NCBI RefSeq assembly: GCF_012952065.1
Contig: NZ_JABCJJ010000010.1
Location: forward strand, 62,001 to 126,000
Length of the DNA: 64,000 bases
Reading direction: 5' to 3'
Origin: Cellulomonas fimi
GTDB taxonomy: Bacteria > Actinomycetota > Actinomycetes > Actinomycetales > Cellulomonadaceae
Shown here: positions 1 through 64,000 of the stretch, in pieces
Numbering within the stretch: position 1 is the first letter of the stretch
Layout of the letters: each line of letters opens with the position of its first letter
Made by a program: the position numbers and the translations under genes
The notes under the pieces: generated by a model
Told to the model about the DNA's origin: nothing
Database searches by the model: none
What the model saw: only the letters and a program-made list of their open reading frames with translations

Positions 1-317
1 AGCCGCTGGCCAACAACCTGCTCCAGGACGCCGGCTTGGAGAACCTCGCGCCCGCGGAGTTCCAGCAGGCCATCGAGGAGGGCACGGACCCGTCCGCAGC
101 GGTTCTCCAGCAGATGCTCACGTTGTTCGATGACGATCCGGTCGCGGCACTGGTCCTCAACACCCAGACCCAGAGCGCCGTGACCGACCAGGTCCGGCAG
201 GCTGCCGAGGCAGCCGGCGTGCCGGTCGTGCAGATGAGCGAGACGCTGACCGCACCGGAATACGTCGCGTGGATGAGCGGGCAGATCGACGCGCTGACGG
301 CGGCGCTGGATGCCTAG
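1..317 (+). CDS. Metal ABC transporter substrate-binding protein, C-terminal part (ZnuA/TroA family)
   Basis: Partial gene that enters the window from the left; it is open from base 3. The last about 105 residues resemble the C-terminal lobe of cluster A-I (ZnuA/TroA) binding proteins, which capture Zn or Mn outside the membrane and deliver it to the permease. The visible part has the typical pattern of a helix, a strand ending in VLNTQTQS, and the closing helices that follow a VPVVQMSETL segment. The start and metal-ligand histidines lie outside the window, so metal specificity cannot be read. The stop codon overlaps the next gene by 8 bases, which together with the ATPase and permease that follow makes this the first visible gene of a three-gene import operon. 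Confidence 0.82.
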   Translation, partial: PLANNLLQDAGLENLAPAEFQQAIEEGTDPSAAVLQQMLTLFDDDPVAALVLNTQTQSAVTDQVRQAAEAAGVPVVQMSETLTAPEYVAWMSGQIDALTAALDA

Positions 318-1215
318 CGCCCTGCCTCCGGACGGTCGGTTGCTCGGCCCGGCCGGCACGGCCGGCGAGCCCGACGGGGACGTGCCGCGCGAGGTCCCCG
401 CCATACGTCTGCGGGACGCGCGGATGAGCTTCGGCGACCGACTGCTGTGGGACAACCTCGACCTCGACGTCGCGGCCGGTGAGTTCGTCGCTGTGCTCGG
501 CCCCAACGGTTCTGGGAAGACGACCCTGCTGAAGGTCCTGCTCGGACTGCTGCCGCTGTCCGCCGGCTCGCTGCTGATCGACGGCGAGCCGGCGCGTCGG
601 GGCAGCCCCCGGATCGGCTACATCCCCCAGCAGACCTCCGCCGACCCCGAGCTGGCGCTGCGCGGCCGCGACCTGGTCGGGTTCGGCTGGGACGGGCACC
701 GGATGGGCATGTCGTTCAGGCGACGTGCAGTGCGGCGACGGCGCGTCCACGCGGCACTGGCCGCGGTCGAGGCAACGGACTACGCCGACGTGGCGGTCGG
801 GCGTCTGTCGGGAGGCGAGTTGCAGCGGCTCCGCGTGGCGCAGGCCCTGGTCGGCGATCCGGCGGTGCTGCTGTGCGACGAGCCGTTCCTGGGACTGGAC
901 CTGGCCCACCAGCGAACGATCAGCCGACTGATCGACGACCGGCGCCGGACGACGAGCTCCGCAGTGGTCTTCGTCACGCACGAGATCAACCCCGTGCTCC
1001 ACCTGGTCGACCGGGTCGTGTACCTCGTGAACGGGCGGTTCCGCATCGGGACTCCCGCCGAGGTCATGACCTCCGAGGTCCTCTCTGACCTCTACGGCAC
1101 CGACGTCGACGTGGTCACCGTCCGGGGCCGGCTGGTGGTGGTCGGCGCCGAGGACGACGCGGTGCCACGCCCCGGGCACGCGGTGCACCACGTCCCCGAT
1201 CGGGCGGTCCGGTGA
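310..1215 (+). CDS. Metal ABC transporter ATP-binding protein (ZnuC-like)
   Basis: ATPase that powers metal import with the permease encoded next. All ABC motifs are present: Walker A GPNGSGKTT near residue 64, signature LSGGELQRLRVAQAL near 165 and Walker B VLLCDEPFLGLD near 185, followed by a switch histidine in VFVTHE. At 301 residues it is longer than the usual 250; about 30 extra residues sit before the ABC fold and some extra residues at the C-terminus. The ATG lies inside the end of the binding-protein gene (8-base overlap) and the stop overlaps the permease start, so translation is probably coupled. Zinc or manganese is the likely cargo from family membership; the choice cannot be made from this subunit. 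Confidence 0.9.
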   Translation: MPSALPPDGRLLGPAGTAGEPDGDVPREVPAIRLRDARMSFGDRLLWDNLDLDVAAGEFVAVLGPNGSGKTTLLKVLLGLLPLSAGSLLIDGEPARRGSPRIGYIPQQTSADPELALRGRDLVGFGWDGHRMGMSFRRRAVRRRRVHAALAAVEATDYADVAVGRLSGGELQRLRVAQALVGDPAVLLCDEPFLGLDLAHQRTISRLIDDRRRTTSSAVVFVTHEINPVLHLVDRVVYLVNGRFRIGTPAEVMTSEVLSDLYGTDVDVVTVRGRLVVVGAEDDAVPRPGHAVHHVPDRAVR

Positions 1216-2066
1216 GCTACCTGGACAGGATCATCAACTTCGAGGGAGTAGGGACCCTGCTCCAGCTGCCCTTCGTGCAGAACGCCCTGCTCGCAGCCGC
1301 CATACTCGGGTTGATCGCCGGCCTGCTGGCACCGCTCATCGTCGCGCGCGGGATGGCCTTCGCCGTGCACGGCACCAGTGAGCTGGCGTTCACCGGTGGG
1401 GCCGCGGCGCTCCTGCTGGGCATCGACGTCAGCTCCGGAGCGATAGGCGGGGCCGTGGCCGCCTCCCTGCTGTTCGGGATGCTCGGCAAGCGCCAGCGCG
1501 AGCGGGACTCGGTGATCGGTGTCGTGCTGGCCTTCGGGCTCGGCCTGGGAGTGCTGATGCTTGCGCTCTACGAGGGCCGATCGGCCAACCGGTTCGGTCT
1601 GCTCACCGGTTCGATCGTGTCCATCGACTCCACCAACCTGCTGGTGCTCGCCGTGACCGCAGCACTGGTGATCGGGACACTGTGCGTGACCTACCGGCCA
1701 CTGCTGTTCTCCAGCGCCGACCCGAGCGTCGCAGCGGCCCACGGTGTACCCGTTCGGGTACTCGGCCCGGTGTTCGCTGTGCTCATCGGCCTGACGACCG
1801 CCTTGGCCGTCCCTGTGGTCGGCGCCATCCTGGTGCTCGCCGTCCTGGTCACGCCAGGAGCCGCAGCCGCCCAGGTCACGTCGTCGCCGTTCAAGGCCAC
1901 CATGATGGCGATACTGATCGCGGAGGCCGGGCTGGTCGGCGGCACCCTGCTCTCGCTCGGGCCTGGGCTCCCGGTCTCCGGGTACGCCACCACCGTGATC
2001 TTCCTCGCCTACGTAGGCTGCCGGCTCGTGGCCCGCTTCCGTCGCAGGATGTCGTCCGACGCATAG
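1212..2066 (+). CDS. Metal ABC transporter permease (ZnuB-like)
   Basis: Integral membrane subunit of the metal importer, 284 residues, ABC-3 family. The sequence is almost entirely hydrophobic, with about eight to nine membrane segments, and contains the family's VPVVGAILVLAVLVTPGAAA region near residues 200-220. The GTG start overlaps the ATPase stop as GTGA, typical of translational coupling. It ends the operon; the next gene runs the other way. No Zur or DtxR box can be looked for because the operon promoter is outside the window. Confidence 0.9.
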   Translation: MSYLDRIINFEGVGTLLQLPFVQNALLAAAILGLIAGLLAPLIVARGMAFAVHGTSELAFTGGAAALLLGIDVSSGAIGGAVAASLLFGMLGKRQRERDSVIGVVLAFGLGLGVLMLALYEGRSANRFGLLTGSIVSIDSTNLLVLAVTAALVIGTLCVTYRPLLFSSADPSVAAAHGVPVRVLGPVFAVLIGLTTALAVPVVGAILVLAVLVTPGAAAAQVTSSPFKATMMAILIAEAGLVGGTLLSLGPGLPVSGYATTVIFLAYVGCRLVARFRRRMSSDA

Positions 2067-2113
2067 ACGTCACCACCGCGACACAGGCTGCATCACCGCC
2101 GGGACTCGTGAGG

Positions 2114-4192
2114 TCAGATGACCCCGAGCCACAACCCGTCCCGTGCCCGCGTCATCGCGACGTAGAGCTCCCGGCGCAGCAGCTGCCACCGCTCGCGGCT
2201 CGCGTCTTCCCTCGGCGGCTCTGCTCCAGCCAGCTGATCCGCGCGGACGTCAGCCAGGAGCACCTGCTTGAACTCCAACCCCTTCGCCCGCTTGATGGTG
2301 CCGACCTTGACGGCGTCCACGGGTGCGCCGTCGTAGTCCGAGAGCAGGACGACGGGGAAGCCTGCCGCACGCAACGCGTCAGCGGCCCGCTCGACTCCTT
2401 TGGCGGTCACGCACAGGACACCCACGTCTCCGGCGGACGTGCCGACCGTCGCCGTCACGGAACGCACCCTGCCGACCACGAGCCGGTCCCGCTCGGCCCG
2501 GTTGACGCACTGCTCGATCACGGGGTCGGGCCCGGTGCGGGCCACGTTCCCCGGGACGTCGCCGCGAGCGACGACGCCCTCGATGTCGGCGAACTCGTCG
2601 CCGTCCACCATCCGCGACGCGAACGCGAGGATCTCGGCGGTGTTGCGGTAGTTGATGTCGAGGACGACGCCGCGTCCGGCGAGCGAGACCCCTGCCTCCG
2701 CAAGCGTGTAGCCGCCCGGGTAGATCGACTGCTGACCGTCTCCGATCAGCGTCAAGCCGTCGGTGCTGTCCCGGACCAGGGCGTGCATCATCCGCACCAT
2801 CGCGCAGGAGAAGTCCTGTGCCTCGTCGACGACGACGGCGGAGTACCGGTCGAGGGGCTGACGGCGCAGCTCGGCGTCGGCGAGCAGGATCACGTCCTGG
2901 TAGTCGTGGACGCGCCGGGCCCGCAGCTCGCGCGTGTACGCCTCGAACAACGCCCAGACGGCCCTGCGCTGCTCGACCGTCAACCGGTGCCGACGTCCCG
3001 TGCGCGTCAGGTCCGCGTACTGCTCGAAGCGCGTGATCCCGCGGCCCTTGAGCACGTAGTCGATCTCCTCCTCCCAGTACCGCCGCTCCAACGACGAGCG
3101 ACCGAGGGCGCCGTCGGAGGCGACCTCGCGCCAGGCGCGCTCGAAGGCGTTACGCGCCTGCTGCGGCTGCAGGTTCACGGTGACGCCGCGCTCCTTGAGC
3201 AGACCCAGGGCGAACCGGTGCGCGCTCGCGAACTCCACCTGGTCGACGACGTCAGGCGCCAGGCGCGCGAGCGTCTGCCGCATGACGCCCGGCAGCGTCC
3301 GTACGAAGGTAGTGACCAGGACCGTGCCCGGACGCGTCCGGGCGAGGTAGGCGGCGCGGTGGAGACCGACCACCGTCTTCCCCGTGCCGGCGGACCCCCG
3401 GATGCGAGCCGGGCCGTTGAAGCTGCGGCGGACGAGCTTGGCCTGACCGGGATGCAGGAAGCTCATCCACTCCTCGATCGGGCTCGCGAGGATCCCCTCG
3501 AGCAGCGCCGCCTGAACCTCGTCTTCGCTGAGGAGCGCCTCCTGCTCGAAGGACCCCGCAGGCGATGGCACGAGCGGCTCGGGTACGGCGACGTTCACGG
3601 GAGGCGACGCTCCGACCTGGGGGAAGTACGAGAGGGCGCGCGCGAGCACGCTGTCCACCTGGGCCGGGGTCAGTCGCGTGCCGTGGGAGGCGATGTGCCT
3701 GAGCGCGTCCTTCTCGCCGACGATGCGCACCGGGCCGACCCGCTCGTTGATCCCGTGACGCCCGGCCAGCACGACGACGGGCCGCACCTCGCCCGGCGCG
3801 AGCCCGACCTCCGCGAACTCGGCCTCGGCGGCATACCCCAGGTCGGCGAGTGCCAGGAGGTCGTCGGTGACGTCGTCCTGCCCGCGGAGGACGCGATCAC
3901 CCTGGATGCTGACGTCCCTCCACGCCTTGGTGTCGACGATGAACACACCACCGGGCCCGACGACGACGAGATCGACCTGAGCGGTGCGGCTGCCCGGCCA
4001 GCCGCGGTCGGCGAGAAGGTGGTACCCGACGCCGCTCAGCGGGGCGAGAGTGGCCGCGGTGCGCCGCTCGGTCAGCTCGGCGATACCGAAGCGTGCCGCC
4101 TTGGCGCGCGCCTCGGCAGCCGCGTTCGCATGAGCGTCAGCGAGCGCGAGCTGTCGACGCGCTTCAGCGCCGGCGGAGTCCCCTGCAGGCAT
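2114..4192 (-). CDS. NERD domain nuclease fused to UvrD/Rep-like SF1 helicase
   Basis: 692 residues. Residues about 40-130 form a NERD (nuclease-related) domain: the core AQVDLVVVGPGGVFIVDTKAW at 71-91 has the Asp...Asp-x-Lys arrangement of PD-(D/E)xK-type nucleases. Residues about 240-692 are an SF1A helicase: Walker A GSAGTGKT at 266-273, Walker B VVVDEAQDF, motif III IGDGQQSIY, motif IV INYRNT, a late KRAKGLEFKQVLLADV and VAMTRARDGLW. The combination implies an ATP-driven DNA translocase that may also cut DNA. Such proteins are common in actinobacteria and some are found near defence genes; a BREX operon starts 10 kb away and its PglW also begins with a NERD domain, but no direct link is shown. 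It stands alone on its strand. Confidence 0.85.
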   Translation of the reverse strand: MPAGDSAGAEARRQLALADAHANAAAEARAKAARFGIAELTERRTAATLAPLSGVGYHLLADRGWPGSRTAQVDLVVVGPGGVFIVDTKAWRDVSIQGDRVLRGQDDVTDDLLALADLGYAAEAEFAEVGLAPGEVRPVVVLAGRHGINERVGPVRIVGEKDALRHIASHGTRLTPAQVDSVLARALSYFPQVGASPPVNVAVPEPLVPSPAGSFEQEALLSEDEVQAALLEGILASPIEEWMSFLHPGQAKLVRRSFNGPARIRGSAGTGKTVVGLHRAAYLARTRPGTVLVTTFVRTLPGVMRQTLARLAPDVVDQVEFASAHRFALGLLKERGVTVNLQPQQARNAFERAWREVASDGALGRSSLERRYWEEEIDYVLKGRGITRFEQYADLTRTGRRHRLTVEQRRAVWALFEAYTRELRARRVHDYQDVILLADAELRRQPLDRYSAVVVDEAQDFSCAMVRMMHALVRDSTDGLTLIGDGQQSIYPGGYTLAEAGVSLAGRGVVLDINYRNTAEILAFASRMVDGDEFADIEGVVARGDVPGNVARTGPDPVIEQCVNRAERDRLVVGRVRSVTATVGTSAGDVGVLCVTAKGVERAADALRAAGFPVVLLSDYDGAPVDAVKVGTIKRAKGLEFKQVLLADVRADQLAGAEPPREDASRERWQLLRRELYVAMTRARDGLWLGVI

Positions 4193-4675
4193 GCGGCGTA
4201 CCTCCCACCCGGATCATCGGCTACCACGGCGCGGATCTGAAGCGGGGCGGTGTCGACCTGACGGTCATGTCGACGGTTCCTGGTGGAACGCCGCCGCGCT
4301 ACTGCCACGCGTCAGGGGCCGCCGGGGACACCGTCGCAGCGCCAGGTCTACGAGGGTCCCGAGGCGCTGCAGCTGAAGCAGACGGGGCGGCTCGTTGGTG
4401 CTGTTGTCCTTCCCGGAATCTCCGATGCCCTCGGTGTACGTCGGCAACTACCGGAGCCACCTCGTCTACGGCAACCGGGTGCCTTCGGCCGGCACCTACT
4501 TCAGCACGCTGACGGGTAACTTCACGCCAGACGGGTACCCGAGCATGGCGTCCGCCACGCTCAGGCCGCTCAGTTCCTGGTGCTCGTCGGTGTCGAGCTG
4601 CTCGTTCCGATCGCACGATGCCGGGGCGACCTCGCACGTCGCCCGGCATCCCCCGGCACACACGAAGGAGACGTC
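4193..4675. other. Gap of 483 bases without a convincing gene
   Basis: No frame here gives a recognisable protein. One plus-strand frame around 4428-4545 has an aromatic-rich stretch (VYVGNYRSHLVYG, then AGTYFSTLTGNFTPDGYP) that looks more protein-like than usual antisense GC-rich translation, but it has no good start and then degrades into a serine-rich tail before the next gene. It may be the remnant of a lost gene. No terminator hairpin stands out. Confidence 0.3.
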
Positions 4676-5137
4676 GTGACGGACGAGCGCTGGCAGGCGA
4701 TCACGAGAGCCGCCCCTGCCCACGCCGAGCGCGAGTGGCAGGTCCTGCCGGAGAACGGCCTTGGTGCGGTGATCGCCTACGCCGCTGGCCCCGGCCGGGC
4801 TCGTCCGCACCTGGTCCCGCTGGACGAGCGTCACGTCGTCGTCGAGCTGACACGTGACGGGCGCACGAGTCGCGCATCGGAGCCCATGACGCCTGACGAT
4901 CTCGCGGCGATCGAGACGGCCATCACGGAGTACCTCGCCGACGTGGGACTGCCGGCACCGCCGTGCGCGTGGTGGGAGATCGATCTCCCCGGCGCCCTCG
5001 ACGTAGACGAGCTGTGCGAGCGCCTCGACCAGCTCGCGGCGGCACTACCCGGGGACGACACCGGGGTGGCGCGAGCGCGACGGGAGGCGCAGACCATCCT
5101 CGAGGCCGTCCAGGCTCTCCTCGGGGAATCCCGGTGA
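4676..5137 (+). CDS. Hypothetical protein (153 aa)
   Basis: Not recognised. The GTG at 4676 is chosen because GAAGGAG at 4664-4670 sits five bases upstream; an upstream ATG in frame at 4580 lacks such a site. The product is acidic and soluble, without signal peptide or membrane segment. It begins with TDERWQAITRAAP, has a beta-rich middle (VIAYAAGPGRARPHLVPLDERHVVVELT) and a helical C-terminus with many Ala, Leu and Glu. It stands alone between the NERD helicase and the LacI-type regulator, both on the other strand. Function unknown. Confidence 0.65.
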   Translation: MTDERWQAITRAAPAHAEREWQVLPENGLGAVIAYAAGPGRARPHLVPLDERHVVVELTRDGRTSRASEPMTPDDLAAIETAITEYLADVGLPAPPCAWWEIDLPGALDVDELCERLDQLAAALPGDDTGVARARREAQTILEAVQALLGESR

Positions 5138-5272
5138 GAGCGAGGAGGGCCACGATCCGCTCGGCGAGTCGCCGAGGTGGGGACGGCTCGCGTGGAGCCG
5201 CGCGCGCCTGGTCGCGGTGGTGAGCAGCAGCGTGTGGGCGTCCAGGCCCCGAGTCGGTGGACCCGGCCTGGC

Positions 5273-6292
5273 TCACGCCGAGCCGCGCGGCACCACATGG
5301 GTCTCGAGCAGCGTCCCCAGCCCGTCGGTCGTCTCGCCGCTGATCTGCGCGAGCACGGACTCCGCGGCACGCTCACCGAGCAGACGTGCGGGCTGGTGGA
5401 CCGTGGTCAGCTGCGGGTCCGTACGTCGGGCCCATGAGCTGTCGTCGAACCCGACGAGGCCGACGTCCTCGGGTACGCGCCGGCCGGCTGCTCGCAGCGC
5501 GTCGAGCGCGCCTGCAGCCACGGCGTCGCAGGCCGCGAAGACGCCGTCGACGTCCGGCGCCCGGCGCAGGAGCTCCTCCATGGCGGCCCGTCCCGCGCTG
5601 TACTCGTAGAGCGGGCGGTCGACCACGAGGTCGGGGTCGAACCGGTCACCGAGCGCGTCGCGGAAGCCGGCGAGACGGTCCGAGCCGGAGTCACGGTCCA
5701 GGGCCGCAGCGACCATCGCGATGCGGCGCCGGCCGGTGGCCATCAGGTGCGCGGTGACGGCCCGGGCTGCACCCCGGTTGTCGATGCCCACCCAGGCCAC
5801 GGGGAGCCCCTCCGGCGGACGCCCCACGACGGCCGCCGGGATGCTCAGGCGCTCGATGGTCGACAGCAGCGAGTCGTTCTGCCGTGCGGACACGACGACG
5901 GCACCGTCGACGAACCCGCCGCTGAGGTACCGCGCGACCCGGTCACCATCGCGGTCCGAGTCGATGACGAGGCTGACCATCTGGAAGTCGGCAGCCGAGA
6001 GGACGCGGTTCGCCCCGAGCAGGATCGCGCCGATGTTCGGGTCCTCGAGAAAGACGGCGTGCGGCTCGTGGACGATGAACCCGACCGCCTGGGCCCGTTG
6101 CAGGGCGAGGTTCCGCGCGGCGGTGTTCGGCACGTAACCGACCTTCGCGACGGCCCGCTCGATCGCCTCTCGAGCCTCTGCGGAGACGTAGGGCCCGCGG
6201 TTGAACACGCGGGACACGGTGCCGCGTGAGACACCCGCCTCGAGAGCGACGTCGCGGATGGTGGCGCGGCGGGGTCGCCCGCTGGTGGACAT
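5273..6292 (-). CDS. LacI-family transcriptional regulator of the galactoside operon
   Basis: 339 residues from the ATG at 6292. An upstream start at 6343 would add 17 residues ahead of the normal LacI N-terminus. The helix-turn-helix is in TIRDVALEAGVSRGTVSRVFN, followed by the hinge region VGYVPNTAARNLA that enters the minor groove, and a periplasmic-binding-protein-like sugar-sensing domain to the C-terminus (GVFAACDAVAAGALDALR, GLVGFDDSSWA). It is divergent from the GH42 beta-galactosidase gene and two palindromes of LacI type lie between the two genes, so the family role, repression relieved by a sugar, probably applies to the galactoside operon. The inducer is inferred to be a galactoside or galactose-derived sugar. 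Confidence 0.9.
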   Translation of the reverse strand: MSTSGRPRRATIRDVALEAGVSRGTVSRVFNRGPYVSAEAREAIERAVAKVGYVPNTAARNLALQRAQAVGFIVHEPHAVFLEDPNIGAILLGANRVLSAADFQMVSLVIDSDRDGDRVARYLSGGFVDGAVVVSARQNDSLLSTIERLSIPAAVVGRPPEGLPVAWVGIDNRGAARAVTAHLMATGRRRIAMVAAALDRDSGSDRLAGFRDALGDRFDPDLVVDRPLYEYSAGRAAMEELLRRAPDVDGVFAACDAVAAGALDALRAAGRRVPEDVGLVGFDDSSWARRTDPQLTTVHQPARLLGERAAESVLAQISGETTDGLGTLLETHVVPRGSA

Positions 6293-6365
6293 GGTCGGGA
6301 TGCTAGCGCTGGCACGCTCGCCGCCCGACGTCGCCCGGTCCACGTCACCCCTCCGCTGTCTCCCC

Positions 6366-6395
6366 TTGACACGCTTTCCGGGCCGATTCTAGTGT
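6366..6395 (+). promoter_or_regulatory. Promoter of the galactoside operon
   Basis: A perfect -35 hexamer TTGACA (6366-6371) is followed after 18 bases by TAGTGT (6390-6395), which has the T, A and final T usual for actinobacterial -10 boxes. The first LacI-type palindrome begins on the last base of this -10, so a bound repressor would block polymerase. The predicted start near 6402 leaves a leader of about 130 bases before the GH42 gene. Confidence 0.65.
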
Positions 6396-6408
6396 GTGAC
6401 CGGTCACA
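6395..6408. promoter_or_regulatory. LacI-family operator O1
   Basis: Perfect 14-base palindrome TGTGACCGGTCACA with the central CG expected of LacI/GalR-family operators. It overlaps the -10 region of the operon promoter. Its centre is 45 bases from that of O2, close to four helical turns, so both could be bound on the same DNA face. Confidence 0.75.
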
Positions 6409-6435
6409 GAAAGCGATTCCTCTGTCTCGCCCCTG

Positions 6436-6457
6436 GCTCTGTGACCGGTCACAGAGC
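6436..6457. promoter_or_regulatory. LacI-family operator O2
   Basis: Perfect 22-base palindrome whose core is the same TGTGACCGGTCACA as O1, extended by four matched bases on each side. It lies in the predicted leader, 73 bases before the GH42 start. A second site downstream of the promoter suits a roadblock or looping mode of repression. Confidence 0.75.
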
Positions 6458-6530
6458 GTTGCCCTGACGCGGCGGCGGCCGACCCGGACCGGAGCCAGGA
6501 CGCCGTGAGGGCCAGCTGCGAAGGAGCACC

Positions 6531-8555
6531 ATGAGCACCGCCGTCCCCGGCACGACCGTCCGCTCGCGCTGGACCCCCGAACGCCTCGTGCTGGGCTGCG
6601 ACTACAACCCGGAGCAGTGGGACCCGGCGATCTGGGACGAGGACGTCGCGCTCATGCGCGAGGCCGGCGTGTCCCTGGTCGCGGTGAACATCTTCGGCTG
6701 GTCGGACGTGGAGCCTGCCGAGGGCCGCTTCGACTTCCGCCGCCTCGACGCCGTCGTCGACCTGCTCCACGCGAACGGTATCGGCGTGAACCTGGGGACC
6801 GGCACGGCGTCGCCCCCGCCGTGGCTCAGCACGGCGTACCCGGAGACCCTGCCGGTCATGGCCGACGGCACCACACGCTGGCCGGGCGGCCGGCAGCACT
6901 GGTGCCCCAGCTCTCCGGTGTTCCGTGCGCGCGCCCTCGCCCTGGTCGACGCCGTCGCGCGCCGGTACGGCGACCACCCTGCCGTCCAGCTGTGGCACGT
7001 GTCGAACGAGCTCGGGTGCCACAACTCGCTCTGCTTCTGCGACGTCAGCGCGGCCGCCTTCCGGCGGTGGCTCGAGGACCGCTACACCTCGGTCGACGCG
7101 CTCAACCGGGCCTGGGGCACCGCCTTCTGGAGCCAGCGGTACACCGACTGGGCCGAGGTGCTCCCCCCACGGTCGACCATCTCGCTGCCCAACCCGACGC
7201 GAACGCTGGACTTCCACCGCTTCAGCTCCGACGAGCTCCTCGGCTACTACCGGGCCGAGGCGGAGGTGATCCGGCGGCACAGCACCGTCCCGGTCACCAC
7301 GAACTTCATGGTCACGGCGCACCAGCGAGACATGGACTACTGGGCGTGGGCGCCGGAGATGGATGTCGTCGCGAACGACCACTACCTCGACCACCGGCTC
7401 GCGGAGCCGGCGATCGAGCTCGCCTTCGCGGCCGACACCACGCGCGGCCTGGCCGGCGGGCAGCCGTGGCTGCTCATGGAGCACGCCACGAGCGCCGTGA
7501 ACTGGCAGCCGGTCAACGTGGCCAAGGCGCCGGGGGAGATGCTCCGGACCTCGTTCTCCCACCTCGCGCGAGGTGCGGACGGGCTGTGCTACTTCCAGTG
7601 GCGCGCCTCCGCCCAGGGAGCGGAGAAGTTCCACTCCGCCCTCCTGCCGCACGCCGGCACCGACACGAAGGTGTGGCGCGAGCTCTTGGAGCTGTCCCGT
7701 GTGCTCCACGCCCTGCCCGACGTCGTGGGCACGACCGTCCGCCCCGAGGTCGCACTCGTCTTCTCGTACGAGAGCTGGTGGGCCGCCGACGGCGAGGGCC
7801 GTCCGACGACGCTCGTCGACTACCTCCAGCAGGTGCACGCGATGTACGCGGCGCTGCGGACCGCCGGCATCAGCGTCGACGTCCTCGCACCGGGGCAGTC
7901 CCTGGACGGGTACCGCCTCGTCGTCGTCCCCCACCTGTACCTCGTGCGGGACGCGGAGGCGGCGGTCGTCGAGCGCTTCGTCGCCGAGGGCGGCCACGCA
8001 CTCGTCACCTTCTTCTCCGGGGTGGTGGACGAGGACGACCGGGTCCGCCTCGGCGGGTACCCCGGCGCCTTCCGCGACCTGCTGGGCGTCGTCGTGGAGG
8101 AGGTCCACCCGCTGCCCGCCGGACAGGTCCTCCGGCTGGACGACGGCGCCACGGCATCGCTGTGGACCGAGGACCTGCGGACGACGACGGCGAAGACCGT
8201 CGCGCACCTCGCCGAGGGACCTCTCGCAGGCACCCCTGCTGTCACCAGGAACCAGCACGGCACCGGAACCGCCTGGTACGTCGGGACCCACCTGGACCCG
8301 GACGCCGCGGCGGCACTGGTCCGCAGCGTCGCCGTCGAGGCGGGTGCGACCCCGTGCGCCGGGGCAGGCCGCGAGGTCGAGGTGGTGCGGCGCGCAGCCG
8401 AGAACCGCAGCTTCCTGTTCGTCATCAACCACTCCGAGGACGCGGTGGAGGTTCCCGTCCGGGGTCACGAGGTGGTCACGGGCGCCGACGTCGGCCCCCT
8501 CCTGCAGGTACCCGCCGGCGGCGTCCGCGTCGTCAGGGAGGACGGGCACCGATGA
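6531..8555 (+). CDS. Beta-galactosidase, GH42 family
   Basis: Hydrolyses beta-galactosides; with no signal peptide it should act in the cytoplasm on sugars brought in by the transporter encoded next. 674 residues, normal for GH42. The TIM barrel starts at LGCDYNPEQW (21-30); the acid/base is Glu160 in WHVSNELG and the nucleophile Glu317 in LLMEHA. The cysteines of the GH42 zinc site are present (Cys125 in HWCP and Cys163, Cys168, Cys170 in GCHNSLCFC). A trimerisation domain with ALVFSYESWW and a small beta domain follow. GAAGGAGC sits just upstream of the ATG. It is the first gene of the operon controlled by the two LacI-type operators; its stop overlaps the first permease start. Confidence 0.94.
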   Translation: MSTAVPGTTVRSRWTPERLVLGCDYNPEQWDPAIWDEDVALMREAGVSLVAVNIFGWSDVEPAEGRFDFRRLDAVVDLLHANGIGVNLGTGTASPPPWLSTAYPETLPVMADGTTRWPGGRQHWCPSSPVFRARALALVDAVARRYGDHPAVQLWHVSNELGCHNSLCFCDVSAAAFRRWLEDRYTSVDALNRAWGTAFWSQRYTDWAEVLPPRSTISLPNPTRTLDFHRFSSDELLGYYRAEAEVIRRHSTVPVTTNFMVTAHQRDMDYWAWAPEMDVVANDHYLDHRLAEPAIELAFAADTTRGLAGGQPWLLMEHATSAVNWQPVNVAKAPGEMLRTSFSHLARGADGLCYFQWRASAQGAEKFHSALLPHAGTDTKVWRELLELSRVLHALPDVVGTTVRPEVALVFSYESWWAADGEGRPTTLVDYLQQVHAMYAALRTAGISVDVLAPGQSLDGYRLVVVPHLYLVRDAEAAVVERFVAEGGHALVTFFSGVVDEDDRVRLGGYPGAFRDLLGVVVEEVHPLPAGQVLRLDDGATASLWTEDLRTTTAKTVAHLAEGPLAGTPAVTRNQHGTGTAWYVGTHLDPDAAAALVRSVAVEAGATPCAGAGREVEVVRRAAENRSFLFVINHSEDAVEVPVRGHEVVTGADVGPLLQVPAGGVRVVREDGHR

Positions 8556-9475
8556 GCACCACAGCTGCCGTCGGGTCGGGCCCGCAGCGGGCGCCGCTGA
8601 ACACGAGGGTCCGCATCCCCCACAAGAGAGCGCTGGGCGTGTTCGTCGCCCCGTTCGCGGCCCTGTTCACCGCCTTCTACCTGGTACCCATCGGCTACGC
8701 GATCTGGCAGTCGACGAGGGTGATCGAGCGCGAAGGCACCTATGGCGCGCCGACGGAGGTCTTCGGCGGGCTCAGCCAGTACCAGACGGCGTTGCAGAAC
8801 GACGCGTTCTGGCAGTCCATCGGTCGCGTGGTGCTCTTCGGCGTGGTCCAGGTGCCGATCATGCTGGGGCTCGCGCTGGTCTTCGCTCTCCTGCTCGACT
8901 CTCCGCTGGTCCGGGGGCGCCGGTTCTTCCGCCTCGCGTTCTTCGCGCCGTACGCCGTCCCGGGCGTGATCGCGGCGATCATGTGGGGCTTCCTGTACTC
9001 GCCGAACCTCTCCCCGTTCGCCGCGGTGACGAGCGAGCTGGACCTCCTCTCGACGGACCTCGTGCTCTGGTCCATCGCCAACGTCGTCACCTGGGTGTAC
9101 GTCGGGTACAACATGCTGATCATCTACTCGTCCCTGCTGGCGATCCCCGCCGAGGTCTACGAGGCGGCGCGGCTCGACGGGGCGTCGCAGCTCAGGATCG
9201 CGTGGTCGGTCAAGATCCCCCTGGTCATGCCGGCGATCATCCTCACCGCGATCTTCTCGATCATCGGGACGCTGCAGCTGCTCGCCGAGCCGCAGGTGTT
9301 TCGCGGCTTCACCACGGCCGTCCAGAGCGACTACACGCCCAACATGCTCGTGTACTCCACGGCCGCCGTGCCGAACCCTAGCCTCGCCGCGGCCTTCTCG
9401 GTGCTGCTCGCCGTCGCCACGTTCATCCTGTCCTTCACCTTCCTCAGGCTGACCCAGCGGAAGGCGTTCCAGTGA
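8552..9475 (+). CDS. Sugar ABC transporter permease (MalF/UgpA type)
   Basis: 307-residue inner-membrane permease with six predicted membrane segments. The cytoplasmic EAA loop that contacts the ATPase is visible as EVYEAARLDGASQLRIAWSVKIPLVMP. The ATG at 8552 overlaps the beta-galactosidase TGA (ATGA), so translation is coupled. It pairs with the next gene as the two-permease core of a CUT1 oligosaccharide importer. No ATPase is encoded in the operon; many actinobacteria share one MsiK-type ATPase among such importers, and that is the likely arrangement here. Confidence 0.92.
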   Translation: MSTTAAVGSGPQRAPLNTRVRIPHKRALGVFVAPFAALFTAFYLVPIGYAIWQSTRVIEREGTYGAPTEVFGGLSQYQTALQNDAFWQSIGRVVLFGVVQVPIMLGLALVFALLLDSPLVRGRRFFRLAFFAPYAVPGVIAAIMWGFLYSPNLSPFAAVTSELDLLSTDLVLWSIANVVTWVYVGYNMLIIYSSLLAIPAEVYEAARLDGASQLRIAWSVKIPLVMPAIILTAIFSIIGTLQLLAEPQVFRGFTTAVQSDYTPNMLVYSTAAVPNPSLAAAFSVLLAVATFILSFTFLRLTQRKAFQ

Positions 9476-10416
9476 GCACCTCCAGGGGTTCCGCCGCACC
9501 CGCCGCGACAGGGCAGCTCACCACCCGGCCGTCCTCCTCGCGGAGCCGAGGCCGTGCCACCAGCCCCGCCACGGGGCCGCGGGAGAGCGTCTTCTCCCGA
9601 ACCGGCGCCATGCTGGTCATGGCGGTCTTCACGCTGTACTTCCTCACGCCCATCTGGTGGCTGCTGGTCGCCTCGACGAAGTCCCGCGGAGACCTGACCA
9701 GCACCAGCGGACTGTGGTTCTCGGACATCCGGCTCGGCGAGAACCTCGCCGGGGTGTGGGAGTACCAGGGCGGCATCCTGCCCCAGTGGCTGCTCAACAG
9801 CCTCGTCTACGCCGGCGGCGGCGCCTTCGTGGCGACCCTGCTCGCGGGGATGTGCGGCTACGCGATCGCGAAGTACCGCTTCCCCGGTCGCGAGGTGCTC
9901 TTCAACGTCGTCCTGGGCGGCGTGCTGGTGCCGGCGACGGCGCTCGCTCTGCCGCTGTTCCTCATCTTCAGCACGTTCGACGCGACGAACACGTTCTGGT
10001 CGGTGTTCCTCCCGAGCGTCGTCAGCCCGTTCGGGGTGTACCTGTCCCGGATCTTCGCTGCGGCGTCGGTTCCCGACGAGCTGCTCGAAGCGGCACGGCT
10101 CGACGGCGCGAGCGAGGTACGGACGTACTTCACCGTGTCCGTGCGGCTGATGTTCCCGGCACTGGTGACGATCTTCCTGTTCCAGTTCGTCGCCATCTGG
10201 AACAACTTCTTCCTCCCGCTCATCATGCTGCGGGACTCCGAGCTCTTCCCCGTGACGCTCGGTCTGTACAACTGGAACTCGGTGGTCAACCAGCTGCCTG
10301 AGCTGCGCCTGTACGTCCTCGTCGGCGCCCTGGTCTCGATCGTGCCGTTGATCCTCGTCTTCCTCCTGCTGCAGCGCTTCTGGCGCGGCGGACTCGGGAC
10401 GGGCTCGATCAAGTGA
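9472..10416 (+). CDS. Sugar ABC transporter permease (MalG/UgpE type)
   Basis: 314-residue permease, partner of the preceding one. The first 45 residues are polar and rich in Ser, Thr and Arg, then six membrane segments follow. The EAA loop reads ELLEAARLDGASEVRTYFTVSVRLMFP. The GTG start overlaps the previous stop as GTGA. Family knowledge places the two permeases with a lipoprotein binding protein and a shared ATPase in one importer; galactosides or galacto-oligosaccharides are inferred from the flanking enzymes. Confidence 0.92.
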   Translation: MSTSRGSAAPAATGQLTTRPSSSRSRGRATSPATGPRESVFSRTGAMLVMAVFTLYFLTPIWWLLVASTKSRGDLTSTSGLWFSDIRLGENLAGVWEYQGGILPQWLLNSLVYAGGGAFVATLLAGMCGYAIAKYRFPGREVLFNVVLGGVLVPATALALPLFLIFSTFDATNTFWSVFLPSVVSPFGVYLSRIFAAASVPDELLEAARLDGASEVRTYFTVSVRLMFPALVTIFLFQFVAIWNNFFLPLIMLRDSELFPVTLGLYNWNSVVNQLPELRLYVLVGALVSIVPLILVFLLLQRFWRGGLGTGSIK

Positions 10417-10526
10417 GCCCCGCGCACGGCCTCACCGACCGGTCCGGCCTCCCGACGGTCCAGCCTCCCGACCTCTCGATCCCCCAGCCTTCCGCAAGAC
10501 CCGACCCACCAGAAGAAGGACGAACG

Positions 10527-11876
10527 ATGCGCACCATGAAGAGAGCGGTCAGCGTCGCCTTGCTCGCACCGTTGACCCTGGCTGCCTGCAGCAGCGGCGG
10601 CGGGACCGGCGAGGGCTCCGGCGCCGACGAGGGCGGCGGGGCCGCGGCCGGCGCCTGTGAGCCGGCCGGCGAGGCCGTCACCCTGACGTACACCTCCTGG
10701 ATCCCCGGGATCGAGGACGTCGTCGCCGTGTGGAACGAGCAGAACCCCGACATCCAGGTCAAGGTCCAGACGGGCCCGAACGGCAACGGCGGCACCTACC
10801 AGAACTTCTTCAACCAGCTCGAGGCGGGCAGCCCGCCCGACCTCGGTCAGATCGAGTTCGACGCGCTGCCGAACTTCCGGGTGCAGGACGGCCTGGAGAA
10901 CCTGGGGGCCTGCGAGGACGTCATGGCCGCGCAGGACCAGTTCGTGGACTGGACCTGGAGCCAGGTGACCCTCGGCGACGAGGGGTCGGTGTACGCGATC
11001 CCTCAGGACACCGGCCCGATGGCGCTGTTCTACCGCGAGGACCTCTTCACCCAGAACGGCATCGAGGTGCCCACCACCTGGGAGGAGTACGCGACGGCCG
11101 CCGAGCAGGTCAGGGCGGCAGGCGGCTACATCACCAACTTCTCCGTCTCGGACATCAACCAGTTCGCCGGCTTCGTGTGGCAGGCCGGCGGAAAGTGGTT
11201 CGAGAACGACGGCGACCAGTGGACCGTGAGCCTGGACGGCGAGGAGTCGACGAAGGTCGCCGGCTACTGGCAGGACCTGGTGCAGCGTGACCTCGTCTCG
11301 ACGCTGCCGCCGTGGACGAGCGAGTGGGACAACGCCTACAACACCGGCCAGTCGTGGACCTGGGTGTCAGCCGTGTGGGGTGCGAACTCCATCGCCACCG
11401 GCGCGCCGGACACCGCCGGCTCGTGGCGCGTGGCTCCCATGCCGACGTGGGAGGGTCTGGACGGGGCCGCGGGCAACTGGGGCGGCTCCACCACGGCGGT
11501 CTTCAAGGGCAGCGAGAACGTGTACGAGGCGGCCAAGTTCGCGCTGTGGCTCAACACCTCCGAGGAGGCGTTGTCCCTGCTCAACGAGGCGGCGAACCTG
11601 TACCCCGCGACGACCGCGGGTCAGCAGCTCCCGGCGCTCAAGGAGGGCGTGGAGTTCTACGGCGGCCAGGACATCTACACGGTGTTCACCGAGGCCGGCG
11701 AGAACGTGCCGGGCGACTTCGTGTGGGGCCCGACCATGACGCAGGTCTACAACGACGTGGCCGACGGCTTCTCGTCGGCGGTGTCCGGTGAGGGCACGCT
11801 GACCGACGCGCTCGGGACCGCGCAGGGCTCGACGGTCGACGCGCTCAAGGCCCAGGCCATCCCCGTGGCCGAGTGA
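10527..11876 (+). CDS. Sugar ABC transporter substrate-binding lipoprotein
   Basis: 449 residues from the ATG at 10527, preceded by AGAAGGA at 10514-10520. The frame is open further upstream, but those residues are Pro-rich and lack a signal. The N-terminus MRTMKRAVSVALLAPLTLAACSS is a lipoprotein signal with the lipobox LAAC, so the mature protein is anchored by its Cys on the outer face of the membrane. A low-complexity Gly/Glu/Ala linker follows, then an extracellular solute-binding family 1 fold with many Trp and Tyr residues for sugar stacking. Binding protein after permeases is unusual but not rare; the 110-base gap before it may allow separate, stronger expression. Confidence 0.92.
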   Translation: MRTMKRAVSVALLAPLTLAACSSGGGTGEGSGADEGGGAAAGACEPAGEAVTLTYTSWIPGIEDVVAVWNEQNPDIQVKVQTGPNGNGGTYQNFFNQLEAGSPPDLGQIEFDALPNFRVQDGLENLGACEDVMAAQDQFVDWTWSQVTLGDEGSVYAIPQDTGPMALFYREDLFTQNGIEVPTTWEEYATAAEQVRAAGGYITNFSVSDINQFAGFVWQAGGKWFENDGDQWTVSLDGEESTKVAGYWQDLVQRDLVSTLPPWTSEWDNAYNTGQSWTWVSAVWGANSIATGAPDTAGSWRVAPMPTWEGLDGAAGNWGGSTTAVFKGSENVYEAAKFALWLNTSEEALSLLNEAANLYPATTAGQQLPALKEGVEFYGGQDIYTVFTEAGENVPGDFVWGPTMTQVYNDVADGFSSAVSGEGTLTDALGTAQGSTVDALKAQAIPVAE

Positions 11877-11903
11877 CGGCGATCGGTAGGAGACCCTGAG
11901 ACC

Positions 11904-14009
11904 GTGCTGATCCACCTCCGTGCCGCGGGCACCAGCGTCGTGCTGGATGCCCGCGGCACGGCCGTTCCCGCTGTCACCCACTGGGGCGCGGACCTGGGCC
12001 CCCTCGACGACGACGCCCTCGGGCGCCTCGTCGCCGCCCGGGTACCGCCCGTGCCCCCGAGCGCCCTTGACGTGCCCTTCCGGCTCTCGCTCCTGCCCAC
12101 ACTGGACGACGGTTGGTCGGGACGGCCCGGCATCAGCGGGTTCGTCACCGCGCCGGCAGGTGAGCCGGGCGACGCGCGTTCGCCCCTGCCGATGCTCGCG
12201 CTGGAAGACGTCGCGACGACGCCGTCGTCGGCCCGGTTCCGGCACGTCGCCGACGGCTGCCTGTGGGTGACCACGGACGTCGAGCTGACGCCGCAGGGCG
12301 TGCTGCGCGTGCGGCACACCTGGGCGAACGAGGGCGAACGACTCGTGGAGGTCGGGTCCCTCGACGCCGTGCTGCCGGTGCCCGAGCGGGCGGCGGAGGT
12401 GCTCGACCTCTCGGGGACGTGGTCCCACGAGCGCCGGCCGCAACGCCACCAGGTGGTCGACGGCGTGTGGTCGCGCGAGACCCGCCACGGACGTCCGGGG
12501 CACGATCACCCGTACCTGGTGGTGGTCGGCACGCCGGGGTTCGGGTTCCGCAGCGGTGAGGTGTGGGCAGCCCACGTGGCGTGGAGCGGCGACACCCGGC
12601 ACTGGGTCGAGCGGTCACCGCTGGGCGCCACGGTGCTCGCCGGCGGCGAGCTGCTGCACCCCGGCGAGATGGTCCTGCGGCCGGGCGACTCGTGGACCAC
12701 GCCCTGGCTGGTCGCCGTGTGGTCGGACGCCGGCCTGGACGGGCTGTCCGCGCGGCTGCACCGGTGGGTGCGGGCGACGTCGCCGGTCCCCGGGCCGCGA
12801 CCCGTCACGCTCAACACCTGGGAGGCTGTCTACTTCGACCACGACCTGCCGCGGCTGGTCGCGCTCGCCGAGGAGGCGGCCGCCGTCGGCGTGGAGCGGT
12901 TCGTGCTGGACGACGGCTGGTTCCAGGGGCGCACCGACGACCGTCGGGCGCTCGGGGACTGGTGGGTGGACGACACCCGCTGGCCCGACGGGCTGCACCC
13001 GCTCGCCGACGTCGTCACCGGGCTGGGCATGGAGCTCGGGCTGTGGGTCGAGCCGGAGATGGTCAGCCCGGACTCCCGGACGGCGCGGGAGCACCCCGAC
13101 TGGCTGCTGACCCGTCGAGGGACCTGGCGGAACCAGCACGTGCTCGACCTGTCCGTGCCTGCGGCCGCGGCGCACGTGCTGGGTTCGATCGACGCGCTGC
13201 TCGCGGAGTACCCGATCGGGTACCTGAAGTGGGACCACAACCGAGACCTGCTGGTTCCCGCCGCCCACCGGCAGACGACGGCGCTGTACGCGCTCCTGGA
13301 CGAGCTCCGGCGGCGGCACCCCACGGTGGAGATCGAGTCGTGCGCGTCGGGGGGCGCGCGCGTGGACCTCGGCATCCTGGAGCGGGTCGACCGCTTCTGG
13401 ACCTCGGACGACAACGACCCGCTCGAGCGTCAGGCGATCCAGCGGTGGAGCACCCTGCTCGTGCCGCCGGAGTACCTCGGCAGCCATGTGGGGCCCTCGC
13501 CTGCGCACACGACGGGGCGTGTGACCGACCTCGGGTTCCGGCTGGTCACGAGCCTGTTCCTCAGCGCCGGCCTGGAGTGGGACCTCACGCGGGCGTCGGT
13601 CGAGGAGCGCCGGCACGTCGCCGCGTGGATCGCCGGCTACCGCGGGCTCCGCGGGCTCCTGCACTCGGGGAGCATGGTGCGCGTCGACGCCTCCGACCCG
13701 GCGGTCGAGCTGCACGGCGTCGTCGCCGCGGACCGTCGCGAGGCGGTGTTCGCGCAGGTAGCGCTGTCCTCGCCGAGGTCGGCGCTGCCCGCCCCGATGC
13801 GCTTCCCGGGGCTCGACGCGGAGCAGGAGTACGCGGTGCGGGTGCTGCCGATCGGCGACCCTCCGAGAGTGCTGCACGCCGCCCCGCCGCCCTGGGTCGA
13901 GCGCGACGACGTCGTCCTGCCCGGGCGGCTCCTGACAGAGGCGGGGCTGCCGGCCCCGCTGCTGCTGCCGGGGCAGGCTCTCGTCGTGCACCTCCGGGCA
14001 GCCGGCTGA
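11904..14009 (+). CDS. Alpha-galactosidase, GH36 family
   Basis: Removes terminal alpha-galactose from melibiose, raffinose-type sugars or galactomannan fragments. 701 residues, normal for GH36, with no signal peptide. A beta-supersandwich domain precedes the barrel, which has VERFVLDDGWFQGR near 330-343, the nucleophile Asp444 in YLKWDHNR, the SCASGGARVD motif near 479-488 and the acid/base region FWTSDDNDP (498-506). The start is GTG, 11 bases after GGAG. It is the last gene of the operon and meets the end of brxHI tail to tail with 15 bases between. Having alpha- and beta-galactosidase with one importer suggests mixed plant galacto-oligosaccharides as food. Confidence 0.94.
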   Translation: MLIHLRAAGTSVVLDARGTAVPAVTHWGADLGPLDDDALGRLVAARVPPVPPSALDVPFRLSLLPTLDDGWSGRPGISGFVTAPAGEPGDARSPLPMLALEDVATTPSSARFRHVADGCLWVTTDVELTPQGVLRVRHTWANEGERLVEVGSLDAVLPVPERAAEVLDLSGTWSHERRPQRHQVVDGVWSRETRHGRPGHDHPYLVVVGTPGFGFRSGEVWAAHVAWSGDTRHWVERSPLGATVLAGGELLHPGEMVLRPGDSWTTPWLVAVWSDAGLDGLSARLHRWVRATSPVPGPRPVTLNTWEAVYFDHDLPRLVALAEEAAAVGVERFVLDDGWFQGRTDDRRALGDWWVDDTRWPDGLHPLADVVTGLGMELGLWVEPEMVSPDSRTAREHPDWLLTRRGTWRNQHVLDLSVPAAAAHVLGSIDALLAEYPIGYLKWDHNRDLLVPAAHRQTTALYALLDELRRRHPTVEIESCASGGARVDLGILERVDRFWTSDDNDPLERQAIQRWSTLLVPPEYLGSHVGPSPAHTTGRVTDLGFRLVTSLFLSAGLEWDLTRASVEERRHVAAWIAGYRGLRGLLHSGSMVRVDASDPAVELHGVVAADRREAVFAQVALSSPRSALPAPMRFPGLDAEQEYAVRVLPIGDPPRVLHAAPPPWVERDDVVLPGRLLTEAGLPAPLLLPGQALVVHLRAAG

Positions 14010-14024
14010 CGTCGGGAGGAGCGA

Positions 14025-16106
14025 TCATCCGTCCGCTGCGCGGATCACGAGCCCCTCAGCCTGAGCTGCCGCGGCCCCACGGGTGTCGGCATCTCGCTCG
14101 GCCAGCGTTGCTGTCGCGAGCTCCAGCGGGAGGGCCGCCGAGAACTTCAGGCCGTCGACGGCCTCCTGGGTGACCCGCGGAAGGACCCCATCGAGGAGCG
14201 CGTCCCGGATCTGACGAGCCCCCACGCCGCTGGGCAGCGTGATGACGAGGTTGTCCGCGGCGGCCTCGGATGCACCGAGCGCTCCGATGAGCGTCTCGTT
14301 CGCGCGCCACCCGGCCCACGTCCACCACTCGGAGCCGGTGGCCCGGTCGATGAGGACGGTGCCGTGATCGTCCACGACCCCCGCCAGCTCGTCTCGCAGT
14401 GCCGCGAGACGAGCTGACGCCCGACGGGAGATCGTCACGGACGGGTTGGCCCCCAGCAGGACGTCGCGTTGCGCGCGCACCAGGTCGAACGACTCCGCGA
14501 CGGGTTCGCTCGGCCACCGCACCTTGGCCCGCTGCGGCTGCTCGCTCACGAGGATCTCGTGCCGCTCCCAGTCGATGGACTCGACGAGCCAGGCGCGTCC
14601 CGCGAGAAGGATGTGCTTCTGCGCGTCAGGCCTGGTCCCCGTGACCGCCATGGGCGAGACGGTGCCGATCTCCCGCCGCCCGGCCACCACCCGCATCTCC
14701 CACGCGCTGGTGAACGAGGAGAGCAGGTCCATGAAGTAGCGCCGCCCGAACTCTCGCTCGGCCGCGGGGCCGATGAAGAGGAGGCCGCCGTCCTCGACGA
14801 GGAAGGACTCGCGTCGAAGGTGCTCGAGCACGGCGTCGCCGTCGGCCATGATCGCCAGTCCCCCGAACCACTCCGGCCAGGTCGACGTCCCCAGGCGGCC
14901 TTCCTGGAGGGCGAGCGCGAGCAGCTGCTGGGCCAGGATGTGCCGCGGTGCGGCGGGAGGCTCGACCGGTTCGACGAAGCCCTGCCGCCACAGGTGCAGC
15001 ACGCCGAGAGCCCGCAGCAGGTGCGGCGGTTCCGTGGCCAGGAACAGCATGCTGCGGCTCGCCCCGGGCCGGCGGCCGGTCCGCCCCAGCCGCTGGAGGA
15101 ACGACGCCACGCTCCGCGGCGCATCCAGCTGGATCACGCGATCGAGGTCCCCGATGTCGACGCCCAGCTCGAGCGTGGACGTCGCCACGATCACGCAGTC
15201 GCGGTCCTCGGCGAACGCCCGCTCGCTCTGGCGGCGTTCGTCGGCCGAGAGCGAGGAGTGCGACACGTAGGTGGTGACGCCCCGCTCCCGCAAGGCGTAG
15301 GCCAACTCCTCCGCGACGCGCCGCGCCTCGCAGAAGACCAGGCGCTTCTCGCCGTGGTGCAGCCGCGAGATCACCTCGGCGGCGTTCTCCACCGATCCGA
15401 CGTAGTCGACGGTGACGTCGATGCCTGTGGTCGACGACGTCGCCTCCGTCACCACCTCGCGCGGCCGAGATCCCGCGCCGCCACCGCCACCACCCTGGAG
15501 CCAGCGCAGCATCTCATCGGGGTTGCCCACCGTGGCCGAGAGCCCGATCCGTTGGAGCGGCCTGCCGGCGACGCGCTGGATCCGCTCGAGAACCGCGAGC
15601 AGGTGCCACCCGCGGTCGTCGCCCGCGAACGCGTGCAGCTCGTCGATGACGACGGCGCGGACGCCACCGAGAAGGGCCCGGTGGTCCACCCGGCGCGAGA
15701 CCAGCATCGCCTCCAGCGACTCGGGCGTGGTGAGCAGGATGTCGGGGCGGTCCGACAGGATCCGACGACGCTCACCCGCACCCACGTCACCGTGCCACAG
15801 CCCCACCGTGCGACCGAGCCAGGCGGCGTACGCCTCGAGGCGAGGGTGCAGGTTGTTGAGCAGGGCCCGCAGCGGTGTCACGTAGAGCACCGAGACCCCG
15901 TGCCAGTCCTCGGCCACCATGCGAGAAAGAGTCGGGAAGACCGCCGCCTCGGTCTTGCCGCCGGCGGTCGGCGCGATCAGCAGGGTGTCGCGGCCTTCGA
16001 GGATCGGCGCGACGGCGGCGCGTTGGAGCGGGCGGAGATCCTGCCAGCCGAGCGAGTTGACGACGTGGTACTCGAGCGCGGGATGCAGGACCGATCGACC
16101 CGTCAT
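14025..16106 (-). CDS. brxHI: BREX type 2 helicase BrxHI (Lhr-like DEAD/DEAH helicase)
   Basis: 693-residue SF2 helicase. Walker A is APTAGGKT (45-52), the DExH box is DELH (155-158), then GLSATVGNP, and in the second RecA lobe STLELGVDIGDLDRVIQLDAP and QRLGRTGRR. This core resembles Lhr but is less than half Lhr length, as expected of BrxHI. It is the last gene of the BREX operon; its ATG lies four bases after the brxD stop. Helicases of this class are part of type 2 BREX operons, but their precise task is not established. Assignment rests mainly on the motifs plus the neighbours. Confidence 0.88.
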   Translation of the reverse strand: MTGRSVLHPALEYHVVNSLGWQDLRPLQRAAVAPILEGRDTLLIAPTAGGKTEAAVFPTLSRMVAEDWHGVSVLYVTPLRALLNNLHPRLEAYAAWLGRTVGLWHGDVGAGERRRILSDRPDILLTTPESLEAMLVSRRVDHRALLGGVRAVVIDELHAFAGDDRGWHLLAVLERIQRVAGRPLQRIGLSATVGNPDEMLRWLQGGGGGGAGSRPREVVTEATSSTTGIDVTVDYVGSVENAAEVISRLHHGEKRLVFCEARRVAEELAYALRERGVTTYVSHSSLSADERRQSERAFAEDRDCVIVATSTLELGVDIGDLDRVIQLDAPRSVASFLQRLGRTGRRPGASRSMLFLATEPPHLLRALGVLHLWRQGFVEPVEPPAAPRHILAQQLLALALQEGRLGTSTWPEWFGGLAIMADGDAVLEHLRRESFLVEDGGLLFIGPAAEREFGRRYFMDLLSSFTSAWEMRVVAGRREIGTVSPMAVTGTRPDAQKHILLAGRAWLVESIDWERHEILVSEQPQRAKVRWPSEPVAESFDLVRAQRDVLLGANPSVTISRRASARLAALRDELAGVVDDHGTVLIDRATGSEWWTWAGWRANETLIGALGASEAAADNLVITLPSGVGARQIRDALLDGVLPRVTQEAVDGLKFSAALPLELATATLAERDADTRGAAAAQAEGLVIRAADG

Positions 16107-16110
16107 GCCA

Positions 16111-17454
16111 CTAGACGTCGAGCTCGATGTCGTCGACCCCGACCGGCGCGGCCGGCGCGCGAAGGTCGCCCCGGTGGCTCGCCTCGCGCTCGGTGTCGGT
16201 GAGCTCGGACGACGCGACCGTGAGCGAGTAGTCGCGCCGGGGGTCGAAGGCGTCGAACTGGTCGACGCGGTCCATCACGTCGATCAGCTTCTTCAGGAAC
16301 AGCCGCGGGGCGACGCCGACCTTGTCGCCGAGCCGGCCCGCGACCGTGACGGCGAAGTCCGCGACGTACGCGTCGTCGATCTGGGCCCGCACGCGCTCCG
16401 GGGCGTCGGCTCCCGTGACGTAGATGTCCCGCACCCGTGATCCGAGCTCCACGAGCGAGGCGAGCGAGAACCCGGGCAACCGGATCTGCGGGGCCCGCGG
16501 GTTGTCGAAGGCGGCGTCCACCGAGAAGTCGACCGCGAGCCGCTGGGCGAGCGGCGGAAGGCGCTGCATCCCCTGCTGGCCGTCGTAGAACGCCGGAGTC
16601 CCGGTGATCACGAGGTACAGGCCGGGGAAGCGGCCGGAGTCGATCTCGTCGACCAGCTGCCTCAGCGCGTTCAGCGACTTCTCGCGGACGTCGGAGCGCA
16701 CGCGCTGGAGGGTCTCGACCTCGTCGAGGACGACGACCATCCCGTGGTAGTCGGAGTCGCGGAGCACGGTGAGCAGGCCCTGGAGGAAGCCGAGCGCCCC
16801 GAAGTGGTCGAGCTCGCCACGGACGCCGGCGGACCGGCGCACGGACGCCGCCACGTGCGGCTGCCCGCCGAGCCAGCCGATGAGGCCCTCGGCCTGGTCG
16901 ACGTCGCCGCTCAGGACTGCGCGCCGGTAGCCACGCAGCGCGGTGGCGAAGGCGGGCGCCGAGCGGCTCACCGTGTCGAGCCGACGGTCGAGGAGCGCGG
17001 CGGCGCCACGTTGGACGGCGCTCTCGTCGCCGCGATCGAGCCCCGACGCGATCACGTCCTCCTCCAGGACGTGGAACCACCCGTCGACGATCTCGCGCAG
17101 GGCGCTGGGGGCGGCCTCCGAGGTCGCCAGGTTCTCCACGATCCGCCGGTACACCGTCTCGAGGCGGTGGAGCGGCGTCTCGGTCTCGGAGATCTGCACC
17201 TCGGCGGCGGCGAAGCCCCGCTTCTTGGCCCGCTCGACGAGCCACCGGGCGTAGAACGTCTTGCCGGCGCCGTACTCCCCCCGCACGGCCTTGAACCCCG
17301 ACCCGCCTGCCGCGGCGGCGTCCAGCTCGCCGTCGATGGCCGCCTCGAACCTGGCCAGGCCGACGGCCATGACGTCGAGCCCGTGCTGGGGGACCGTCCC
17401 CCGCCGCAGGGCATCGACGATGTCGCGGCGGCGGCGCGCGCTGACGTCAGCCAC
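16111..17454 (-). CDS. brxD: BREX type 2 ATP-binding protein BrxD
   Basis: 447-residue P-loop protein from the GTG at 17454, which overlaps the pglZ stop by 8 bases; a GTG at 17481 would add nine residues. The start region ADVSARRRRDIVDALRRGTVPQHGLD is typical of BrxD. Walker A GEYGAGKT is at 59-66 and Walker B VVVLDEVE places Asp244 and Glu245. Family role: an AAA-type ATPase found in type 2 BREX operons and probably acting with the BrxHI helicase encoded right after it. No catalytic domain other than the ATPase is visible, and the C-terminus is short and acidic (VGVDDIELDV). Confidence 0.88.
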   Translation of the reverse strand: MADVSARRRRDIVDALRRGTVPQHGLDVMAVGLARFEAAIDGELDAAAAGGSGFKAVRGEYGAGKTFYARWLVERAKKRGFAAAEVQISETETPLHRLETVYRRIVENLATSEAAPSALREIVDGWFHVLEEDVIASGLDRGDESAVQRGAAALLDRRLDTVSRSAPAFATALRGYRRAVLSGDVDQAEGLIGWLGGQPHVAASVRRSAGVRGELDHFGALGFLQGLLTVLRDSDYHGMVVVLDEVETLQRVRSDVREKSLNALRQLVDEIDSGRFPGLYLVITGTPAFYDGQQGMQRLPPLAQRLAVDFSVDAAFDNPRAPQIRLPGFSLASLVELGSRVRDIYVTGADAPERVRAQIDDAYVADFAVTVAGRLGDKVGVAPRLFLKKLIDVMDRVDQFDAFDPRRDYSLTVASSELTDTEREASHRGDLRAPAAPVGVDDIELDV

Positions 17455-20203
17455 GACCGGCACCCAGCTCGAACTGCTCACGGAGGAGCCGCTCGTCGAG
17501 CCGGACGGTCTCGCCGTCCGCGTCCATCGAGACGACCGCGTATCCCTCGACGTTCAGCAACCGCGTCAGCGCGGCGAGCGCCACCCCGAACGACCCGGCC
17601 GAGACTCCGAGGGCCGCCGCCACCGTGTCGCGGTGGGCGCGGCCGCCGCGGTCGAGCAGCACCGTCAGCGCGGAGTCCACCTGGTCGTGCTTGAGCGGGT
17701 GCCGCCCCGCCCGTCGCCGCTGCGACGCGTAGATCTCGCTCTCCGCGAGCCGGCCGATGAGGCCGTGACCGGTCCCGGTCGGCCCGGTGCCGGACTGCGC
17801 CTCCGGGTTTGGGACGGCGAAGTCGAGCACGCCCTGCGGCCCCTCGTCCGCCCGCGTCGGGGGCGGCGCCGTCGACGCACCCGCGTACGCCAGGTCGATC
17901 ACGCTGCCACCGGCCTGCGCGGTCCGGCGCGCTCGCCGCCCGCCGGTCGACTCCACGCGCTGGGCCTCGTTCCACCAGGCCGGCGCCTGCGGCACCGCCT
18001 CGCGCCAGCCGCGAGGCGCCGGCCCGCCGGAGCGGCTCAGCAGCAGGAACGGCACGGTGATCTCCGCGAGGCTGGCTCCGCCGTGGTAGCCCGAGCGGAG
18101 GCTCGCGTAGCGCAGGTCCTCGCGCCACGGCAGCACCACCTCTCCGGGCACCACGCGCCGTCCGCGCACCACGACCTCGCCCGCCGTGGGCGGTCCGCTG
18201 GACGTGGGCCGCCATCGGGCATCGGCGCCCGGCGTGGGCCGCGCCTCGCTCCCGCGCTCGACGACGTGGCCGTGATCGGAGGTCAGCACGACGGCGCGGC
18301 CCGCCAGCGCCGCTGCGTCCAGCAGCGCGTGCAGGTGCTGGACGTCGTCGACGCCCCACCGCGTCCCGCCCGGGTCCTGCTTGTCCAGGGCGTCGTCGAT
18401 CGTGTTGAGGACGACGGCGACCATGCGCAGCTCGGGGTCGTCGATGACGGACCGCACCGACGCCGGGAGGACCTCGCCGGCCGGGGCGCGCAGGTCGTCC
18501 TTGTGGAACAGGGGTGCGCCGAAGCGCGCCCGGACCGCCTGCTTCTCGGTGCTCTGGTTCCCCTCGCGCAGCGCACCGGTGAAGAAGGCCGTGCGCGAGT
18601 ACCTCGTGAGCGTCGGGAGGGCGGCGAGGACGGGGAGACGGCGTCCGCTCCCCTCGGGCACCAGCTCGCGCCAGCCTGCGACCCGGACCGCCTCGGTCGT
18701 GATCGCCTCGGCGAGCTCGACGGCCACCGGCGCGCTCATCCCGTCCAGCAGGATCACCAGCGGCCGGAGCGCGGACGCGACCGGCCACACCACGTCGCCC
18801 AGCACCGACTCGATCAGCGCGACACCGTCCGGCGACTCGTCCCGCGCGGTGGCATCGGCCAGCAGCGCGGCGGCGTCCCGGTCCTGGGTGCCGCGGGCGA
18901 GGTGGACGTGATCCAACACAGACCGGTAGGCCGTGCCCACGAGCTCGTCGGACGACCCGTTCCAGACGGCGGCGGCCGCGCGGTCGACCCAGGCCCCGTC
19001 GTCGGCGTACCGGCGCAGGGCAGCCCCCAGGTCCGCGGGCTGGTCGCGGTCGGGCTGCGCGGCGAGCCACCGCACGAGCCGGACGACCATGCGGGCGGCC
19101 ACCACGGCGGAGTCCCTCGCCCCGGCGCGCTCGTGCTGGACGATCTCGGTCAGGCGCCCTTCGATGCGCGGCAGGTCGGCCGTGAGGGCAGCCACGTTCG
19201 GCGCGGTGAGGGCTTCCGCGAGCGCCCGGAAGCGAGCGCGCAGGCCGGCGGGCAGCACCGACGACCACTCGGCGCCGGCGGACCAGCCGACGTCGCCGAG
19301 CAGCGCCTCCGCCTGGGCCAGCACGGACGGGACGGCGGTCGAGTCGGTGGCGTCCATGCGGACCAGGAGCGTGCGCGCCGCGCGCGCGAGCTCGCGGGCG
19401 GCGGTCGGCGAGACCGGCTTGTCGTCGATGCGGCTCTCGATCCGGCCGCGCGCGGGCCCCTGCTCCGGCCCGACGACGGCGCTGCTCGCCTCCGGCCACA
19501 GCACGTCCAGAGCCAGGCCGATCGCGACGACGGACACCGGCCCGCGTGCCGCGGCGGCCAGTGCCATGGCCGCGGCACGGCCGAACGCCTTGCCCGCCCA
19601 CGTCGTGAGCCCCGACCGGAGGGGGTCGGGCGCCTGCGTCCACGAGGCGCGGCCCGCCGGGACCTCGAGCGCGGCGAGCAGCGCCACGAGGTCGAGCTCG
19701 ACCGGGAGTGGTCGACGCAGGAGGACCCCGAGCAGGTTGCCCAACGCGTGGTCGGCGCCGACGACGCCGGACGAGACCTGCGGCCACCCCTCCGGCGGCT
19801 GGTGCTCGAGCAGGGCGACGGGCACCCACCTCCCGGCTGCCCGGAGCGCCGGGTCGAGGGCGCGCGCGCCGAACAGGCCCGGGATCGCGGACCACTCGTC
19901 GAGGAGCTCGACCCGGTGCCGCTCGGCGCGCACCAGCACGGCGTCGCCGATCTCCTGCTCGGTGCGGTCGCTCAGGAGGACCAGGAAGTCGTCGGGCTTG
20001 CGCTCCGAGATCGCGTCGAGCGCGGCCAGCTGGGAGACGGCCGGGCGCACCAGGACGCGGGCGGTGCCGACGGTGATCTCGGGCGGCCCCGTCCAGCGCG
20101 GCCGCGCCCGGAGGACGAGCACCTTGGCGCCGCCGTCGGCGACGAGCTTCTTGGCGCGCTCGGTGACCAGGGCGACCGACGCCTGGGGGACGCGGTCGGT
20201 CAC
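17447..20203 (-). CDS. pglZ: BREX type 2 phosphatase-fold protein PglZ
   Basis: 918 residues from the GTG at 20203, whose GTGA overlaps the pglY stop. The alkaline-phosphatase-superfamily core is visible as PLVILLDGMS with metal ligand Asp487, the PTLTRYSR motif near 530 where the family nucleophile lies, and TSDHGHV (Asp643, His644, His646). A winged-helix-like C-terminus (DTVAAALGVSAGSFGVALAALTRLL) ends the protein. PglZ is one of two genes present in all BREX types and is required for defence in the systems tested; its phosphatase or nuclease substrate is not known. It is followed by brxD with overlap, consistent with one transcript. Confidence 0.92.
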   Translation of the reverse strand: MTDRVPQASVALVTERAKKLVADGGAKVLVLRARPRWTGPPEITVGTARVLVRPAVSQLAALDAISERKPDDFLVLLSDRTEQEIGDAVLVRAERHRVELLDEWSAIPGLFGARALDPALRAAGRWVPVALLEHQPPEGWPQVSSGVVGADHALGNLLGVLLRRPLPVELDLVALLAALEVPAGRASWTQAPDPLRSGLTTWAGKAFGRAAAMALAAAARGPVSVVAIGLALDVLWPEASSAVVGPEQGPARGRIESRIDDKPVSPTAARELARAARTLLVRMDATDSTAVPSVLAQAEALLGDVGWSAGAEWSSVLPAGLRARFRALAEALTAPNVAALTADLPRIEGRLTEIVQHERAGARDSAVVAARMVVRLVRWLAAQPDRDQPADLGAALRRYADDGAWVDRAAAAVWNGSSDELVGTAYRSVLDHVHLARGTQDRDAAALLADATARDESPDGVALIESVLGDVVWPVASALRPLVILLDGMSAPVAVELAEAITTEAVRVAGWRELVPEGSGRRLPVLAALPTLTRYSRTAFFTGALREGNQSTEKQAVRARFGAPLFHKDDLRAPAGEVLPASVRSVIDDPELRMVAVVLNTIDDALDKQDPGGTRWGVDDVQHLHALLDAAALAGRAVVLTSDHGHVVERGSEARPTPGADARWRPTSSGPPTAGEVVVRGRRVVPGEVVLPWREDLRYASLRSGYHGGASLAEITVPFLLLSRSGGPAPRGWREAVPQAPAWWNEAQRVESTGGRRARRTAQAGGSVIDLAYAGASTAPPPTRADEGPQGVLDFAVPNPEAQSGTGPTGTGHGLIGRLAESEIYASQRRRAGRHPLKHDQVDSALTVLLDRGGRAHRDTVAAALGVSAGSFGVALAALTRLLNVEGYAVVSMDADGETVRLDERLLREQFELGAGRG

Positions 20204-23200
20204 TCGAACCACCACGTGACGCGCAGCCGCTTGCCCGGGTGCGCGCGGACGCTCTCGGCGATCCGCGCGGTGAGCTCGCCGAGCTGCGGGTTGTCGCGGT
20301 CGACGTCGAGCGTGATCTCGTCGACGGTGACCGGCGCAGCGACCGGCTCCACCGGCGGCGGGTTCACCGGCGCCGGGTTTACCGGCGGCACGTCCGACGA
20401 AAGCGGCGTCACGACCCCCGGCGTCCGGTCGAGCAGCGCCTCCCGGACAGCCTTCGACGCCGCCCGCAGCGCGGGCGCCAGCGGGGCGTGCAGCTCCTCC
20501 TGGGCCGCCACGGCGGCGAGGTCGGTGAGGATCGCGTCGCCCACGCCGTCCGGCAGCCGGCGGGCGGAACCGATGAGGTCCCAGTCCGTCCCGGCGAGCC
20601 CGGCGCGCACGTCCGCGGCCGAGCTCATCGACTTCGCCAGCGCCTGCGGCTCCTGGGGCACGTCGGCGCGGGCGAGCACCTGCAGCAGCACGGTGTCGTC
20701 GTTCTCGCGGCCGAGCGCGTCGAGCAGGCTCGCGCCGCGCCGTGCCGTCGCCAGGCGCCCCGTCGCCGTCGTGTCGAGCCGCAGCACCCGGGCGTGCCGC
20801 TCCAGCTCGTCCACCAGGCGCGTCGCGGGCTCGCGCAGGCGGCTCACGGCGGCCCGCACCTCGGCGGCCAACCGGGCCGCGCCGGCGGCGCTCCGACGCG
20901 GCTGCGCAGCGGCTCCGAACAACGCCGCCGCGGCGCGGGTGGCCTGCGCCCACTCGGTCTGGTCGGGCAGGCGCGCCGGGCGCAGCACCATGTCGCCGGT
21001 GACCGCACCCACGCTCGGCGCGGTGACCCGCGTCCCGCCGCGCACCCACTCGCGGTCCTCGAGCGCCGACCACACGAGGACCAGCAGGTCCTCGACGTCG
21101 TTCACCATGCCGTACGGCTGGAGCCGGGCGCGGAGGTCGCCGATCCTGACCTCGCCGTCCACTCCCGTGTCGACCGCCCACCGCGTGAAGTCGCTGAGCC
21201 AGCCGAACGACTCGGCCGAGAGCGCGTAGACGGACTCGCGCGCCTCCCCGACGCGCAGCGGGACCGCGACCCTGCGGAGCACCGCGGCCTTGGCCCGCTC
21301 GATCTGGTCGAGCCGCCCGCCGGCCTCGATCGCCCGACGAGCGAGCTCGAGCACCGTGGTGAGGTCGCCGCGCTTCACCTCGGTGTCGACCGAGTCGAAC
21401 GTCGGGTGGTCGGGGTGCTGCGCGTCGAGCCCCTGCCGCAGCGCCGACTCGAGCGCGGCGCGCAGCGACGCCACGACGGACGGCTGGATGGAGACGGACG
21501 GCAGCAGCGTCGTGAAGACCTCGCTCGCGTGGATCTGGGCGTCGACGTTCTCAGCGACGGGCGCGACGACGCCGTACGCCTGCCGCAGCACGTCCAGCAC
21601 CTTGGCGCGCAGGCTGCGCCGGTTGTTGTCCAACGCGATCCGCGCCGGCTCGCGGTCACCGGGGTTGAGCTGCCGGGCGCTCTGCTCGAACCGCTCCCCG
21701 GTCAGGAGGTAGTCGAGCTGGTAGAGCTTGCCGATCTCCGCCATGCGCGCCGGGGTGAGGAAGTACGGCAGCCACACGAGCGTGGCGCTCTCCCACCCGC
21801 TCTCGCGCAGGCGGGCGAGGCGGTTGAGGTCCTCCTGCGGCGTGTGGTCGCCGGCGTCGAACGGGAAGTCGATGACGACCTTCCACCGGCCCGTCGGAGC
21901 CTTGAGCACCTCGTCGGGCAGCTCCGACGCGTCGCGCACGTTGCCGAACACGACGTCGACCTCGCGCCGCGAGCCGCGCCACACCACGGACAGCGTGCGC
22001 TCGGCCAGCAGCCCGCCCTGGGCGGTGATCCCCAGCTCGTCGGTGAGCATCTCCCGGATGAGCTTGCGCCGGTTCGCCTCGGTGTCCTCGTGCTGGACGG
22101 ACTCGAGCAGCAGGTCGTAGTTCACCCCGGTGAGGCTCAGGCTGACCACCGGGTCGGCGCCCTCCCCGATGTGTACCTCGATGAACTCGGCCGCCCACTC
22201 CTTGACCAGGGCCATGACCCGCTGGGCCTGCTGGCCGGGGACGAACGTCTGGATGGTGCCGTAGTTGAGCGCGGCGAGCTTGGCGTAGGTGAGGTTCCGC
22301 AGCGACGGCGCCCCGGGCGCGAGGAACGCGACCAGCAGCGTCGTCGCGAGGCGGTCCTCGGTGCGGAACGGGTGGTCCCGCGGGAGGGTGCGGGCGCTGT
22401 CCTCGGTCAGCCCGTGCTTCGCGAGCAGGTACGGGCGCATCCGGTGCTCGTAGAACACCCGGGCGTTGGCGAAGTGCTGCTTCATCTCGGCGGTGAGCGG
22501 GTCACGCCCGCCACGCACGACGACGTCGAACAGGTCGCCGACCGGGATCACGTCGGTGACCCGCAGCTCGTCGCGACCGGCGCTCAACAGCTCGCCCATG
22601 ATCCGCAGCGCGGTGCGTTCGCGCTGCATGAGCGCCGAGAGCGCGATCATCGCGTCGACGAGGGCGGGCGAGAACGGGTAGGTGAGCTCGAACTCCGTGC
22701 CGCCGGAGCGGTTCTCGTCGGTGAGCAGGTAGCCCCAGGCGGCCGAGTCGGACCGCACGCGCGCGACGGCGTCCGCCAGCGCCTGCTTGGCCTCGGGGCT
22801 CACGGGGGTGAGCAGGCGTCGCTGGACGATCTGCGGCAGGTCCGCGGCGGCGAGCTCGATGCGCTCGAACCGCTCCTCCCACCAGGTGAAGCTCTGCCCG
22901 ATCGCCGCCTGCTCGGCCCCGACGGCGTCCCCGCCGAGGAAGTCCTTGAGGTCGCGCTGGCGGGCGACGAACGAGACGAGCGGCACCGGGAGGCTGCTCA
23001 TGCCGGTCTCGACGAGCCGCGCGACCTTGGAGGTCTCGTTCTGGATGAAGTGCGTGTCGGAGAGGTGCTGCGCGAGCCAGAGCACCAGCTCGTCGAGGAA
23101 CAGGACGACGCCGTCGTACCCCAGGTCCGCGGCGTGCTGCGTCATGGCCCGCAGGCCGGTCTCGATGTCCAGCCACTCGCCGGACCGGCGGTAGCTCGCG

Positions 23201-23868
23201 AAGTACTTGGTGACGAGCGCGTTGACCAGCTTGGCCCGGCGCGCGTCGCCGACCGGGGCCTGCGCCGCAGCCTCGTAGGTCGCGGCGCCCCACGCCTCGT
23301 TGCGAGCGCCCCACCCGGACGAGACGCCGGAGCTCTCGTTGAGCCCGGCGAAGAACCGCTCGTCGCCCACCTCGGCGCGCAGGCCGGCGGCGTCCGCGAG
23401 CAGCCCGCCGGACTGGTGGAGCACCGGCGGCTCGGCGTCCGGGTGCAACCGGGTGATCGCGCGCTGGTAGCCCTCGAAGAGCGCGCTCTCGAAGCTCTCC
23501 GCGCCGAGCAGGTGGTAGTCGACGGCGAGCAGCCGGGTGTTGAGGACCGCCTCGCGCTGCGCGACGACGTGCTGGAGCCCCGGCATCGCCCGGGCCGTGG
23601 TGTTGCCTGTGAGCAGCAGGTGGAGGACGGCCATGAAGTGGCTCTTGCCCGACCCGAACGAGCCGTGCACGAACGCGCCCTTGCTGGTCCCCGCCTCGAC
23701 CGTGCGCTGCACGAGCCCGAGCGCGTCGTCGATCGCTGTGGCGAGCGCGTCGGTGACGACGTAGTCGCCCAGGGTCCGCTCGGCGGCGGCGACGCCGGGC
23801 TCGAGCTGGAGCACGAAGTCCGAGGAGTCGACCTTCTCGGGGATGGTGAAGACGTCGCGCAGCAGCAT
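20200..23868 (-). CDS. pglY: BREX type 2 large ATPase PglY (BrxC-like)
   Basis: 1222 residues from the ATG at 23868, preceded by GGAAGG inside the end of pglX; the gap to the pglX stop is two bases. The N-terminus MLLRDVFTIPEKVDSSDFVLQL is characteristic of PglY. Walker A GSFGSGKSHF runs from residue 69 and Walker B VVLFLDE ends at Asp259-Glu260. The remainder is helical with no further named domain; a Pro/Val-rich linker precedes a short C-terminal domain. PglY is the type 2 equivalent of BrxC, a large AAA+ ATPase of the BREX core complex. Its position between pglX and pglZ is the standard type 2 order. Confidence 0.92.
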   Translation of the reverse strand: MLLRDVFTIPEKVDSSDFVLQLEPGVAAAERTLGDYVVTDALATAIDDALGLVQRTVEAGTSKGAFVHGSFGSGKSHFMAVLHLLLTGNTTARAMPGLQHVVAQREAVLNTRLLAVDYHLLGAESFESALFEGYQRAITRLHPDAEPPVLHQSGGLLADAAGLRAEVGDERFFAGLNESSGVSSGWGARNEAWGAATYEAAAQAPVGDARRAKLVNALVTKYFASYRRSGEWLDIETGLRAMTQHAADLGYDGVVLFLDELVLWLAQHLSDTHFIQNETSKVARLVETGMSSLPVPLVSFVARQRDLKDFLGGDAVGAEQAAIGQSFTWWEERFERIELAAADLPQIVQRRLLTPVSPEAKQALADAVARVRSDSAAWGYLLTDENRSGGTEFELTYPFSPALVDAMIALSALMQRERTALRIMGELLSAGRDELRVTDVIPVGDLFDVVVRGGRDPLTAEMKQHFANARVFYEHRMRPYLLAKHGLTEDSARTLPRDHPFRTEDRLATTLLVAFLAPGAPSLRNLTYAKLAALNYGTIQTFVPGQQAQRVMALVKEWAAEFIEVHIGEGADPVVSLSLTGVNYDLLLESVQHEDTEANRRKLIREMLTDELGITAQGGLLAERTLSVVWRGSRREVDVVFGNVRDASELPDEVLKAPTGRWKVVIDFPFDAGDHTPQEDLNRLARLRESGWESATLVWLPYFLTPARMAEIGKLYQLDYLLTGERFEQSARQLNPGDREPARIALDNNRRSLRAKVLDVLRQAYGVVAPVAENVDAQIHASEVFTTLLPSVSIQPSVVASLRAALESALRQGLDAQHPDHPTFDSVDTEVKRGDLTTVLELARRAIEAGGRLDQIERAKAAVLRRVAVPLRVGEARESVYALSAESFGWLSDFTRWAVDTGVDGEVRIGDLRARLQPYGMVNDVEDLLVLVWSALEDREWVRGGTRVTAPSVGAVTGDMVLRPARLPDQTEWAQATRAAAALFGAAAQPRRSAAGAARLAAEVRAAVSRLREPATRLVDELERHARVLRLDTTATGRLATARRGASLLDALGRENDDTVLLQVLARADVPQEPQALAKSMSSAADVRAGLAGTDWDLIGSARRLPDGVGDAILTDLAAVAAQEELHAPLAPALRAASKAVREALLDRTPGVVTPLSSDVPPVNPAPVNPPPVEPVAAPVTVDEITLDVDRDNPQLGELTARIAESVRAHPGKRLRVTWWFE

Positions 23869-23870
23869 GG

Positions 23871-26800
23871 TCAGGCCTTCCGTGGCGTGCGTCCGCGGGT
23901 GGCCGATGCAGGCCGCCACGCGTCGAGGTCGGTGCGGGTGAGCCCGAGGGCCTGCAGCTCGTGGTCGAGCATCCCGGTGATCGCCGCGGCGGGGCTGCCG
24001 CCGCGGGCCGGGTCGGGGTCGGCGTGCCACTGGTGCAGCCACGGCTCCAGCTCGGCGAGCCCCGCGAGCAGCGGCGTGAGGGCGTCGGTCTCGGCACCCT
24101 GCTCCTTCGCCTGCCCGACGGCGCGGGCCAACGCGAGCGCCTGGTCCGCGTGGTTCCAGCCGGCCCACCCGAGCACGGGCGAGGTGTCACCGCTGCGCCC
24201 GACGCCCGGGTAGGAGATGAACCGCTCCTTGGGCACGTCGAGCTTCCCGCGGGCGCGCCAGGCGGCGGTCGAGCGGAAGTCGGCCTGCGCGTACTTCGGC
24301 GGGACCGGGATGGTGACGCGCTCGCCGGCGTCCTCGCGGCGCTGCAGGTCCCACACCTGCTGCCACTCGCGGAACTTCGTCATGCCGCTGTCCTTGAGCC
24401 GGTACGCCGCGAGGTACGGCACCGCCTCGTCCTTGACCAGGGCCGTGAGGGTCTGGACGGCGTCGTACTGCGCCGAGCCTGTGAGCCGCGTCAGGACCGC
24501 CCGCAGCACGTCGTCGTCGCGTGTCTTGTCAGCCAGCTGCGCGACGGACAGGGTCGAGGCGCCCTGCGGGTCGCGCCACAGGTCGGCCGACTCCAGCCGG
24601 TCGAGCGCGAGGGTGCGCAACGCGTCGGTCAGCTGCGACTCCCACGACGCGGTCGCCCACCGTCGCTTGTACTCCGGACGTTCCAGCAACCGGATGTGCG
24701 GGTTCGACTCGATCGCCGCGAGCCGACGCTTGACGACGTCGCGGTAGTCGGCGGGCCACTGCGCCGGAAAGTCGGTGATAGGAGTTGAGCCATGTCGCTC
24801 GAACCAGACTGTCTCGTCCGTACCGGCCTCCATGGCGCGGGCTAGCGCAATCTCGAAGGCTCGCTCACCGAAGCGGAGTGTGTCGAGGGCGCCGGGATAA
24901 GTGAGGTCGTCGTCGACCAACCCGTAGAGGCGGTAGGCGTTCCAGTCCAACTCTTCCTGTTCGTAGATCATGCGCTCACGTGTATGCCGCCAAGCAGTCC
25001 GAGCATCCCCGAGTGTGTCGAGTCTGTCTCCAATTCCGTGACGTTCGACGAAACTTCCGGGAGCGCGGCCCGCGGCACGCACTGCGAGCTCCTCCAGCCT
25101 CCGTCCCCTGGCAATCGGTAGTGCGGACGGAAGTGGGAACTGCTGCAACTTGGTGCCTGTGAACTCATACGTATCAAACGCCGGATCGCCAGTGACGCGC
25201 GCGCCGGAGGTATCTGTTGAGTCTCCCCGATTTTGAGACACCTGCTTGAGCCAAAAGCAGGCGGTGCTGGTGTTGAGAATGGAAAGCAAACCGAGATGGT
25301 CATCTTCTGTAGCGCCGACCTGCAACTTGATAGCCGGAGCGGTCTGCTTGAATACCTTTCCGCCCCGGTCAAGCACGAAATGGTTGTGCGTCGCTACAAA
25401 CGGGAACGCAATCGACATCGGTCGCCGATATCTGGCCGGAAAAAACATACTATGGTCGAACCAACGCAGCCCCCGCTGCTCAGGCGTGTGGCCGAAGTCG
25501 ACTCGCTGCTTGAGAGCCGTCCGCATTGGCCACAGCTCGCGTAGAAACTCCGAGCTCGGCTCCCTTGGCTCCCCGCCGTCCGCGTAGGGAAAGAGAGTGG
25601 CTGTCTCGCTTGAAAGCGCGAAGTCACGAACCTCGTCGCCCAAGACGACAGGAACTAGCTCGTGAACTCCGCGGCGCTGGCCGAAGCGGCGGTCACGATA
25701 GAAGGCCTCATCTAACCCGGTGTGAGTCGTCCTACCGATCTCGACGTCTAGATCACCGAGAATCCTCGATGTACGAGATATCTCCGCCAGGACTTCGGCC
25801 GCACTGCCGCCCGAAAGCGACCACGGGTGGTTCCTGAGGAGATCTCGGTCGAGCCGTGTCACCGTGACGAATTTCCCGTCGTGAGCCTCGTCATCGATGT
25901 GACCGGTGATTTCAGACCACACGAGTCCAAGCCCCGGATCGGTTGGCTGGCCCGGCTCACCCCGAACTCCCAGAACCGCCTTGATTGAGTTGCCGCTTGC
26001 GCGCCTGCGCCGTCCGACGAGGATGACGGTCGGTGTTCCGTGGCCAGGAATATAGGCGCCGGACGTGTCGATCACTGCGGTGAGGTCGACCGGATTGCCG
26101 AGGTCGTCCCCGGAAAGGAGGCGCTCGATCACCTTGGTGCCAAACTCGCGCTTCATGAACGAGTTCGACGTGATCTGACCGACGTGTCCGGCGCCGCCGT
26201 CGGCTCCCTCGCGCTTGGCGAGCCGGAAGAACAGCTCCATGAAAGGGACAGAGAGCGCGTACTGCCGGTGACAGGTCGCGTACGCCTTCCGATACGCCTC
26301 GGAGAGCGCCGGGTCCTTGACGGTGATGTACGGCGGGTTGCCGACCACCACGTGGTACCGGCCCGGCGTGAGGATCCCGGCGTACTCCGAGAGGTCCTCG
26401 GCGGCGTACGCGAACGGTTCGTCGTCGTCGTCGGCCAGGAGGCCGAGCTCCTGCTGGACGCCCTGCTCACCGAGCAGCGAGTCACCCACGGCTAGGTAGT
26501 AGTCGAACGCCGGAGCCGCCGTCAGCGTCGCGTCCCCGCTGGCCTTGAGCGCAGCGACCGTCAACCGGAACCGGGCGATCGCCACGGCGAACGGGTTGAG
26601 GTCCACCCCGTGGATCGAGTCGAGCGCCCTCTGCACGCGCTCCCGCGAGCTCAGGTTCGGTGCGTGCGCCCGCCACGCCTCGTCGAGCCGCGCGAACGCG
26701 CCCAGCAGGAAGTGCCCCGACCCACACGTGGGGTCGATGAGCTTGAGCCCTCCCAGCCCGAACTCCTCGATCGCCGGGGTCAGCGTGCGGTCGAGGATGA

Positions 26801-27455
26801 ACTCCTCCACGAACACCGGCGTCTGCAAGAGCGCGTACGTCTTCTTCGCGTGCTCGGAGAGGTCCTGGTAGAGGTCGCCGAGGAACCGGGTGCCCAGGTC
26901 GGGGTCGGTGAAGTCGTGGACCAGGGCGCCGTCGTCGTGCCGGCGACGCCAGAACGCCACGAGCGCGTCGGCCGCGGAGTCGCTGATCAGCGCCCGCCAC
27001 ACCGGGTTGTGCCCGGGGTCCACCAGGCCCCGGCCCGCGGGCAGGTCGGCCAGCGCGCGGAACGCGAGGTGCAGCCAGTCGCGGGAGTTGTCCGTCGGGT
27101 GCTTCTCGTAGTGCGCCTGCTGGTTCTCGACCGCCTGCGCGGTGCGCTCACCCGGACCGGCGATCCACACGGGCGAGCCGCCCGCCGTCGGATGCCCGTC
27201 GAGCAGGTGGTTGTCCTCGCAGAACCGCACGAACGTCGACGCGAGGATCCACGCCACCGCGGCCTGCGCCACCTCACCGTCCCGCCACACCGACCACGTC
27301 AGCGCCGTCCGGCCGCGCGCGGTGGCCCGCGCGTGCTCGGACCGCAGCGCCCGCGACCACTCCACCTCGGGGTCCTCGGACTGCGCGCGCAGGTCGCCCT
27401 CGAGGGCGGCGAGCTGACGCTTGAGATCGGCGAGCAGGGCGGACGAGACGATCAC
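23871..27455 (-). CDS. pglX: BREX type 2 adenine-specific DNA methyltransferase PglX
   Basis: 1194 residues from the GTG at 27455, whose GTGA overlaps the pglW stop. The SAM-binding motif I is LIDPTCGSGHFLLGAF (DPTCGSG 241-247) and the catalytic motif IV is VVGNPPYITVK with Asn373-Pro-Pro-Tyr376, giving an N6-adenine methyltransferase. PglX marks host DNA and takes part in phage recognition. Bases about 24780-26340 (residues about 373-890, after NPPY, where target recognition is expected) are clearly poorer in GC, 55-65% against about 72% outside, suggesting an exchanged recognition region. No G-tract of the kind that switches S. coelicolor pglX is seen; a run of six A/T at 25440-25445 is the longest homopolymer noticed. 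Confidence 0.93.
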   Translation of the reverse strand: MIVSSALLADLKRQLAALEGDLRAQSEDPEVEWSRALRSEHARATARGRTALTWSVWRDGEVAQAAVAWILASTFVRFCEDNHLLDGHPTAGGSPVWIAGPGERTAQAVENQQAHYEKHPTDNSRDWLHLAFRALADLPAGRGLVDPGHNPVWRALISDSAADALVAFWRRRHDDGALVHDFTDPDLGTRFLGDLYQDLSEHAKKTYALLQTPVFVEEFILDRTLTPAIEEFGLGGLKLIDPTCGSGHFLLGAFARLDEAWRAHAPNLSSRERVQRALDSIHGVDLNPFAVAIARFRLTVAALKASGDATLTAAPAFDYYLAVGDSLLGEQGVQQELGLLADDDDEPFAYAAEDLSEYAGILTPGRYHVVVGNPPYITVKDPALSEAYRKAYATCHRQYALSVPFMELFFRLAKREGADGGAGHVGQITSNSFMKREFGTKVIERLLSGDDLGNPVDLTAVIDTSGAYIPGHGTPTVILVGRRRRASGNSIKAVLGVRGEPGQPTDPGLGLVWSEITGHIDDEAHDGKFVTVTRLDRDLLRNHPWSLSGGSAAEVLAEISRTSRILGDLDVEIGRTTHTGLDEAFYRDRRFGQRRGVHELVPVVLGDEVRDFALSSETATLFPYADGGEPREPSSEFLRELWPMRTALKQRVDFGHTPEQRGLRWFDHSMFFPARYRRPMSIAFPFVATHNHFVLDRGGKVFKQTAPAIKLQVGATEDDHLGLLSILNTSTACFWLKQVSQNRGDSTDTSGARVTGDPAFDTYEFTGTKLQQFPLPSALPIARGRRLEELAVRAAGRAPGSFVERHGIGDRLDTLGDARTAWRHTRERMIYEQEELDWNAYRLYGLVDDDLTYPGALDTLRFGERAFEIALARAMEAGTDETVWFERHGSTPITDFPAQWPADYRDVVKRRLAAIESNPHIRLLERPEYKRRWATASWESQLTDALRTLALDRLESADLWRDPQGASTLSVAQLADKTRDDDVLRAVLTRLTGSAQYDAVQTLTALVKDEAVPYLAAYRLKDSGMTKFREWQQVWDLQRREDAGERVTIPVPPKYAQADFRSTAAWRARGKLDVPKERFISYPGVGRSGDTSPVLGWAGWNHADQALALARAVGQAKEQGAETDALTPLLAGLAELEPWLHQWHADPDPARGGSPAAAITGMLDHELQALGLTRTDLDAWRPASATRGRTPRKA
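24780..26340 (-). other. Low-GC segment inside pglX (probable recombined target-recognition region)
   Basis: Sixty-base lines counted by hand give 55-58% GC between 25321 and 25500 and 55% at 25741-25800 and 25861-25920, rising to 60-65% towards the edges, against 72% at 26341-26400 and 26881-26940. The right edge falls within a few codons of the NPPY motif. The reading frame stays open throughout, so the gene is intact. Confidence 0.7.
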
Positions 27456-30400
27456 GCGGGGACTCCAGGGGCGGGACGAAGTGCGGACAGGTCCTCGGGC
27501 AGGTCGATCCAGCGGTCCGCGCCGAGGGGCACGGGCCGGCTGTCGAGCATCGGGAACGGCTGGCGACCGTGCCGCGGCACGAGCAGCCAGCGGGCCGCCG
27601 GCCGGGGCTGCGACTGGTCGAGCAGGTCGGAGACCAGGGCGGTCATGCCGTAGCGGGTCAGCGGCGCGGCGTTGAGCAGGAGCAGCGGTCGGGGCGTGGC
27701 CACGAGCCGCTTCCACGGCTCGGCCATCGCGTCCGTGACGAGGCCGACGAGGTTGTCCCAGTCGCCCCCCGACCCGGGCTCGGCGTCGGTCCGGAGCACG
27801 AGCTGCCAGTCGACGCCGTCGCGGCCCGCGAGCGCGCGCACCGCCGTCAGCAGCTCGGCGGCGACGTCGACCGGCTGGACGCCGTAGAGGTGGGCCAGCG
27901 TCGACGTCGCGCGCTCGTAGCTGCGCGGCGGGACGCACAGGGTCAGGGCCGAGCTCCGGCGCAGCGAGGACCGCAGCAGGCTGTCCGCGACGTCGGGCGC
28001 CTCGGCCGGGACGTGCGTGCGCGAGGTCGTGGACAGGCGCGACGAGCCGTGCGACGTGCGCTCGTAGTGGTCACCCTCCCAGCGCATGCCGGGGACCGCC
28101 GCCGTGACGACCTGGTCCAGCGCGGGCCTGGGCGGGAGCGCGGGCAGCGCCGGGAAGCGGTGGCCCACGCGCTTGCGCACGCCCGCCTCGGTGAGCACCG
28201 TCACCGCCGCACCCCGCAGCGCGACCGCGGCCGCCTCGGTGAGGTCCAGGTCCGGGCGGTAGAGCTCGTGGAAGCTCGAGAGCTGCACCGACCCCGCGCT
28301 CGCGGCGGCGAGGCGCAGCACCCGGTCGTCGGACAGCTCGGCGCGCAGGAGCGGCTGGCTGCGCAGCGCGGCTCGGGCGACAGACGCAGGGACGACGGCG
28401 CGCTCTGCCGTCAGTGCCGCCGCCGTCGCCGCCAGGGTCGCCGCGTCGTCGAGGAGCGCCTCCGCGGCGGCCACGTCGCCGCCCGGCGCGGTCGCGACGA
28501 CCACGGCGCCGCCCGGGACCCGCCGGAAGGCCAGACCCGGCTCCTTCGACTGCCGGTCGGACTCCACCACCGCCCGCACCAGACCGGCGGCCCTGCGGAG
28601 CCGGACCGACCCCTCCGCCGTCGACCCGTGCCGCAGCAGCACCGCCCCGGCGAGCTCGGGCAGCGCCGCGACGCCTTCCTCCGCGGCGAGGGCGGCGTCG
28701 ACCTCCGCGCGCACCTCGCGCACCACGCTCGACCGCTGCCACCGGCCGGCGGCCTTCTCGAGCGCGTCCGTCACGTCGGCGCGGGTCCGGCCCGTGGCCG
28801 CGGCGACCTCGGCCGCGCTGGGCCACAGGTTCGACCCCAGGACCGCCGCGTCGCCGTCGTCGGTCATCCCCAGCAGGGCGCGGAGCGCGTCGACCTCCGC
28901 GCGGTCGGCGGACGTGCTCCTCGGCAGGAGCCGGGCGAGGAACGTCTCGACGCTGCGGTCGGCCCCGACGGGCTCGGCGTGGTCCGTCGTCGTCGCCACG
29001 GCGAGCAGCCGGGACCGCCACCGACGGATGCGGCGCTGGATCTCCTTGCGGTGCTGCTCGCCCATGCCCGCGATCGCGTTGATCTGCATCGGCGAGGTGC
29101 GCAGCAGGTCACCGACGGTCTGGGCGGGGACGCGGCTCAGGGCGGACAGGGCGCGTGCCGAGAGACCCGACTCCGTCAGCGCCGTGCCCAGGGTGGCCGC
29201 CTCGGCGGCGGCGTCCCGGGCGGCGTCGTCCAGCTCGTCCGAGGGGGAGTCGATCGCCGCGAAGAGCCGGTGCCAGGCCTGCGCCATCGCCGCGACGTCG
29301 GCGAACCGGTCCGCGACGTCGGGGGCGAGCGCCTGGGCGAAGAACCCCGAGAGCGGCGCCGCGACGGAGGCCTCGAACATCTCCGGGGTGATGACGACGC
29401 GATCCGTCATCGACGCGGGCGCGAGCTCGCCGTCGACCCACCACGGTAGGTCGGTGGCGGCCATCTCGAACAGCGTGGCGGCGACGGCGTAGAGCTCGGC
29501 CGCCCGGTCGTAGCGACGGCGGGCGCGTCCCCTGGACGACCGGGAGACGGCGATGTACGGGTCCAGGTAGCCGCGCGTCCCCGAGCCGAGGTTCTCCAGC
29601 GGTTCGCGCGCGAGGGAGAAGTCGAAGAGCACCAGGCGCGGCCTGCGGGTGCCGGGGTCGGCCTGGATGCCGAGGTTGGCCGGCTTGATGTCGCGGTGGA
29701 AGAACCCCCGCGAGTCGAGGTACGCGACGGCTTCCATCAGGTCGGCGCCGAACCGCTCGAGCTCCTGGAGCGTGGCGCGTCCGCGGTCCTTGATCCGGGT
29801 GGCGAGCGTCTCCTTGCCCGCGTCGGAGAGCAGCAGCGCCGTGCGGCCGTCGACGTCGAGGGGCGGTGCGAGCAACCGCACGAGCCGGGGGTGCTCGAGC
29901 TGGGCGAGGACGGCCGCCTCCTCCGCCAGGCGGCGGGCGGCGGAGTCGTCCCGGGCGATCTTGAGGATCACCCCTTCGCGGACCGGCTCGGTGTCCTCGA
30001 CCAGGAGCGCGACGCCGGTCGAGCCCTGGCCCCGCTCCTCGCGCACGATGAAGCGGTCGGCGATGGTGTCGCCGCGGCGGGCCTCGAGCGGGTCCTGAGC
30101 GCGCGGCCGCTCGTCGACCGGGGCGTCCTGGTCCGGGGACGTGAGCGCGTCCTCGACGTCGTCGAGGCCGGCGAGGAACTCCTCCACGCTCGCGATGCGG
30201 TCCGCCTCGACCCGGGTGGTGGCGCGGCGGACGAGGTCGGCGACGACGTCGTCGAGCGCGGGATCGGCGAGCTGAGGGTCGAGGGCGCCGTCGGCGTCGA
30301 GCCGCTGCTGGAGCTCGGCGAGGGTCGCGGCGGGCGGCTCACCGGTGAGCACGAGGTAGCTCAGCGCGCCGAGGCCGTAGACGTCGAGCGGGATGGGCGG

Positions 30401-31654
30401 GAGGTCGTCGGCGCCGCGGTGGGTCTCCGGCGCGAGGTAGACCCAGTCACGTTGAGCGATCAGGCCACGGACGTCGGCCGTGCCGAACGACGTCGCCGAC
30501 TGCGGGGCGCCGCCTCCGGCTGCGCTCGATGCCGCCGGGTTGCGACGACCGCTCTGCCAGTCGCGGACCACGAGCTCGGGCGGCTTCGCCGCCGTGTTCA
30601 CGTAGACCTGGCGCGGGGTCAGCGCGCGGTGGACCAGCCGGCGCTGGTGCGCGTAGCGCAGGATGTCCGCGAGCCGGCGGACGAGGTCGAGCCGGTCGCC
30701 CAGGCCGAGCGTGGCGCCCGCGTCCGCGAGGTAGGCGTCGAGCGGGACCTCGGAGTCCGAGTGGTCGTAGATGAGCGCGGGGCCGAGACCCGACTCGACG
30801 AGCTCCTTCGGGCACGCGATCCCGCTGTGCTGGATGCCCTGGGTGAACAGGAACTCACGCCTGGCCGCCCGCTCGATCTCGGCGCGGGCCTCCGCCGAGG
30901 CGCCCGGCTTGAGGTCGAAGAGCCTGATCCGGCGCTTGACCGCCGGCGCGGCGGGGTGGGCCGCGAGCAGGTCCTGCCAGGCGGGGCCGTCGTCGAGCGG
31001 GTCCGCCTTGTCCAGCGAGTAGTCGCCGATGTAGCGGTTCTTGGGCGTCGGACGGAAGCCCGCGTGGTGGTCGAGCAGGGTGCGGATCTTCGTCGCGCGC
31101 GGACCGTCGATGACGCGCTGGGCGTTGGTGGGTGGGGTGTCGAGCACGTCGCTGAGGGATCGCGTCAGCCCCGTGACGCCGTACCCGTCGAGCGCGACGA
31201 CGCTCGCCTGGGCTGTCTGGTCCAGCTCCACGGTAGAACCCTTGCCGTGCAGCACGACGAGCGGCTCCACGAACGGGACGGTCCGCCGGACCTGCTCGTT
31301 GGGGGCCATGCGCTCGAGCAGGCTGCGCAGGCGCTTGGCCTTGCCGTCCGTGGCGAAGAGGGGGTTCCGCTCGTTGCGCACGTGCCCGTTGGGCTGGGTG
31401 TGGCGCCAGTTCTGCTGGTCGCCCGCGACCCGGCCGTGCCACCCCTTGAGCTCGACGACGAAGAAGCCGACCTTCGACATGAGCAGCAGGTCGACCTCGG
31501 CCGTGCGGCCGTCGAGGTCCACGAAGGTGAGGTTCGTCCACGCGTGCGTGACGGCGTCGTCGGGCAGCAGGGCGCGGATGGCGTCGAGCGCAAGCGCCTC
31601 GTCGGTGGAAGCGGGCTCGCCGAGCTTCTTCCACTGGTGGGACGTCGACTTCAC
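27452..31654 (-). CDS. pglW: BREX type 2 serine/threonine kinase PglW
   Basis: 1400 residues, GTG start with GGAG nine bases upstream. A NERD domain occupies about residues 20-130 (AEVDLLLMSKVGFFVVELKGW at 52-72). A first kinase-like domain at about 205-500 has a degraded catalytic loop, HRALTPRQV (342-350), and DWQSG (365-369), so it is probably a pseudokinase. A second at about 530-795 looks active: glycine loop GQGSTG (542-547), Lys565 in ILKIA, HRDIKPAN (653-660), although DFG is DFS (678-680). The rest is helical and includes a helix-hairpin-helix-like AIAGMGEQHRKEI segment. PglW is the kinase that defines type 2 BREX together with pglX, pglY and pglZ. It is the first gene of the operon. 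Confidence 0.93.
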   Translation of the reverse strand: MKSTSHQWKKLGEPASTDEALALDAIRALLPDDAVTHAWTNLTFVDLDGRTAEVDLLLMSKVGFFVVELKGWHGRVAGDQQNWRHTQPNGHVRNERNPLFATDGKAKRLRSLLERMAPNEQVRRTVPFVEPLVVLHGKGSTVELDQTAQASVVALDGYGVTGLTRSLSDVLDTPPTNAQRVIDGPRATKIRTLLDHHAGFRPTPKNRYIGDYSLDKADPLDDGPAWQDLLAAHPAAPAVKRRIRLFDLKPGASAEARAEIERAARREFLFTQGIQHSGIACPKELVESGLGPALIYDHSDSEVPLDAYLADAGATLGLGDRLDLVRRLADILRYAHQRRLVHRALTPRQVYVNTAAKPPELVVRDWQSGRRNPAASSAAGGGAPQSATSFGTADVRGLIAQRDWVYLAPETHRGADDLPPIPLDVYGLGALSYLVLTGEPPAATLAELQQRLDADGALDPQLADPALDDVVADLVRRATTRVEADRIASVEEFLAGLDDVEDALTSPDQDAPVDERPRAQDPLEARRGDTIADRFIVREERGQGSTGVALLVEDTEPVREGVILKIARDDSAARRLAEEAAVLAQLEHPRLVRLLAPPLDVDGRTALLLSDAGKETLATRIKDRGRATLQELERFGADLMEAVAYLDSRGFFHRDIKPANLGIQADPGTRRPRLVLFDFSLAREPLENLGSGTRGYLDPYIAVSRSSRGRARRRYDRAAELYAVAATLFEMAATDLPWWVDGELAPASMTDRVVITPEMFEASVAAPLSGFFAQALAPDVADRFADVAAMAQAWHRLFAAIDSPSDELDDAARDAAAEAATLGTALTESGLSARALSALSRVPAQTVGDLLRTSPMQINAIAGMGEQHRKEIQRRIRRWRSRLLAVATTTDHAEPVGADRSVETFLARLLPRSTSADRAEVDALRALLGMTDDGDAAVLGSNLWPSAAEVAAATGRTRADVTDALEKAAGRWQRSSVVREVRAEVDAALAAEEGVAALPELAGAVLLRHGSTAEGSVRLRRAAGLVRAVVESDRQSKEPGLAFRRVPGGAVVVATAPGGDVAAAEALLDDAATLAATAAALTAERAVVPASVARAALRSQPLLRAELSDDRVLRLAAASAGSVQLSSFHELYRPDLDLTEAAAVALRGAAVTVLTEAGVRKRVGHRFPALPALPPRPALDQVVTAAVPGMRWEGDHYERTSHGSSRLSTTSRTHVPAEAPDVADSLLRSSLRRSSALTLCVPPRSYERATSTLAHLYGVQPVDVAAELLTAVRALAGRDGVDWQLVLRTDAEPGSGGDWDNLVGLVTDAMAEPWKRLVATPRPLLLLNAAPLTRYGMTALVSDLLDQSQPRPAARWLLVPRHGRQPFPMLDSRPVPLGADRWIDLPEDLSALRPAPGVPA

Positions 31655-31655
31655 C

Positions 31656-31700
31656 GCTGCTCGCTCCGTTGCTGCTCACTCCGGCCGATGCCGGCCGATC
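31656..31700. repeat. Short direct repeats in the BREX operon leader
   Basis: Two 15-base copies (31656-31670 and 31671-31685, 12 of 15 identical, unit GCTGCTCGCTCCGTT) are followed by a 10-base pair, CCGGCCGATG and CCGGCCGATC (31681-31700). They lie immediately upstream of the pglW GTG in the 139-base gap to the diguanylate cyclase gene. No clear -35/-10 pair or BrxR-type regulator gene was found next to the operon. Confidence 0.4.
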
Positions 31701-31793
31701 GGGTCGCTCCGGCGCTGGTGCGATCATGCCAGGTCATCGGCTTCCCCCTCGGCGGTGCGCCCGACGGGAGCGTCGAGGTGGTCCGGAGCCCCA

Positions 31794-33845
31794 TCAGCCC
31801 AGCGGAGCCCACTCGACCGTGACGGGCCCGCGGCCAGCCGTCTCACCGAGCGCCTGCCGCTGACGCTTCGCCGCGTACAGCTGCTGGTCCGCGCGCAGGT
31901 ACAGCGCCTCCGGGTCACCGCCGTCCCGGCCCAGCGTCGCGGTGCCCGTGCTGCACCGCGTGCGCTCGCCCAGCAGGGCCTGGAGGCGCTCGGCCAGCAG
32001 CGCGGCGTCGTCGGCCCCGCAGTCCACGAGCAGGACGGCGAACTCGTCCCCGCCCAGCCGGCCGACGCTGTCCCCGGCGCGGACGGTCGCGCGGAGCTGC
32101 TCGCCCACCCACCGCAGCAGGTCGTCACCGGCCGCATGGCCGTGGGTGTCGTTGACCGCCTTGAACCCGTCGAGGTCGAGCACCAGCAGCGACAGGGGCG
32201 CCGGCAGCCGGTCGACCCGGGAGAGCGCGGCGGCGAGCTCGTCGTCGAAGCCGCGGCGGTTGAGCGTGCCGGTGAGGGCGTCGTGCCGCGACAGCTCGGT
32301 GAGACGACGGCGCTGGACCGCGGCGTCCCGACCGTGCAGCCCGCACGCGAACGCGAGGCTGAGGAACGCGAGCATCGTGACGGCCGGTCGCCACGGATCG
32401 GACACCCCCTGGACCAGCGCGATGACGAGGTAGGCCCCCGCCATCGTGCCGATGATCGGGATCGCTGACCGGCGGGGCGCGCTGAGCGCGACGAGCGGGA
32501 TCGTGGCGAGCATGCCGAGCGACGCGGACGACTCGATCCCGCCGTCGAGCACGATGTAGAGCGCGCCCGTCCCGGTCGCGAGCGCGGTGAAGACAGCGAG
32601 GTACCGGCGCGTCCGCGCCGAGCGTGCGAGCCAGTCCGCCGTGAGCACCGCGCCCAGGCCGAGGCCCACCCCCACGATGCTCAGCACCAGCAGCGGGACC
32701 ACCGCAGCGCGTTCGGCGAGCACGGCGTAGAACGCCCCGACCAGGAAGCAGAAGGCGCTGAGCCACCCGGTCTGCGTGACCGCGTGGCGGCGACGCTCGA
32801 ACCGCGAGACCACGAGCTCGGTGGTACCGGTGCGCGGAACCGTCGGGGCGGGCCTGCGGACGTGGCCCGCCCGGCCGCGCAGCACCTTGTCGGCGTACAG
32901 GCGCTCATCGGCGCGACGCCGCAGCGTCTCGGCGTCACCGCCCCCCGACGGCGCGGTCGCGTAGCCGACGCTCGCGGGCGACTGCGTCGCGAGCAGCTCG
33001 CGGAGCCGCTCGGTGACGGTCGCCGGACTGTGCGTGCTGCCGGTGAGGACGACCGCGAACTCGTCCCCGCCGATCCGGCCGACCACGTCGTGGGAGCGCA
33101 CGGCGTCGCGCAGGGTCGTGCCGGTCCAGCGCAGCACCGCGTCGCCCACGCCGTGGCCGTGGGCGTCGTTGACGCCCTTGAACCCGTCGAGGTCGAGCAG
33201 CACGAGCGTCACCGGCTGACCCGTGCGCGCGGCCCGGGCGAGCTCCTGGTCGAGACGGCGGTCGAAGGCGCCGCGGTTGAGGCACCCGGTGAGGGGGTCG
33301 ACGTCGGCCATCACCGCGAGGCGCCTACGGAGCGACCGCAGGGCCTGGGCATGCCGGAAGCAGACGGTCGCCAACATGACGAAGGCGACGGTGAAGACGG
33401 CCGCATGCCCCGGGGGCGCGGGCCCGCCGAGCACCGCGACGATCACGTAGAGCAGCACGGTCCACAGCACGTACACCTGGAGCCAGTGCCGGCTCACGAC
33501 GATGGCCATGAGCGTCATGCCCGCGTAGGGGACGACGCCGAGCGGGCTCGCGACGCCGCCGTCGAGATAGGCGAGCAGCGCGTAGAGGGCGAGCGTGAGG
33601 ACGGCGAGGACCGGGCCGACCTGGACGACGACGGGCCGGGCCCGCGGCTGCCCGACCCCCCACAGCGTCAGTGCCGCCGCGACGAGGAGCACCACCACGC
33701 CGACCACCATCAGGGGCCGGTTCGGGTCACCCCAGGTGGATGCGAGATAGCCCAGGATCATCACCGCGGAGAGGAGGGTCCCGGTCGAGGCGCGACGGAC
33801 GACCAGGGTCGCGTTGCGGCTCACGTCCCTCGTCTCGCGTCTCAT
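31794..33845 (-). CDS. Tandem double GGDEF membrane protein (probable diguanylate cyclase)
   Basis: 683 residues from the ATG at 33845, which has GGAGGA just upstream; an in-frame start at 33917 is less likely. Two similar halves each carry membrane segments followed by a GGDEF domain: segments at about 20-165, GGDEF at 259-263; segments at about 360-500, GGDEF at 598-602. Both domains have an intact active-site GGDEF, the DLDGFKxVND motif and an RxxD inhibitory site five residues before GGDEF (RSHD 250-253, RAGD 589-592). Family role: making cyclic di-GMP from two GTP. GGDEF domains work as dimers, so two in one chain may form an intramolecular dimer. Signal input is unknown; there is no EAL, PAS or GAF domain. 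Confidence 0.9.
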   Translation of the reverse strand: MRRETRDVSRNATLVVRRASTGTLLSAVMILGYLASTWGDPNRPLMVVGVVVLLVAAALTLWGVGQPRARPVVVQVGPVLAVLTLALYALLAYLDGGVASPLGVVPYAGMTLMAIVVSRHWLQVYVLWTVLLYVIVAVLGGPAPPGHAAVFTVAFVMLATVCFRHAQALRSLRRRLAVMADVDPLTGCLNRGAFDRRLDQELARAARTGQPVTLVLLDLDGFKGVNDAHGHGVGDAVLRWTGTTLRDAVRSHDVVGRIGGDEFAVVLTGSTHSPATVTERLRELLATQSPASVGYATAPSGGGDAETLRRRADERLYADKVLRGRAGHVRRPAPTVPRTGTTELVVSRFERRRHAVTQTGWLSAFCFLVGAFYAVLAERAAVVPLLVLSIVGVGLGLGAVLTADWLARSARTRRYLAVFTALATGTGALYIVLDGGIESSASLGMLATIPLVALSAPRRSAIPIIGTMAGAYLVIALVQGVSDPWRPAVTMLAFLSLAFACGLHGRDAAVQRRRLTELSRHDALTGTLNRRGFDDELAAALSRVDRLPAPLSLLVLDLDGFKAVNDTHGHAAGDDLLRWVGEQLRATVRAGDSVGRLGGDEFAVLLVDCGADDAALLAERLQALLGERTRCSTGTATLGRDGGDPEALYLRADQQLYAAKRQRQALGETAGRGPVTVEWAPLG

Positions 33846-33992
33846 GCGTCCTCCGTGGCCGTCGGATCGAACCGGACCGGTGCCCGGACGCGGCCCATCC
33901 GTCGTGCCTATCGGCACAGGGTGGTCCAGCGTGAGCGGCGGTCCGCCCAGTCAGCGCGCGCGGACGCGGGTGAAGTTGCGCTCGTGAGCGGT

Positions 33993-34736
33993 TCAGCGGC
34001 CGGCGATCGCCGCGCGGTCCGTGCCGGTGAGGCGCGAGGTGAGGTCGACGGCGTCGCCCCAGTACCGCGCGTAGTGCTGCGGGTCGGCGTTGCGCTGGAC
34101 GGCGTGGGCGGCGAGCGTCGGGCTCATCGTCTCGCGGGCGCCGACCCGCGCGAGGGCGCGGAAGAAGCTCGTCGCGCTCGCGGTCGGGTCCATGCGCTCG
34201 GCGAGGCTGCCCCACGCGCCGTTGTCCCGCTGCTGGAAGAGCCCGCGGCTGTCGGGACCGGCCTTGTCGCCGCGGTCGAGGACGCGCAGCGACGACTCCC
34301 CGAGCGCCGTCATGACGCCGATCGCCTGGTCGCGCAGCGAGAGGCCCAGGGCCTGGCCCGCGCCGACGACCGCGGCGGCGTTGTCGACCTGGGCCTGCGT
34401 GAACGCGGTCCCGGTGCGGGTCGTGAGCGGACCGACCGCGGCTGCCGCTGCGACCGCGCCCGCGGCGGGGCCGGCCGGCGCGAGGCCGCCTTGCGCGAGG
34501 CCGGCCGGCGCGAGGCCGCCAGCCTGCGCCGTGACCTCGGCCGCGAGCGCGGAGGCGAACTGGCTCGCGGTGCCCGACGACGTCGTCGTGCCGAGCGAGG
34601 TGCCGGCGCGTGCCGCGGTGGTCGGGGCGGCCGGGGCGGCCGGGGCGGTCGGGGCCGCGAGGGGGGCCGCGCGAAGGCCGTCGAGGGTCGCCTGGATGGT
34701 GGCGATGCGATTCCCGATGGCCGCGATGCCGTCCAC
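33993..34736 (-). CDS. Lytic-transglycosylase-like / cell-wall-associated protein
   Basis: 247 residues from the GTG at 34736, chosen because GGAGGAGGG lies five bases upstream. No signal peptide is apparent. Residues about 20-110 are Ala/Pro/Thr/Gly-rich low complexity. The C-terminal half contains the pattern FTQAQVDNAAAVVGAGQALGLS, IGVMTALGESSLR, SRGLFQQRDNGAWG and AHAVQRNADPQHYARYW, which recurs in actinobacterial peptidoglycan-associated proteins and resembles a goose-lysozyme/transglycosylase fold with Glu in GESSLR as candidate catalytic residue. How it would reach the wall is unclear. It is transcribed away from the gene on the other side of a 197-base spacer. Confidence 0.65.
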   Translation of the reverse strand: MDGIAAIGNRIATIQATLDGLRAAPLAAPTAPAAPAAPTTAARAGTSLGTTTSSGTASQFASALAAEVTAQAGGLAPAGLAQGGLAPAGPAAGAVAAAAAVGPLTTRTGTAFTQAQVDNAAAVVGAGQALGLSLRDQAIGVMTALGESSLRVLDRGDKAGPDSRGLFQQRDNGAWGSLAERMDPTASATSFFRALARVGARETMSPTLAAHAVQRNADPQHYARYWGDAVDLTSRLTGTDRAAIAGR

Positions 34737-34933
34737 GTCCGCCCTCCTCCCCGCGATGTGTCCGTGCTCATCGTCCACACGCGGCCGGACCTGAGGCTTC
34801 GGGCGTGCGGTGGCCGGCGCGCGGCCGGCGTGCGACGTCACCCGATCGGAGGCAAACGGACGTACAGGAGGAATCAGGAGCATTCGCGCGAGAGGATCGC
34901 GGTTCGGGCTCGCGCGCAGTAAGGGGTGTCGCC

Positions 34934-35677
34934 GTGGTGGCAAGAGCGGCGCATGCGGGTGTGCTGACGCGCGCACCGGCCGCCGATGGGCCGCTCACTC
35001 CCGTCCTCGAGCGTCTCGCCCCGGAGCTGTGGGGCCTCGTCGTCGCGGTCCACGGTGTGCTCCGACCGGACGAGCGGCACCGGGTCGTCGAGCTGCTCCC
35101 CGATCTCGAGGCGACCGTGGGTGACGGCCTGGACGTCGAGCGTGGGCTGCTGCGCGCGGACTGGAGCGTGTGGGTCTTCACCGCGGCGTGGCTCGACGTC
35201 GCGGGCCTCTCGGGCGAGACGCGCGCGCTCCGGGAGCTGAGGCCGCTGACCGACGCCGACGACGTGCTCGCTGCCCGTGCGGTGATGCGCTCGGTCGCCC
35301 TCGGGGCGACCCGGGCGTCGATGGTCCTGCAGACCTCCCTGTACGACCGGCAGCTGCTGGACGCCTGGTACGTCGCGGACCGGGTGGGGCGGGACCTGAC
35401 GCGCGCCGCCGGGTCGCCGGTGGCCATGGGCGGCGAGCCGCTCTCGCCGGCGATGCCGGCGTCGCCCCAGCTGCGCGTGCTGCTCGACCTCGGCGCGCGG
35501 GCGACGTCGGACGCGGCCCGGCTCGCGGTGTGGCGCGTGATGGAGTCGGGCGGGCTGGCGGCGGGCGGGGTCGACGACGTGGGCGCGGCGGCCGAGCGGG
35601 AGCTCGGTGGGATGGTGGGCCGGTTGCGGGCGTCGGCGATCGACCTGCTGGGGCGGGCGGCGCAGGTCGGGGTGTGA
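34934..35677 (+). CDS. Hypothetical protein (247 aa)
   Basis: Not recognised. The first of two adjacent GTG codons (34934, 34937) is chosen; AAGGGG at 34921-34926 is seven bases upstream. The product is mostly helical, rich in Ala, Leu, Arg and Val, without signal peptide or membrane segment: VLERLAPELWGLVVAVHGVLRPDERHR, then VFTAAWLDVAGLSGETRALRELRPL, and a long C-terminal helix ending in IDLLGRAAQVGV. It is divergent from the cell-wall-like gene and followed at 172 bases by the MFS exporter. Function unknown. Confidence 0.6.
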   Translation: MVARAAHAGVLTRAPAADGPLTPVLERLAPELWGLVVAVHGVLRPDERHRVVELLPDLEATVGDGLDVERGLLRADWSVWVFTAAWLDVAGLSGETRALRELRPLTDADDVLAARAVMRSVALGATRASMVLQTSLYDRQLLDAWYVADRVGRDLTRAAGSPVAMGGEPLSPAMPASPQLRVLLDLGARATSDAARLAVWRVMESGGLAAGGVDDVGAAAERELGGMVGRLRASAIDLLGRAAQVGV

Positions 35678-35849
35678 CGGGCGGGTGAGCGTCCGCCGCC
35701 CGCGGTCCATCAGGATTCATGCTTCCGGCCGAGCGGTGGCGCTGGGACCGGTTCGCTGCCCGGGCCGGATAGGCGACCACCACGATGCGCCCCCGGGCCA
35801 TCCGACCGACGATGTCCCCCATGACCCGCACCACCGCGCGGCCCGCCCG

Positions 35850-37286
35850 GTGACCGACGCGCCCACCGCCGCCGTCGGCTTCCGGTCCGAGCGCGGCCCG
35901 ATCCTCGTCGCCCTGATGGTGACCTCGGGCCTCATCGCGATCGACGCCACGATCCTGGCCACCGCCGTGCCGACGATCGTCGGTGACCTCGGCGGCTTCG
36001 CGCAGTTCCCCTGGCTGTTCTCGATCTACCTGCTCATGCAGGCGGTGTCCGTCCCGATCTACTCGAAGCTCGCCGACACCCTCGGCCGCAAGCCGGTCAT
36101 CCTGACCGGGATCGCGATCTTCATGATCGGCTCGGTGCTGTGCGCGCTCGCGTGGAGCATGCCCGCCCTCATCGCGTTCCGCGCGGTCCAGGGACTCGGC
36201 GCGGGTGCGGTCCAGCCGATCGCGATCACCATCGCGGGCGACATCTACACGCTCGCCGAGCGCGCCAAGGTCCAGGGGTACCTCGCGAGCGTGTGGGGAG
36301 TCTCCGCCGTCGTCGGTCCGACGCTCGGCGGCGTGATCTCCGAGTTCGCGACGTGGCACTGGATCTTCCTCGTCAACGTGCCGCTGTGCGTGCTCGCGGG
36401 CGCGCTGCTCGTGCGGCACCTCGACGAGACCGTCGAGCGCACCCGGCACCGCATCGACTGGCTCGGCGGCGCGCTGCTGACGCTCGGGGTCAGCCTGCTG
36501 CTCCTGGCGCTGCTCGAGGGCGGGCACGCGTGGGCGTGGACGTCTCCCGTCGGCGTCGGCGCCTTCGCGCTCGGGCTCGTGCTGCTGGTCGCCTTCGTGC
36601 TGGTCGAGCGCCGGGCCGAGGAGCCGGTGCTGCCCCTGTGGGTGCTGTCCCGCCCGCTGCTGCGCAGCACGTCGCTGGTCGCGGTGGGGGTCGGGGTGGT
36701 GCTGCTCGGGCTCACGTCGTACGTGCCGACGTTCGTCGAGATCCGGCTCGATGCGTCACCGCTGACGGCGGGGCTCACGCTGGCCGCGCTCAGCCTCGGC
36801 TGGCCGATCGCCGCGTCGCAGTCGGGCCGCCTCTACCTGCGCATCGGGTTCCGGAGCACCGCGCTGATCGGCGCGTCGCTCATCGTCCTCGGTGCCGTGC
36901 TGCTTGCCTTCGTGTCGCGGTCGCCGTCGGTGCTCGCCCTGGGTGCGAGCTGCTTCCTGGTCGGGTTCGGCATGGGCTGGGTCGCGTCGCCGAGTCTCAT
37001 CGCCGCCCAGTCGAGCGTGGGGTGGGGTGAGCGCGGAGTCGTCACCGGGACGAACCTCTTCGCCCGGTCCATGGGCAGCGCCGTCGGGGTCGCGGTGCTC
37101 GGTGCGCTCGTCAACGGGGTGCTCGACGGGCGGGACCCCCGGGACGACCCTGCGCTGTTCGCCACCTCGGTGACGTGGGTGCTGGTCGCCGTCGCCGTCG
37201 TGGCGGTCGGCGTCGTGCTGGCGGCGAGGTCGATGCCGCGGGGTCCCGCGGTCGACGCAGCGACAGTGGACGACGCCGGAGCGTAG
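35850..37286 (+). CDS. MFS multidrug exporter, DHA2 (EmrB/QacA) type
   Basis: 478 residues from the GTG at 35850. No better start exists in frame and the ribosome site is weak. About 14 membrane segments are predicted. Family motifs include IAIDATILATAVPTIVGDL in the first segment, LADTLGRKPV in the first cytoplasmic loop (motif A) and RAVQGLGAGAVQPIAITIAGD (motif C region). Such proteins export drugs, dyes or metabolites in exchange for protons; the substrate cannot be read. No regulator gene of TetR or MarR type is adjacent. Confidence 0.88.
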   Translation: MTDAPTAAVGFRSERGPILVALMVTSGLIAIDATILATAVPTIVGDLGGFAQFPWLFSIYLLMQAVSVPIYSKLADTLGRKPVILTGIAIFMIGSVLCALAWSMPALIAFRAVQGLGAGAVQPIAITIAGDIYTLAERAKVQGYLASVWGVSAVVGPTLGGVISEFATWHWIFLVNVPLCVLAGALLVRHLDETVERTRHRIDWLGGALLTLGVSLLLLALLEGGHAWAWTSPVGVGAFALGLVLLVAFVLVERRAEEPVLPLWVLSRPLLRSTSLVAVGVGVVLLGLTSYVPTFVEIRLDASPLTAGLTLAALSLGWPIAASQSGRLYLRIGFRSTALIGASLIVLGAVLLAFVSRSPSVLALGASCFLVGFGMGWVASPSLIAAQSSVGWGERGVVTGTNLFARSMGSAVGVAVLGALVNGVLDGRDPRDDPALFATSVTWVLVAVAVVAVGVVLAARSMPRGPAVDAATVDDAGA

Positions 37287-37380
37287 GTGGGCAGTGGGTG
37301 TCCGGCTTCGGTTGGACCTCGCTCTTCCTCCGTCGGACGACGTCGGGGGTCGGGACGGAGCGTCGAGCTGCGGCGGCGCC

Positions 37381-37511
37381 CGCGGGAGTCGGCGGGCCAC
37401 GCGGGAGTCGGCGGGGCCACGCGGAGTCGGCGTGCCACGCGGAGTCGGCGGGCCCCGCGGAGTCGGCGGGCCCCGGGAGTCGGCAGGCCCCGGGAGTCGG
37501 CAGGCGCAGGT
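37381..37511. repeat. Tandem repeat array, about seven units of 17-20 bases
   Basis: Seven imperfect copies of a GC-rich unit such as CGCGGAGTCGGCGGGCCC run without spacers. Units vary by one to three bases in length and by a few substitutions, so the array is not kept as an in-frame coding repeat. It occupies most of the space between the MFS gene and the promoter of the 13E12 gene. Absence of spacers rules out CRISPR. Confidence 0.85.
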
Positions 37512-37513
37512 GC

Positions 37514-37543
37514 TTGCGGTACGCCTGTCCGAATTGCTACTAT
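37514..37543 (+). promoter_or_regulatory. Promoter of the 13E12/HNH gene
   Basis: TTGCGG (37514-37519) and TACTAT (37538-37543) are separated by 18 bases in a short AT-richer island. The LexA box begins one base after the -10 hexamer, so LexA would cover the start site. Confidence 0.55.
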
Positions 37544-37559
37544 TCGAACATACGTTCGA
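37544..37559. promoter_or_regulatory. SOS box (LexA operator)
   Basis: TCGAACATACGTTCGA is an exact match to the actinobacterial/mycobacterial LexA consensus TCGAAC-N4-GTTCGA. One more matched pair (TT.../...AA) extends the palindrome to 18 bases. It ends 27 bases before the ATG of the 13E12/HNH gene. LexA boxes upstream of 13E12-family genes are known in mycobacteria. Confidence 0.85.
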
Positions 37560-37586
37560 ACGACGATCGCGGAGGCGGCAGGTGCG

Positions 37587-39155
37587 ATGCCCACGGGAGA
37601 GGTGATCGTGGCTGGTCCTGCGCCCGCCGTGGGCCATTCGACCGCCGTGGCGCATGCGCGGTCCGTGGGGGCGGTGGTGGTTCGGCTCGCGGCGGAGTCC
37701 GGCACAGCGGCCGGCTGGTCCGCCGGTGAGCGGCGGGAGGTTCTCGAGCAGCTCGATCGGGCGATCGACGGGCTGGCCGCCGTCCGTGCCGCGGTGCTGG
37801 TGGCCGAGCGGCAGTCGGAGTCGTGGCGGGGGTCCGGGGACCGGTCGTTCGAGGCCTGGCGCGGACGGACGTCGCGCGCCGGTCAGCGGTCGGCGCAGGC
37901 GCAGGTGCGTCAGGCCGAGCAGCTCGACGCGGTACCCGCGGTGGTCGCGGCGGTCACCGCCGGGCGCATCAGCCTCGAGCACGCGACCACGATCGCCAAG
38001 GTGGCCGGCGCGGGCACCCCGGCCCAGCGGGACGCCACCCGTTCCCCGGCCGGTCAGGCGCACCTCCTGGAGCTGGCCGAGCACCTCGATGCCGGCACGT
38101 TCGCGACCACCGCCGCGCGCTGGGCCGCCACTGTCGACCCCGCCGGCCTGGAACGCGACCACCAGGCCCAGCGCGCCGAGCGGTACCTGCACGTGACCCA
38201 CACCCCGCACGGCACCCTCGTCAAGGGCCGGCTCGACTCGATGGCCGGGCACCGGCTGACGCTTGCCCTGGAGGCCGTCACCGCCCGACCCGCCGCGGAC
38301 GACGACCGCGACCCCGGGCAGCGCCGCGCCGACGCTCTCGACACCGTCGCCGAGCGCATCCTCACGCTCAAGGACAGCAAGCCGGGCGCGCACGTCCCGC
38401 CGCACGTCTCCCTGATCCTGACCGAGACCACCTGGCTCGCCGCACGCGCGGAGCGCGACCGTCGACGACGCGCTCTCGGGTCGGGCGACGCTCCCGCGGA
38501 AGACGCCGGCGTTTCCGGACGCCACGACGGCCACCCGAGCAGTCGCGACTCCTCGAGCTACCTGCCGGCGACCCTGGAGGACGGAGCTCCCGTGCCGGTG
38601 AGCGAGCTGGCCGCCGCGCTGTGCGACTGCGAGCTCACTCGCATCGTCATCGACGCCGCCGGCGCTCCCCTCGACCTCGGCCGGAGCGAGCGGGTCTTCA
38701 CCGGGATCCAGCGCCGCGCCGTGATCGCCCGGGACCGTGAGTGCGCCTGGCCCCAGTGCGGCGCCCACGCCCGTTGGTGCCAGGTCCACCACATCACGTG
38801 GTGGGACCGCGACGACGGACCCACCTCCGTCGACAACGGTGTGCTCCTGTGCAGCTTCCATCACCACGAGGTCCACCGTCGCGACCTGACCATCACCCGT
38901 CGCGGCGCGCAGGCGACCATGGGGCGGACGGCATCCACGCGCGACCACGGCACCATGGCGCGGGTCCACTACGAGTTCCACGACTCCGCCGGCCGCCGCC
39001 TCGCTGCCCCGCCGCGACGTGACGGCGAGCCGCCCCCCGTCGGCGACGCGTCACGCGGCAGCCCGCCGCCAGGCGTCGGCGAGCTGGACTTCACACCGAT
39101 CACCGACCCTGTCACGGGGATGACCGTGCCCACGTTCCTCGTCGCGAGCGCATGA
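37587..39155 (+). CDS. 13E12-repeat family protein (DUF222) with HNH endonuclease domain
   Basis: 522 residues from the ATG at 37587, downstream of GGAGG (37571-37575). The N-terminal two thirds is the helical DUF222 region of the actinobacterial 13E12 family, with HLLELAEHLDAGTFATTAARW and the RYLHVTHTPHGTLVKGRLDSMAGHRL segment. The C-terminus is an HNH nuclease: RECAWPQCGAHARWCQVHHITWWDRDDG, then DNGVLLCSFHHHEVH, with zinc-type cysteines and the paired HH of the active site. The biological role of the family is unknown, though it is abundant and often multicopy. An exact SOS box in its promoter implies expression after DNA damage. Confidence 0.9.
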   Translation: MPTGEVIVAGPAPAVGHSTAVAHARSVGAVVVRLAAESGTAAGWSAGERREVLEQLDRAIDGLAAVRAAVLVAERQSESWRGSGDRSFEAWRGRTSRAGQRSAQAQVRQAEQLDAVPAVVAAVTAGRISLEHATTIAKVAGAGTPAQRDATRSPAGQAHLLELAEHLDAGTFATTAARWAATVDPAGLERDHQAQRAERYLHVTHTPHGTLVKGRLDSMAGHRLTLALEAVTARPAADDDRDPGQRRADALDTVAERILTLKDSKPGAHVPPHVSLILTETTWLAARAERDRRRRALGSGDAPAEDAGVSGRHDGHPSSRDSSSYLPATLEDGAPVPVSELAAALCDCELTRIVIDAAGAPLDLGRSERVFTGIQRRAVIARDRECAWPQCGAHARWCQVHHITWWDRDDGPTSVDNGVLLCSFHHHEVHRRDLTITRRGAQATMGRTASTRDHGTMARVHYEFHDSAGRRLAAPPRRDGEPPPVGDASRGSPPPGVGELDFTPITDPVTGMTVPTFLVASA

Positions 39156-39244
39156 GGAAGGCAGGGCGTACCGGTTCGTCGGACTCGACGCTGCTCTTTC
39201 GTCGGGCCAGACGGCATGAGGCGACACCACCCGCGTGGGGCCAG

Positions 39245-40507
39245 TCAGCGCGCGAGCCACGCCAGCGCGGCGACGACCAGCGCCTGCGTGCCGGTGTCCA
39301 GCGTGGGCTGGAGCACGGGCGCGAAGGCGGCGGAGTGGTTGACCGGGATGTCCTGCGCGACCCGGCCCGCCTGCTCTGCGCGGAGGTACGACTCGGGGTC
39401 CACACCGCCGATGCCCCAGTACGTGTACGGGACACCCAAGGCGGTCGGGAGGTCGCTGAAGTCCTCGCTCGCCGACTGCCGCGGGAGGCTGACGGCACGC
39501 TCCGCGAACGAGGCGGTGAACGCCGCGGCCACCGTGGCGGTCGTCGCCGGGTCGTTGTCGGTCAGCGGGAACCGGTCGAACAGCTCGAGCTCGGGGTCGC
39601 GGGGCGATCCGGACGCCTGGCACTCCGCCGTGACGATGCGCCGAATCGCGTCCAGCATCGTCGTGCGGGTGGCGTCGTCGTAGGTGCGCAGGTTGAGCAG
39701 CAGCTGTGCGGAGTCCGGGATCACGTTGCTCTTGGTCCCGGCCTGGATGCTGCCGACCGTCAGCACCGCGGTCTCGGTGGGCGGGACCTCGCGCGCGACG
39801 ACGGTCTGCAGGCGGACGACGATCATCGCCGCGAGCACCACCGGGTCGACCGCCGCGTGCGGCATCGACCCGTGCGCGCCGCGGCCGTGCACCGTGATGC
39901 GCACGCTGTCCGCTGCGGAGAGGACCGGGCCCGCGCGGGTGCCGACCAGGCCGGCCGGGAACGCCAGCACGTGCTGGGCCAGCGCGACGTCGACGCCGGC
40001 GACCAACCCGGCGAGGCCGTCGTCGACCATGCCGCGAGCGCCGTCGCCGGTCTCCTCGGCCGGCTGGAACAGGGCGACCACCGTCCCCCTCCAGGCGTCG
40101 GGACGACCGGCGAGCAGCTGGACCGCCCCCACCAGGCAGGCGACGTGCACGTCGTGGCCGCACGCGTGCATCACGGGCACCTCGACGCCGTCGAGGTCCG
40201 TCGCGGCGTCGGTGCTGGCGTAGGGCAGGCCGGTCGCCTCCCGGACCGGCAGCGCGTCCATGTCGGCCCGGAGCAGCACCGTGGGCCCGTCGCCGTTCCG
40301 CAGCACGCCGACGACGCCGGTCCCCCCGACCCCGGTGTGGACCTCGAGCCCGGCCTGCTCGAGCTGCCCGACGACCGCCGCCGCGGTGCGGTGCTCCTGA
40401 TGGGACAGCTCGGGGTGCTGGTGGAGGTTGCGGTACAGGTCCTCCTGCGCCGCGCGGATGCGGTCGAGCCCGGCGAGCACGGCTGAAGCGACGGCAGACG
40501 TGGCCAC
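39245..40507 (-). CDS. M20 family metallo-amidohydrolase
   Basis: 420 residues, GTG start with GAGGAG five bases upstream. M20D features: LHQHPELSHQEH near the N-terminus, LLRADMDALPV, the metal-binding MHACGHDVHVA and FQPAEETGDGARGM with the catalytic Glu, plus a C-terminal DFSDLPTALG segment. Such enzymes remove acyl or aminoacyl groups from amino acid conjugates (for example hippurate-, indole-3-acetyl-amino acid or N-acetyl amino acid hydrolases); the substrate cannot be told. It stands alone between the 13E12 gene and an acetyltransferase pseudogene. Confidence 0.9.
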   Translation of the reverse strand: MATSAVASAVLAGLDRIRAAQEDLYRNLHQHPELSHQEHRTAAAVVGQLEQAGLEVHTGVGGTGVVGVLRNGDGPTVLLRADMDALPVREATGLPYASTDAATDLDGVEVPVMHACGHDVHVACLVGAVQLLAGRPDAWRGTVVALFQPAEETGDGARGMVDDGLAGLVAGVDVALAQHVLAFPAGLVGTRAGPVLSAADSVRITVHGRGAHGSMPHAAVDPVVLAAMIVVRLQTVVAREVPPTETAVLTVGSIQAGTKSNVIPDSAQLLLNLRTYDDATRTTMLDAIRRIVTAECQASGSPRDPELELFDRFPLTDNDPATTATVAAAFTASFAERAVSLPRQSASEDFSDLPTALGVPYTYWGIGGVDPESYLRAEQAGRVAQDIPVNHSAAFAPVLQPTLDTGTQALVVAALAWLAR

Positions 40508-40627
40508 GGTGGCTCCTCACGGTCGGGTGGGATCGGGTGGGATCGGGTGAGGTCGGGCGTTCGGCGCCCGCTGCCAGTGTGCCGTCGCGGGGTCTCGGCG
40601 GCAGGTCCGGTCGCCCGTCGTCGCCGG

Positions 40628-40935
40628 CTATCGCGCCGGCCGCACCATGGCCGTCTCGTCGGGCGCAGCGAACCCGAACGCCTCGTACAGGCCGTGCGCG
40701 TCCTGCGTGAAGAGGATCCAGCGGAAGTGGGCGCCGGGGCCGTCGTCGACCATGGTCGCCACCAGCAGCTTCGCGAGACCCTGGCCGCGGTGCTCCGCGC
40801 GCACGTAGACGTCGGCGAGGTAGGCGACGGCGACGCCTCGGTCGAGAGGAAGGCCCAGACGGCGTCGAGGTCGAGGCGGGTCGGGTCGTCGTCGAGCTCG
40901 TAGTCCGTGCGGTCCATGGGGTCCATGGGGTCCAT
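40628..40935 (-). pseudogene. GNAT acetyltransferase, internally deleted and frameshifted
   Basis: Two parts of one GNAT acetyltransferase lie in different frames. The start, MDRTDYELDDDPTRLDLDAVWAFLSTEA, is the usual N-terminus of this subfamily; after about 40838 the frame changes to VAVAYLADVYVRAEHRGQGLAKLLVATM, the acetyl-CoA-binding strand and loop, ending with RDAHGLYEAFGF-type residues (QDAHGLYEAFGFAAPDETAM). Comparison with remembered relatives suggests that about 40 residues between these parts are missing. Three in-frame ATG codons are provided by a 9-base repeat (ATGGACCCC) at the start. Neither open frame alone encodes the fold, so the gene is most likely dead; a sequencing error cannot explain the missing middle. 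Confidence 0.7.
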
Positions 40936-41013
40936 GGGGACATCCTCGTGGTGCGAGGAGGGTTCGAGCGTGCTGCACACGGTCGTGTCAGACCCTCGAC
41001 CTACCCTCGTCCC

Positions 41014-44000
41014 ATGTTCCTGCTGAGCGACGGCACGCTGGTCTACAGCGCCTCGGACCTGGCCAACGCGGCCGCATGCGAGTTCGCCGTCCTGCGCTCG
41101 CTCGACGCGAAGCTCGGCCGGATCGACCCGATCGAGCTCCCGGCCGACGCGATGCTCGACCGGGCGGCGCGGCTCGGCGATGCGCACGAGCTCCGCGTCC
41201 TCGACGAGTACCGGGCGCGATTCGGGCCGTGGGACGCCGCGCGCGGCACGGGGGTGGTCGAGATCGAGCGTCCGGACCGCGAGCGCCTGACCGACGCGAC
41301 GGCGCTCCAGGGCAAGCACGACGAGACGATGACGGCCCTGCGGACCGGTGCCGACGTCGTCTTCCAGGCGGGGTTCTTCGACGGACGCTTCGGCGGCTGG
41401 GCCGACTTCCTCGTGCGCGAGCGAGGTGCCGGGTCGACGGCGAGCGGCCCGGTCTACGCCGTCCACGACACCAAGCTCGCCCGGCACGCGAAGATCACCG
41501 CGATGCTGCAGCTCGCGGCGTACGGCGACCAGCTCCTCGCCGGCGGTATCACCCCGGCCGAGCACGTCCACCTCGTCCTCGGCGACCGCACGATCACGAC
41601 GCACCGGCTCGCCGACCTCCTGCCCGTGTACCGCGACCGCCGCGCCCGGCTCCAGGCGATGCTCGACTCGCACCAGGCCGGCCCGGACCCCGTGGCGTGG
41701 GGCGACCCCGGGGTCCGCGCCTGCGGTCGCTGCGAGATCTGCGCCCCGGAGGTGGAGCGCACCCGCGACGTCCTGCTGGTCGCCGGCATGCGCACCACCC
41801 AGCGCGCCCGCCTGCACGACGCCGGGATCACCACCATCGAGCGCCTCGCCGCGAGCGAGGGTCCGGTCGAGGGGATCGGCGCCGTCACCCTCGAGAAGCT
41901 GCGTGCGCAGGCCCGGCTGCAGGTCAGGCAGGCGCCGGACGAGGTGCTGCACGAGCTGTTCGCGCCCGAGGTCGTGCGGTCGCTCCCCGCGCCGGACGCT
42001 GGCGACCTCTTCTTCGACTTCGAGGGCGACCCGCTCTGGATGGAGGAGGGGTCCACCGACTGGGGCCTGGAGTACCTGTTCGGCGTGGTCGAGGCGCCGG
42101 CGGCTTCCGGCGCGGAGCCGGTGTTCCGGCCCTTCTGGGCGCACGACCGCGCCCAGGAGAAGCAGGCGCTGATCGACTTCCTCGAGTACGTGGCCGAGCG
42201 GCGGGCCCGCTACCCCGACCTGCACATCTACCACTACGCGCCCTACGAGAAGACGGCCCTCCTGCGGCTCGCGGGACGGCACGGCGTCGGTGAGGACGTG
42301 ATCGACGACCTCCTGCGCAGCGGCGTGCTGGTCGACCTGTACGCGACGGTCCGCGCGAGCCTGCGGGTCGGGCAGGGGTCGTACTCGCTCAAGAAGCTCG
42401 AGCCGCTCTACATGACCAGAGGACGCGAGGGTGACGTCACGACGGCCGGCGACTCGATCGTGGAGTACGCCGACGCCTGCGTCCTGCGTGACGCGGGTGA
42501 CGTCGAGGCGTTCGACGCCCGCATGGTGAAGATCGCCGAGTACAACCGGTACGACTGCCTCTCGACCCTCGGCCTGCGCGACTGGCTCCTCGCCCAGGCT
42601 GCGCTGGTCGATGTCCTGCCGTCCCGTCCCGCGACCCGCGTCCCGCCCGCCGCCGGCGACGACGACGAGGGGATCGGCTCGGACGCGCCCGAGGAGGACG
42701 AGCTCGCGGCGGCGCTGCTCGCCATCGCGGGCGAAGGGTCGGTCGCGCGCGAAAGGTCGGTCGCGGACGAAGGGTCGGTCGCGGGCGAAGGGTCGGTCGC
42801 GACGCGCGGCCCGGAGCGACAGGCGGTCGCGATGCTGGCCGCGTCGCTGGGCTACCACTGGCGCGAGGCGAAGCCGTTCTGGTGGGCGCACTACCAGCGA
42901 CTCGTGTTCCCGCCCGCCGAGTGGACCGAGCCGCGCGGGACGCTGGTCGCGGACCACGTCGAGGTGCTGCAGGACTGGACCGTGCGAGCGCCGCGGCAGA
43001 ACCCACGGCGACGGGTCCGGATCACCGGCCAGCTCGAGCCGGGCAGCGACCTGCGGGTCGGCGCCGAGGCCGTGACCCTCTACGACCACCCCGTCCCGGA
43101 CTGCGCGAGGACCTCGACCGAGGGGGTCCGCGGCTGGCTCGTCGGCGCGGTGGTCGTCGAGGTGACCGCAATCACCGAGGGCGGCAGGGAGCTCGACGTG
43201 CTCGTCGTCGACGAGAAGCTGCCGACGGACGCGGTTCCGTACGCCGAGCTGCCGATGGCGCTCGGTCCCGCTGCGCCGCCGCCGACCGGCACGATCCAGC
43301 GGGCGATCCGCGACCTCGCCACGGAGGTCGCCGGGAAGCTGGAGGGCGCCGACGAGCTCGTGCTTCCCGGCCAGCCCGCGCTCGACGTCCTGCAGCGCAT
43401 CGCGCCGCGCACGCGGAGCGGCGCGGGGCTGCCACCGGTCGTGGACGGCGGCTACGTCGACGCGATCACGGCGGCGGTCCGCGACCTCGACCACTCCTAC
43501 CTCGCGGTCCAGGGACCGCCCGGGACCGGGAAGACGTACACGGGCGCCCGGGTGATCGCGTCGCTGGTCGAGCGCGGGTGGCGCGTCGGCGTCGTCGCGC
43601 AGTCGCACGCCGTGGTCGAGAACATGCTGGCCGAGGTGGCGCGAGCCGGCGTCCCGGCCGAGCGCATCGGGAAGAAGCCGGCGCCCTCGGCGCCCCGGGG
43701 TCCGGCAGCGCGCGGTCCGGCAGCGCGCGGTTCGGCAGCGCGCGGTTCGGCGCCGCGCGGTCCGGCGGCGGTGCCGTGGCGGGCGCTCAAGGACTCCACG
43801 GCCTTCGCCGCGTTCTACGCCGCCCATCCTGACGGCGCCGTGGTGGGCGGGACGGCGTGGGACTTCGCGAACGCCGCACGTCTCCCTGCCGACGGACTGG
43901 ATCTTCTCGTCATCGACGAGGCCGGCCAGTTCTGCCTCGCCAACACGGTCGCCGTCTCCGGGGCCGCGCGGAACCTGCTGCTCCTCGGCGACCCTCAGCA

Positions 44001-44736
44001 GCTCCCGCAGGTGAGCCAGGGCCGGCATCCCGAGCCGGTCGACCGCTCGGCGCTCGGGTGGCTCACCGACGGGCACGAGACCCTGCCCGAGACGCTCGGG
44101 TACTTCCTCGCCTCGACCTGGCGGATGCACCCCGCTCTGACGGCGGCGGTGTCGCGGCTGTCGTACGAGAACCGGCTGACCAGCGTGCCGTCGACGGCAG
44201 CCCGCTCGCTCGAAGGCGTCGAGCCCGGCGTCCGCACGGTGCTCGTCGAGCACACGGGGAACGCCGTGGCCTCCGTCGAGGAGGCGGCGGAGGTGGTCCG
44301 GCAGGTGCGGGCCGTCGTCGGGCGACGCTGGCACGACCCGGCACACGTCGTCGACGGTCGGCCCGAGGACCGCCCGCTCGCGGCCGACGACGTCGTCGTC
44401 GTGGCGGCCTACAACGCGCAGGTGTTTCGCGTGCGCCAGGCGCTCGAGGGCGCCGGGCTGGGCGGCGTGCGCGTCGGCACGGTCGACAAGTTCCAGGGGC
44501 AGCAGGCTCCCGTCGTCATCCTGACGACGGCCGCGTCGTCGGCCGACGACGTGCCGCGCGGCATGGAGTTCCTGCTGTCGCGCAACCGGGTCAACGTCGC
44601 GGTCTCGCGTGGGAAGTGGTGCGCGATCATCGTGCGCTCGGCGACCCTGACCGACTACCTGCCGACCAAGCCCGAGGGCCTCGAGGAGCTCGGCGCCTTC
44701 CTCGGGCTCAGCCGCGGGCGGCACACTGGACGCTAG
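41014..44736 (+). CDS. TM0106-type RecB nuclease fused to SF1 helicase
   Basis: 1240 residues from the ATG at 41014. The first part is a RecB-family nuclease: SASDLANAAACEFAVL, the DTKLARH strand and the CGRCEIC cysteine motif, then a helix-hairpin-helix-like region. A DEDD-type exonuclease-like LFFDFEGDP follows near residue 333. The C-terminal part is an SF1B helicase of the Dna2/Upf1 group: Walker A QGPPGTGKTYTG, LLVIDEAGQF, LGDPQQLPQV and VDKFQGQQAPVVIL. The protein should bind and process DNA ends or RNA/DNA structures; its biological role is not established. Two in-frame tandem repeat insertions (42727-42798 and 43694-43768) lie in linkers, the second inside the helicase after the Walker A. 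Confidence 0.88.
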   Translation: MFLLSDGTLVYSASDLANAAACEFAVLRSLDAKLGRIDPIELPADAMLDRAARLGDAHELRVLDEYRARFGPWDAARGTGVVEIERPDRERLTDATALQGKHDETMTALRTGADVVFQAGFFDGRFGGWADFLVRERGAGSTASGPVYAVHDTKLARHAKITAMLQLAAYGDQLLAGGITPAEHVHLVLGDRTITTHRLADLLPVYRDRRARLQAMLDSHQAGPDPVAWGDPGVRACGRCEICAPEVERTRDVLLVAGMRTTQRARLHDAGITTIERLAASEGPVEGIGAVTLEKLRAQARLQVRQAPDEVLHELFAPEVVRSLPAPDAGDLFFDFEGDPLWMEEGSTDWGLEYLFGVVEAPAASGAEPVFRPFWAHDRAQEKQALIDFLEYVAERRARYPDLHIYHYAPYEKTALLRLAGRHGVGEDVIDDLLRSGVLVDLYATVRASLRVGQGSYSLKKLEPLYMTRGREGDVTTAGDSIVEYADACVLRDAGDVEAFDARMVKIAEYNRYDCLSTLGLRDWLLAQAALVDVLPSRPATRVPPAAGDDDEGIGSDAPEEDELAAALLAIAGEGSVARERSVADEGSVAGEGSVATRGPERQAVAMLAASLGYHWREAKPFWWAHYQRLVFPPAEWTEPRGTLVADHVEVLQDWTVRAPRQNPRRRVRITGQLEPGSDLRVGAEAVTLYDHPVPDCARTSTEGVRGWLVGAVVVEVTAITEGGRELDVLVVDEKLPTDAVPYAELPMALGPAAPPPTGTIQRAIRDLATEVAGKLEGADELVLPGQPALDVLQRIAPRTRSGAGLPPVVDGGYVDAITAAVRDLDHSYLAVQGPPGTGKTYTGARVIASLVERGWRVGVVAQSHAVVENMLAEVARAGVPAERIGKKPAPSAPRGPAARGPAARGSAARGSAPRGPAAVPWRALKDSTAFAAFYAAHPDGAVVGGTAWDFANAARLPADGLDLLVIDEAGQFCLANTVAVSGAARNLLLLGDPQQLPQVSQGRHPEPVDRSALGWLTDGHETLPETLGYFLASTWRMHPALTAAVSRLSYENRLTSVPSTAARSLEGVEPGVRTVLVEHTGNAVASVEEAAEVVRQVRAVVGRRWHDPAHVVDGRPEDRPLAADDVVVVAAYNAQVFRVRQALEGAGLGGVRVGTVDKFQGQQAPVVILTTAASSADDVPRGMEFLLSRNRVNVAVSRGKWCAIIVRSATLTDYLPTKPEGLEELGAFLGLSRGRHTGR
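42727..42798. repeat. In-frame 18-base tandem repeat, four units
   Basis: Four contiguous 18-base units of the form GCGGGCGAAGGGTCGGTC encode the six-residue repeats AGEGSV, ARERSV, ADEGSV and AGEGSV in a linker of the RecB/helicase gene. Unit length is a multiple of three, so copy-number change would keep the frame. Confidence 0.9.
43694..43768. repeat. In-frame 15-base tandem repeat, five units
   Basis: Five contiguous 15-base units (for example CGCGCGGTCCGGCAG) encode RGPAA, RGPAA, RGSAA, RGSAP and RGPAA-like five-residue repeats in the helicase domain of the RecB/helicase gene. Confidence 0.9.
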
Positions 44737-44750
44737 GAGGCGCCGGCACC

Positions 44751-45383
44751 ATGACGAAGCTCGACCTCAAGACGCTGGACTCGTACCGGGCCAAGGCCGG
44801 CGAGCTCCGGATCCTCGAGGTGCCACCGCTCCAGTACCTGATGCTCGACGGCCACGGCGACCCGAACACCGCCCCGGAGTACGCCGACGCGCTGGGCGCG
44901 CTGTACCCGATGGCCTACGGGCTGAAGTTCGCGAGCAAGAACGAGCTCGGACGCGACTACGTGGTGCCGCCGCTCGAGGGTCTGTGGTGGGCCGACGACA
45001 TGAGCGCGTTCACCACCGCGCGCGACAAGTCGGCGTGGAGCTGGACCTTGCTGCTCCTCGTCCCCGAGTGGATCTCCGCCGAGACGGTCGAGGTGGTCAG
45101 GGAGGCGGCTCGGGCCAAGCCTGCCGTCAGCACCACGGCGCTCGAGAGGGTACGGCTCGAGACCCTCGACGAGGGGCTGTGCGTCCAGACGCTCCACGTC
45201 GGGTCGTTCGAGGCCGAGGGACCTGTGCTCGACGACCTGCACCACCGCTTCATCCCCGAGCACGGGCTCGTCCTGACCGGGAAGCACCACGAGATCTACC
45301 TCAGCGACGTCCGCAAGGTCGCCCCCGAGAAGCTCCGGACGATCCTGCGTCAACCGGTCGAGCGCGCGGCGGGCTCGAGCTAG
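44751..45383 (+). CDS. GyrI-like small-molecule-binding domain protein
   Basis: 210 residues from the ATG at 44751, ten bases after TAGGAGG (which overlaps the helicase stop). The whole protein matches the free-standing GyrI-like family: YRAKAGELRILEVPPLQYLMLDGHGDPN at the start, ALYPMAYGLKF, VVPPLEGLWW, WSWTLLLLVPEWIS and GKHHEIYLSDVRKVAPEKLRTILRQPV at the end. Such domains bind small hydrophobic ligands and some hydrolyse cyclopropanoids; this protein has no DNA-binding part. It is probably co-transcribed with the helicase gene. Its stop shares the bases CTAG with the stop of the convergent next gene. Confidence 0.85.
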   Translation: MTKLDLKTLDSYRAKAGELRILEVPPLQYLMLDGHGDPNTAPEYADALGALYPMAYGLKFASKNELGRDYVVPPLEGLWWADDMSAFTTARDKSAWSWTLLLLVPEWISAETVEVVREAARAKPAVSTTALERVRLETLDEGLCVQTLHVGSFEAEGPVLDDLHHRFIPEHGLVLTGKHHEIYLSDVRKVAPEKLRTILRQPVERAAGSS

Positions 45384-45820
45384 ACCTCCTCGACCCAGAG
45401 GTAGACGTTCTTCCCGTCGCGCGTGGCGGTCGTGACGAGCTCCACGAGGTCGCTGAGCACCGGCTGGGCCGTGGCAGCCGACATGGTCACGTCCTCGACG
45501 TCGGCCCACTCGGCGGCGACCTCGGCGAGCGCGTCCGGGTCCTCGGCCTTGCCGAGCTCGACGAGCACCTCGCACAGGTAGGGCGGCAGCTCGAACAGCA
45601 GCTCGTGGTCGAGGTCGACCTCCTCGAGCTCCAGGTCGCCGGTGCCGAACCGCAGCGTCCGGGCGGCGATCGCCCCGAGCGCCTCGAGGTCCATGGGGCC
45701 CACGTCGCTCAGCTCGAGCCGCGCGACGTCGTCGGGCACGTCGGCACCCGACTCGAGAGCGTCGGCGCGCTCGAGCGCGCCCTTGTGGTTGGTCGCGAAG
45801 ACCTCGGACAGGACGGCCAT
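45380..45820 (-). CDS. Hypothetical acidic protein (146 aa)
   Basis: Not recognised. ATG at 45820 with GAGGAG six bases upstream. The product is strongly acidic and soluble (MAVLSEVFATNHKGALERADALE, VGPMDLEALGAIAARTLRFG, LPPYLCEVLVELGKAEDPDALAEVAAEWADVED) and ends in KNVYLWVEEV. The alternation of helices and strands suggests a compact alpha/beta domain. It converges on the GyrI-like gene with a four-base overlap of the stop codons. Function unknown. Confidence 0.7.
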   Translation of the reverse strand: MAVLSEVFATNHKGALERADALESGADVPDDVARLELSDVGPMDLEALGAIAARTLRFGTGDLELEEVDLDHELLFELPPYLCEVLVELGKAEDPDALAEVAAEWADVEDVTMSAATAQPVLSDLVELVTTATRDGKNVYLWVEEV

Positions 45821-46060
45821 GTCTGACTCCTCAGTGCCCGGGCGGGCCGGGCGACGGGACGGCGGTCGAGGAGAGCCGGTCGGCTTCGCGGCGCAGCCTA
45901 ACCCCATCCCGGCGGCGTCCGCGGTCCGAGGCACCCCCGGGGTCGCCGCGCCCGGCGGGTGGAAGAAGCGGGTGGAAAAGCGGGCGCAGATGAGTTCGTG
46001 TCGGTGGCACGGTCTGTACTGGTCGAGCGATCCGTCGGGGGTCGCGGAGGGGATGGACCC
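45821..46060. promoter_or_regulatory. Intergenic region with divergent starts, 240 bases
   Basis: Contains the upstream regions of the acidic protein gene (-) and the ABC exporter operon (+). The stretch 45960-46030 (AAGCGGGTGGAAAAGCGGG, then GATGAGTTCG) is somewhat AT-richer than its surroundings and is the most likely promoter zone, but no convincing -35/-10 pair or operator was found. Confidence 0.3.
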
Positions 46061-47158
46061 GTGATCCACGCGCGAGGTCTGGTGCAGACGTTCACGACGC
46101 GACAAGGCAGGGAGAAGTCCGAGGTCAGGGCGGTCGACGGGGTCGATCTCGACGTGGCCGAGGGCGAGGTCGTCGGCTTCGTGGGGCCCAACGGCGCGGG
46201 CAAGACGACGACGCTGCGCATGCTCACGACGCTGCTCCGGCCGACCAGCGGCTCGGCGAGGGTCGCCGGCTACGACGTGGTCACGCACTCCGTCGACGTC
46301 CGACGCCGCATCGGGTACGTCTCGCAGGCGGGCGGCGCCTTCAGCCAGGCGCGCGCGGGCGACGAGGTCGTGGACCACGGCATGCTCTACGGGCTCAGCC
46401 GCAAGGTCGTCGAGGAGCGTGGCAAGCACCTGTTCGAGCAGATGCAGCTCGACGGGCTGTGGACGCGCATGCCGAAGACCATGTCGGGCGGGCAGAAGCG
46501 GCGCCTCGACATCGTCATGGGCCTCATCCACGAGCCGACCCTGATGTTCCTCGACGAGCCGACCACGGGCCTCGACCCGCAGGCCCGCGCCAACCTCTGG
46601 GAGCACATCCGCGGCCTCCGCGACCGGCTCGGCACCACGGTCTTCCTCACGACGCACTACCTCGACGAGGCGGACACGCTCTCCGACCGGATCGTCATCA
46701 TCGACCAGGGCCGGATCGTCGCGTCGGACACCTCGGAGAACCTCAAGACGCAGGTCGCGGGCGACCTGGTCGACCTCGAGCTCTCGGACGCCGCCCACGT
46801 GCACGACACCGCGCGCCGGCTCGAGGCCATCACGGAGGGGCGCGACAGCCAGGTCACCATCGAGGGCACGCACGTGCGCGGACGCGTGCCCCGGGCCGGC
46901 CGCGCGGTGCCCGGGCTGCTCCGCGACCTCGACCGCGCGGGCCTCACGCTCGACTCGGTCGAGATCCACCGCCCGACCCTCGACGACGTCTTCCTCACCC
47001 TCACCGGCCGCTCGCTCCGCGACGCCGAGACGACGGCCCGCACCGGCGACGGGACCGACGCGCCCCTCCCGACCGCGGCCGACGCGGCGGGATCGGGCCT
47101 CACGCCCGGCGTGCCGCCCGCCTCCGCCGCCGACGCACCGCAAGGAGCCCTGCGATGA
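46061..47158 (+). CDS. ABC exporter ATP-binding protein (DrrA/daunorubicin-resistance type)
   Basis: 365 residues from the GTG at 46061, eight bases after GGAGGGG. Motifs: Walker A GPNGAGKTT, signature MSGGQKRRLDIVMGL, Walker B LMFLDEPTTGLDP and FLTTHYLDEAD. The extended C-terminal domain (about residues 220-330, ending with RPTLDDVFLTLTGRSL) is that of DrrA-like exporters, followed by an Ala/Pro-rich tail. Together with the permease encoded next it should export a drug, lipid or metabolite; the substrate is not known. Confidence 0.92.
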   Translation: MIHARGLVQTFTTRQGREKSEVRAVDGVDLDVAEGEVVGFVGPNGAGKTTTLRMLTTLLRPTSGSARVAGYDVVTHSVDVRRRIGYVSQAGGAFSQARAGDEVVDHGMLYGLSRKVVEERGKHLFEQMQLDGLWTRMPKTMSGGQKRRLDIVMGLIHEPTLMFLDEPTTGLDPQARANLWEHIRGLRDRLGTTVFLTTHYLDEADTLSDRIVIIDQGRIVASDTSENLKTQVAGDLVDLELSDAAHVHDTARRLEAITEGRDSQVTIEGTHVRGRVPRAGRAVPGLLRDLDRAGLTLDSVEIHRPTLDDVFLTLTGRSLRDAETTARTGDGTDAPLPTAADAAGSGLTPGVPPASAADAPQGALR

Positions 47159-47910
47159 CCTTCGTCCGTGAGTCCTGGATCGTGTTCCGCCGGCAGCTGC
47201 GCATGAACCTCCGCAACCCGGCGTGGGTGATCATCGGCATGCTGCAGCCGGTGCTGTACCTGCTCCTCTTCGGCCCGCTGCTCGAGCCGCTGATCAGCCA
47301 GTTCGGCGCGACCAACGCCTACACGTTCTTCGTGCCCGGCATGCTCGTGCAGCTCGGCATCTTCGGTGCGTTCTTCGCCGGCTTCTCGCTGATCGGCGAG
47401 TGGCGCGAGGGCGTGATCGAGGCCGAGCGCGTCACCCCCGCGAGCCGCACCGCGCTGCTGGTGGGCCGGCTCGTCCGCGACGAGCTCCAGCTGCTCGTGC
47501 AGGCGCTGATCCTCGTGGGGCTCGGCTACCTGCTCGGCATGCGGGCCTCGGTGCCCGGCCTGGTGCTCGGCACGGCGCTGACCCTGCTCGTCGGCGGCGC
47601 GTGCGCGGCAGCATCCAACGCCCTTGCGCTGACGACCAAGAGCGAGGACGTCATGGCGCCGGTCATCAACATGGTGATGATGCCGGTGCTGCTGCTCTCC
47701 GGGATCCTCCTGCCGATGACCATCGGGCCGAAGTGGCTGCAGACCGCGAGCGACTTCATGCCGTTCCGCCACGTGGTCGACGGCGTCCGCAGCTCCTTCG
47801 CCGGAGACTTCGCCGCGAACGGGCTGCTGTGGGGCGGCATCTGGGCGCTGGTGATGTTCGCGCTCGCGATCTGGTGGGGCACGGCGACGTTCCGACGCGA
47901 GAACGCCTGA
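47155..47910 (+). CDS. ABC-2 type exporter permease (DrrB type)
   Basis: 251 residues, six membrane segments, ABC-2 family. ATG at 47155 overlaps the ATPase stop (ATGA) and has AGGAG at 47143-47147. Family features include the amphipathic start FVRESWIVFRRQLRMNLRNP, FFVPGMLVQLGIFGAFFAG, the EWREGVIEAERVTPASRTALLVGR loop and MPFRHVVDGVRSSF near the end. It forms the membrane half of the exporter with the preceding ATPase. Confidence 0.92.
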   Translation: MTFVRESWIVFRRQLRMNLRNPAWVIIGMLQPVLYLLLFGPLLEPLISQFGATNAYTFFVPGMLVQLGIFGAFFAGFSLIGEWREGVIEAERVTPASRTALLVGRLVRDELQLLVQALILVGLGYLLGMRASVPGLVLGTALTLLVGGACAAASNALALTTKSEDVMAPVINMVMMPVLLLSGILLPMTIGPKWLQTASDFMPFRHVVDGVRSSFAGDFAANGLLWGGIWALVMFALAIWWGTATFRRENA

Positions 47911-47960
47911 CTCGTCCGAGCCGGGAGGCGTCGCGCCACCTGCCACGGGATCATCGGGCC

Positions 47961-49487
47961 ATGACGCGAGGGCACGTCTTCGTCGTTCGGGGCCGGCTCG
48001 AGGAGATCGGGTGGGACGTGGCTGTCGTCCCGACCGATGCGTCGTTCACCGTCGAGAGGCACTGGTGGGCGCTGTGGGGCGGCGGTGACCCGGCCGGGGT
48101 CAGGCCGCCGGACTGGGGCCGCCAGGGAGCGGCTCCGGCGGTCGGACGGGACGACGTCTGGTTCCTCGACGTGGTCGAGGGTGACGTGCCCGACGTCGGA
48201 CGCAGCCTCGGCCGGCTCCTGCGCGCGATCGACAGCGCGAAGCCTGAGCCGCGCAACCGGCGCGTCCGTCCGCTCATCGCGATGCCGGTGCTCGGGAGCG
48301 CGGGTGGCGGGTTCAACCACGTCCGGGGGCAGTTGCTCGAAGAGATCCTCGACGTCACCGACCACGCGGTCGACCACCTGGGGATCGACGTCGCGATCGT
48401 CGCGCTCAACGCGTCGGCCTTCGCGGCGCTCCAGGCGATGCGTCGCACCCGTGGCTTCCGCGGGCTCGACGACGAGCGGCTCGCGGTCGCGCGCCAGCTC
48501 GGCGGTGTCGCGCGCGCCGGTGAGCTCGCGCTCTTCCTCGGGGCCGGCGTCAGCATGAGCGCCGGCCTGCCGTCGTGGGGCGAGCTGATCCGCCGCCTCG
48601 CGCCCGACGACACCCCGCTCGACGACCTCGGGCTGCTCGACCAGGCCGAGCTGTTGCGGCGCCGGTGGGAGTCGCGTGAGGGACGGCTAGGCGAGGAGGT
48701 CGTCGACGTCATGGACGCCGGCGAGCCGCCCGCTCTCGCGCACGCCCTCCTGGCCGGCCTCGACACGCGCGAGATCATCACCACCAACTTCGACGACCTC
48801 TTCGAGCGCGCGGTCAGGAGCGTCAGCGGGGACGACGACGCGATCGCCGTCCTGCCCTGGATGCGACCGCGGGCAGATCGCCCGTGGATCCTCAAGATGC
48901 ACGGCGACGTGCGCCGGCCGCAGTCGATCGTCCTGTCGCGACGGGACTTCGTGCGCTACGACGCGATGTGGCGACCGGTCGGCTCGGTCGTGCAGACGCT
49001 CATGCTGTCGCGCCACCTGCTGGTCGTCGGTGCCTCGCTCACCGACGACAACCTGCTCCGGCTCGCGCACGAGGTGATCGACTTCCGTCGCATGAACCAG
49101 CTCGACACCCCGATCGGCACGGTCCTGACCCTCGGCATCAAGGCCGCCCAGGCGGAGCTCTGGGAGGGCGAGCTCGACCACGTCTCCGTGAGCGACGTCG
49201 TCGTGCCGCCGCGAGGTGCGGACGGCCGGGACGCGGCGTCGGACCAGACGGTGCGCGACCTCGCGATCTTCCTCGACGCGCTCGGGATGTACGCGTCGTC
49301 GGACGTGTCCTACCTCCTCGACGCGCGGTACGCGGCGATGCTCGGCGGCGAAGACGCCCGGGAGGCGGCCGCCCTGGCGCGCGAGCTGCACCGCGCGGCC
49401 GACGCGTTGGACGACGGCGGCGCCGACGACCCGTGGGGCGCGCTCGCACGCGCCCTCAGGGCGTTCGGGGCCGACGTCGCGCAGTGA
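47961..49487 (+). CDS. SIR2-family protein with N-terminal macro-like domain
   Basis: 508 residues from the ATG at 47961. Residues about 185-400 are a SIR2-like NAD-processing domain: LFLGAGVSMSAGLPSW (192-206), TTNFDDLFE (274-282, catalytic Asn276 by analogy), KMHGDVRRPQSIVLSRRDF with His314, and LLVVGASLTDDNLL. Residues 1-170 form a separate alpha/beta domain, GHVFVVRGRLEEIGWDVAVVPTDASF, PLIAMPVLGSAGGGF and GIDVAIVALNASAFAALQ, whose glycine pattern resembles a macro (ADP-ribose-binding) domain; this is inference. SIR2-like NADases act in several phage-defence systems (Thoeris, DSR). No partner defence gene is adjacent. Confidence 0.82.
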   Translation: MTRGHVFVVRGRLEEIGWDVAVVPTDASFTVERHWWALWGGGDPAGVRPPDWGRQGAAPAVGRDDVWFLDVVEGDVPDVGRSLGRLLRAIDSAKPEPRNRRVRPLIAMPVLGSAGGGFNHVRGQLLEEILDVTDHAVDHLGIDVAIVALNASAFAALQAMRRTRGFRGLDDERLAVARQLGGVARAGELALFLGAGVSMSAGLPSWGELIRRLAPDDTPLDDLGLLDQAELLRRRWESREGRLGEEVVDVMDAGEPPALAHALLAGLDTREIITTNFDDLFERAVRSVSGDDDAIAVLPWMRPRADRPWILKMHGDVRRPQSIVLSRRDFVRYDAMWRPVGSVVQTLMLSRHLLVVGASLTDDNLLRLAHEVIDFRRMNQLDTPIGTVLTLGIKAAQAELWEGELDHVSVSDVVVPPRGADGRDAASDQTVRDLAIFLDALGMYASSDVSYLLDARYAAMLGGEDAREAAALARELHRAADALDDGGADDPWGALARALRAFGADVAQ

Positions 49488-49506
49488 GCGGGCCGCGCGC
49501 GGGCCG

Positions 49507-50745
49507 TCACACGTCCGCGAGCGCGATCCCCGGGTTCGCCAACCGCTCCACGTCCACCACGCGCGCGCTGAGGATCAGCGCCTCGACCTCGCCGACCACG
49601 TCCCAGACGTTGACGTTCATCCCGGCCAGCACGCGGCCCTCGGCGAGCCAGAACGCCACCAGCTCGCGCTTGTCGAGATCACCGCGGATCACGAGGTGGT
49701 CGTACGCCCCTGGCTCGGCGTAGCCGACGTACTCCATGCCGAGGTCGTACTGGTCGCTGAAGAAGTACGGCAGGCGGTCGAAGACGGCGTCCTGCCCCAG
49801 CATGGTCCGCGCCGCGAGCGCTCCCTGGCGCCGGGCGTTCTCCCAGTGCTCGACCCGGATGTGCGTGCCGAGCCGGGGGTGGAACGCGTTCGCCACGTCG
49901 CCGGCCGCGAAGATCGCGGGGTCCGAGGTGCGCAGGTGGTCGTCGACCAGCACGCCGTCGTCCACGTCGAGCCCGGCCTCGACGGCGAGCGCGACCGACG
50001 GCGTGATGCCCACGCCCACGAGGACGAGGTCGGCCGGGATCACGGTCCCGTCGCCCAGCTCGACCCCGGTGACGGCGCCGCCGCCGTCGGCCCCTGTGCC
50101 GGTGATCCCCGCGACCTGGACGCCGAACCGCAGGTCCACGCCGTGCTCGCGGTGGAGGTCGGCGAACATCCGCGCCATCTCGGGGCCCAGCACCCGCAGC
50201 AACGGCAGCTCGGCGGCCTCCAGCACGGTGACCTCGAGACCGGCTGCGCGTGCGGCGGCGGCCGTCTCGAGGCCGATCCAGCCGGCGCCGACGATCACCA
50301 CGCGCGGCCCACGGGTGAACGCGGCCTTGATCCGGTCGCTGTCCTCGAGCCGGCGCAGGTACATCACCCCGTAGTCCGTCGCGCCCGGGACGCTGAGGCG
50401 CCGGGGCTCGGACCCGGTCGCGAGGAGCAGGCGGTCGTAGGCGTGACGCACGCCGCCCTTGAGCACGACCTCCCCGGACTCCCGGTCGATCGCGACGACC
50501 TCGGCACGGAGCACGAGCTCCACCCGGTTCTCGTCGTACCACTGCGCCGGGTGCACGAACACCTCGTCCCGTGGGGAGGTCCCGAGCAGGTAGCCCTTCG
50601 AGAGCGGCGGCCGTTCGTACGGTCGCTCCGGCTCGGCGCCGATCAGCAGGATGCGCCCCTCGAACCCCTCCTCGCGCAGCCCTTGAGCGGCGAACGCCGC
50701 GGTCAGGCCGGCGCCGACGATGACGATCGTGCTCGTGTCGGCCAT
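49507..50745 (-). CDS. FAD-dependent ferredoxin/rubredoxin-type reductase
   Basis: 412 residues from the ATG at 50745. Two Rossmann folds are visible: FAD site IVIVGAGLTAAFAAQGLRE at the start and NAD(P)H site RVVIVGAGWIGLETAAAARAAGLEV near 150, with LLLATGSEPR, the second FAD motif TSDPAIFAAGDVA and the HWENARRQG segment typical of ferredoxin reductases of dioxygenase and P450 systems. It transfers electrons from NAD(P)H to a small iron-sulfur protein; no such partner is encoded nearby. The start lies five bases after the folE stop, so it is probably co-transcribed with folE. Confidence 0.92.
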   Translation of the reverse strand: MADTSTIVIVGAGLTAAFAAQGLREEGFEGRILLIGAEPERPYERPPLSKGYLLGTSPRDEVFVHPAQWYDENRVELVLRAEVVAIDRESGEVVLKGGVRHAYDRLLLATGSEPRRLSVPGATDYGVMYLRRLEDSDRIKAAFTRGPRVVIVGAGWIGLETAAAARAAGLEVTVLEAAELPLLRVLGPEMARMFADLHREHGVDLRFGVQVAGITGTGADGGGAVTGVELGDGTVIPADLVLVGVGITPSVALAVEAGLDVDDGVLVDDHLRTSDPAIFAAGDVANAFHPRLGTHIRVEHWENARRQGALAARTMLGQDAVFDRLPYFFSDQYDLGMEYVGYAEPGAYDHLVIRGDLDKRELVAFWLAEGRVLAGMNVNVWDVVGEVEALILSARVVDVERLANPGIALADV

Positions 50746-50750
50746 CGTGA

Positions 50751-51476
50751 TCACTCCGTGGTCATCGGGATCGGGGTCCGGGTCAAGGTTGGATGAGGTC
50801 GCGCCGGATCCGGGCGCGCCGGATGAGGCCGCGCCGGATGAGGTCGCGGGCCGGGACCGGCGGCCCCGGGTCGGTCGACCAGGGCGAAGAACTCGGCCCG
50901 GGACCGCGCGTCGTCGCGCAGCAGGCCGTGGAGGGCCGACGTCGTGGTCGAGGCGCCGGTCACCCCGACGCCGCGCATCGACATGCACATGTGCTCGGCC
51001 TCGACCACCACACCCACCCCACGCGGGGCCAACGTCCCCTGCATCCAGTTCGCCACCTGCTGGGTCAACCGCTCCTGCACCTGCGGCCGCCGCGCGAACA
51101 TCTCGACGACGCGGGCGAGCTTCGACAGCCCCAGGATGCGCTCCCCCGGCAGGTAGCCCACGTGCGCCACCCCGACGAACGGCAGCAGGTGGTGCTCGCA
51201 CACCGACCGCACCGGCAGCGACCGCGCGAGCACCAGCTCGTCGTACCCCTCGTCGTTGGGGAACGTCGTCGGCTCGAACGGTCGCGGCGTCAGCATCTCC
51301 GCGTACGCCCGCGCCATCCGACCCGGCGTCGCGCGCCGGCTCTCCGAGTCCAGCGGGACCCCCAACGCCGCGAGGAACGCCGCCGCAGCCCGCTCCGCCG
51401 CACTGAGATCGACGACCGGCGAGCCGCCGCCCGCGGTGTCGACGCCCGTCCTTGCGGTGAGACCCTCGGTCAGCAT
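50751..51476 (-). CDS. folE: GTP cyclohydrolase I
   Basis: Converts GTP to dihydroneopterin triphosphate, first step of folate and tetrahydrobiopterin synthesis. 241 residues, ATG at 51476. The zinc site and catalytic residues are present in RSVCEHHLLPFVGVAHVGYLP and AEHMCMSMRGV (Cys, His, Cys ligands), with ILGLSKLARVVEMFARRPQVQERLT and TTTSALHGLLRDD. About 30 extra C-terminal residues (PARPHPARPDPARPH) come from a 15-base tandem repeat and are not part of the family fold. FolE next to a SufR-like regulator and a flavin reductase, rather than in a fol cluster, suggests a second or specialised copy; this is inference. Confidence 0.93.
   Translation of the reverse strand: MLTEGLTARTGVDTAGGGSPVVDLSAAERAAAAFLAALGVPLDSESRRATPGRMARAYAEMLTPRPFEPTTFPNDEGYDELVLARSLPVRSVCEHHLLPFVGVAHVGYLPGERILGLSKLARVVEMFARRPQVQERLTQQVANWMQGTLAPRGVGVVVEAEHMCMSMRGVGVTGASTTTSALHGLLRDDARSRAEFFALVDRPGAAGPGPRPHPARPHPARPDPARPHPTLTRTPIPMTTE
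50791..50850. repeat. 15-base tandem repeat at the 3' end of folE, four units
   Basis: Units GGATGAGGTCGCGCC, GGATCCGGGCGCGCC, GGATGAGGCCGCGCC and GGATGAGGTCGCGGG follow without spacers. On the coding (minus) strand they give the repeated Pro-Ala-Arg-Pro-His tail of FolE. Confidence 0.9.
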
Positions 51477-51488
51477 CGTTGCCCTCGT

Positions 51489-51518
51489 TTCTAACGGATA
51501 CTATGGTTGACGTTAGAA
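51489..51518. promoter_or_regulatory. Inverted repeat operator between folE and the SufR-like gene
   Basis: TTCTAACG (51489-51496) and CGTTAGAA (51511-51518) are exact inverted repeats separated by 14 bases. The loop holds TACTAT (51499-51504), a -10-like hexamer for the plus strand; its complement also gives TAGTAT for the minus strand. This AT-rich spot lies between divergent starts and is the obvious place for a repressor to control both directions. Confidence 0.6.
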
Positions 51519-51555
51519 CGCAATGCCTCGCAGGTCAAGGGTCGAGAGGAGCACC

Positions 51556-52401
51556 GTGGACGACTTCGTGTCCGCCGTCGCGGGGGTGGCCGCGCTCGCG
51601 GAGCCCGTCCGGCGCGAGCTCTACCTCTTCGTCGTCTCACAACCGGAGCCGGTCAGTCGCGACCAGGCGGCGGCGGGGACCGGCGTCGAGCGGCACACGG
51701 CCAAGTTCCACCTCGACCGGTTGGTGCGCGACGGTCTCCTGGAGACCGAGTCCCGCCGGCTCACCGGGCGGCAGGGCCCCGGCGCGGGTCGTCCGGCCAA
51801 GCTCTACCGGCGCGCCGCGCGCGAGATGTCCGTCTCGTTGCCGGACCGCCGCTACGAGCTCGCGGGGCGCCTGCTCGCCCGCGCCGTCGACGACTCGCGC
51901 CGGGAGGGAACCGACGTCCTCACCGCCCTCGACCGCGCAGCCGCCGACGCCGGCGCCTGGCTCGCCGGGGCGGCGCGGACGTCCCGCGGTGGCGCCACGG
52001 CCGCCGAGCCGGAGGCGACGCCGTCGGGCGCGGTGCCGACTCGCGAGCCTGCCACGTCGGGCACGGTGCCGGCCGACGAGGTGACGTCGTCCGGAACGAG
52101 TCCGCGCGACGAGGCGACACGATCCGGCGCGATGCCGACCGACGAGGTGGCGCCGGCCACGAGCCCGCTGGACCGCGCGTGCCGGGTCCTCGCGGACAAC
52201 GGCTACGAACCGCGCCGCGACGCCGACACGGTGACGCTCGCGAACTGCCCGTTCCACGCGCTCGCGCGCGAGCACACGGAACTGGTGTGCGGTATGAACC
52301 TGTCGCTCCTCGGCGGGCTCGCGAGCTCCCTCGACCCCGGGCTCGAGGCCCGGCTCGAGCCGGCTCCCGGCCGCTGCTGCGTGGTGCTCACGCAGCGCTG
52401 A
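51556..52401 (+). CDS. SufR-like (COG2345) winged-helix regulator with cysteine motif
   Basis: 281 residues from the GTG at 51556, which has AGAGGAG just upstream; an ATG at 51523 lacks a ribosome site. The winged helix is in ALAEPVRRELYLFVVSQPEPVSRDQAAAGTGVERHTAKFHLDRLVRDGLL. The C-terminal domain has NCPFHALAREHTELVCGMNLSLLGG...PGRCCVVL; Cys231, Cys245 and Cys274 are spaced much like the iron-sulfur ligands of SufR, so it may sense iron-sulfur status or redox. The middle (residues 153-196) is an 11-residue tandem repeat linker of four units. It is divergent from folE across the inverted repeat at 51489-51518, which it probably binds. Confidence 0.8.
   Translation: MDDFVSAVAGVAALAEPVRRELYLFVVSQPEPVSRDQAAAGTGVERHTAKFHLDRLVRDGLLETESRRLTGRQGPGAGRPAKLYRRAAREMSVSLPDRRYELAGRLLARAVDDSRREGTDVLTALDRAAADAGAWLAGAARTSRGGATAAEPEATPSGAVPTREPATSGTVPADEVTSSGTSPRDEATRSGAMPTDEVAPATSPLDRACRVLADNGYEPRRDADTVTLANCPFHALAREHTELVCGMNLSLLGGLASSLDPGLEARLEPAPGRCCVVLTQR
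52012..52143. repeat. In-frame 33-base tandem repeat, four units
   Basis: Four diverged 33-base units encode the 11-residue repeats EATPSGAVPTR, EPATSGTVPAD, EVTSSGTSPRD and EATRSGAMPTD in the linker between the DNA-binding and cysteine domains of the SufR-like regulator. Confidence 0.85.
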
Positions 52402-52448
52402 GGACCGTCGCGGATGCGAACCCCGCTCGTCGCCCCCACCATGACCGC

Positions 52449-52916
52449 ATGGACCTGACTCCCCCCGACGACGCCCGCCCCGACGGCCCCGACCGCGAGC
52501 ACCGCATCCCGCAGGAGGTCGACGACGCGACCGTCGTCGCGGTCGGCAAGCTCACCGCCGCGCTCGAGGTCACCGAGCACGCGCGCGGGATGCTGTACGC
52601 CTTCCACCGCCTCACCGGTCGGTCCGACAACGAGCTGCAGGAGGCGCTGGACCAGCTCGACGAGGCGGGACACCAGGATCTGGCGGAGGAGCTCCGGGCG
52701 GAGCTGGTGGGGCGCAACGTCATCCACGGGCGATGGACCTTCCAGATGGTCGAGGACTACGACGAGAACTACTGGCAGACCTTCCGCGACCTCGAGCGCA
52801 AGGTCCGCGAGCAGCTGCTCGGCGGGCGACGCCATGTCTACGAGGCCCAGCTGAAGGAGCTCAACCGCACCCCCGGACGCCTGGGGCACGAGGCGCGTCC
52901 ACCGGAGCTGGGGTAG
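52449..52916 (+). CDS. Hypothetical protein (155 aa)
   Basis: Not recognised. ATG at 52449; an overlapping ATG at 52441 is out of frame. The protein is hydrophilic and helical: TVVAVGKLTAALEVTEHARGMLYAFHRLTGRSDNELQEALDQLDEAGHQDLAEELRAEL, then GRWTFQMVEDYDENYWQTFRDLERKVREQLLGGRRHVYEAQLKE. The regular Leu/Ala heptads suggest a helical bundle or coiled coil. It stands 47 bases after the SufR-like regulator, possibly in the same transcript. Function unknown. Confidence 0.75.
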   Translation: MDLTPPDDARPDGPDREHRIPQEVDDATVVAVGKLTAALEVTEHARGMLYAFHRLTGRSDNELQEALDQLDEAGHQDLAEELRAELVGRNVIHGRWTFQMVEDYDENYWQTFRDLERKVREQLLGGRRHVYEAQLKELNRTPGRLGHEARPPELG

Positions 52917-52991
52917 GGCGGGCGCGCGCCGCCGGACGCCGAGGGCCGGGGGCGGGCTCCCGTCCACATCCGCGGAGCACCCGGTCGGGAC

Positions 52992-53801
52992 GTGTCGGTG
53001 GCGCGTGGCACGCTCGCCGTCGTGACCACCCGTCCGCCCCCACCGTGGCGCTCGCCCAGCCGCGGGAGCGCCCGCGCCCGATCCCGTGCCCGACGCCGGG
53101 TCGTCGCGTTCGCCGTCTACGTCGCCTCCGCGCTGACGGTCGTGCTCGGCGTCGGCCTGGCGCTCCCCAGCATCACCGCCGCGACGAGCGGCCCGCGCTA
53201 CCCCGTCACCGCCGACGACGTCGCGACCGCCCGCGCGCAGCTCGCGGCGCTGGAGACCAAGGGTCGCGCACCCAGGACCGGGTACGAGCGCGAGCTGTTC
53301 GGGCAGGCCTGGTCCGACGTCGACCGGAACGGGTGCGACACCCGCAACGACGTGCTCGGTCGCGACCTCACGGCGATGACGTTCAAACCCGGCACGCGCG
53401 ACTGCCTCGTGCTCTCCGGGACGCTCGCCGACCCCTACAGCGGCACGACCCTCACCTTCGAGCGCGGGCCGCAGACGAGCGCCCTCGTCCAGATCGACCA
53501 CGTCGTCGCGCTGTCGGACGCGTGGCAGAAGGGCGCTCAGGCGTGGCCGCCGGACGTCCGCGAGCGGTTCGCGAACGACCCCGCCAATCTTCTCGCCGTC
53601 GACGGCCCGCTCAACCAGGCGAAGGGCGCAGGGGACGCGGCGACGTGGCTCCCGCCGCACAAGCCCTTCCGCTGCCGGTACGTGATCCGGCAGGTGCACG
53701 TGAAGGCGACCTACGGGTTGTGGGTCACGGGTGCCGAGCGCGACGCGATCGCCCGTGAGCTCGGGCGGTGCGAGGTGGTCCCCGATGCCGCAGCGGGCTG
53801 A
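52992..53801 (+). CDS. Secreted or membrane-anchored HNH nuclease-like protein (DUF1524 type)
   Basis: 269 residues from the GTG at 52992; a GTG at 53022 would remove ten residues and is equally possible. An Arg-rich start precedes one hydrophobic segment VVAFAVYVASALTVVLGVGLAL, so the protein is exported or anchored with the catalytic part outside. The C-terminal domain has DVDRNGCDTRNDVL, LVQIDHVVALSDAWQKGAQAWP and NLLAVDGPLNQAKGAGDAATWLPP, the His and Asn residues of extracellular HNH (DUF1524) proteins, with paired cysteines that could form disulfides. Such proteins are thought to degrade DNA outside the cell for nutrient use. Confidence 0.85.
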   Translation: MSVARGTLAVVTTRPPPPWRSPSRGSARARSRARRRVVAFAVYVASALTVVLGVGLALPSITAATSGPRYPVTADDVATARAQLAALETKGRAPRTGYERELFGQAWSDVDRNGCDTRNDVLGRDLTAMTFKPGTRDCLVLSGTLADPYSGTTLTFERGPQTSALVQIDHVVALSDAWQKGAQAWPPDVRERFANDPANLLAVDGPLNQAKGAGDAATWLPPHKPFRCRYVIRQVHVKATYGLWVTGAERDAIARELGRCEVVPDAAAG

Positions 53802-53906
53802 CGCAGGTGACGGTGTGGTGCCCACGGGGCTCCGGCGCCGGCGCCGCCGGTGCAGGGCGGCGGGTGACGCCCACAAGGTGACGCCGGCGGGCGGCGCGAC
53901 CCCCGC

Positions 53907-54620
53907 TCAGCTGCCGCTGCCGGGCCGCTTCTCCACGACGAGGTCCGCACCGGCTGCCGAGAGCCGGATCGCGCCGTCACGCACGTCGGCGCCGGTCAGC
54001 GCGATGCCCTCGGGCAGTCCCTCGATCGGGATCGCGAGGTCGGTCAGCTGGTCCTCGAGCGCGCGCGGCAGGTCCGCGACGTCGATCGAGGCCGGACCGA
54101 GCGTGAGTCTGGTGACGTCGATGCGGATGCGGCCGTCCTGCGCGCGCGGGGCGAGGGCTGCGGTCAGGTCGACGCCGAGCACGGTCGTCCGAGCGAGCAG
54201 TCGATCACCCTCCGCAGCGAGGTCGACGTCCAGCTCGGCCTGCGTCGCGAGGAGCCGCTGCGCGGAGGCGACGGAGAGGGTGCCGGTGAGCGTGGCGTCG
54301 TCCACGGTGTACGACTGGTCGACGCCGATGCCCCGGGCGACGATGTCGACGTCGGTGAGCTCCACGCCATCGACCACGAGGCCGTCCGCCCGCGCGGTGA
54401 CGCGGTCGAGGCGTCCGGCGAGCACCTGGGTCAGGAACGGGAACCCGTGGATCTGCACGTCCGGCTCACCGATGACTCCCTCGACGTACGCCTGCACCTC
54501 ACGTGCCGCGGCGTCCTCGGCCATCCCGACCGCGACGCGGTCGGCGACGACGGCACCCCCGCCGACGACGACGAGGAGCGCCACCCCCACGACCACCCCC
54601 CGCGCACCCATGCCCGCCAC
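53907..54620 (-). CDS. DUF2993/LmeA-family phospholipid-binding protein
   Basis: 237 residues from a GTG at 54620; an ATG three codons later is equally possible. One N-terminal membrane segment (GVVVGVALLVVVGGGAVVA) anchors or exports it. The rest follows the DUF2993 pattern: VQIHGFPFLTQVLAGRLDRVTARADGLVVDGVELTDVDIVARG, then repeated beta strands ending in GAIRLSAAGADLVVEKR. The mycobacterial relative LmeA binds phosphatidylinositides and helps lipomannan elongation in the periplasm; a similar lipid-binding envelope role is inferred. Confidence 0.85.
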   Translation of the reverse strand: MAGMGARGVVVGVALLVVVGGGAVVADRVAVGMAEDAAAREVQAYVEGVIGEPDVQIHGFPFLTQVLAGRLDRVTARADGLVVDGVELTDVDIVARGIGVDQSYTVDDATLTGTLSVASAQRLLATQAELDVDLAAEGDRLLARTTVLGVDLTAALAPRAQDGRIRIDVTRLTLGPASIDVADLPRALEDQLTDLAIPIEGLPEGIALTGADVRDGAIRLSAAGADLVVEKRPGSGS

Positions 54621-54639
54621 TGTAGATCCCGGTCCCGGT

Positions 54640-54816
54640 CGCGCTCACGCTCCGACTCCCGCTCCACCCCCGCTCCGACTGGGGCTCACGGCTCACGGCT
54701 CACGGCTCACGGTACCCGGCTCCCACTCCCGGCTCTCGGCTCCCGCTCCCGACGCCCGGCTCCCGCTCCCGACGTGTCAGAACCCGGTGACCCCAGTGCC
54801 CCACGTCGTTCTGACA
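54640..54816. repeat. Low-complexity repeat tract with 7-base and 20-base tandem units and a hairpin
   Basis: Four exact GGCTCAC units (54683-54710) are followed by CTCCCG-rich sequence with a 20-base period repeated twice (GGCTCCCGCTCCCGACG at 54738-54754 and 54758-54774). The tract ends in an inverted repeat, TGTCAGAAC (54775-54783) and GTTCTGACA (54808-54816), which could form a hairpin. The 295-base gap before the next gene otherwise holds nothing recognised. Confidence 0.8.
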
Positions 54817-54915
54817 GCTCGATGGAGGGGCGTGCGGCTCGCGCCTCTGGCGGGCGTTCGAACCGCCGCCTAGCCTGGAAGGGAGGGACGGCAGCTGTCG
54901 AAGAGGACCTGAGCG

Positions 54916-55230
54916 ATGAGCCGGATCGCGACCGGAGCGCGACGTGCGTGGAGACGACTGTGCCGCCGTCCCGACGTGGAGGTCGACCCGTTCGAGATCC
55001 TGCGGCTGCAGCTGCGGCTCGGGGCCATCGCCGACCAGGTCCGGGCGCTCGAGCGGGACGCCAACGTGTACGCACGGGCGCACCACCTCGAGGCCACGAC
55101 GAACGCGTACGACGCGCTCCTCGCCGAGGCCTGCATGCTTGCCGGCGTCGACCGCGACCCGCACGCACGCGGCGACGCCGAACGCTTCCGGGAGGAGGTC
55201 GAGCTCACCGCGCGCGGCTGGTCCTGGTGA
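54916..55230 (+). CDS. Hypothetical small protein (104 aa)
   Basis: Not recognised. ATG at 54916 with GAGGAC eight bases upstream. The basic N-terminus SRIATGARRAWRRLCRRPDVEVDPFEIL precedes a long helix, LRLQLRLGAIADQVRALERDANVYARAHHLEATTNAYDALLAEACMLAG, and an acidic end. The helical, Ala/Leu-rich composition suggests a small coiled-coil protein. It lies before the palindromic element at 55250-55293. Function unknown. Confidence 0.6.
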   Translation: MSRIATGARRAWRRLCRRPDVEVDPFEILRLQLRLGAIADQVRALERDANVYARAHHLEATTNAYDALLAEACMLAGVDRDPHARGDAERFREEVELTARGWSW

Positions 55231-55249
55231 ACGGCCCCAACACCCCACA

Positions 55250-55293
55250 ACGTCCGCACTCCGTGGGCCTCCAGCCCCATCGAGCGCGGACGT
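55250..55293. repeat. Interspersed palindromic element, copy 1
   Basis: ACGTCCGCACTC (55250-55261) and GAGCGCGGACGT (55282-55293) are inverted repeats with one mismatch, separated by 20 bases including CGTGGG and CCCCATC. The same arms and loop landmarks recur at 58099-58148. It lies 20 bases after the stop of the small hypothetical gene and could act as a transcription terminator hairpin. Confidence 0.75.
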
Positions 55294-55375
55294 AGCACGC
55301 CGGGGCACCGCAACGCGCCGAGCACCCGCGGGAGAGCCGGCCTCGGCGCGCGCCACCGCAGTCGGCCCGGTAGAC

Positions 55376-56419
55376 ATGACCGGCATGACCCAGATCGGAT
55401 TCCACGCCTCCCACGAGCAGATCTCGCCGGGTGAGCTCCTGCGCGCCGTGCGTCGCGCGGCGGACGCCGGGTTCGACGCCGGCATGTGCTCCGACCACCT
55501 CGCCCCCTGGAGCGCGCGGCAGGGCCACTCCGGCTTCGCCTGGTCGTGGCTCGGCGCCGCGCTCGCGTCGACGGACCTGAGCTTCGGCACCGTCAGCGCG
55601 CCCGGCCAGCGCTACCACCCGGCGGTCATCGCCCAGGCGAGCGCGACGCTCGCGCAGATGTTCCCGGGCCGGTTCTGGGTCGCGCTCGGCTCGGGTGAGA
55701 ACGCGAACGAGCGCATCACGGGCGACCGCTGGCCCAGCAAGCCCGAGCGCGACGCCCGGCTCCGCGAGTGCGTGGACATCATCCGCGCGCTGCACCGCGG
55801 CGAGGAGGTCAGCCACCGCGGCCACGTCACGGTCGACCGCGCCAGGATCTGGTCCCTCCCCGACGAGCCGCCCCTGCTCATCGGTCCCGCGGTCTCGATC
55901 GAGACGGCCCGCGCGCACGCCGACTGGGCCGACGGCCTGGTGACGACCAACCAGGACCTCGACACGCTCCGGACCATGATCGCGACCTACCGCGACGCGG
56001 GCGGGCGCGGCGAGCTCTCGGTGCAGGTGCACCTCTCGTGGGCACCGACCGACGACGAGGCCTACGCGATCGCGCACGACCAGTGGCGCTCCAACGTCTT
56101 CTCGCCGCCCGCGTGCTGGGACCTCGACAGCCCGGCGGCCTTCGACGTCGTCAGCGAGAACGTCACCGAGCAGCAGGTGCGCGACACCGTCATGGTCTCG
56201 AGCGACCTCGGCGCCCTGACCGCGTACCTCGCGGACCTCGCCGATCTCGGCTTCGACCGCATGTACCTCCACCACGTGGGCCAGCAGCAGGACGCGTTCA
56301 TCGACGCGTTCGGCGAGCACGTGCTGCCGCAGCTGCGGTCCGCCTCGGCGACGTCGCCCGCCTGGCCGGCTCCGGCGTCGTCGGGCACGGCGCCGACCCG
56401 CAGCGGAGGTGCGCGATGA
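55376..56419 (+). CDS. Luciferase-like flavin oxidoreductase (TIGR03885 type)
   Basis: 347 residues from the ATG at 55376; a second ATG three codons on is possible. The opening TQIGFHASHEQISPGELLRAVRRAADAGFDAGMCSDHLAPWSARQGHSGFAWSWLGAAL and the GRFWVALGSGENANERITGDRWPSKPERDARL segment are characteristic of this LLM subfamily, which is predicted to use a flavin other than F420. The reaction is unknown. Its stop overlaps the start of the GH13 gene (ATGA), so the two proteins are made together; such pairing is known for this subfamily and suggests a linked role in trehalose or glucan metabolism. The C-terminal 25 residues are Ala/Ser/Pro-rich. Confidence 0.85.
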   Translation: MTGMTQIGFHASHEQISPGELLRAVRRAADAGFDAGMCSDHLAPWSARQGHSGFAWSWLGAALASTDLSFGTVSAPGQRYHPAVIAQASATLAQMFPGRFWVALGSGENANERITGDRWPSKPERDARLRECVDIIRALHRGEEVSHRGHVTVDRARIWSLPDEPPLLIGPAVSIETARAHADWADGLVTTNQDLDTLRTMIATYRDAGGRGELSVQVHLSWAPTDDEAYAIAHDQWRSNVFSPPACWDLDSPAAFDVVSENVTEQQVRDTVMVSSDLGALTAYLADLADLGFDRMYLHHVGQQQDAFIDAFGEHVLPQLRSASATSPAWPAPASSGTAPTRSGGAR

Positions 56420-58089
56420 GGATCACCGACACCGCCGACCTGTGGTGGAAGAACGCGGTCATCTACTGCCTCGACATCGAGACGTACATGGACTGGAACG
56501 ACGACGGGATCGGCGACATGCCGGGCCTGGTCCAGCGGCTCGACCACCTGGCCGAGCTCGGCGTCACGTGCCTGTGGCTCATGCCCTTCTACCCGACGGC
56601 GAACCGCGACGACGGGTACGACATCACCGACCACTACGGCGTCGACAAGCGGCTCGGGACGCACGGCGACCTCGTCGAGCTCATCCGGACCGCGCGCGAC
56701 CGCGGCATGCGCGTGATCGCGGACCTCGTCGTCAACCACACCTCCGACCAGCACCCGTGGTTCAAGGCCGCGCGGTCGTCGAAGGACAACCCGTACCGCG
56801 ACTACTACGTGTGGCGCACCGAAGCGCCGCCGTCGACCAAGAAGGAGGTCGTGTTCCCCGACCAGGAGGACTCGATCTGGGAGCTCGACGAGAAGACCGG
56901 CGAGTACTACCTGCACCGGTTCTACAAGCACCAGCCGGACCTCAACGTCGCGAACGAGACGGTCCGGGACGAGATCGCGAAGATGATCGGCTTCTGGCTC
57001 GAGGTCGGGCTCTCCGGCTTCCGGGTAGACGCCGTCCCGTACCTCCTCGAGGGCGCCGATCCCAACGGGGAGGACGAGGGTGGCGACCCGCACGACTACC
57101 TGCGGTCGCTGCGGTCGTTCCTCGGGCGACGGTCCGGGGACGCGATCCTGCTGGGCGAGGTCAACCTGCCGCACGCCGACCAGCGGAAGTTCTTCGGGGA
57201 CGGCGCCGGCGACGAGCTGACCATGATGTTCGACTTCATCGGCATGCAGAACCTGTACCTGTCGCTCGCCCGGGCCGACGCCAAGCCGATCGCCAGGGCG
57301 CTGCAGGCGCGGCCGGAGATACCGAAGGACGCGCAGTGGGCGACGTTCGTGCGCAACCACGACGAGCTGACGCTCGACAAGCTGTCCGAGGACGAGCGGC
57401 AGGAGGTCTTCGCGGCCTTCGGGCCCGAGGAGTCGATGCAGCTCTACGGACGCGGGCTGCGGCGTCGTCTGCCCCCGATGCTCGACGGCGACCCGCGGCG
57501 CCTCCGGATGGTCTACTCGCTCCTCTTCTCGCTGCCGGGCACGCCCGTGCTGTTCTACGGCGAGGAGATCGGCATGGGCGAGAACCTCGACGTGCCCGGG
57601 CGGCTCGCGGTGCGCACGCCGATGCAGTGGACGTCCGGGCGGAACGGGGGCTTCTCCGCGGCCCGACCGTCGCGGCTCGCGGCCCCGGTGGTGACCGGCG
57701 GGTTCTCGCCCGAGCACATCAACGTGGCGGCGCAGCGGCGGGACCCGGACTCGCTGCTGTCGCACATCTCGCTGCTGATCAGGCGGTACCGCGAGTGCCC
57801 CGAGCTCGGGTGGGCGCCGGTCAAGATCCTCGAGCAGCCGTTCCGCGAGGTGCTCGCGCACCAGTGCACGTGGGACGACGGCTCGCTCGTGGCGCTGCAC
57901 AACCTGTCGTCCGAGCCGGTGGTCGTGCCGCTCGAGGTCGAGGAGCTCGACGGCGACGGCGAGCTGGTGGACCTCCTCGCGGACGGTCGTGTCCAGGGTG
58001 ACGAGAAGGGCCGCGTCGAGGTGTCGCTCGAGGGCTACGGCTACCGCTGGCTCCGCGTCGTGCGCCCGGGAACCCGCCGACTGGTGTAG
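56416..58089 (+). CDS. GH13 alpha-glucosyl enzyme, trehalose-synthase-like
   Basis: 557 residues from the ATG at 56416, which overlaps the preceding stop and has GGAGG at 56405-56409. The (beta/alpha)8 barrel has VIYCLDIETYMDWNDDGIGDMPGLVQRLDHL at the start, DLVVNHTSDQHPWF, nucleophile Asp205 in GFRVDAVPYL, acid/base Glu248 in LLGEVNL and Asp317 in VRNHDELT, then GTPVLFYGEEIGMGENL. The start and substrate loops resemble trehalose synthase (GH13_16), which interconverts maltose and trehalose, although YCLDIETY differs from the usual YEVHVRSF-type start, so another glucosyl activity is possible. No maltokinase gene follows. Confidence 0.85.
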   Translation: MRITDTADLWWKNAVIYCLDIETYMDWNDDGIGDMPGLVQRLDHLAELGVTCLWLMPFYPTANRDDGYDITDHYGVDKRLGTHGDLVELIRTARDRGMRVIADLVVNHTSDQHPWFKAARSSKDNPYRDYYVWRTEAPPSTKKEVVFPDQEDSIWELDEKTGEYYLHRFYKHQPDLNVANETVRDEIAKMIGFWLEVGLSGFRVDAVPYLLEGADPNGEDEGGDPHDYLRSLRSFLGRRSGDAILLGEVNLPHADQRKFFGDGAGDELTMMFDFIGMQNLYLSLARADAKPIARALQARPEIPKDAQWATFVRNHDELTLDKLSEDERQEVFAAFGPEESMQLYGRGLRRRLPPMLDGDPRRLRMVYSLLFSLPGTPVLFYGEEIGMGENLDVPGRLAVRTPMQWTSGRNGGFSAARPSRLAAPVVTGGFSPEHINVAAQRRDPDSLLSHISLLIRRYRECPELGWAPVKILEQPFREVLAHQCTWDDGSLVALHNLSSEPVVVPLEVEELDGDGELVDLLADGRVQGDEKGRVEVSLEGYGYRWLRVVRPGTRRLV

Positions 58090-58098
58090 CCCCTCAGC

Positions 58099-58148
58099 GC
58101 AACGTCCGCACTCCGTGGGGCCAGGGGCCCATCGAGTGCGGACGTTGC
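58099..58148. repeat. Interspersed palindromic element, copy 2
   Basis: GCAACGTCCGCACTC (58099-58113) and GAGTGCGGACGTTGC (58134-58148) are perfect 15-base inverted repeats with a 20-base loop. It is the same element as at 55250-55293, ten bases after the stop of the GH13 gene, and may end its transcript. Confidence 0.85.
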
Positions 58149-58216
58149 GAAGCCGCGGACGTTGCGAAGCCGCGGACGTTGCGAAGCCGCGGACGTTGTG
58201 AAGCTGCGGACGCTGG
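58138..58216. repeat. 17-base tandem repeat grown from the palindrome arm
   Basis: GCGGACGTTGCGAAGCC occurs at 58138-58154, 58155-58171 and 58172-58188 exactly, then with two changes at 58189-58205, and partly at 58206-58216. The first unit includes the right arm of the palindromic element, so the array appears to have arisen from it. There are no spacers, so it is not a CRISPR array. Confidence 0.9.
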
Positions 58217-58234
58217 GGTATGGCAGGCAGTTCG

Positions 58235-58648
58235 CTAGGCAGGGAGCGGACCCAGTGCCTGGTGTCCCGCCTCTCCCAGACCTTGGCGACGGTGAGCCTC
58301 CAGGAGTCGACGAGCCGCCTCCTCGCCCCCCACCACCAGGGCGACGAGCCGTACTGCTTCCCGATGGTCGATCGGCGCATCGACGTACGTCTCGTCCAAC
58401 GCGGGATGGGACAGCCTCTCGGGGCTCGGTCGGCGCAGCGCGGCCGAGCCACTGGCGCGCTCCAGGATCCCGGACAGCACGAGGTTGAGGACGACGCGGT
58501 CGGCGCTGCTCAGCATGAGACGACTGATCTCCGCGAAGTACGGCTCGTCCTCGCGATAGTGCACGCTCAGGGCGAGAGTGTGAAGCCGGTCCTCGAGCTC
58601 GACGACCCGCGCTTCCAGTGCGTCGATCCGCTCCTGCTCTGAACTCAT
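58235..58648 (-). CDS. Hypothetical coiled-coil protein (137 aa)
   Basis: Not recognised. ATG at 58648 with GGAGGG seven bases upstream. Residues 3-27 (SEQERIDALEARVVELEDRLHTLAL) form a clear heptad coiled coil. The middle (EPYFAEISRLMLSSADRVVLNLVLSGILERASG) is helical, and the C-terminus contains VDAPIDHREAVRLVALVVGGEEAARRLLEAH. It may oligomerise. It is followed on the same strand by the repeats at 58099-58216. Function unknown. Confidence 0.75.
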   Translation of the reverse strand: MSSEQERIDALEARVVELEDRLHTLALSVHYREDEPYFAEISRLMLSSADRVVLNLVLSGILERASGSAALRRPSPERLSHPALDETYVDAPIDHREAVRLVALVVGGEEAARRLLEAHRRQGLGEAGHQALGPLPA

Positions 58649-58748
58649 CCTCGGGCCCTCCGGCTGATTCTGGTCACAACAGAATCCACATCACGCCCTC
58701 GACGGCGTTGGCGATGACGTCAAGGCGGCACCGCGTGCACCGTACGGC

Positions 58749-61700
58749 TCAGCCGGCGACGACGCGCAGCGTGCTCGAGCCGTCCGCGAGCCGGCGGACC
58801 TCGATGCGCTCGGCGATCGCCTGCTTGAGCGCCTCGACGTGCGAGACGACGCCGACGACCCGCCCGCCCGCCCGCAGCTTGCCCAGCTCCGCGAGCACCG
58901 CCTCGAGCGTGTCGGGGTCGAGCGACCCGAACCCCTCGTCGACGAACAGCGTCCCGAGCTCGATCCCGCCCGCCTCCGCCGTCACGACGTCCGCCATGCC
59001 CAGCGCGAGGCACAGGGACACGTAGAACGTCTCGCCGCCCGAGAGGGTCCGCGGGTCGCGCTCAGCGTCGAGCCGGTGGTCGATCACGCGCATCGACAAC
59101 CCGGTCCGGCGCGTCCGCACGTCCTCGCGCTCGTCGCTGCGGACCAGCTCGAACCGGCCGTCGGACATCGCGAGCAGCCGGTCGTTCGCCGCCGCCACCA
59201 CGTCCTCGAAGCGCTTGACCAGCACGTACGTCGCGAGCGTGAGCCGCTTGGTGTTGTCGCCGCCCGACGCCGCCGCCAGGTCGGCCATCCGCGTCACCGG
59301 CGCCGCCCGGTCACGCGCGGCGGCGTGGGCCTCGAGCGCCGCCTCGACCGCGCCCATGGCCCCCACCGCCGACGACGCCGCACTCGCCGCGAGCGCCGCC
59401 TCGCGCCCGGCGGTGCTCGCCACCGCCTCGGCCTCCGTGAACCGCGCCTGCGCACCCGGCAGGTCCACCGCGACGTCGTCGTCCAGGTCGACGAGCGCCG
59501 GGTCCGCGAGCCCGAGCTCGACCCGCGCGACGGCGGCCGCGTGCGCGCCGATCGACTCCTCGAGCCGCGCGAGCTCGCGCTCGGGCAGGTGGGCGGCGCG
59601 TGCGTCGTCGGAGTCCGCGAAGCCGTGGTCCGCGAGCGCCGTGGCGAGCTCCGCCGCGCGGGTGGTCAGGTCGTGCTCGGCGCGGTCGACGACCTCGAGC
59701 GCCTCGGCCAGCGCGCTGCACGCCCGCACCTGGGCGTCGAGCTGCGCGACGCGGGCCGCGACGGTCGGCGCGTCCGCCCGGGCGGCGTCGATCTCCTCCT
59801 GATCCGCCGTGATGCTCGCGCTCAGAGTCTCGATCGTCACCCGGGCGGTCGCGACCGAGGTGGCGAGCGCCTGCGCGCGCAGCCGGAGCTCGTCGGTCTC
59901 GAGGTCGTGGTTCTCGAGCCGCTCCTGCAGCACGACCAGCTCGCGCTCCGCCGACGAAGCCATCTGCACGAGGGTGCCGAGCTCGTCGATCTCGCGGTCG
60001 AGCTCGTGCACGGACCGGGGGCCGGCCTGCTCCCGCAGGCGCGTCAGACGCTCCGTGAGGGTCGCCACGTGGGACGACGCCTGGGCCGACGCGTGCTCGG
60101 CTGCCTGGCGCGTGCGTCCTGCCGCCTCGACCTGCTCCGCGGACGCGTGATCGGCTGCCAGCGCCGCGGGGTGCGGGTGCTCGACGGAGCCGCAGACCGG
60201 GCACGGCTCGCCCTCCGCCATGCTCGCGGCGAGCTCTCCGGCCATGCCCGCGAGCCGCCTCGTGCGCAGGTACGCCTCGCCCGCGATCGCCTCGCCCGCT
60301 GCCGCCAGGGCCGCGGCCGCGGCGGCGGCGGCCTCGCCGAGCTCGATGGACAGGTCGTCGGCCGCCTGGGCGGCGTCCCGGGCCGCGCGGGTGGTCTCCC
60401 GACGCTGGCGGCGCAGCGGGAGCTCCGCGGTGACCTCGCGCGCGGCCGCGATCGCGCTCAGGAGGTCGACCCGCACCGAGGGCCGCACGGCGGCGTCGTC
60501 GGCCAGGATCGCCTGCTCGGCGAGCGAGTCCTCGAGCGTCGTCTCCGCCGAGGCGAGTCGCATCCGGCGGCTCGGCATGCCGCTCTCGACCTCCTGCAGG
60601 CGGCGGAGCGTCGCCACCTGCCCGGCGAGCTCGTCGCGCGCGTCCGTGAGCCCGCGGCGGTCGAGGTGTGCGAAGTCGGGCGCGACCTGGGTCCGGGCGG
60701 CGTCGAGTCGCTCGCGCGACGCCTGTGCGGCCGACTCGGCAGCCTCGGCGGCCTGCAGCGCCGGACGCACGACCGCCGCGCGACGCGCCCGGTCGCGGCG
60801 CCGGACGTCGTCCGTGTGCGACGCCGCCTGCTCCGCGAGCCGTGCCCGTTCGGCGCGCAGGGCGTCGCGGCGGGCAAGGGAGTCGGCCAGTGTGCGGGCT
60901 TCGTCGAGCGCGCGCCGTGCCTCGTCGACGACGGCACGTGCCGCCTCCTCGGCGCGTGCACGCGCGGCAGCGACCGCGCTCAGCGCCGCGACGTGCGCGT
61001 GCACCGCGGGCAGGAGCGCGGGGTCGGCCGACTCGCCGAGCTCCCGCAGCTCGTCGGCCCCGACCAGCGCCGCCGCAGGCGCGGAACGCGGGGACGCTCC
61101 TCCCTCGGCCGACCCGTCAGGCGTGGCGCGCCCTCCGGCACGCGCTGGGTCTGACACGTCGGGGTGGCCGGCCGCTCCCGCCGACGTGTCAGACCCACCG
61201 CGATCTTGAGCGCGCGCAACGCCTGACACGTCGGGGTCGCTCACCGCCGGCACGGGCAGGGCGGGGAGCGGGGCGGGGGGCAGGGCGGAGAGCAGGGCGG
61301 GGAGCGGGGCGGGAGGTGCGCTCCGGATCCCCGCCGCACCCACGAAGTGCGCCGTCGCCGCCGCGACCCCGGAGCGCGCGTCCGCGACCGCGCGCTGCGC
61401 CTCGACGCGCATCGCGGCCAGGCGCTCCTGGACACGCTCGTAGACCTCGGTGCCGAAGACCTTCTGCAGCAGACCGCGGCGCCGTTCGGGGTCGGCACGC
61501 AGGAAGCTCGCGAACTCGCCCTGCGGCAGCACGATCGTCTGGACGAACTGCGAACGGTCGAGCCCGATGGCCCGCTGGATCTCCGCCCCGGCCTCGTCGA
61601 GCCGGGTCGAGAGCAGCTCGCCGTCCGCACCGTCGGCGGCGCCCAGCCGCCACAGCTTCACGCCCGCCTGCTGCTTGGTCGTGCCGGTCCCGCGCTTCTT

Positions 61701-62003
61701 GGCGCGCAGCCGTTCGGGGCTGCGCCACACGCGGTACACGCCCGAGCCGGTCTCGAAGACCAGCTCGACGAAGGTCTCCGTGGCGTCGTCGGCGTAGCCG
61801 GAGCGCAGGCGGTCGTCGCTCGCCTCCGCGGACGCGACCTTGCCGTACAGCGCGAAGACGATCGCGTCGATGATCGTCGACTTGCCGGCCCCGGTCGGTC
61901 CCTCGAGCAGGAAGAGGCCCGACGCCCCGAGCTGTTCGAAGTCGATCGTGTGGCGACCTGCGAACGGCCCGAGCGCCTGCAGCGTGAGGGACCGCAGGTG
62001 CAT
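58749..62003 (-). CDS. sbcC: SbcC, SMC-like ATPase of the SbcCD nuclease
   Basis: Partner of SbcD in the Mre11-Rad50-type complex that cuts hairpins and protein-blocked DNA ends. 1084 residues. Walker A EGPTGAGKSTIIDAI near 35-49; coiled-coil arms rich in Ala, Arg and Glu; zinc hook EGEPCPVCGSVEHPHP near residue 600; signature RTLSGGETFYVSLCLALG; Walker B GTLFVDEGFGSLDPDTLEAV. The ATG overlaps the sbcD stop by one base (TGATG). Between about residues 240 and 320 there is a low-complexity stretch (PAPLPALLSALPPAPLPALP, then Asp/Ser/Gly-rich) holding a 17-base inverted repeat at 61146-61197; it appears to be an insertion in the first arm. Confidence 0.93.
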   Translation of the reverse strand: MHLRSLTLQALGPFAGRHTIDFEQLGASGLFLLEGPTGAGKSTIIDAIVFALYGKVASAEASDDRLRSGYADDATETFVELVFETGSGVYRVWRSPERLRAKKRGTGTTKQQAGVKLWRLGAADGADGELLSTRLDEAGAEIQRAIGLDRSQFVQTIVLPQGEFASFLRADPERRRGLLQKVFGTEVYERVQERLAAMRVEAQRAVADARSGVAAATAHFVGAAGIRSAPPAPLPALLSALPPAPLPALPVPAVSDPDVSGVARAQDRGGSDTSAGAAGHPDVSDPARAGGRATPDGSAEGGASPRSAPAAALVGADELRELGESADPALLPAVHAHVAALSAVAAARARAEEAARAVVDEARRALDEARTLADSLARRDALRAERARLAEQAASHTDDVRRRDRARRAAVVRPALQAAEAAESAAQASRERLDAARTQVAPDFAHLDRRGLTDARDELAGQVATLRRLQEVESGMPSRRMRLASAETTLEDSLAEQAILADDAAVRPSVRVDLLSAIAAAREVTAELPLRRQRRETTRAARDAAQAADDLSIELGEAAAAAAAALAAAGEAIAGEAYLRTRRLAGMAGELAASMAEGEPCPVCGSVEHPHPAALAADHASAEQVEAAGRTRQAAEHASAQASSHVATLTERLTRLREQAGPRSVHELDREIDELGTLVQMASSAERELVVLQERLENHDLETDELRLRAQALATSVATARVTIETLSASITADQEEIDAARADAPTVAARVAQLDAQVRACSALAEALEVVDRAEHDLTTRAAELATALADHGFADSDDARAAHLPERELARLEESIGAHAAAVARVELGLADPALVDLDDDVAVDLPGAQARFTEAEAVASTAGREAALAASAASSAVGAMGAVEAALEAHAAARDRAAPVTRMADLAAASGGDNTKRLTLATYVLVKRFEDVVAAANDRLLAMSDGRFELVRSDEREDVRTRRTGLSMRVIDHRLDAERDPRTLSGGETFYVSLCLALGMADVVTAEAGGIELGTLFVDEGFGSLDPDTLEAVLAELGKLRAGGRVVGVVSHVEALKQAIAERIEVRRLADGSSTLRVVAG
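61146..61236. repeat. Palindromic repeat copies inside sbcC
   Basis: TGGGTCTGACACGTCGG (61146-61162) and its exact complement CCGACGTGTCAGACCCA (61181-61197) form a 17-base hairpin with an 18-base loop; a further half copy CCTGACACGTCGGGG is at 61222-61236. The core CCGACGTGTCAG also occurs between genes at 54769-54780. Confidence 0.85.
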
Positions 62004-63208
62004 CAGGCGCTGCGTTCGAGCGCGACGACGTGCTCGAGCGCCGCGCGCAGCGCCGCGGCCTCGTCCTCGGTCGGGTCGCAGGCGGTCACGTGGTTGACGA
62101 ACTCGGCCGCGACCTCGAGCGGGTCTCGCGCGGCGGTCACGGAGGCGTGGCTCCGCTGACCCGGCACCTCGGGCGGCCGGTGCTGCACCACGAGCGCGTG
62201 CGGGAAGCGCTGCTTGACCCGCGCGTACAGATCGGGCGGCCGCGCGGCGTCGGTCACCACGACCCGCAGCCAGTCGTCGGCGTGCGCCTCACCCGTCGCA
62301 CCGAGCAGCTGCTCGAGCGTCCCGGTCACCTCGGCGATCCGCCGCGGCACGGGCGCCCGCACGAGCTCGGGCTCGCCGACGACGCCGTCGGCCCCGAGCT
62401 CGACCAGCACGCTCGACTTCACCTGGCGCAGCTCGGAGAACGAGTAGGCGAGCGGCGACCCGGAGTACCGCAGGACGGTCCCCTCGGGTCCCGGCACCCG
62501 CTGCGGACCGTGCAGGTGGCCGAGCGCCACGTAGTCCACGCCGGCGAACACCGCCGCCGGGACGTGGTCGACGCCGCCGACCCGGATGTCGCGCTCCGAC
62601 TCCGACGCCTCGCCGCCGAGCACGAACGCGTGCGCGATCGCGACCGCCCGCGGGCGCGCGGCGCCGGCCGCCGCCGCGGCGCCGACCCGCTCGGCCAGAT
62701 CGCCCCGCACCCTGTCCATGGCAGCACGGGTCACCGCCTCGTGCGAGCGGGCGAGCGGCGTCGCGGGGTCCGGGGCGAGCGACCGCCGGACGACGTCCGG
62801 GTCGAGGTACGGCAGGCCGTACACGAGCACGTCCCCCGCCGACCCGCGCCCGCCGCGCGACGGCAGCACGACCGGTGCCCCGACGTCGGCCACGCGGGTG
62901 CGCAGGTGCACGCCCGCCCGCATGAGCCCCGCCCCGAAACCGAGCCGGATCGCCGAGTCGTGGTTGCCCGGCGTCACGACCACCACGGCGTGCTCGGCCA
63001 GCCGCGCGAGCGTCTCGGACAGCAGCGTCACGGCCTCGACCGGCGGGACCGCACGGTCGTAGACGTCACCCGCCACCAGCACCGCGTCCACACGCTCCGC
63101 GCGCACGACGTCGACCAGGTGGTCGAGGTGGGCGGCCTGGTGCTCGAGCAGGTCGACCCCGTGCAGGGTCCGCCCGAGGTGCCAGTCGGAGGTGTGCAGC
63201 AGCCGCAT
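62003..63208 (-). CDS. sbcD: SbcD, metallophosphoesterase nuclease of the SbcCD complex
   Basis: 401 residues, ATG at 63208. Nuclease of the SbcCD complex, Mre11-like. Metal-binding motifs are complete: TSDWHLGRTLHG (residues 7-18), LVAGDVYDRAVPP, VVTPGNHDSA, AIAHAFV and VALGHLHGPQRV. The C-terminal capping domain runs to the Ala-rich end. Its stop overlaps the sbcC start, the usual sbcDC order. Nothing recognisable precedes it except the mobile-element border. Confidence 0.94.
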   Translation of the reverse strand: MRLLHTSDWHLGRTLHGVDLLEHQAAHLDHLVDVVRAERVDAVLVAGDVYDRAVPPVEAVTLLSETLARLAEHAVVVVTPGNHDSAIRLGFGAGLMRAGVHLRTRVADVGAPVVLPSRGGRGSAGDVLVYGLPYLDPDVVRRSLAPDPATPLARSHEAVTRAAMDRVRGDLAERVGAAAAAGAARPRAVAIAHAFVLGGEASESERDIRVGGVDHVPAAVFAGVDYVALGHLHGPQRVPGPEGTVLRYSGSPLAYSFSELRQVKSSVLVELGADGVVGEPELVRAPVPRRIAEVTGTLEQLLGATGEAHADDWLRVVVTDAARPPDLYARVKQRFPHALVVQHRPPEVPGQRSHASVTAARDPLEVAAEFVNHVTACDPTEDEAAALRAALEHVVALERSA

Positions 63209-63480
63209 GACGCGACCGTAACCCCGGCCACCGACATCGCCGCGGTGGCACTCCGGTGACCCGCGAGGTCAGGCGTCGCCGCCCTGCTCGGCCATCCCGT
63301 ACGCGCGGAACTCGCCGAGGATGAACAGGAACAGTGGGGGTCGAGGTCACCTCGACAGGATGGCCGCGGAGGGTCAGGCGCGCCCGTCGAGGAAGAGCCG
63401 TTCCAGGCCGATGACCGCGAGCAGGTCTGTGGCTTGCGCCGATAAATGGCGGGGTTCTGTAGGTGCTATGTGGCGGCCTG
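63209..63480. other. Intergenic border region between sbcD and a mobile element
   Basis: On the minus strand two short open ends that look like gene tails can be read: LFLFILGEFRAYGMAEQGGDA followed by a stop (about 63268-63333) and LLAVIGLERLFLDGRA followed by a stop (about 63376-63426). Next to the element there is a repeated motif, AAATGGCGG (63446-63454 region) and ATGTGGCGG (about 63470-63478), which could be transposase-binding sites. No complete gene is present; decay around an insertion is a reasonable reading. Confidence 0.35.
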
Positions 63481-64000
63481 TCAGCTGACGCCGATGACCA
63501 GGGTGCTTGCGGCGGCTTCGATGACGTCGTTGGTGATGGTGTCGAGTTCGTTGATCTTCAGGACGCGCTCGATCTGGGGGAAGAGGCGTTCGAGGAGTCG
63601 GAAGTTCCCTCGGGTGATCCGGGCGATGGCGGCGATGGCCTGGGCGTCGGTGAAGTCCTCTGGGTCCAGGGTCTTGTCGAGGGCACGCCAGTGCCGTTGC
63701 AGGACGAAGAGCAGTTCGTCCTTGCCCAGGGGCCGGTACTGGTGGGCGAAGCCGACTCGGCTGTAGAACTGGGGGTAGTGGCTGAACTGCTTCTCCAGGC
63801 CGGGCATGCCGATCAGGATGAGGGCGATGTTGTCGCGGTCGTAGCGATCGCGCAGCAGTTCCAGTGCGGTGGGGCGGAGGCGTTCGGACTCATCGACGAT
63901 GATCAGCTCGACGTAGTTCCTGCTGTGGCGCCACCCGCGCGTCTCTGGCGTGACCTGTCCGGCCGGAGCGAGGTGCTGCTCGATGCAGATGTTGGTGCGG
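63481..64000 (-). CDS. AAA+ transposition ATPase (TniB/TnsC/IstB-like), partial
   Basis: C-terminal 172 residues of a gene whose 5' part is beyond the window. Reading to the last base gives YVELIIVDESERLRPTALELLRDRYDRDN, a Walker B with following helix, IALILIGMPGLEKQFSHYPQFYSRVGF with the arginine of sensor II type regions, and ARITRGNFRLLERLFPQIERVLKIN near the end. This matches the AAA+ regulators that accompany DDE transposases in Tn552/Tn5053- and Tn7-like elements and select target DNA. The transposase gene would be expected to the right, outside the window. GC content is slightly lower than in sbcD. Confidence 0.8.
   Translation of the reverse strand, partial: RTNICIEQHLAPAGQVTPETRGWRHSRNYVELIIVDESERLRPTALELLRDRYDRDNIALILIGMPGLEKQFSHYPQFYSRVGFAHQYRPLGKDELLFVLQRHWRALDKTLDPEDFTDAQAIAAIARITRGNFRLLERLFPQIERVLKINELDTITNDVIEAAASTLVIGVS
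63481..64000. mobile_element. Edge of a transposon carrying an AAA+ ATPase
   Basis: Inferred from the AAA+ transposition gene, the gene-tail remnants at 63209-63430 and the repeated GTGGCGG-type motifs just outside the gene. The exact terminus cannot be fixed without the other end; it probably lies between 63430 and 63480. Confidence 0.5.

What the first reader, a model, noticed from the sequence alone, without database searches (positions are those of the whole stretch)
24780..26340. Low-GC mosaic block inside pglX that starts at the NPPY motif
Hand counts give 55-58% GC in the centre against about 72% on both sides. The upstream edge is within a few codons of the catalytic NPPY and the frame is unbroken. 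This is what is expected if only the target-recognition part was exchanged by recombination with a lower-GC donor, changing the BREX recognition sequence while keeping the catalytic part.
Basis: partly seen in the sequence, partly recalled or inferred. Interest (0 to 1): 0.75.

Follow-up and report, generated by a model that had tools for sequence, protein, structure and literature searches.

The report
Exchanged target-recognition cassette of BREX PglX
The middle of this phage-defence methyltransferase gene, the part that reads the DNA target, is a cassette that related bacteria exchange while the rest of the gene stays the same, and it has lower-GC codons in nearly every relative examined, so the low GC is a standing mark of a fast-swapping part and not the trace of one recent import in this strain.

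Summary
The GC dip inside pglX (23871-27455, minus strand, 1194 aa) is real and is a codon-level effect. Third-position GC is 0.94 before, 0.67 inside and 0.95 after residues 468-896 (26054-24768); four-fold sites give 0.94/0.63/0.94. The main step lies about 95 codons after NPPY, with a milder onset about 15 codons after it. pglY and pglW show no such dip. So the dip does not show a recent import from a low-GC donor. The other half fails: the block's phylogeny is strongly incongruent with the flanks. Streptomyces species with flanks 94-97% identical differ to 30-48% in the block. Two tandem pglX pairs differ mainly there. In E. coli BREX-1, only 4 of 351 pglX-bearing genomes match at least 80% of the HS allele. 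Profile alignment to E. coli BrxX places the DNA-reading domain inside the block. Best reading: a recombining target-recognition cassette, AT-shifted as a class. Exchange is well supported; the cause of the AT shift is inferred.

The parts
23871..27455 (-). pglX, BREX type 2 adenine methyltransferase, 1194 aa, GTG start
   Evidence: PADLOC PglX PDLC02529 E=0 over residues 1-1192; Pfam Eco57I 280-447 and DUF7008 829-1190
26715..26735 (-). SAM-binding motif I DPTCGSG, residues 241-247
   Evidence: sequence; columns nearly all invariant in 21 relatives
26328..26339 (-). catalytic motif IV NPPY, residues 373-376
   Evidence: sequence; invariant; aligned with NPPY 508-511 of E. coli BrxX
24768..26054 (-). 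low-GC3 exchange block, residues 468-896 (GC3 0.67 against 0.94-0.95)
   Evidence: maximum-likelihood change points, confirmed
25197..25829 (-). target recognition domain by homology, about residues 543-753 (end interpolated)
   Evidence: profile alignment with E. coli BrxX, 98.8% probability, window 544 = HS 653 and 698 = HS 783; TRD 651-837 in the DNA-bound structure (PMC11842806)
24768..25196 (-). rest of block: spacer-helix region and start of DUF7008, residues 754-896
   Evidence: helices 781-843 in the model; by analogy with E. coli BrxX after residue 837
23874..24767 (-). conserved C-terminal flank, residues 897-1194, GC3 0.95
27452..31654 (-). pglW, kinase of BREX type 2; control gene without a dip
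   Evidence: PADLOC PglW; Pfam Pkinase, NERD; GC3
20200..23868 (-). pglY (BrxC-like ATPase); control gene without a dip
   Evidence: PADLOC BrxC-PglY; GC3 95-100 in every bin
17447..20203 (-). pglZ (start not determined)
   Evidence: Pfam PglZ, marginal, 25.3 bits against cut-off 25
16111..17481 (-). brxD
   Evidence: Pfam BrxC_BrxD E=6e-139
14025..16106 (-). brxHI helicase
   Evidence: PADLOC BrxHI E=1e-288; Pfam DEAD/Helicase_C

Best explanation
Residues about 470-895 of PglX are an exchangeable specificity cassette: the last part of the methyltransferase fold, the whole target recognition domain and the start of the spacer/C-terminal helices. Homologous recombination in the conserved flanks replaces the cassette with a non-homologous allele and keeps the catalytic front and the C-terminal part, which presumably meets the other BREX proteins. 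This happens again and again across the family, in two sub-blocks that can move apart, and is expected to change the methylated and excluded site. The low-GC codons are a standing property of the cassette as a class. Shown: the dip, its presence in all 83 relatives, block replacement between close alleles, incongruent trees, overlap with the target-recognition domain. Inferred: that specificity changes; that the AT shift arises because alleles without mutual homology escape the homologous recombination and selection that keep GC3 high in the flanks, and so keep the AT-richer composition of accessory genes.
For: GC3 step of 0.94/0.67/0.95 with flat GC2 and four-fold 0.94/0.63/0.94. 83/83 BREX-2 relatives lower in the block; in 79 of 81 full-length genes the best 3-segment model is a central dip, median edges at residues 390 and 842. 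Identity of residues 500-690 correlates only 0.18-0.36 with the main flanking segments, against 0.61-0.68 among N-terminus, motif I region and C-terminus. AU tests: flank trees cost 3.6-4.0 log-likelihood units per site on residues 500-690 against 0.4 between N and C flanks; this gene's sister is L052 in flanks, L046 in residues 500-690, L007 in 750-880. Nine Streptomyces species: nucleotide identity about 0.9 in most flank bins, 0.35-0.45 at 561-680; GC3 follows identity along the gene, rho 0.88. Tandem pglX pairs in G228 and G049. E. coli BREX-1: 351 genomes match, 4 cover at least 80% of the HS allele; flanks 0.57-0.59 GC3, block 0.24-0.36, rho 0.81. Structure and profile match to E. coli and Salmonella BrxX/PglX.
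Against: No relative closer than about 64% identity was found, so no exchange is dated or polarised for this strain itself. No donor allele was found. The block edges do not fall on structural domain borders. Flank trees also reject each other by AU test, although by far less. The model of the recognition domain is poor (pLDDT below 50 at 548-585 and 642-716), and a fold of the block alone matched nothing convincing. The cause of the AT shift is not tested directly.
Confidence: 0.83

Rival explanations
1. Recent single import: this strain's recognition domain came in one recent recombination from a distinctly lower-GC donor, and the dip is its unameliorated trace.
For: Steep GC3 edges with no gap in the frame; one of the deeper dips in absolute terms (-0.28, 9th of 83); block sister differs from flank sister.
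Against: Every relative has the dip and the window's block is ordinary given its flanks (z -0.69). Closest relatives of the block are other PglX proteins, mostly of high-GC Actinomycetota, best 52% identical. Searches of plasmids and viral contigs gave no low-GC source; whole-length matches were to PglX relatives, the rest only to the shared end of the methyltransferase fold.
Confidence: 0.08
2. In-place codon effect: the block has low GC3 because of selection on its codons (slow translation at a domain junction, mRNA structure, relaxed translational accuracy) or because of its amino acids, without exchange.
For: Near-universal position of the dip; present in BREX-1 and BREX-2.
Against: Four-fold sites show the full dip. 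Poorly conserved N-terminal residues keep GC3 near 0.9. Very low-GC hosts, an L. plantarum plasmid and a Paraburkholderia plasmid show no dip. GC3 follows allele homology along the gene, rho 0.81-0.88. Block phylogeny is incongruent.
Confidence: 0.07
3. The exchange is real, but the AT shift comes from a pool of AT-rich donors (accessory genes, phages, plasmids) that is continually re-imported, with no role for recombination within the host.
For: Accessory genes are AT-richer than core genes in many species (PMC5303225). HsdS recognition domains in relatives of this genome are AT-shifted against their HsdM in 9 of 10 cases.
Against: Block GC3 follows the host (E. coli about 0.25, Acinetobacter about 0.24, BREX-2 set mean 0.66), so no single pool; low-GC hosts show no rise. 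No reservoir outside PglX was found.
Confidence: 0.3

Closest known systems
Target recognition domain exchange in Type I HsdS and Type III Mod genes (domain movement; PMC3983042, PMC3077401)
   Same: A specificity domain is replaced by a non-homologous allele through conserved flanks while the catalytic part is kept; alleles fall into unrelated groups.
   Different: Here the domain lies inside the BREX methyltransferase PglX, between catalytic and C-terminal parts of one chain; no repeat-driven movement within the gene was looked for or seen.
E. coli BrxX and Salmonella PglX, BREX type 1 (PMC11842806, PMC11341690; PDB 9EWZ, 8C45)
   Same: Same order: helical N-terminus, methyltransferase with NPPY, TRD, spacer helices, C-terminal part; the E. 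coli alleles show the same exchange and GC3 dip.
   Different: The window gene is BREX type 2 (PglW-X-Y-Z, BrxD, BrxHI), about 12-18% identical in structural alignments; the structure of its TRD is not known.
Streptomyces Pgl / BREX type 2 PglX (PMC4365076)
   Same: Same family and gene set; Streptomyces alleles give the clearest block exchange here.
   Different: The literature stresses on/off phase variation of pglX; here the change is of the recognition block.

Membership tests
BREX type 2 PglX | Full-length match to the PglX profile | tested here: met
   PDLC02529 E=0, residues 1-1192 of 1194
BREX type 2 PglX | Neighbouring pglW, pglY, pglZ, brxD, brxHI | tested here: met
   (pglZ only marginally by Pfam)
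BREX type 2 PglX | Gamma-class N6-adenine methyltransferase motifs I and NPPY | tested here: met
   residues 241-247 and 373-376
BREX type 2 PglX | Methylates host DNA at a short non-palindromic motif | not testable with these tools
   no methylome
TRD cassette exchange (as in HsdS / Type III Mod) | Near-identical flanks with unrelated central segment in related alleles | tested here: met
   Streptomyces, E. coli and tandem pairs; for the window's own species not available
TRD cassette exchange (as in HsdS / Type III Mod) | Phylogeny of the segment incongruent with the flanks | tested here: met
   AU tests
TRD cassette exchange (as in HsdS / Type III Mod) | Exchanged segment contains the DNA-recognition domain | tested here: met
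   profile alignment to E. coli BrxX of known structure; own fold of the block inconclusive
TRD cassette exchange (as in HsdS / Type III Mod) | Different cassettes give different methylation motifs | not testable with these tools
   needs methylomes of paired strains
Recent low-GC import in this strain | Block composition deviates from the same block in relatives | tested here: not met
   83/83 have the dip; z -0.69

The most novel reading that the evidence does not exclude
The AT shift of PglX recognition cassettes arises in place: where alleles share no homology, homologous recombination (GC-biased conversion, or the purging it allows) cannot act, so the cassette drifts toward the mutational AT bias inside a gene whose flanks stay GC-rich. 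Specificity cassettes would then be natural within-gene experiments on what sets bacterial GC content.
Probability: 0.33. Interest if true: 0.68.

Novelty: new member of a known kind. Interest (0 to 1): 0.45.

Why it matters
It shows that BREX, like Type I and III restriction, changes its recognition part by swapping a cassette, with breakpoints that leave the rest of the protein alone. That is a guide to where specificity could be grafted. It also warns that a GC dip in a specificity domain is not by itself a sign of recent transfer, since nearly all relatives have it. The parallel of GC3 with allele homology along one gene bears on the open question of why bacterial core genes are GC-richer than accessory ones.

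Tried and rejected
Amino-acid composition as cause: rejected by GC2 and four-fold sites. Weak conservation as cause: rejected, since variable N-terminal residues keep GC3 near 0.9 and the conserved stretch 661-720 is still below the flanks. A whole-locus effect: rejected, pglW and pglY are flat. phmmer of PglX against PDB sequences: no match. AlphaFold models: methyltransferase part good, recognition domain poor; block folded alone matched nothing convincing. Plasmid and viral-contig searches with residues 460-705: whole-length matches only in PglX relatives, otherwise the shared end of the methyltransferase fold. No same-species or same-genus pglX was found, so a strain-level exchange could not be shown. 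A first run on the G049 tandem pair used wrong ORFs and a first run on HsdS loci missed the reversed ones; both were redone. Literature searches for a report of family-wide low GC in pglX or hsdS recognition domains found none, which is not proof of absence.

Full report
What is there. The finding lies in pglX of a complete BREX type 2 operon on the minus strand: pglW 27452-31654, pglX 23871-27455, pglY 20200-23868, pglZ 17447 to about 20203, brxD 16111-17481, brxHI 14025-16106. PglX is 1194 aa, with motif I at residue 241 and NPPY at 373.

The observation. Total GC dips as described, but the signal is in the third codon position. A three-segment likelihood model puts the edges at residues 468 (437-469) and 896 (892-901), with GC3 0.94, 0.67 and 0.95. 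Four-fold sites give 0.936, 0.627 and 0.936, so amino-acid composition is not the cause. NPPY is about 95 codons upstream of the main step; a weaker rise in A/T-ending codons starts at residue 388. pglY and pglW have no such dip.

I collected PglX relatives from related genomes, a genome collection and plasmids and aligned 83 of them, the window gene included. All 83 have lower GC3 in the residues aligned to 481-880: mean flank 0.85, mean block 0.66. They come from many Actinomycetota, one planctomycete and several proteobacterial plasmids. In 79 of 81 full-length genes the best three-segment model is a central dip, with median edges at window residues 390 and 842. Regressed on flank GC3, the window's block lies 0.7 SD from expectation. 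The dip is therefore family-wide and cannot be read as a recent import in this strain.

Exchange is nevertheless real. Pairwise identity in residues 500-690 correlates 0.18-0.36 with the main flanking segments, while N-terminus, motif I region and C-terminus correlate 0.61-0.68 with each other. In 40 sequences, forcing a flank tree on residues 500-690 costs 3.6-4.0 log-likelihood units per site, against 0.4 between N- and C-terminal flanks; the sister of the window gene differs between flanks, first sub-block and second sub-block. Many pairs of Streptomyces species have flanks 94-97% identical but 30-48% in residues 500-690. In nine of them nucleotide identity is about 0.9 over most of residues 1-300, falls to 0.35-0.45 at 561-680, partly recovers near 720, and is 0.86 or more from 900; GC3 follows the same curve (rho 0.88). 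Two genomes of the window's family carry two pglX genes in tandem; the copies are mostly 85% or more identical in the flanks and fall to about 35-60% in much of the block.

BREX type 1. With the E. coli HS allele, 351 of 5426 complete E. coli genomes match and only 4 cover at least 80% of the gene. Of 40 records sampled along the ranking, 36 match as two pieces, both ends without the middle. In eight alleles the flanks have GC3 0.57-0.59 and the middle 0.24-0.36. Acinetobacter, L. brevis, Planktothrix, Paracoccus and Haematobacter alleles dip too; Fusobacterium, Tenacibaculum, L. plantarum and Paraburkholderia do not. So the block follows its host but is AT-shifted, unless the host is already very AT-rich, with exceptions.

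What the block is. Foldseek ranks E. coli and Salmonella BrxX/PglX first for the model. A profile alignment (98.8%) equates window 544 with E. coli 653 and 698 with 783. The E. coli target recognition domain is 651-837 (PMC11842806), hence about 543-753 here, with the end interpolated. The block thus holds the end of the methyltransferase fold, the whole recognition domain and the spacer region. The E. coli exchange zone, about 521-955, corresponds closely. The recognition domain itself is modelled poorly.

How it most likely works. Recombination in conserved flanks swaps a specificity cassette (well supported). The recognition motif changes with it (inferred from the structure and engineering papers PMC11341690 and PMC11842806). 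The AT shift is a property of cassettes as a class. I think it most likely that alleles without homology escape the processes that keep GC3 high in the flanks and keep the AT-richer composition of accessory genes (PMC5303225); HsdS domains in relatives show the same shift against HsdM in 9 of 10 cases. This last step is not tested.

Standing. Exchange of recognition domains is known for Type I and III systems (PMC3983042), and divergence of pglX between E. coli HS and Salmonella in this region has been noted (PMC9009780). The scale of exchange in BREX and the family-wide GC3 signature are what this work adds, as far as the searched papers show.

Noticed in passing
L053 and L058 (G228:C65:189666-196977); L004 and L025 (G049:C9:7-6823): Two complete or nearly complete pglX genes in tandem, about 90-100 bases apart, with similar flanks and different recognition blocks: a possible spare specificity store. 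Two of ten pglX-bearing genomes in the family search.
   Followed up: partly
L038:7746-9786: A 2-kb insertion with 25-base terminal inverted repeats and a DDE transposase ORF interrupts Pseudonocardia oceani pglX at residue about 897, the right edge of the block.
   Followed up: partly
L066:3004-3551: pglX of a Thiodictyon plasmid is split by about 550 bases near residue 800, with a small ORF between the two halves.
   Followed up: no
L136-L165: In relatives of this genome, Type I HsdS recognition domains have lower GC3 than the adjacent HsdM in 9 of 10 measurable cases (means 0.70 and 0.83).
   Followed up: partly
L134: Paraburkholderia sabiae plasmid pglX (BREX-1) is a high-GC exception without a dip (0.83 flanks, 0.81 block).
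   Followed up: no
window 25438-25447: The only homopolymer of six or more in pglX is TTTTTT at about residue 671, inside the block: a possible slippage site.
   Followed up: no
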